Origin: Dysgonamonadaceae bacterium
Lineage (GTDB): Bacteria; Bacteroidota; Bacteroidia; Bacteroidales; Azobacteroidaceae
Direction: 5' to 3'
DNA length: 13,932 bases
NCBI GenBank assembly: GCA_031276105.1
Contig: JAISNS010000047.1
Span: forward strand, 1 to 13,932
Shown here: piece by piece, positions 1 to 13,932 of the stretch
Position numbering within the stretch: the stretch's first letter is position 1
Layout: each line of letters opens with the position of its first letter
The notes under the pieces: model-generated
The model's database searches: none
What the model was told of the DNA's origin: nothing
What the model saw: the letters and a program-made list of their open reading frames with translations, nothing else
Program-made: the position numbers and the translations under genes

Positions 1-44
1 TAGTTCTTTTTTCCTGAAAATTCGTCAATTGTTATTGTTTCCAT
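1..44 (-). CDS. Possible 5' end of a further small gene, cut by the window edge
   Basis: An ATG at 44..42 on the minus strand opens a frame that reads METITIDEFSGKKN and stays open to the edge. It starts 7 nt after the stop of the upstream excisionase-type gene and runs in the same direction, with the same close spacing seen between the other genes of this leftward set. Only about 14 residues are visible, so no family can be assigned. It could also be a chance open frame. Confidence 0.4.
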   Translation of the reverse strand, partial: METITIDEFSGKKN

Positions 45-51
45 TGGTTGA

Positions 52-354
52 TTATTTTTCTTGTTCTAATATCTTTTTTATGTCACTCATCCGGTAACGG
101 CATTTGCCGCCGATTTCAACCGGCGTTAAATATCCCTGTTTCTTCCAACGCCAAAGGGTTGATTTGTCGACGTCAAGTATTTTTGATACCTGGTCGGGGC
201 TTTTATAGGTCTCCGTGTTGTCGGCGATGATTTGTTGCTCCAGTTCCCGGCGGGTTGCTTGTACGCAGTATTCGACGGCTTCAATGAGGTCGCCGGCTTT
301 GAGCGTAATGTTGACGCCGGGACATTGCTTGGCAAGCTCAATAATGGTGTTCAT
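52..354 (-). CDS. Excisionase-type helix-turn-helix DNA-binding protein (HTH_17-like)
   Basis: A 100-residue protein. The N-terminal half (about 1-48) is helical and of no recognised family. The C-terminal half, from about residue 49 (TYKSPDQVSKILDVDKSTLW), has the signature of the MerR/excisionase HTH_17 group: an aromatic start, a helix-turn-helix with a D-K-S-T-L-W-R-W recognition helix, then a short wing ending in a YRM-S-D-I element. In Bacteroidetes mobile elements such proteins act as recombination directionality factors or small regulators. It is the fourth gene of a tightly packed leftward set (5 nt after the gene before it). The domain assignment is solid. A role in excision is inferred from family and context, because no integrase is visible in the window. 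Confidence 0.8.
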   Translation of the reverse strand: MNTIIELAKQCPGVNITLKAGDLIEAVEYCVQATRRELEQQIIADNTETYKSPDQVSKILDVDKSTLWRWKKQGYLTPVEIGGKCRYRMSDIKKILEQEK

Positions 355-359
355 GATTG

Positions 360-578
360 TTATTTATGGTTTGTTTCTATAATATACTCTCCCTTAATGC
401 TACTGTACCAATATGAAAGATTTTCCAAAAATATTATTTGGGTTATTTCTACCAGATCTGGTTTCCCCTCTCTATCTTCGACTATCGCAAATGCCCCATC
501 AATCCACTGATGAAAAAAGCCGTACTTCCATGTGCCGTCGGATTTAAACTTGCATATTCTGTAATTTTTTGCTTCCAT
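360..578 (-). CDS. Hypothetical protein, 72 aa, in a mobile-element gene set
   Basis: No family is recognised. The product is a soluble-looking, aromatic-rich protein (WKYGFFHQW, YWYSSIKGEY) with alternating hydrophobic residues that suggest a small beta-rich fold, and no membrane segment or signal. A segment near residues 10-40 resembles the short repeats in WG-type repeat proteins (a WKYGF-type turn followed by A-x-V-x-D), but one copy is not enough to assign it. It lies 3 nt after the membrane-protein gene and 5 nt before the HTH gene on the same strand. That spacing supports a real gene, translated as part of the set. Confidence 0.55.
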   Translation of the reverse strand: MEAKNYRICKFKSDGTWKYGFFHQWIDGAFAIVEDREGKPDLVEITQIIFLENLSYWYSSIKGEYIIETNHK

Positions 579-581
579 TGT

Positions 582-833
582 TTAATTTGTTGTTAAAAAT
601 AGAAAGAAAATACAACACATAGAAAGAATACCTGTTCCTCTGACAATAATTCTGCCGCGCCTGTCATCATCTTCTATGCAGTATATATCAATAAGAGCCG
701 AAGAAAATGAAACGCAAAGGAAGAAACAAAAAAGACCAAAAACCCAGTGAATTAAAATTCCTAAAACTGTCCAGAATATGGTAGCCACAACACACATATA
801 AAAACCTTCTCGTTGATGTTTTTTAATTTCCAT
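582..833 (-). CDS. Small two-helix membrane protein, unknown function
   Basis: An 83-residue protein with a short basic N-terminus (MEIKKHQR) and two hydrophobic stretches: about residues 12-44 (a long, probably hairpin-forming segment) and about 62-81 at the C-terminus. Between them lies a charged loop with an IEDDDRRGR patch. No family is recognised. It starts 2 nt after the stop of the Cro-like regulator gene, so the two are probably cotranscribed from the promoter at 1097-1127. Small membrane proteins are common in lysogeny or element-maintenance modules, but nothing in the sequence fixes a role here. Confidence 0.55.
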   Translation of the reverse strand: MEIKKHQREGFYMCVVATIFWTVLGILIHWVFGLFCFFLCVSFSSALIDIYCIEDDDRRGRIIVRGTGILSMCCIFFLFLTTN

Positions 834-835
834 GT

Positions 836-1057
836 TTATTCCTCCCCGAAAATTTTAACCCCTGCCACCTGTTCTATTTTTTCTCTCTTTAACTTGCCTA
901 ACCCACCCAGACCGTATCTCAAATTCTGAATGGATTGAATTGAAATGTCCATTTCGTTGGCAAGAGTGCAAACAAACAAGTTTTGCTCTTCGCGTTCTAA
1001 ACTCAATATATATTTGTTGAGTTTGTCTGCATTTTTTTTTATTAATTCTTTGTCCAT
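836..1057 (-). CDS. Small Cro-like helix-turn-helix protein (tentative)
   Basis: A 73-residue protein. Residues about 27-70 (FVCTLANEMDISIQSIQNLR and onward to KREKIEQVAGVKIF) follow the pattern of a lambda-repressor-like HTH: a helix with an L-A-x-x-M turn, a recognition helix SIQSIQNLRYG, then a helix ending in I-x-x-V-A-G-V. The glycine-rich YGLGGLGKL linker is unusual for the fold and makes the match imperfect. It is the first gene leftward of a divergent promoter region opposite an XRE repressor, the usual place for a Cro-type partner. The DNA-binding role is likely; the Cro label rests on position. Confidence 0.6.
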   Translation of the reverse strand: MDKELIKKNADKLNKYILSLEREEQNLFVCTLANEMDISIQSIQNLRYGLGGLGKLKREKIEQVAGVKIFGEE

Positions 1058-1096
1058 GTTTTTATGTTTTAAATTATTGTTGTATATTTATAGTGC

Positions 1097-1127
1097 AAAG
1101 CTATACTATTTTTTAGCCACTTGCAAA
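1097..1127 (-). promoter_or_regulatory. Bacteroidetes-type promoter for the leftward gene set
   Basis: On the minus strand, TTTG (1127..1124) is followed after 19 nt by TAGCTTTG (1104..1097). This matches the known Bacteroides consensus (TTTG at -33, TAnnTTTG at -7). It sits 40-70 nt upstream of the Cro-like start. An inverted repeat, TATAG-N7-CTATA (1089-1105), overlaps the -7 box and is a candidate operator for the divergent XRE repressor. The operator role is inference. Confidence 0.6.
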
Positions 1128-1139
1128 TAATACAGTCAT

Positions 1140-1147
1140 TATTTTTG
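1140..1147 (+). promoter_or_regulatory. Candidate -7 box for the XRE repressor gene
   Basis: TATTTTTG fits TAnnTTTG and lies 24 nt before the chosen ATG at 1172. The best upstream partner is the TTG at 1121-1123, only 16 nt away, which is shorter than the usual spacing. That TTG shares the sequence TTGCAAA with the -33 element of the opposite promoter, so the two promoters would lie almost back to back. It is weaker than the leftward promoter. Confidence 0.4.
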
Positions 1148-1171
1148 TTAAACAATATTAATTCACTCGTT

Positions 1172-1546
1172 ATGAACATAATAAAAATAAAAGAACTTGC
1201 AGAAAATAGAGCCGGTGGTTTAAAGAAATTAGCGAAGGATATTGAAATGAGCGAAGCTAATTTACACAGATGTATTAATGGAAATAAAATACAGGCTAAT
1301 GACTTAGAAAAAATAGCGTCTATATTTAATGTTCCTGTTGGATATTTCTTTGATGAAGTTTCAAAAGCTGGAGACAATGCCGAATTAATTAACGAATTAA
1401 AACAAGAAGTAGAAAGGCTAAAGAATATTATAGCCAAAGAGGATGTTAAATCGTCTCATATTTTCTTGGCAATTCCAATTGATAATAGTGAGTTTTTGGA
1501 TTTGCGAGAGATGAAGGATAAGATAATTAGAGTGTTAAATGAATAA
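1172..1546 (+). CDS. XRE-family (CI-like) transcriptional repressor
   Basis: A 124-residue DNA-binding protein. Residues about 5-60 form an HTH_3/XRE domain: IKELAENRAGGLKKLAKDI, recognition helix M-S-E-A-N-L-H-R-C-I-N-G, then the L-E-K-I-A-S-I-F-N-V-P helix and an YFF element typical of the family. A short coiled-coil (about 68-84) follows, and the C-terminal 40 residues are unassigned. There is no peptidase S24 domain. An ATG at 1121 would add 17 residues, but they match nothing and would start upstream of the candidate -7 box at 1140, so ATG 1172 is preferred. The last codons overlap the next gene (ATGAATAA). It probably represses the divergent leftward set and its own operon. Confidence 0.8.
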   Translation: MNIIKIKELAENRAGGLKKLAKDIEMSEANLHRCINGNKIQANDLEKIASIFNVPVGYFFDEVSKAGDNAELINELKQEVERLKNIIAKEDVKSSHIFLAIPIDNSEFLDLREMKDKIIRVLNE

Positions 1547-2129
1547 CAAAATAAAAGACAATTATTCTACAATAGTAATACTCATCATTTTTTTCATTTT
1601 GTTGATTGCGTCGTATATATTTTTTTGTATCGTGCCACAAAATGAAAGAACCATTGTTAATGGCGTTACTGTTTTTGGAACTGTTCTTTCTTTGAGTGGA
1701 CTTATAATTGCATATTCACAAATAATGAGTGTTAAACAACTTAATAAACAAATTAAAACGGAAGTAAACAATTTTATTGCTAAATCAGAAACACTACTTT
1801 CTGTTTCCGATTTAGAGAAAGCAAATCAATTCGTTAATTATATAACAGATAAAATAAATGAAAAAAAATACGAACTTGCTTATTTGAGAATGCTTGATTT
1901 AGAAGAAATTTTAATAGGAATCAGAAATAAAAAAAATTACGGAAAATATAAGACCGAGAAATATGGAAATCATTTATTTAACATAAAAACCGATTTGAAT
2001 AATATAAATCAATTTTTTCTTAACAGTAAAAACTCTGTTGATTTTGGCAAAATCAGCGAAAATCTAAAAGACACATCAACTACAGTAATAAATTTAAAAA
2101 ATAAATTAAAAAATATCAGTCATGGATGA
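1539..2129 (+). CDS. Membrane-anchored protein with cytoplasmic helical domain, unknown function
   Basis: A 196-residue protein with no recognised family. Two membrane helices lie at about residues 12-30 and 42-60, joined by a short loop, so both termini should face the cytoplasm. The remaining ~135 residues are lysine- and asparagine-rich and helical, with heptad-like segments around 62-115 and 165-192. The start overlaps the repressor stop by 8 nt and the stop overlaps the next start by 8 nt, so the three genes look translationally coupled. The region is strikingly AT-rich compared with the core genes to the right. A membrane protein behind an XRE repressor would fit an exclusion or immunity effector, but this is inference from position. 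Confidence 0.7.
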   Translation: MNNKIKDNYSTIVILIIFFILLIASYIFFCIVPQNERTIVNGVTVFGTVLSLSGLIIAYSQIMSVKQLNKQIKTEVNNFIAKSETLLSVSDLEKANQFVNYITDKINEKKYELAYLRMLDLEEILIGIRNKKNYGKYKTEKYGNHLFNIKTDLNNINQFFLNSKNSVDFGKISENLKDTSTTVINLKNKLKNISHG

Positions 2130-2523
2130 AAAATTAAAAACCGTAATAGAAGGTATTATCAAAAAGTGTAAAGAAAGGCAAATTGCTTGGTCAAAAACAA
2201 GTGGAAACGGATTTGTACTTTTTCTTCTAAATAGCACGATAGAGATTTCTCGTGTTTTTTATAGTGATCCTTATGATCAAGAGGCGCACTACTATTCGAT
2301 AAAAATATATAACAATGATGGAGATCAAATAGATTGTTTGAGTTCATATGAAGAAAATAGCGATAGCGATATATCTGTTTTGCTTAAAGAACTGTATGAA
2401 TGTGCAAGCAAATCATATTATAGAATTGACGAAACATACGAATCTATTATAGACGAGATAAAAAATTCAGATTTTATTGGAAAAAAGGAAAAAATAATAA
2501 CTTCGGATTATTTGCCTTTCTGA
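2122..2523 (+). CDS. Hypothetical protein, 133 aa; possibly the N-terminal part of a frameshifted HNH protein
   Basis: No named family is recognised. The protein has an N-terminal helix (about 1-20), a beta-rich middle with a hydrophobic FVLFLL strand and an SIKIYNNDGDQIDCL strand-turn-strand, then a helical C-terminal part (LLKELYECASKSYYRIDETYESIIDEI). The helix-strand-helix layout looks like a complete small domain ending near residue 115. The start overlaps the membrane-protein stop (ATGGATGA). At the TGA (2521-2523) the +1 frame continues at once as a sensible helix leading into an HNH domain. Either this is a complete 133-aa protein beside a nuclease remnant, or it is the front of a ~227-aa fusion broken by one extra base. 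I cannot separate the two from sequence alone. Confidence 0.65.
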   Translation: MDEKLKTVIEGIIKKCKERQIAWSKTSGNGFVLFLLNSTIEISRVFYSDPYDQEAHYYSIKIYNNDGDQIDCLSSYEENSDSDISVLLKELYECASKSYYRIDETYESIIDEIKNSDFIGKKEKIITSDYLPF

Positions 2524-2803
2524 ATGCAAAAAACAAGCCTTACAAGAACTCATAGAAGCCGGATTATTATTTAACGAAAGGAGAAACAACGAATCCAAGC
2601 ACGAACCAATCCCCCAAGACGTCCAAGACAGGGTTTGGAATAGAGACGGCGGGTGTTGTGTAAAATGTGGCAGCCGGGAAAATTTGGAGTTTGACCATAT
2701 CATACCTTTTTCCAAGGGCGGAGCTACAACATATAGAAATCTACAATTGCTCTGTCAAGAATGTAACAGGGAAAAGTCAAATAAGATAGGAGTGGAAATT
2801 TAA
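2522..2803 (+). pseudogene. HNH endonuclease reading frame without a start codon (probable frameshifted 3' part)
   Basis: Translated from 2522, this gives 93 residues to the TAA at 2801. It carries a clear HNH fold: a W-x-R-D-G lead-in, CVKC (residues 46-49), the DHI core (Asp58-His59-Ile60), Asn73 in the YRNLQ segment and CQEC (78-81) followed by N-R-E-K-S-N-K. The paired CxxC motifs should bind the structural zinc, and His59 is the expected general base. No ATG, GTG or TTG occurs in frame between the in-frame stop at 2498 and the HNH core. The frame picks up exactly where the 133-aa gene ends, offset by +1. It is too short for the usual size cut-off and has no start, so it is easily missed. 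The catalytic motif appears intact. Confidence 0.75.
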
Positions 2804-2928
2804 TAACATCCCAGAATTATTAATTTAAACAACGGGTAGTTTATTTTTCATGAGTTGTGCAAATGTTGTGCAAATGTATCAAAACAAAAACACTAACAAT
2901 CTGATTAATTGATTATTAGCGTTTCTTC
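2804..2928. other. Gene-free boundary between the accessory region and tRNA-Leu
   Basis: This 125-nt AT-rich stretch holds no open frame. Its one notable item is the 11-bp perfect tandem repeat at 2854-2875. It lies directly past the 3' end of the tRNA gene, where tRNA-targeted elements usually join the chromosome. Confidence 0.5.
2854..2875. repeat. Perfect 11-bp tandem repeat beside tRNA-Leu
   Basis: GTTGTGCAAAT occurs twice back to back (2854-2864 and 2865-2875) with no mismatch, and the following base repeats again (G). It lies 54 nt beyond the CCA end of tRNA-Leu. Read leftward, the flanking bases also give TACATTTG (2878..2871), a match to the -7 consensus, with a TTG 18 nt upstream. 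It could be a protein-binding site of an integrase or excisionase, or a promoter element. Neither role is proven. Confidence 0.7.
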
Positions 2929-3015
2929 TGGTGCCCGGAACAGGACTCGAACCTGCACATCCTTGCGAATACTAGTCCCTGAAACTAGCGCGTCTACCAA
3001 TTCCGCCATCCGGGC
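2929..3015 (-). tRNA. tRNA-Leu (anticodon CAG), with encoded CCA
   Basis: The minus strand folds as a class II tRNA. The acceptor GCCCGGA pairs with TCCGGGC. There is a D-arm with GGTAGAC, a CTAGT anticodon stem around loop TTCAGGG giving anticodon CAG, and a long variable arm (ATTC-GCAA-GGAT) as expected for leucine. The T-arm is GCAGG-TTCGAGT-CCTGT, followed by discriminator A and an encoded CCA at 2931..2929. It would read CUG codons. Its 3' end faces the accessory DNA at 1-2928, the usual geometry when a tRNA serves as an integration site. Confidence 0.95.
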
Positions 3016-3032
3016 TTGTTTTGTTTCGGCTG

Positions 3033-3062
3033 CAAAATTACTCATTTTTACTTAAAAACAAA
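3033..3062 (-). promoter_or_regulatory. Promoter of tRNA-Leu
   Basis: On the minus strand, TTTG (3062..3059) and TAATTTTG (3040..3033) are 18 nt apart, close to the Bacteroidetes consensus, with the tRNA 5' end 17 nt further on. A perfect 10-bp palindrome, AAAGTACTTT (3064-3073), sits just upstream of the -33 element. It may be chance in AT-rich DNA. Confidence 0.6.
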
Positions 3063-3130
3063 GAAAGTACTTTGATTTATTTTGTTTTTTATGAAATTTA
3101 TTCCGAATAATCAAAACAAGCATTTATAAT

Positions 3131-4024
3131 TCAGCATTTTATATTCAAATGTCGTAATACGTCGCGAATCTTTTCATAAGTGGTGATTCGCGTGGGAACC
3201 AACGGCAACCGAAGTTCGTTTTCGATATATCCCATCATGCTCAACATGCTTTTAACTCCTGCCGGATTACCGTCGACAAAAAGTAATTCAAACAATTCCG
3301 TGAAACGGTGATGAATAGTCAAGGCGTTCGCGTAATCGCCCGACAACGCCAATCGTACCATCCGGCTAAATTCTTTCGGGAAAGCATTGCCGATGACCGA
3401 AATCACTCCGACTGCGCCTAATGTGATCAACGGGAAAGTAATCCCGTCATCTCCGGAAATAACTTGAAAATCATGAGGCTTATTCTTGATGATATCATCC
3501 ATTTGGGTCATGTTACCCGACGCCTCTTTAATGCCTGCAATATTGTCACATTCCCGCGCCAAACGTAAAGTTGTTTCGGCAGTCATATTGACGCCTGTCC
3601 GTCCGGGTACATTGTATAAAACCACCGGCAGGGAAGTTGCTTGAGCAATGTGCTTGTAATGCTGATAAATACCTTCCTGTGAAGGTTTGTTGTAATAAGG
3701 TACCACCGATAAAATCGCATCAACTTCCGGAAAACCGGGGCTTTTTAATTTTTCGACAACGGCGCGCGTATTATTTCCTCCGACTCCTAAAACAAGAGGA
3801 ATCCGCCGGTTTACCTTATTGATAATCAGTTGGGTAATTTCTTTTTGTTCTTCAACGCTCAAAGTCAGCGTTTCGGCAGTTGTTCCTAAAACAACCAAAT
3901 AATCCGTACCATTTTGCAATTGATAATCCACTAATCGTAACAGAGCTGCGTAATCGACATCGCCGTTCGATTTAAATGGAGTAATCATTGCTACTCCCAT
4001 TCCTTTTAGATTGATTCGTCTCAT
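3131..4024 (-). CDS. dapA: 4-hydroxy-tetrahydrodipicolinate synthase
   Basis: A 297-residue cytoplasmic enzyme that condenses pyruvate with aspartate semialdehyde, the first committed step to diaminopimelate and lysine. The full-length (beta/alpha)8 barrel is present. Lys166 in GIKEASGN is the Schiff-base lysine, and Tyr137 in YNVPGRTG is the catalytic-triad tyrosine. The first threonine of GTTAE (Thr48-Thr49) completes the triad, Tyr111 in PYYNKP lies at the subunit contact, and Arg142 in GRTG binds substrate. The family usually has GTTGE, so the Ala is a mild variant. The length is normal and the ATG at 4024 fits the N-terminus RRINLKGMGVAMITPF. It lies 123 nt after the DUF6913-like gene and has its own candidate -7 box, so it may be transcribed separately. 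Confidence 0.97.
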   Translation of the reverse strand: MRRINLKGMGVAMITPFKSNGDVDYAALLRLVDYQLQNGTDYLVVLGTTAETLTLSVEEQKEITQLIINKVNRRIPLVLGVGGNNTRAVVEKLKSPGFPEVDAILSVVPYYNKPSQEGIYQHYKHIAQATSLPVVLYNVPGRTGVNMTAETTLRLARECDNIAGIKEASGNMTQMDDIIKNKPHDFQVISGDDGITFPLITLGAVGVISVIGNAFPKEFSRMVRLALSGDYANALTIHHRFTELFELLFVDGNPAGVKSMLSMMGYIENELRLPLVPTRITTYEKIRDVLRHLNIKC

Positions 4025-4044
4025 TGAGCTTTGAAAATGACGGA

Positions 4045-4052
4045 CAAAAATA
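4045..4052 (-). promoter_or_regulatory. Candidate -7 box for dapA
   Basis: TATTTTTG (4052..4045, minus strand) fits TAnnTTTG and lies 20 nt before the dapA ATG. No convincing TTTG stands 19-21 nt upstream, so this is a partial match only. Confidence 0.4.
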
Positions 4053-4147
4053 CGAAAAAATTTATTAATTGTACATTATCACTCAAGAATTATACCTAAA
4101 CTATAAATAATATTTACCGTCCTTTAATTCTAATTCTTAAATTTCTA

Positions 4148-4687
4148 CTAATTGGTTTTAATAGTAGATAGATAATGTAATATCTGTTTCCCAAATTCCC
4201 GGGTTCTCAGGCTTTCGTTGTCTTTATTTATTTTTAACGAACTGATAGTAAAATCGTAGAGGCGAATACCATCTCCTTTTTTATGGCCTACTTTGAACGT
4301 TGCATTGGCGCTGGCAACAAGAAACTCAAGAGCCGGATTCCTTTTGATGGTTAAATCGAACAATGCGTCATAATGGATTTGTTTTATTTCATCCGCAATT
4401 TTGTCCAACCGGTTTTCAAACCATTTGCTTATATCTTTATAATCAATTATTATATAGGGAGTTTCAGAATAATCGTACACGTCGTTTTTACTTTTGTAGG
4501 CGTAAGAGGTTACTTTTTTGCCCATTCGTTCCAAATGGTCGATAAAAATATCGGCTTCTTCGTAATCTTCCGTGTCGAGTAATACAAGGATATTCCGTAT
4601 TTTTTTCAACGAGAGAAAGTTTTTCTTTTGTGCCTCCCTGTTTCTTAGCGCTTTTTTAATTTTGTCATTAATAAATAAGTTTTTCAT
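4148..4687 (-). CDS. DUF6913-like conserved Bacteroidetes protein
   Basis: A 179-residue protein without signal peptide or membrane helices. The basic, helical N-terminus (about 1-28) is followed by an alternating pattern with strands NILVLLD and YIIIDYKDIS and helices between, suggesting a Rossmann-like alpha/beta fold. Later come the DALFDLTIKRNPALEFLVASANATFKVG segment and a C-terminal amphipathic helix. From memory this matches the uncharacterised family now called DUF6913, found near ligA and dapA in Bacteroidales. The family number is a recollection, not a search result. It starts 22 nt after ligA and could be the last gene of the ssb-gldE-gldD-ligA operon. Function unknown. Confidence 0.75.
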   Translation of the reverse strand: MKNLFINDKIKKALRNREAQKKNFLSLKKIRNILVLLDTEDYEEADIFIDHLERMGKKVTSYAYKSKNDVYDYSETPYIIIDYKDISKWFENRLDKIADEIKQIHYDALFDLTIKRNPALEFLVASANATFKVGHKKGDGIRLYDFTISSLKINKDNESLRTREFGKQILHYLSTIKTN

Positions 4688-4709
4688 AATAAAAACATAT
4701 AAAAATTAA

Positions 4710-7283
<2,574 letters not shown>

Positions 7284-7291
<8 letters not shown>

Positions 7292-8600
7292 ATTTTTTTT
7301 CCAAAGGTCTGTTTATATTAAATTTAATTTTAAAAATCCGTTTTTTATCCATTTCCAATACTTGGAAAGCGTAATTTTCGTATCGAACAATTTCCTTATG
7401 CTCAGGAAAATCCCCTTTGATTTCCAGAACCAGTCCGGCAATGGTATCGACGTCGTCGGTTAGTTTTCCGAACGTTTTCGAATCCAGTCCGGTTGCCCGG
7501 AAAAAGTCTATCAACAATATTTTAGCGTCAAAAATATACGATCCGTCGGCAAGACGGGTGAACTTGGTCTCTTCTTCGTCGTATTCATCATTGATTTCTC
7601 CGACGATTTCTTCCAAAATATCTTCCATAGTAACAATTCCCGATGTTCCGCCAAATTCGTCAACGACTACGGCCATGTGGATTTTGTTGGTACGAAATTC
7701 TTCCAGCAGGTCGTCAATCTTTTTTGTTTCGGGAACAAAAAAAGCCGGTCGAATCAATTTCTGCCAATGGAAACTGTCGGGTTGGTCCAAATAAGGAAGC
7801 AAGTCCTTGATATAAAGGATGCCGCGAATATCGTCCTGATTTCCTGAATAAACGGGAATACGGGAATAGGATACATCAACAATATAGGAAATGACCTTTT
7901 TGAATCCGGTGGTAACATCCAAATCGGCCACGTCCATGCGGGGAGTCATGATTTCGACCACCGTTTTATTATACAGGGAAATGATTCCCTTCAACATGTC
8001 TTTTTCTTCCGGCAATTCGTTGGAAGTCAATTCCAAAGCCTTCGACAATTCATCTACGGAGACGTCGTTGGACTTTTTTTTCATGATTGTCGTAGAAAAA
8101 GAAGATTTCAATAATAAAAAAGAAAAAGGACGGGTAATCTTCTCCATTACATCAAGTAAAGGAGCAATTTTTTTTATGAATTTAAATGCATTGTTTTGCG
8201 CATAGATAGCGGGAATTGTTTCGCCGAAAAGTAAAATTAAAAAAGTCAGGAGGATAATTTCAGCAAAAAACCCGATAAGCCGCGCATTCGAAAAATCAAT
8301 GAATTGATAAAAAGCATAAGTCGTTAAGAGAACAATGCTCACATTGGCAAAATTATTCCATATTCGCAAAGTTGCCAACAAGTTGTCGGAACGATCCGAT
8401 AAGGACGCGATCAAGGATTCGGCGGAAGATTCGTTTTCATCTCTCTCATTTTTATCTATTGATCTCAAGGAAAAAAGAGCGATTTCTGCGGCGGAAATCA
8501 TTGCAGAAACGAGCAGTAATATAAACATACAAGCGAATGCAATAATTGCATTTGCCGAAACCGGATAAAATCGTATGTCTGAAAATAAATCGAAATCCAA
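7284..8600 (-). CDS. gldE: GldE, CBS/CorC-domain membrane protein (gliding-associated)
   Basis: A 438-residue inner-membrane protein if read from TTG 8600. It has a DUF21/CNNM membrane domain (about 15-170, with SAAEIALFSL after the first helix and a FGETIPAIYA motif). A CBS pair follows (about 215-335, with EIMTPR and VVVDEFGGTSGIVTMEDILEEIVGE), then a CorC_HlyC C-terminal domain (about 345-430). The family is linked to cation transport and, for GldE, to GldD function. An ATG at 8678 would add 26 residues (MSCIIAHNLLLKK...), but it lies inside a heptamer repeat. The segment from TTG 8600 reads MDFDLFSDIRFYPVS, like N-termini I recall for Bacteroidales GldE. It overlaps gldD by 8 nt. Confidence 0.9.
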
Positions 8601-8643
8601 AATTGTAAAATATTTATTTATTTTGCATTGCTTAATCACTTTT

Positions 8644-8706
8644 TTGAGTAATAAATTATGAGCTATGATGCAACTCATAACTCATAATTCACAACTCATA
8701 ACTCAT
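8644..8706. repeat. Heptamer repeat element with inverted arms, between ssb and gldE
   Basis: Nine consecutive 7-nt units fill this stretch exactly. The left four (8644-8671) are variants of ATGAGTT. The right five (8672-8706) are AACTCAT, its reverse complement, with one variant unit (AATTCAC). The two arms can fold back on each other in RNA or single-stranded DNA. The last base falls in the ssb stop codon, and the element separates ssb from gldE inside one operon. Its layout matches the unrelated repeat at 13157-13268. Confidence 0.75.
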
Positions 8707-9188
8707 CAAAAGGGTAAATCGTTGCTTTCGGCCGGTAACGAAGATGTTTCTTCCGGCGCCGGCTTTATTTCTACGGCTACTTTTGGAGTGTTTTCGGCCT
8801 GCGCCGGCGTTTGATTCCCTGCCGGAATCGGAGCGCCAGCATTCGGATTTTCCTGTTTAGGCCCCAACATTTCCATCTGATCTCCCCACACTTCCGTAAT
8901 GTAACGCCTTACTCCTTGCGCATCATCGTAATTACGGGTACGCAATTTTCCCTCGATATACAATTTAGCGCCTTTGCGGACATATTTTTCGGCGATTTCC
9001 GCCAAACCTCTCCACAAAACAATGTTATGCCATTCCGTGCGATCGGGGACTTGCGTTCCGTTTGCAGCGGTATAACCTTTTTCCGTTGTCGCTAAGGAAA
9101 AATTAGCAACTGCGCCACCATTGTCGAAATACCTGACTTCAGGGTCTTTACCCACATGCCCAATTAAAATAATTTTGTTTACTGACAT
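8706..9188 (-). CDS. ssb: Single-stranded DNA-binding protein
   Basis: A 160-residue protein that coats single-stranded DNA in replication, repair and recombination, probably as a tetramer. The N-terminal OB fold (about 1-108) begins MSVNKIILIGHVGKDPEVRY and contains the NFSLATTE and TEWHNIVLWRGLAEIAEKYV motifs, KGAKLYIEGKLRTRNYDD and VWGDQMEMLG. The tail (about 109-153) is disordered and rich in Pro, Ala and Glu. It ends in SNDLPF, the conserved acidic tip that recruits partner proteins. It is the first gene of the leftward operon with gldE, gldD and ligA, preceded by a strong consensus promoter. The length is normal for the family. Confidence 0.97.
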   Translation of the reverse strand: MSVNKIILIGHVGKDPEVRYFDNGGAVANFSLATTEKGYTAANGTQVPDRTEWHNIVLWRGLAEIAEKYVRKGAKLYIEGKLRTRNYDDAQGVRRYITEVWGDQMEMLGPKQENPNAGAPIPAGNQTPAQAENTPKVAVEIKPAPEETSSLPAESNDLPF

Positions 9189-9221
9189 AATACTAAGAAT
9201 TTAAAAGTTAAGATTCGACGC

Positions 9222-9252
9222 CAAATATAGAAATAAAGTTATTGACGTCAAA
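9222..9252 (-). promoter_or_regulatory. Promoter of the ssb-gldE-gldD-ligA operon, with overlapping palindrome
   Basis: On the minus strand, TTTG (9252..9249), 19 nt, then TATATTTG (9229..9222) gives a near-perfect Bacteroidetes promoter, leaving a leader of about 27 nt before the ssb ATG. A 10-bp perfect palindrome, TTGACGTCAA (9242-9251), overlaps the -33 box. It would be well placed as an operator, though no regulator can be named. Confidence 0.7.
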
Positions 9253-9392
9253 TCATATTGGCATAAAATGAATATAAATGTTGAAAACTTGCACAAAAAT
9301 ACCTCGCACACAAGCCACCGGATAAACCGGTTAGGAGGCAGCCTTAATTTTAACTAAGAAATACGAAACTGCTAATTAATACATATAAATTT

Positions 9393-9497
9393 TTATTCCG
9401 GTAGTGCATAAGCAAAAGAGAAGGCAGTTTCAACATTTTCACTTTCTCTGAATAGCATTTTGATTTCCTTCTCATTCTTGCCGAAAAATGTCCACAT
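9393..9497 (-). CDS. Doubtful 34-aa small ORF
   Basis: ATG 9497..9495 opens a 34-codon frame to TAA at 9393, beginning MWTFFGKNEKEIKMLFRESE and ending AYALPE. An in-frame TAA lies two codons before the ATG. An AGGA lies about 12 nt upstream of the ATG. The composition (mixed charged helix, Phe/Ala-rich tail) looks more protein-like than the surrounding AT-rich DNA, but no family is recognised. It could be a small protein, a gene remnant or chance. Confidence 0.25.
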   Translation of the reverse strand: MWTFFGKNEKEIKMLFRESENVETAFSFAYALPE

Positions 9498-9584
9498 AAA
9501 CTGTTATATCCTTTTAAATGTGTTTTTCTTTGGGGATGATATGCTTATATGCCTTCCAATAATCACTTGCAAAATTTTTATCCC

Positions 9585-9618
9585 TTTGTGTGTAATTGGA
9601 AATTTAATGCTAACTTTG
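9585..9618 (+). promoter_or_regulatory. Promoter of parC
   Basis: TTTG (9585-9588) and TAACTTTG (9611-9618) match the -33 and -7 elements; the 22-nt gap is slightly long. The -7 box is canonical and ends 20 nt before the ATG at 9639. It argues against starting translation at the upstream ATG 9549, which would lie before the promoter. Confidence 0.6.
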
Positions 9619-9638
9619 CGGACTTTGAAAATTCAAGC

Positions 9639-12302
9639 ATGAACCCCGAAGATTTAGAAGACATCATTGAAGAAGAAAATACAGGCAAAGAACATTCGGA
9701 CTACATCATTCCCGAAACGACCGAAGGCGACAGCCGACACGTCTTGTCGGGCATGTATAAGGATTGGTTCATGGACTATGCCTCATACGTCATCACCGAC
9801 CGGGCTGTTCCCCATATCTCCGACGGACTGAAACCGGTACAGCGCCGCATCCTGCACACAATGAAACGATTGGACGACGGACGCTATAACAAGGTCGCAA
9901 ACATTGTGGGCGATACCATGAAGTTTCACCCGCATGGCGACCAATCAATCGGAGGCGCTCTGGTTCAACTGGGACAGAAAAACCTGCTCATCGACTGTCA
10001 GGGAAACTGGGGAAATATCCTGACCGGCGACGGCGCCGCTGCTCCCCGATACATCGAAGCCCGGCTGTCGAAATTCGCCTTAGACGTGGTCTTTAACCCA
10101 AAAACCACCCAATGGAAACTCTCTTACGACGGACGAAACAAGGAACCGGTTACTCTTCCCGTAAAATTCCCCCTGCTTCTGGCGCAGGGAGGCGAAGGAA
10201 TCGCCGTCGGACTGCAATCGAAAGTCCTTCCACACAATTTCAACGAGTTGATCGACGCAAGCATCGCTTACCTGAACAACGAAACGTTTACTCTCTATCC
10301 CGATTTTCAGACGGGTGGATATATCGACGTTGCCCGTTACAACGACGGCGAACGGGGCGGCTCGATCAAAGTACGGGCTAAAATCAACAAAGTGGACAAT
10401 AAAACGTTGTCGATCACCGAAGTACCTTACGGGAAAACAACCTCTACCCTGACCGAATCCATCCTGAAAGCCAACGAAAGAGGCAAAATAAAAATCCGCA
10501 AAGTGGATGATATGACCGCCAAAAATGCGGAAATCGTCATTCATTTAGCCCCCGGCGTTTCGTCGGACAAAACAATCGACGCCCTTTATGCCTTCACCGA
10601 CTGCGAAATAAGTATTTCGCCCAACTGCTGCATCATCGACGAGAACAACAAGCCGCAATTCATGACCGTTTCGGACGTTTTGAAACACATTACGGACAAT
10701 ACTTTGCGCCTGCTGAAACTCGAACTGGAAATACAAAGGGGTGAAATCTTGGAAAGTCTTCATTTTGCTTCCTTAGAAAAAATCTTTATCGAAGAACGAA
10801 TTTACAAGGACAAGGAATTTGAAAACGCCAAAGATATGGACGTTGCCCTCACGCATATCGACAAGCGTCTGGAGCCGTTCAAGTCACAATTTGTCCGAGA
10901 AGTCAACCGCGACGACCTCCTGCACCTGATGGAAATCAGGATGGGGCGAATCCTGAAATTCAACAAAGATAAGGCCGACGAATTAATCGCTTCCTACAAG
11001 TCGCAGATTGAAACAACCGACCATCATCTGGAACACCTCGTCGAATACGCCATCGACTGGTTTACGCGCTTAAAGGAAAAGTACGGGAAAGATTATCCCC
11101 GCAAAACGGAAATCCGCAGTTTCGATACCATCGAAGCAACCAAAGTCGTGGAAGCCAACGAAAAACTCTACATCAACCGCGAAGAAGGTTTTATCGGTTA
11201 CGGCTTGAAAAAGGATGAATTTGTCTGCAACTGTTCCGACATCGACGACGTCATCATCTTCTTTAAAGACGGGAAATACAAAATCGTGAAAGTCACCGAG
11301 AAAATGTTCGCAGGCAAAAACATCCTCTACCTGAATGTTTTCAAACGCAACGACAATCGTACCATTTACAACGCCGTTTACCGCGACGGAAAAACCGGCG
11401 CCAGTTTCATCAAGCGTTTCTCCGTAACGAGCGTAACCCGCGACAAAGAATACGACCTCACGCAGGGCAAGCCGGGCAGCCGCATCCTCCATTTTTCGGC
11501 AAATCCGAACGGGGAAGCCGAAACCATCCGGATTATCCTCAAACCCAAGCCCAGGCAAAAATTGCTTGTCTTCGACAAAAATTTCAGCGACATCGCCATC
11601 AAAGGACGCGCATCTGTCGGAAACATCCTGACAAAAGCCGATATTCACAAGATCTCGCTGAAATCGAAAGGCGGATCCACGCTGGGCGGCCGTCAGGTCT
11701 GGTTCGACCGCGACGTGCTTCGCCTCAATTACGACGGACGGGGCGATTACCTTGGAGAGTTTTTCTCCGACGATTTGATTCTGGTCGTCCTGACAAACGG
11801 CGATTTTTATACAACCAGTTTCGATTCGGGAAATCATTATCAGGGAGAAATCAAAATCATTGAAAAATTCAATCCCAACAAAGTCTGGTCTGCCGCCCTG
11901 TTCGACGCCGATCAGAAAGGATACCCCTATTTGAAGCGTTTCACGTTCGAATTGAGCAATAAAACGCAAAGCCTGCTGGGCGAAAATCCGGCGTCCCGAC
12001 TAATCCTTCTGTCCGATACCGTCTATCCGCGTCTGGAAGTCCGGTTCGGCGGACACGATTCGTTCCGGGAAGCCTTGCTTATTGATGTAGAGGAATTTAT
12101 TGCCGTCAAAGGGTTCAAAGCGAGGGGCAAACGCATCACGACCTGCGAAGTGGCAACTATCGAGGAAATTGAGCCGACCCGCTTCCCTGAACCGGAGGCG
12201 AGCCATGTGCCACAGCCGGATATAGATATTGAACCGGAAGAAGACGACAAACCAATTACAGAATTAATAGATGAAATCACAGGTCAACAACGGTTATTTT
12301 AA
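9639..12302 (+). CDS. parC: DNA topoisomerase IV subunit A (ParC; GyrA/ParC family)
   Basis: An 887-residue type IIA topoisomerase A subunit that cuts and rejoins DNA, decatenating chromosomes with ParE. The breakage-reunion domain (about 35-480) has GLKPVQRRIL, HPHGD (97-101) and catalytic Tyr138 after Arg137 in AAPRYIEARL. The C-terminal beta-pinwheel (about 540-850) lacks a canonical QRRGGKG GyrA box, which favours ParC over GyrA. An acidic tail ends in TGQQRLF. ATG 9639 is chosen because the candidate promoter lies within the 30 extra codons of the longer frame from 9549, and MNPEDLEDII begins a plausible acidic N-terminus. The two positions matching the E. coli GyrA quinolone sites are Gln102 and Gly106. 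The last 32 nt overlap the next gene. ParE is not in the window. Confidence 0.93.
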   Translation: MNPEDLEDIIEEENTGKEHSDYIIPETTEGDSRHVLSGMYKDWFMDYASYVITDRAVPHISDGLKPVQRRILHTMKRLDDGRYNKVANIVGDTMKFHPHGDQSIGGALVQLGQKNLLIDCQGNWGNILTGDGAAAPRYIEARLSKFALDVVFNPKTTQWKLSYDGRNKEPVTLPVKFPLLLAQGGEGIAVGLQSKVLPHNFNELIDASIAYLNNETFTLYPDFQTGGYIDVARYNDGERGGSIKVRAKINKVDNKTLSITEVPYGKTTSTLTESILKANERGKIKIRKVDDMTAKNAEIVIHLAPGVSSDKTIDALYAFTDCEISISPNCCIIDENNKPQFMTVSDVLKHITDNTLRLLKLELEIQRGEILESLHFASLEKIFIEERIYKDKEFENAKDMDVALTHIDKRLEPFKSQFVREVNRDDLLHLMEIRMGRILKFNKDKADELIASYKSQIETTDHHLEHLVEYAIDWFTRLKEKYGKDYPRKTEIRSFDTIEATKVVEANEKLYINREEGFIGYGLKKDEFVCNCSDIDDVIIFFKDGKYKIVKVTEKMFAGKNILYLNVFKRNDNRTIYNAVYRDGKTGASFIKRFSVTSVTRDKEYDLTQGKPGSRILHFSANPNGEAETIRIILKPKPRQKLLVFDKNFSDIAIKGRASVGNILTKADIHKISLKSKGGSTLGGRQVWFDRDVLRLNYDGRGDYLGEFFSDDLILVVLTNGDFYTTSFDSGNHYQGEIKIIEKFNPNKVWSAALFDADQKGYPYLKRFTFELSNKTQSLLGENPASRLILLSDTVYPRLEVRFGGHDSFREALLIDVEEFIAVKGFKARGKRITTCEVATIEEIEPTRFPEPEASHVPQPDIDIEPEEDDKPITELIDEITGQQRLF

Positions 12303-13143
12303 TGGATTGAGTTGCAAGGCGCACATTCTCCTGCTTCTTTTCTGGGGATATATCGGAGGAGCAGTTGCTCAGCCGTCGCCGGAAATTCCGCTGATTTACG
12401 AATCGGACATGGTCGGCATTGGAAGCGCAAGCGTTTACGATACCTACCTTTCCCCGCTGGAATACAAAGGCGTTAACTTCGGAGCGTTGTATGAACAGAT
12501 GGAAATGACCGGCTGGTTATCCGGTCGGATCGTCGCCCAGCAACTGCTCTTTTTCGAACTCTCCACAACGGAAAACCTTACGGGAACGGCCAGCAATTAC
12601 GCGGGAAATCTGGAATACAGCTACGGACTCTACTACCGTTTCAAGCCGGTACATCGCTTCCGGTTTTTTGCCGGAATGCAGGCCGATGCTCTGCTGGGCT
12701 TCATTTATAATTCCCGCAACGGAAACAATCCGGCTACGGCAAAAGTCAACCTGAACCTCAACCTGTCGGGAATGGCGACTTATCACTTCCGCATCAAACG
12801 GCAACCCGTACAGTTGCGTTACCAACTGAATTTACCGGCAATCGGAAGCCTCTTTTCGCCCCAATTCGGACAATCGTATTACGAAATCGGACTGGGCGAC
12901 GGCCAACCGCTCTTTCATTTGGCTTCCTTCCATAATCAACGGATCATCAATCAGCTCTTTTCGATCGAATTGCCGCTCCATTCCTCCATCCTGCGGCTGG
13001 CTTATGTGAACCGGTTGTACGAAACTCAAATCAACAGCCTTGATACACGAACGGTTTCCCATTCGTTTTACGTCGGGTTTTCCAAGAACTTTTATGTCGT
13101 TAAAGGAAAAGAAAATAAAAAAAACTACCGCTATGTTTTTTAA
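12271..13143 (+). CDS. DUF3316-like outer-membrane protein
   Basis: A 290-residue exported protein. Hydrophobic residues about 18-30 and the AVA site (cleavage after residue 33) form a signal peptide. The mature part is rich in alternating aromatic strands (LEYSYGLYYRFKP, RFRFFAGMQADALLGF, VNLNLNLSGMATYHF, QPVQLRYQLNLP) and ends in a strand, typical of an outer-membrane beta-barrel. From memory it fits DUF3316, often found after parC and before an S41 peptidase in Bacteroidales. ATG 12271 overlaps parC by 32 nt. A TTG at 12307 (residue 13) would give a shorter signal peptide starting just past the parC stop and is an alternative start. Function unknown. Confidence 0.75.
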   Translation: MKSQVNNGYFNGLSCKAHILLLLFWGYIGGAVAQPSPEIPLIYESDMVGIGSASVYDTYLSPLEYKGVNFGALYEQMEMTGWLSGRIVAQQLLFFELSTTENLTGTASNYAGNLEYSYGLYYRFKPVHRFRFFAGMQADALLGFIYNSRNGNNPATAKVNLNLNLSGMATYHFRIKRQPVQLRYQLNLPAIGSLFSPQFGQSYYEIGLGDGQPLFHLASFHNQRIINQLFSIELPLHSSILRLAYVNRLYETQINSLDTRTVSHSFYVGFSKNFYVVKGKENKKNYRYVF

Positions 13144-13932
13144 TAATAAATTATTAAAAAGGGAAAAGGGAAAAGGCGAAAGGCAAAAGACAGATCGGCA
13201 AAGGTTCTTTCGCCCTTCACCTTTCACCTTTCGCCTGTTCTTTCGCCTTTTACCTTTCGCCCTTTGCCCCATCTTTCTTTTCTCCTGCGTTGAAATAGAA
13301 AAATATGCAGACAATCCGCGCGGCAACTTCGAGGCTTTATGGACAATCATGGACGAGCATTACTGCTTTTTTGAATACAAGAAAATTGATTGGGACAACA
13401 TTCACAGCGCTTATTCTCAACGGATAAGCAATGACATGAGTCAGGAATCGCTTTTCATGCTGTTGAACGAAATGCTTCAGGAATTGAAAGACGGCCATGT
13501 CAATCTCACGACACCTTTCGACGTGGGGCGTTACTGGAAATGGTTTGAAGACCATCCCGCCAATTACGACGAAGATTTGATAATCAAGTATTTGGGAACC
13601 GATTATCATATTGCCGGCGGCATCCGTTACAAGATTTTGGACGACAATATTGCTTACCTGCGCTACGCCGACTTTTCGTCGGGCGTCGGCGAAACAAACC
13701 TCGATTACATCATCGAAAAAGCCGGCATCTGTTCCGGAATGATTATCGACGTGCGCAACAACGGCGGCGGCATTCTGAGCTATTCCGACGTCATTACGTC
13801 CCGTTTTGTCAACGAAAAAACCTTGGTCGGGTACATCCAACACAAAACAGGGAAAGGCCACAACGATTTCTCCGAACTTTATCCCAAATACGTCGTCCCT
13901 TCTACGCGCTTGCGGTTTCAAAAACCGGTGGT
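13133..13932 (+). CDS. S41-family (C-terminal processing type) peptidase lipoprotein, 5' part
   Basis: A partial gene open to the window end (266 complete codons). ATG 13133 overlaps the DUF3316-like stop by 11 nt. Residues 1-51 act as a lipoprotein signal with lipobox L-F-S-C, so Cys52 would be acylated. The mature protein begins VEIEKYADNPRGNFEALW, then the DEHYCFFEYKKIDW segment, LKDGHVNL and the S41 core strand IIDVRNNGGG. The catalytic Ser/Lys region lies beyond the window. Such lipoproteins are surface or periplasmic serine proteases of unknown substrate. Most of the signal peptide (residues about 9-46) is encoded by a heptamer repeat (13157-13268), giving a long basic n-region with Arg interrupting the hydrophobic part. 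The mature domain is well supported; the exact start is less certain. Confidence 0.85.
   Translation, partial: MFFNNKLLKREKGKGERQKTDRQRFFRPSPFTFRLFFRLLPFALCPIFLFSCVEIEKYADNPRGNFEALWTIMDEHYCFFEYKKIDWDNIHSAYSQRISNDMSQESLFMLLNEMLQELKDGHVNLTTPFDVGRYWKWFEDHPANYDEDLIIKYLGTDYHIAGGIRYKILDDNIAYLRYADFSSGVGETNLDYIIEKAGICSGMIIDVRNNGGGILSYSDVITSRFVNEKTLVGYIQHKTGKGHNDFSELYPKYVVPSTRLRFQKPV
13157..13268. repeat. Heptamer repeat element with inverted arms, inside the S41 peptidase signal region
   Basis: Sixteen 7-nt units cover this stretch. The left seven (13157-13205) are purine-rich variants of AAAAGGC. The right nine (13206-13268) are pyrimidine-rich variants of CCTTTCG, its complement, with two or three degenerate units in each arm and a change of phase in the right arm after 13240. 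The arms can pair as a long imperfect hairpin. The S41 reading frame runs through the whole element without a stop. The architecture is the same as at 8644-8706 although the unit sequence is unrelated. Confidence 0.75.

Follow-up and report, generated by a model that had tools for sequence, protein, structure and literature searches.

The window analysed here (13,932 nucleotides of a Dysgonamonadaceae contig, from a draft genome of 2.58 Mb in 370 contigs) ends within the gene of a predicted S41 peptidase lipoprotein (Table 1). The mature part of the product matches the Tricorn C1 domain (PF14684, E 7e-16) and the Peptidase S41 domain (PF03572, E 5.7e-10, incomplete at the window end), in keeping with its assignment to the S41 peptidases. 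Rfam at gathering thresholds returned one tRNA only for the whole window. As an earlier sequence-only reading of this DNA had noted, the ATG at 13133 overlaps the stop codon of the preceding gene, which encodes a DUF3316 protein. Most orthologue loci likewise have a long frame that stops at the corresponding position, just ahead of the S41 gene, and in genome G004 (locus L072) the upstream gene is likewise a DUF3316 gene (Pfam E 2e-26). The named relatives are MAGs labelled Dysgonamonadaceae, Candidatus Symbiothrix, and Candidatus Azobacteroides, which we take to be termite-gut bacteria.

Table 1. Features at the 3' end of the window; the roles of the leader segments are predicted.
Feature	Position	Strand	Evidence
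Upstream DUF3316 gene (PF11777)	12271..13143	+	Pfam E 7e-29
S41 lipoprotein gene start codon, which overlaps the DUF3316 gene end	13133..13135	+	MF.NN shared with insert-free orthologues
Purine-rich heptamer arm, predicted to encode the basic n-region (KREKGKGERQKTDRQR)	13156..13204	+	
Pyrimidine-rich arm, predicted to encode most of the hydrophobic h-region (ending RLLPFALCPI)	13205..13272	+	
End of h-region and lipobox, FLFSC, Cys at 13286-13288	13274..13288	+	aligned Cys in 45 orthologue loci
Mature part, comprising the Tricorn C1 domain and, truncated at the window end, the first portion of the Peptidase S41 domain	13289..13932	+	

The frame is open on the forward strand from this ATG through a repeat to the Cys codon (TGC), as had been stated, but what was described as a single 112-nt heptamer array consists of two opposed arrays. 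A purine array (AAAAGGG/AAAAGGC/GAAAGGC) faces a less regular pyrimidine array (CACCTTT/TACCTTT/CGCCTTT) at about 13156-13272, and Tandem Repeats Finder reports 7-nt periodicity over 13157-13189 and 33-nt periodicity over 13206-13277. Compared to 60 mononucleotide shuffles, the region between the upstream stop and the Cys has a lag-7 score of z = 15.3 and an inverted-repeat score of z = 9.8. The RNA fold of 13153-13273 is predicted at -41.6 kcal/mol (z = -3.5 against 200 dinucleotide shuffles, one of which folds as well), and this fold-back could possibly affect translation of the S41 gene.

The predicted product begins with MFFNNK, continues through the repeat-encoded stretch, and reaches FLFSC; its leader comprises 52 residues, compared with 23 in the insert-free P0057 form. 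Residues 1-38 include 12 K/R and 3 D/E, and the next 14, up to and including the Cys, are uncharged. The basic stretch followed by a hydrophobic one described in the sequence-only reading is present, and the Arg said to interrupt the latter is of minor consequence, since the 14 uncharged residues (LLPFALCPIFLFSC) all follow the last Arg. The accompanying suggestion of altered export or acylation finds no support in the sequence: a putative lipobox (LFSC) is present and, by inspection, the predicted hydrophobic core is uninterrupted. The S41 product is presumably exported and lipidated.

Orthologues place the insert within the coding sequence. It is absent, with the start kept, from L060 (MFFNNMTRCLSFIPFFLILLFASC), which is the best named relative (78% identical), as well as from P0057/L004 (MFSNNKTFLLGIFILLFLLFPAC) and P0102/L006 (MFLNKYFVFIGLFVWLSVSC); because these repeat-free relatives keep the same start (MF.NN), the repeat lies downstream of the initiation codon, in frame and stop-free within a conserved gene of which repeat-free orthologues exist, as in Rickettsia palindromic elements (RPE). 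An orthologous start downstream of the repeat, which would have spoken against the original proposal, was not found for the window gene. In frame after 13133, a CTG at 13235 occurs before the Cys but no ATG, GTG, or TTG, and the in-frame starts upstream, inside the DUF3316 gene (ATG 13094 and TTG 13040), are less favored because relatives share 13133. Making a lipoprotein from this gene with a standard start codon therefore requires translation across the repeat, even if initiation occurs at ATG 13094.

The sequence-only reading described a single insert in one gene, which is supported, but it missed that related species carry unrelated repeats at the same slot, among them CCCCTGAAGGGG palindromes and GTTCACC, GGCACAA, or AAAGACA heptamers. 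The slot DNA was compared in 45 distinct orthologues drawn from 84 loci (one, L173, is without the motif), and regions were counted as element-like at an inverted-repeat score (IR) of at least 12 or a lag-7 score of at least 13. This threshold is exceeded by 8 of the 45 slot regions and by 0 of 522 same-length windows of mature parts. In addition to the window these are L007 (CCCCTGAAGGGG palindrome), L009 (GTTCACC heptamers in one array, with no strong inverted repeat, IR 5), L010 (GGCACAA hairpin), L067 (CCCCCTGAAGGGGG plus TTTGCCC heptamers), L068 (AAAGACA heptamers), L069 (GGTGCAC heptamers), and L077, in which a GACTACGTCG palindrome lies just before or at the start codon; the L077 start is perhaps at the repeat end, leaving the palindrome outside the signal peptide. 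With IR 9, L002 does not reach the threshold, yet its element has 43 matches in its own genome (G002). The distance from the upstream stop to the Cys is 43-80 nt in 28 of the 45 loci, one of which (L069, 70 nt) contains a repeat. Length alone is no sign of a repeat, since long slot regions (91-307 nt) remain below the threshold in L063, L005, L008, L003, L082, and L015, and leaders of at least 35 residues, measured from the first ATG, occur at 9 of 52 outgroup loci.

Protein N-termini add AGLTRNP-, CEQSEAIHN-, and HSERSEES-type inserts (P0011, P0012, P0015, and P0037), identified from protein sequence only. Slot elements are matched elsewhere in their own genomes, with 43 matches in G002, 12 in G022, and 27 in G059, counts that include the element itself and, in part, opposite arms; matches of the palindromic families at other genome sites are at least 80% identical. 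The inserts of these families appear to occupy chiefly the n-region, leaving a native-looking hydrophobic core (P0107, P0011), which would be the easier form of tolerance.

Fifty-two of 54 outgroup loci were read, and two exceed the threshold (L108 and L138), with L112 alike by eye; all three are Prevotella-group S41 genes, and their hydrophobic cores are read from TTCACTT- or TTTACCT-like units. The arrays are located around 9970-10142 in L138, 10040-10079 in L108, and 10100-10148 in L112. Ahead of the L138 gene lies a long GAAAGGT/GAAAGTT array, and the pyrimidine array that faces it encodes the h-region. A search of 295 genomes across the wider order found a match in 92, and the best matches yielded 29 new loci; none of the 25 read exceeds the repeat threshold, and at least two (L274 and L296) repeat genomes already used.

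Three protein searches, keeping the best 120 of more than 7,500 matches each, provided 143 orthologues, and a tree was built from the mature parts of 141 of them (P0002, removed by a motif filter, and P0126 were left out). Insert labels were set by hand for 102 (38 with an insert, 64 without), leaving 39 not scored. Presence or absence of an insert requires at least 22 changes on this tree, 26 when families are counted and 13 for the heptamer type alone, with 54 of 138 inner branches weakly supported. Sister pairs with like starts differ in carrying an insert (P0098/P0086, which are 83% identical, P0070/P0067, and P0019/P0022; SH-aLRT 91, 91, and 93). P0135 and P0136 are 95% identical over 343 residues and have leaders of 62 and 21 residues, although the annotated P0136 start may be wrong. 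As relatives carry differing repeats or none at this slot, repeats seem to have replaced the signal peptide many times. The window insertion itself is not recent, because its repeat type is also present, as judged by peptide, in the close relatives P0002 and P0003; leader lengths differ among P0001, P0002, and P0003.

A separate feature of P0135 and P0136 is PPTPSEGGGVAF near both C-termini, which looks like a reading of the CCCCTGAAGGGG palindrome; repeats may extend C-termini too.

The repeat type of the window is present in many copies in its own genome. BLAST at E<=10 returned 59 pieces, including the query itself, many of them short or parts of one copy, and a scan found further AAGG hairpins. 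The copies share no family sequence: the best other copy is 74% identical over 91 nt, the similarity lying mainly in the heptamer units. The arms of the window element are inverted; a MITE would combine terminal inverted repeats with a target-site duplication. Arrays were surveyed in 40 contigs of this genome plus the window (276,599 nt; C10 and C21, both with matches, were left out) and in 40 stretches from 18 relatives (781,164 nt), whose contigs were chosen by an S41 match (weak in G006). The surveyed part of the genome itself has 27 arrays, of which 21 are intergenic, 5 N-terminal, and 1 C-terminal; the relatives have 19 (17 intergenic and 2 N-terminal). Tandem 7-nt units accordingly occur mostly between genes (38 of 46 arrays), and none lies in an ORF interior in either survey, though about 92% of the bases are in ORFs. 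Period 7 prevails, with 27 arrays in this part of the genome against 0-2 for each other period from 4 to 11, and 19 in the relatives against up to 11 (period 11). The window itself contains an AACTCAT heptamer array at 8670-8709, between genes 7284-8678 and 8706-9188, of another unit type and the same repeat class.

Among the N-terminal arrays of the genome, that of the window is the only clear one; the L238 (two arms) and L252 arrays probably belong to the spacer ahead of the true start, and the L247 ORF is doubtful. Both N-terminal arrays of the relatives are in lipoprotein-like leaders, one in an S41 orthologue and one in an alpha-L-fucosidase (L229, 9724-9772), in which a CAATTCT heptamer array encodes the leader MKHNSQFSILNSQFN. 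In 22 named contigs, 6 intergenic and 4 N-terminal arrays were located, the latter belonging to the fucosidase, the L068 S41 gene, and the two arms of one AAGGTAC hairpin, which at L072 7034-7143 (G004) reads as the signal peptide of a DUF3316 gene (Pfam). Signal peptides are not a general hotspot: 6 of 81 lipoprotein-like ORFs (in approximately 1.06 Mb) pass IR>=11 or lag-7>=15, four of them judged clear (L200, L219, L229, and the window; three are S41 genes) and two weak (L203 and L205), in a scan that missed the L229 fucosidase gene because of its lipobox. The L200 ORF (6022-7044, reverse strand) is DUF4249 lipoprotein-like, and its signal peptide holds a palindrome of the AGLTRNP type with an inverted-repeat score of 32.

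Fold-back copying is not supported as the origin of the AAGG hairpins. The similarity of arms within a hairpin does not exceed that between hairpins: own arms sum to 189.5, compared with a mean of 185.9 over 2000 permutations, 715 of which score as high. In the hairpins of other unit types (n = 6) the own arm is the best match in 6 of 6. Heptamer hairpins with GC(A)AAGC-like centres occur at L238 2042-2130, L243 4162-4275, and L250 2116-2280, the L250 loop holding a nested palindrome, which suggests a candidate family of composite elements.

The orientation of the arms bears on how these hairpins are read. A strict scan for AAGG hairpins gave 11 rows, three of which overlap in L175, at 9 places, and in all 11 the purine arm comes first; among eight array pairs of any unit type, seven have this purine-first order and one is even. 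An inverted repeat of this order keeps it on either strand. Purine codons specify Lys, Arg, Glu, and Gly, whereas pyrimidine codons specify Phe, Leu, Ser, and Pro. Either strand of an AAGG hairpin therefore tends to read Lys/Arg followed by Leu/Phe, the order of a signal peptide. Frames were called signal-like (basic then hydrophobic) by our own fixed rule of hydropathy and charge in place of SignalP, in ten elements including the window element, which the strict scan had missed and which was added. Their 60 frames include 31 that are stop-free and 24 that are signal-like; with the arms swapped, the corresponding numbers are 28 and 0, and in 12,000 shuffled frames they are 2,263 and 212. The window and L072 elements are coding copies and L178 and L179 are near duplicates; without the two coding copies, 20 of 48 frames are signal-like.

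Based on these observations, we consider it highly probable that a multi-copy repeat has been tolerated at the S41 slot, where it would be able to act as a signal peptide, and that the slot has been refilled repeatedly by unrelated repeats. The heptamer hairpin, lying between the conserved MF.NN start and the lipobox, would make up most of the present signal peptide, its purine arm supplying a Lys/Arg-rich n-region and its pyrimidine arm a Leu/Phe/Pro-rich h-region, as it could on both strands and in roughly half of the frames, and the native lipobox would supply the cleavage and acylation site. It would be tolerated because it meets the two loose demands of this region, a basic n-region and a hydrophobic h-region, and the many occupations of the slot probably reflect that no other stretch between the two tightly joined genes is free of constraint. 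The proposal that a repeat landed in a signal peptide and was "tolerated or co-opted" is thus supported by the insert-free orthologues and the genome copies, with "tolerated" the better fit.

It is possible, though rather doubtful, that nothing moved in and that slippage with template switching expanded a short signal-peptide seed into the present array. This would fit the other AAGG hairpins of the genome, which match by unit type and only at ~74% identity, the unequal leaders of P0001, P0002, and P0003, and the dominance of period 7 in the surveyed part of the genome, but it leaves unexplained the palindromic slot families that match other genome sites at 80% identity or more, as well as a hairpin built from two opposed arrays with a common unit type. 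We infer insertion and not growth in place, and near neutrality of the inserts. The stable predicted fold, approximately 25 nt past the start codon, and the overlap of the S41 and DUF3316 genes would also suit an RNA element tuning translation of the S41 gene, with incidental coding content; however, this is unlikely given that 64 of 102 scored orthologues have no insert, that L009 has one array without a strong inverted repeat, and that the frame and the basic-then-hydrophobic order are kept. Selection for long, basic signal peptides or for signal-peptide turnover, making the inserts adaptive, could account for 22 or more state changes at one slot, but tolerance predicts the same pattern and insert-free leaders are the commoner scored form, so that we regard it as improbable. 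An artefact, either a wrong join at the repeat in a draft of 370 contigs or a true start after it, as the L238, L252, and perhaps L077 repeats might suggest, is very improbable, because most relatives likewise have a long upstream frame that stops immediately ahead of the gene, the other genome copies found are too diverged for an exact join, and standard starts are absent between 13133 and the Cys.

A broader reading extends tolerance beyond this slot: purine-first heptamer hairpins may be portable signal-peptide cassettes, usable in both orientations and in roughly half of the reading frames, whose spread repeatedly creates or replaces export signals in Bacteroidales. We hold this tentatively, as slightly more doubtful than credible; if it is correct, the affected genes would be the S41, DUF3316, and other secreted-protein genes. 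The tendency of purine-first hairpins to read as signal peptides on both strands offers a concrete route from repetitive DNA to a functional protein part, and one gene with several unrelated inserts and empty sister forms is a natural series for gauging the minimal sequence of a lipoprotein signal peptide. It is also a warning that gene callers may misplace starts at repeat-bearing loci.

Cyanobacterial STRR are tandem 7-mers that are mostly intergenic. Bacterial heptamer repeats such as TAACTGA are likewise described as tandem 7-mers, mostly intergenic and in some cases from Bacteroidetes (MacGregor 2015, PMC4679880); unlike either, as far as that account goes, the repeats described here include two opposed arrays that form hairpins, several unit types, and some copies in coding sequence. 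RPE were reported in 19 reading frames of various proteins (Ogata et al. 2000, reviewed in PMC2229807). The present elements resemble them, as summarized there, in being palindromic, about 100-150 bp long, multi-copy, in frame within conserved protein genes, and apparently tolerated, but differ in that one signal-peptide slot takes several unrelated families and that the heptamer type has no fixed family sequence. In Yersinia, the RU-2/YPAL element in YPO1552 is described as a repeat-derived signal peptide, the signal sequences of relatives being unrelated (Delihas 2007, PMC2759123); that account concerns one hydrophobic element in one gene, whereas repeated replacement of a slot and a strand-independent signal-like reading are features of the present case. 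Among titles and the opening parts of abstracts, with few subscription journals covered, we found no report of repeats recurring in one signal peptide beyond the kind in PMC2759123 and PMC2229807. The window element is of a known kind, the protein-coding palindromes represented by Rickettsia RPE and Yersinia RU-2, and what appears new, in the literature searched, is repeated replacement at one slot and strand-independent signal-like coding.
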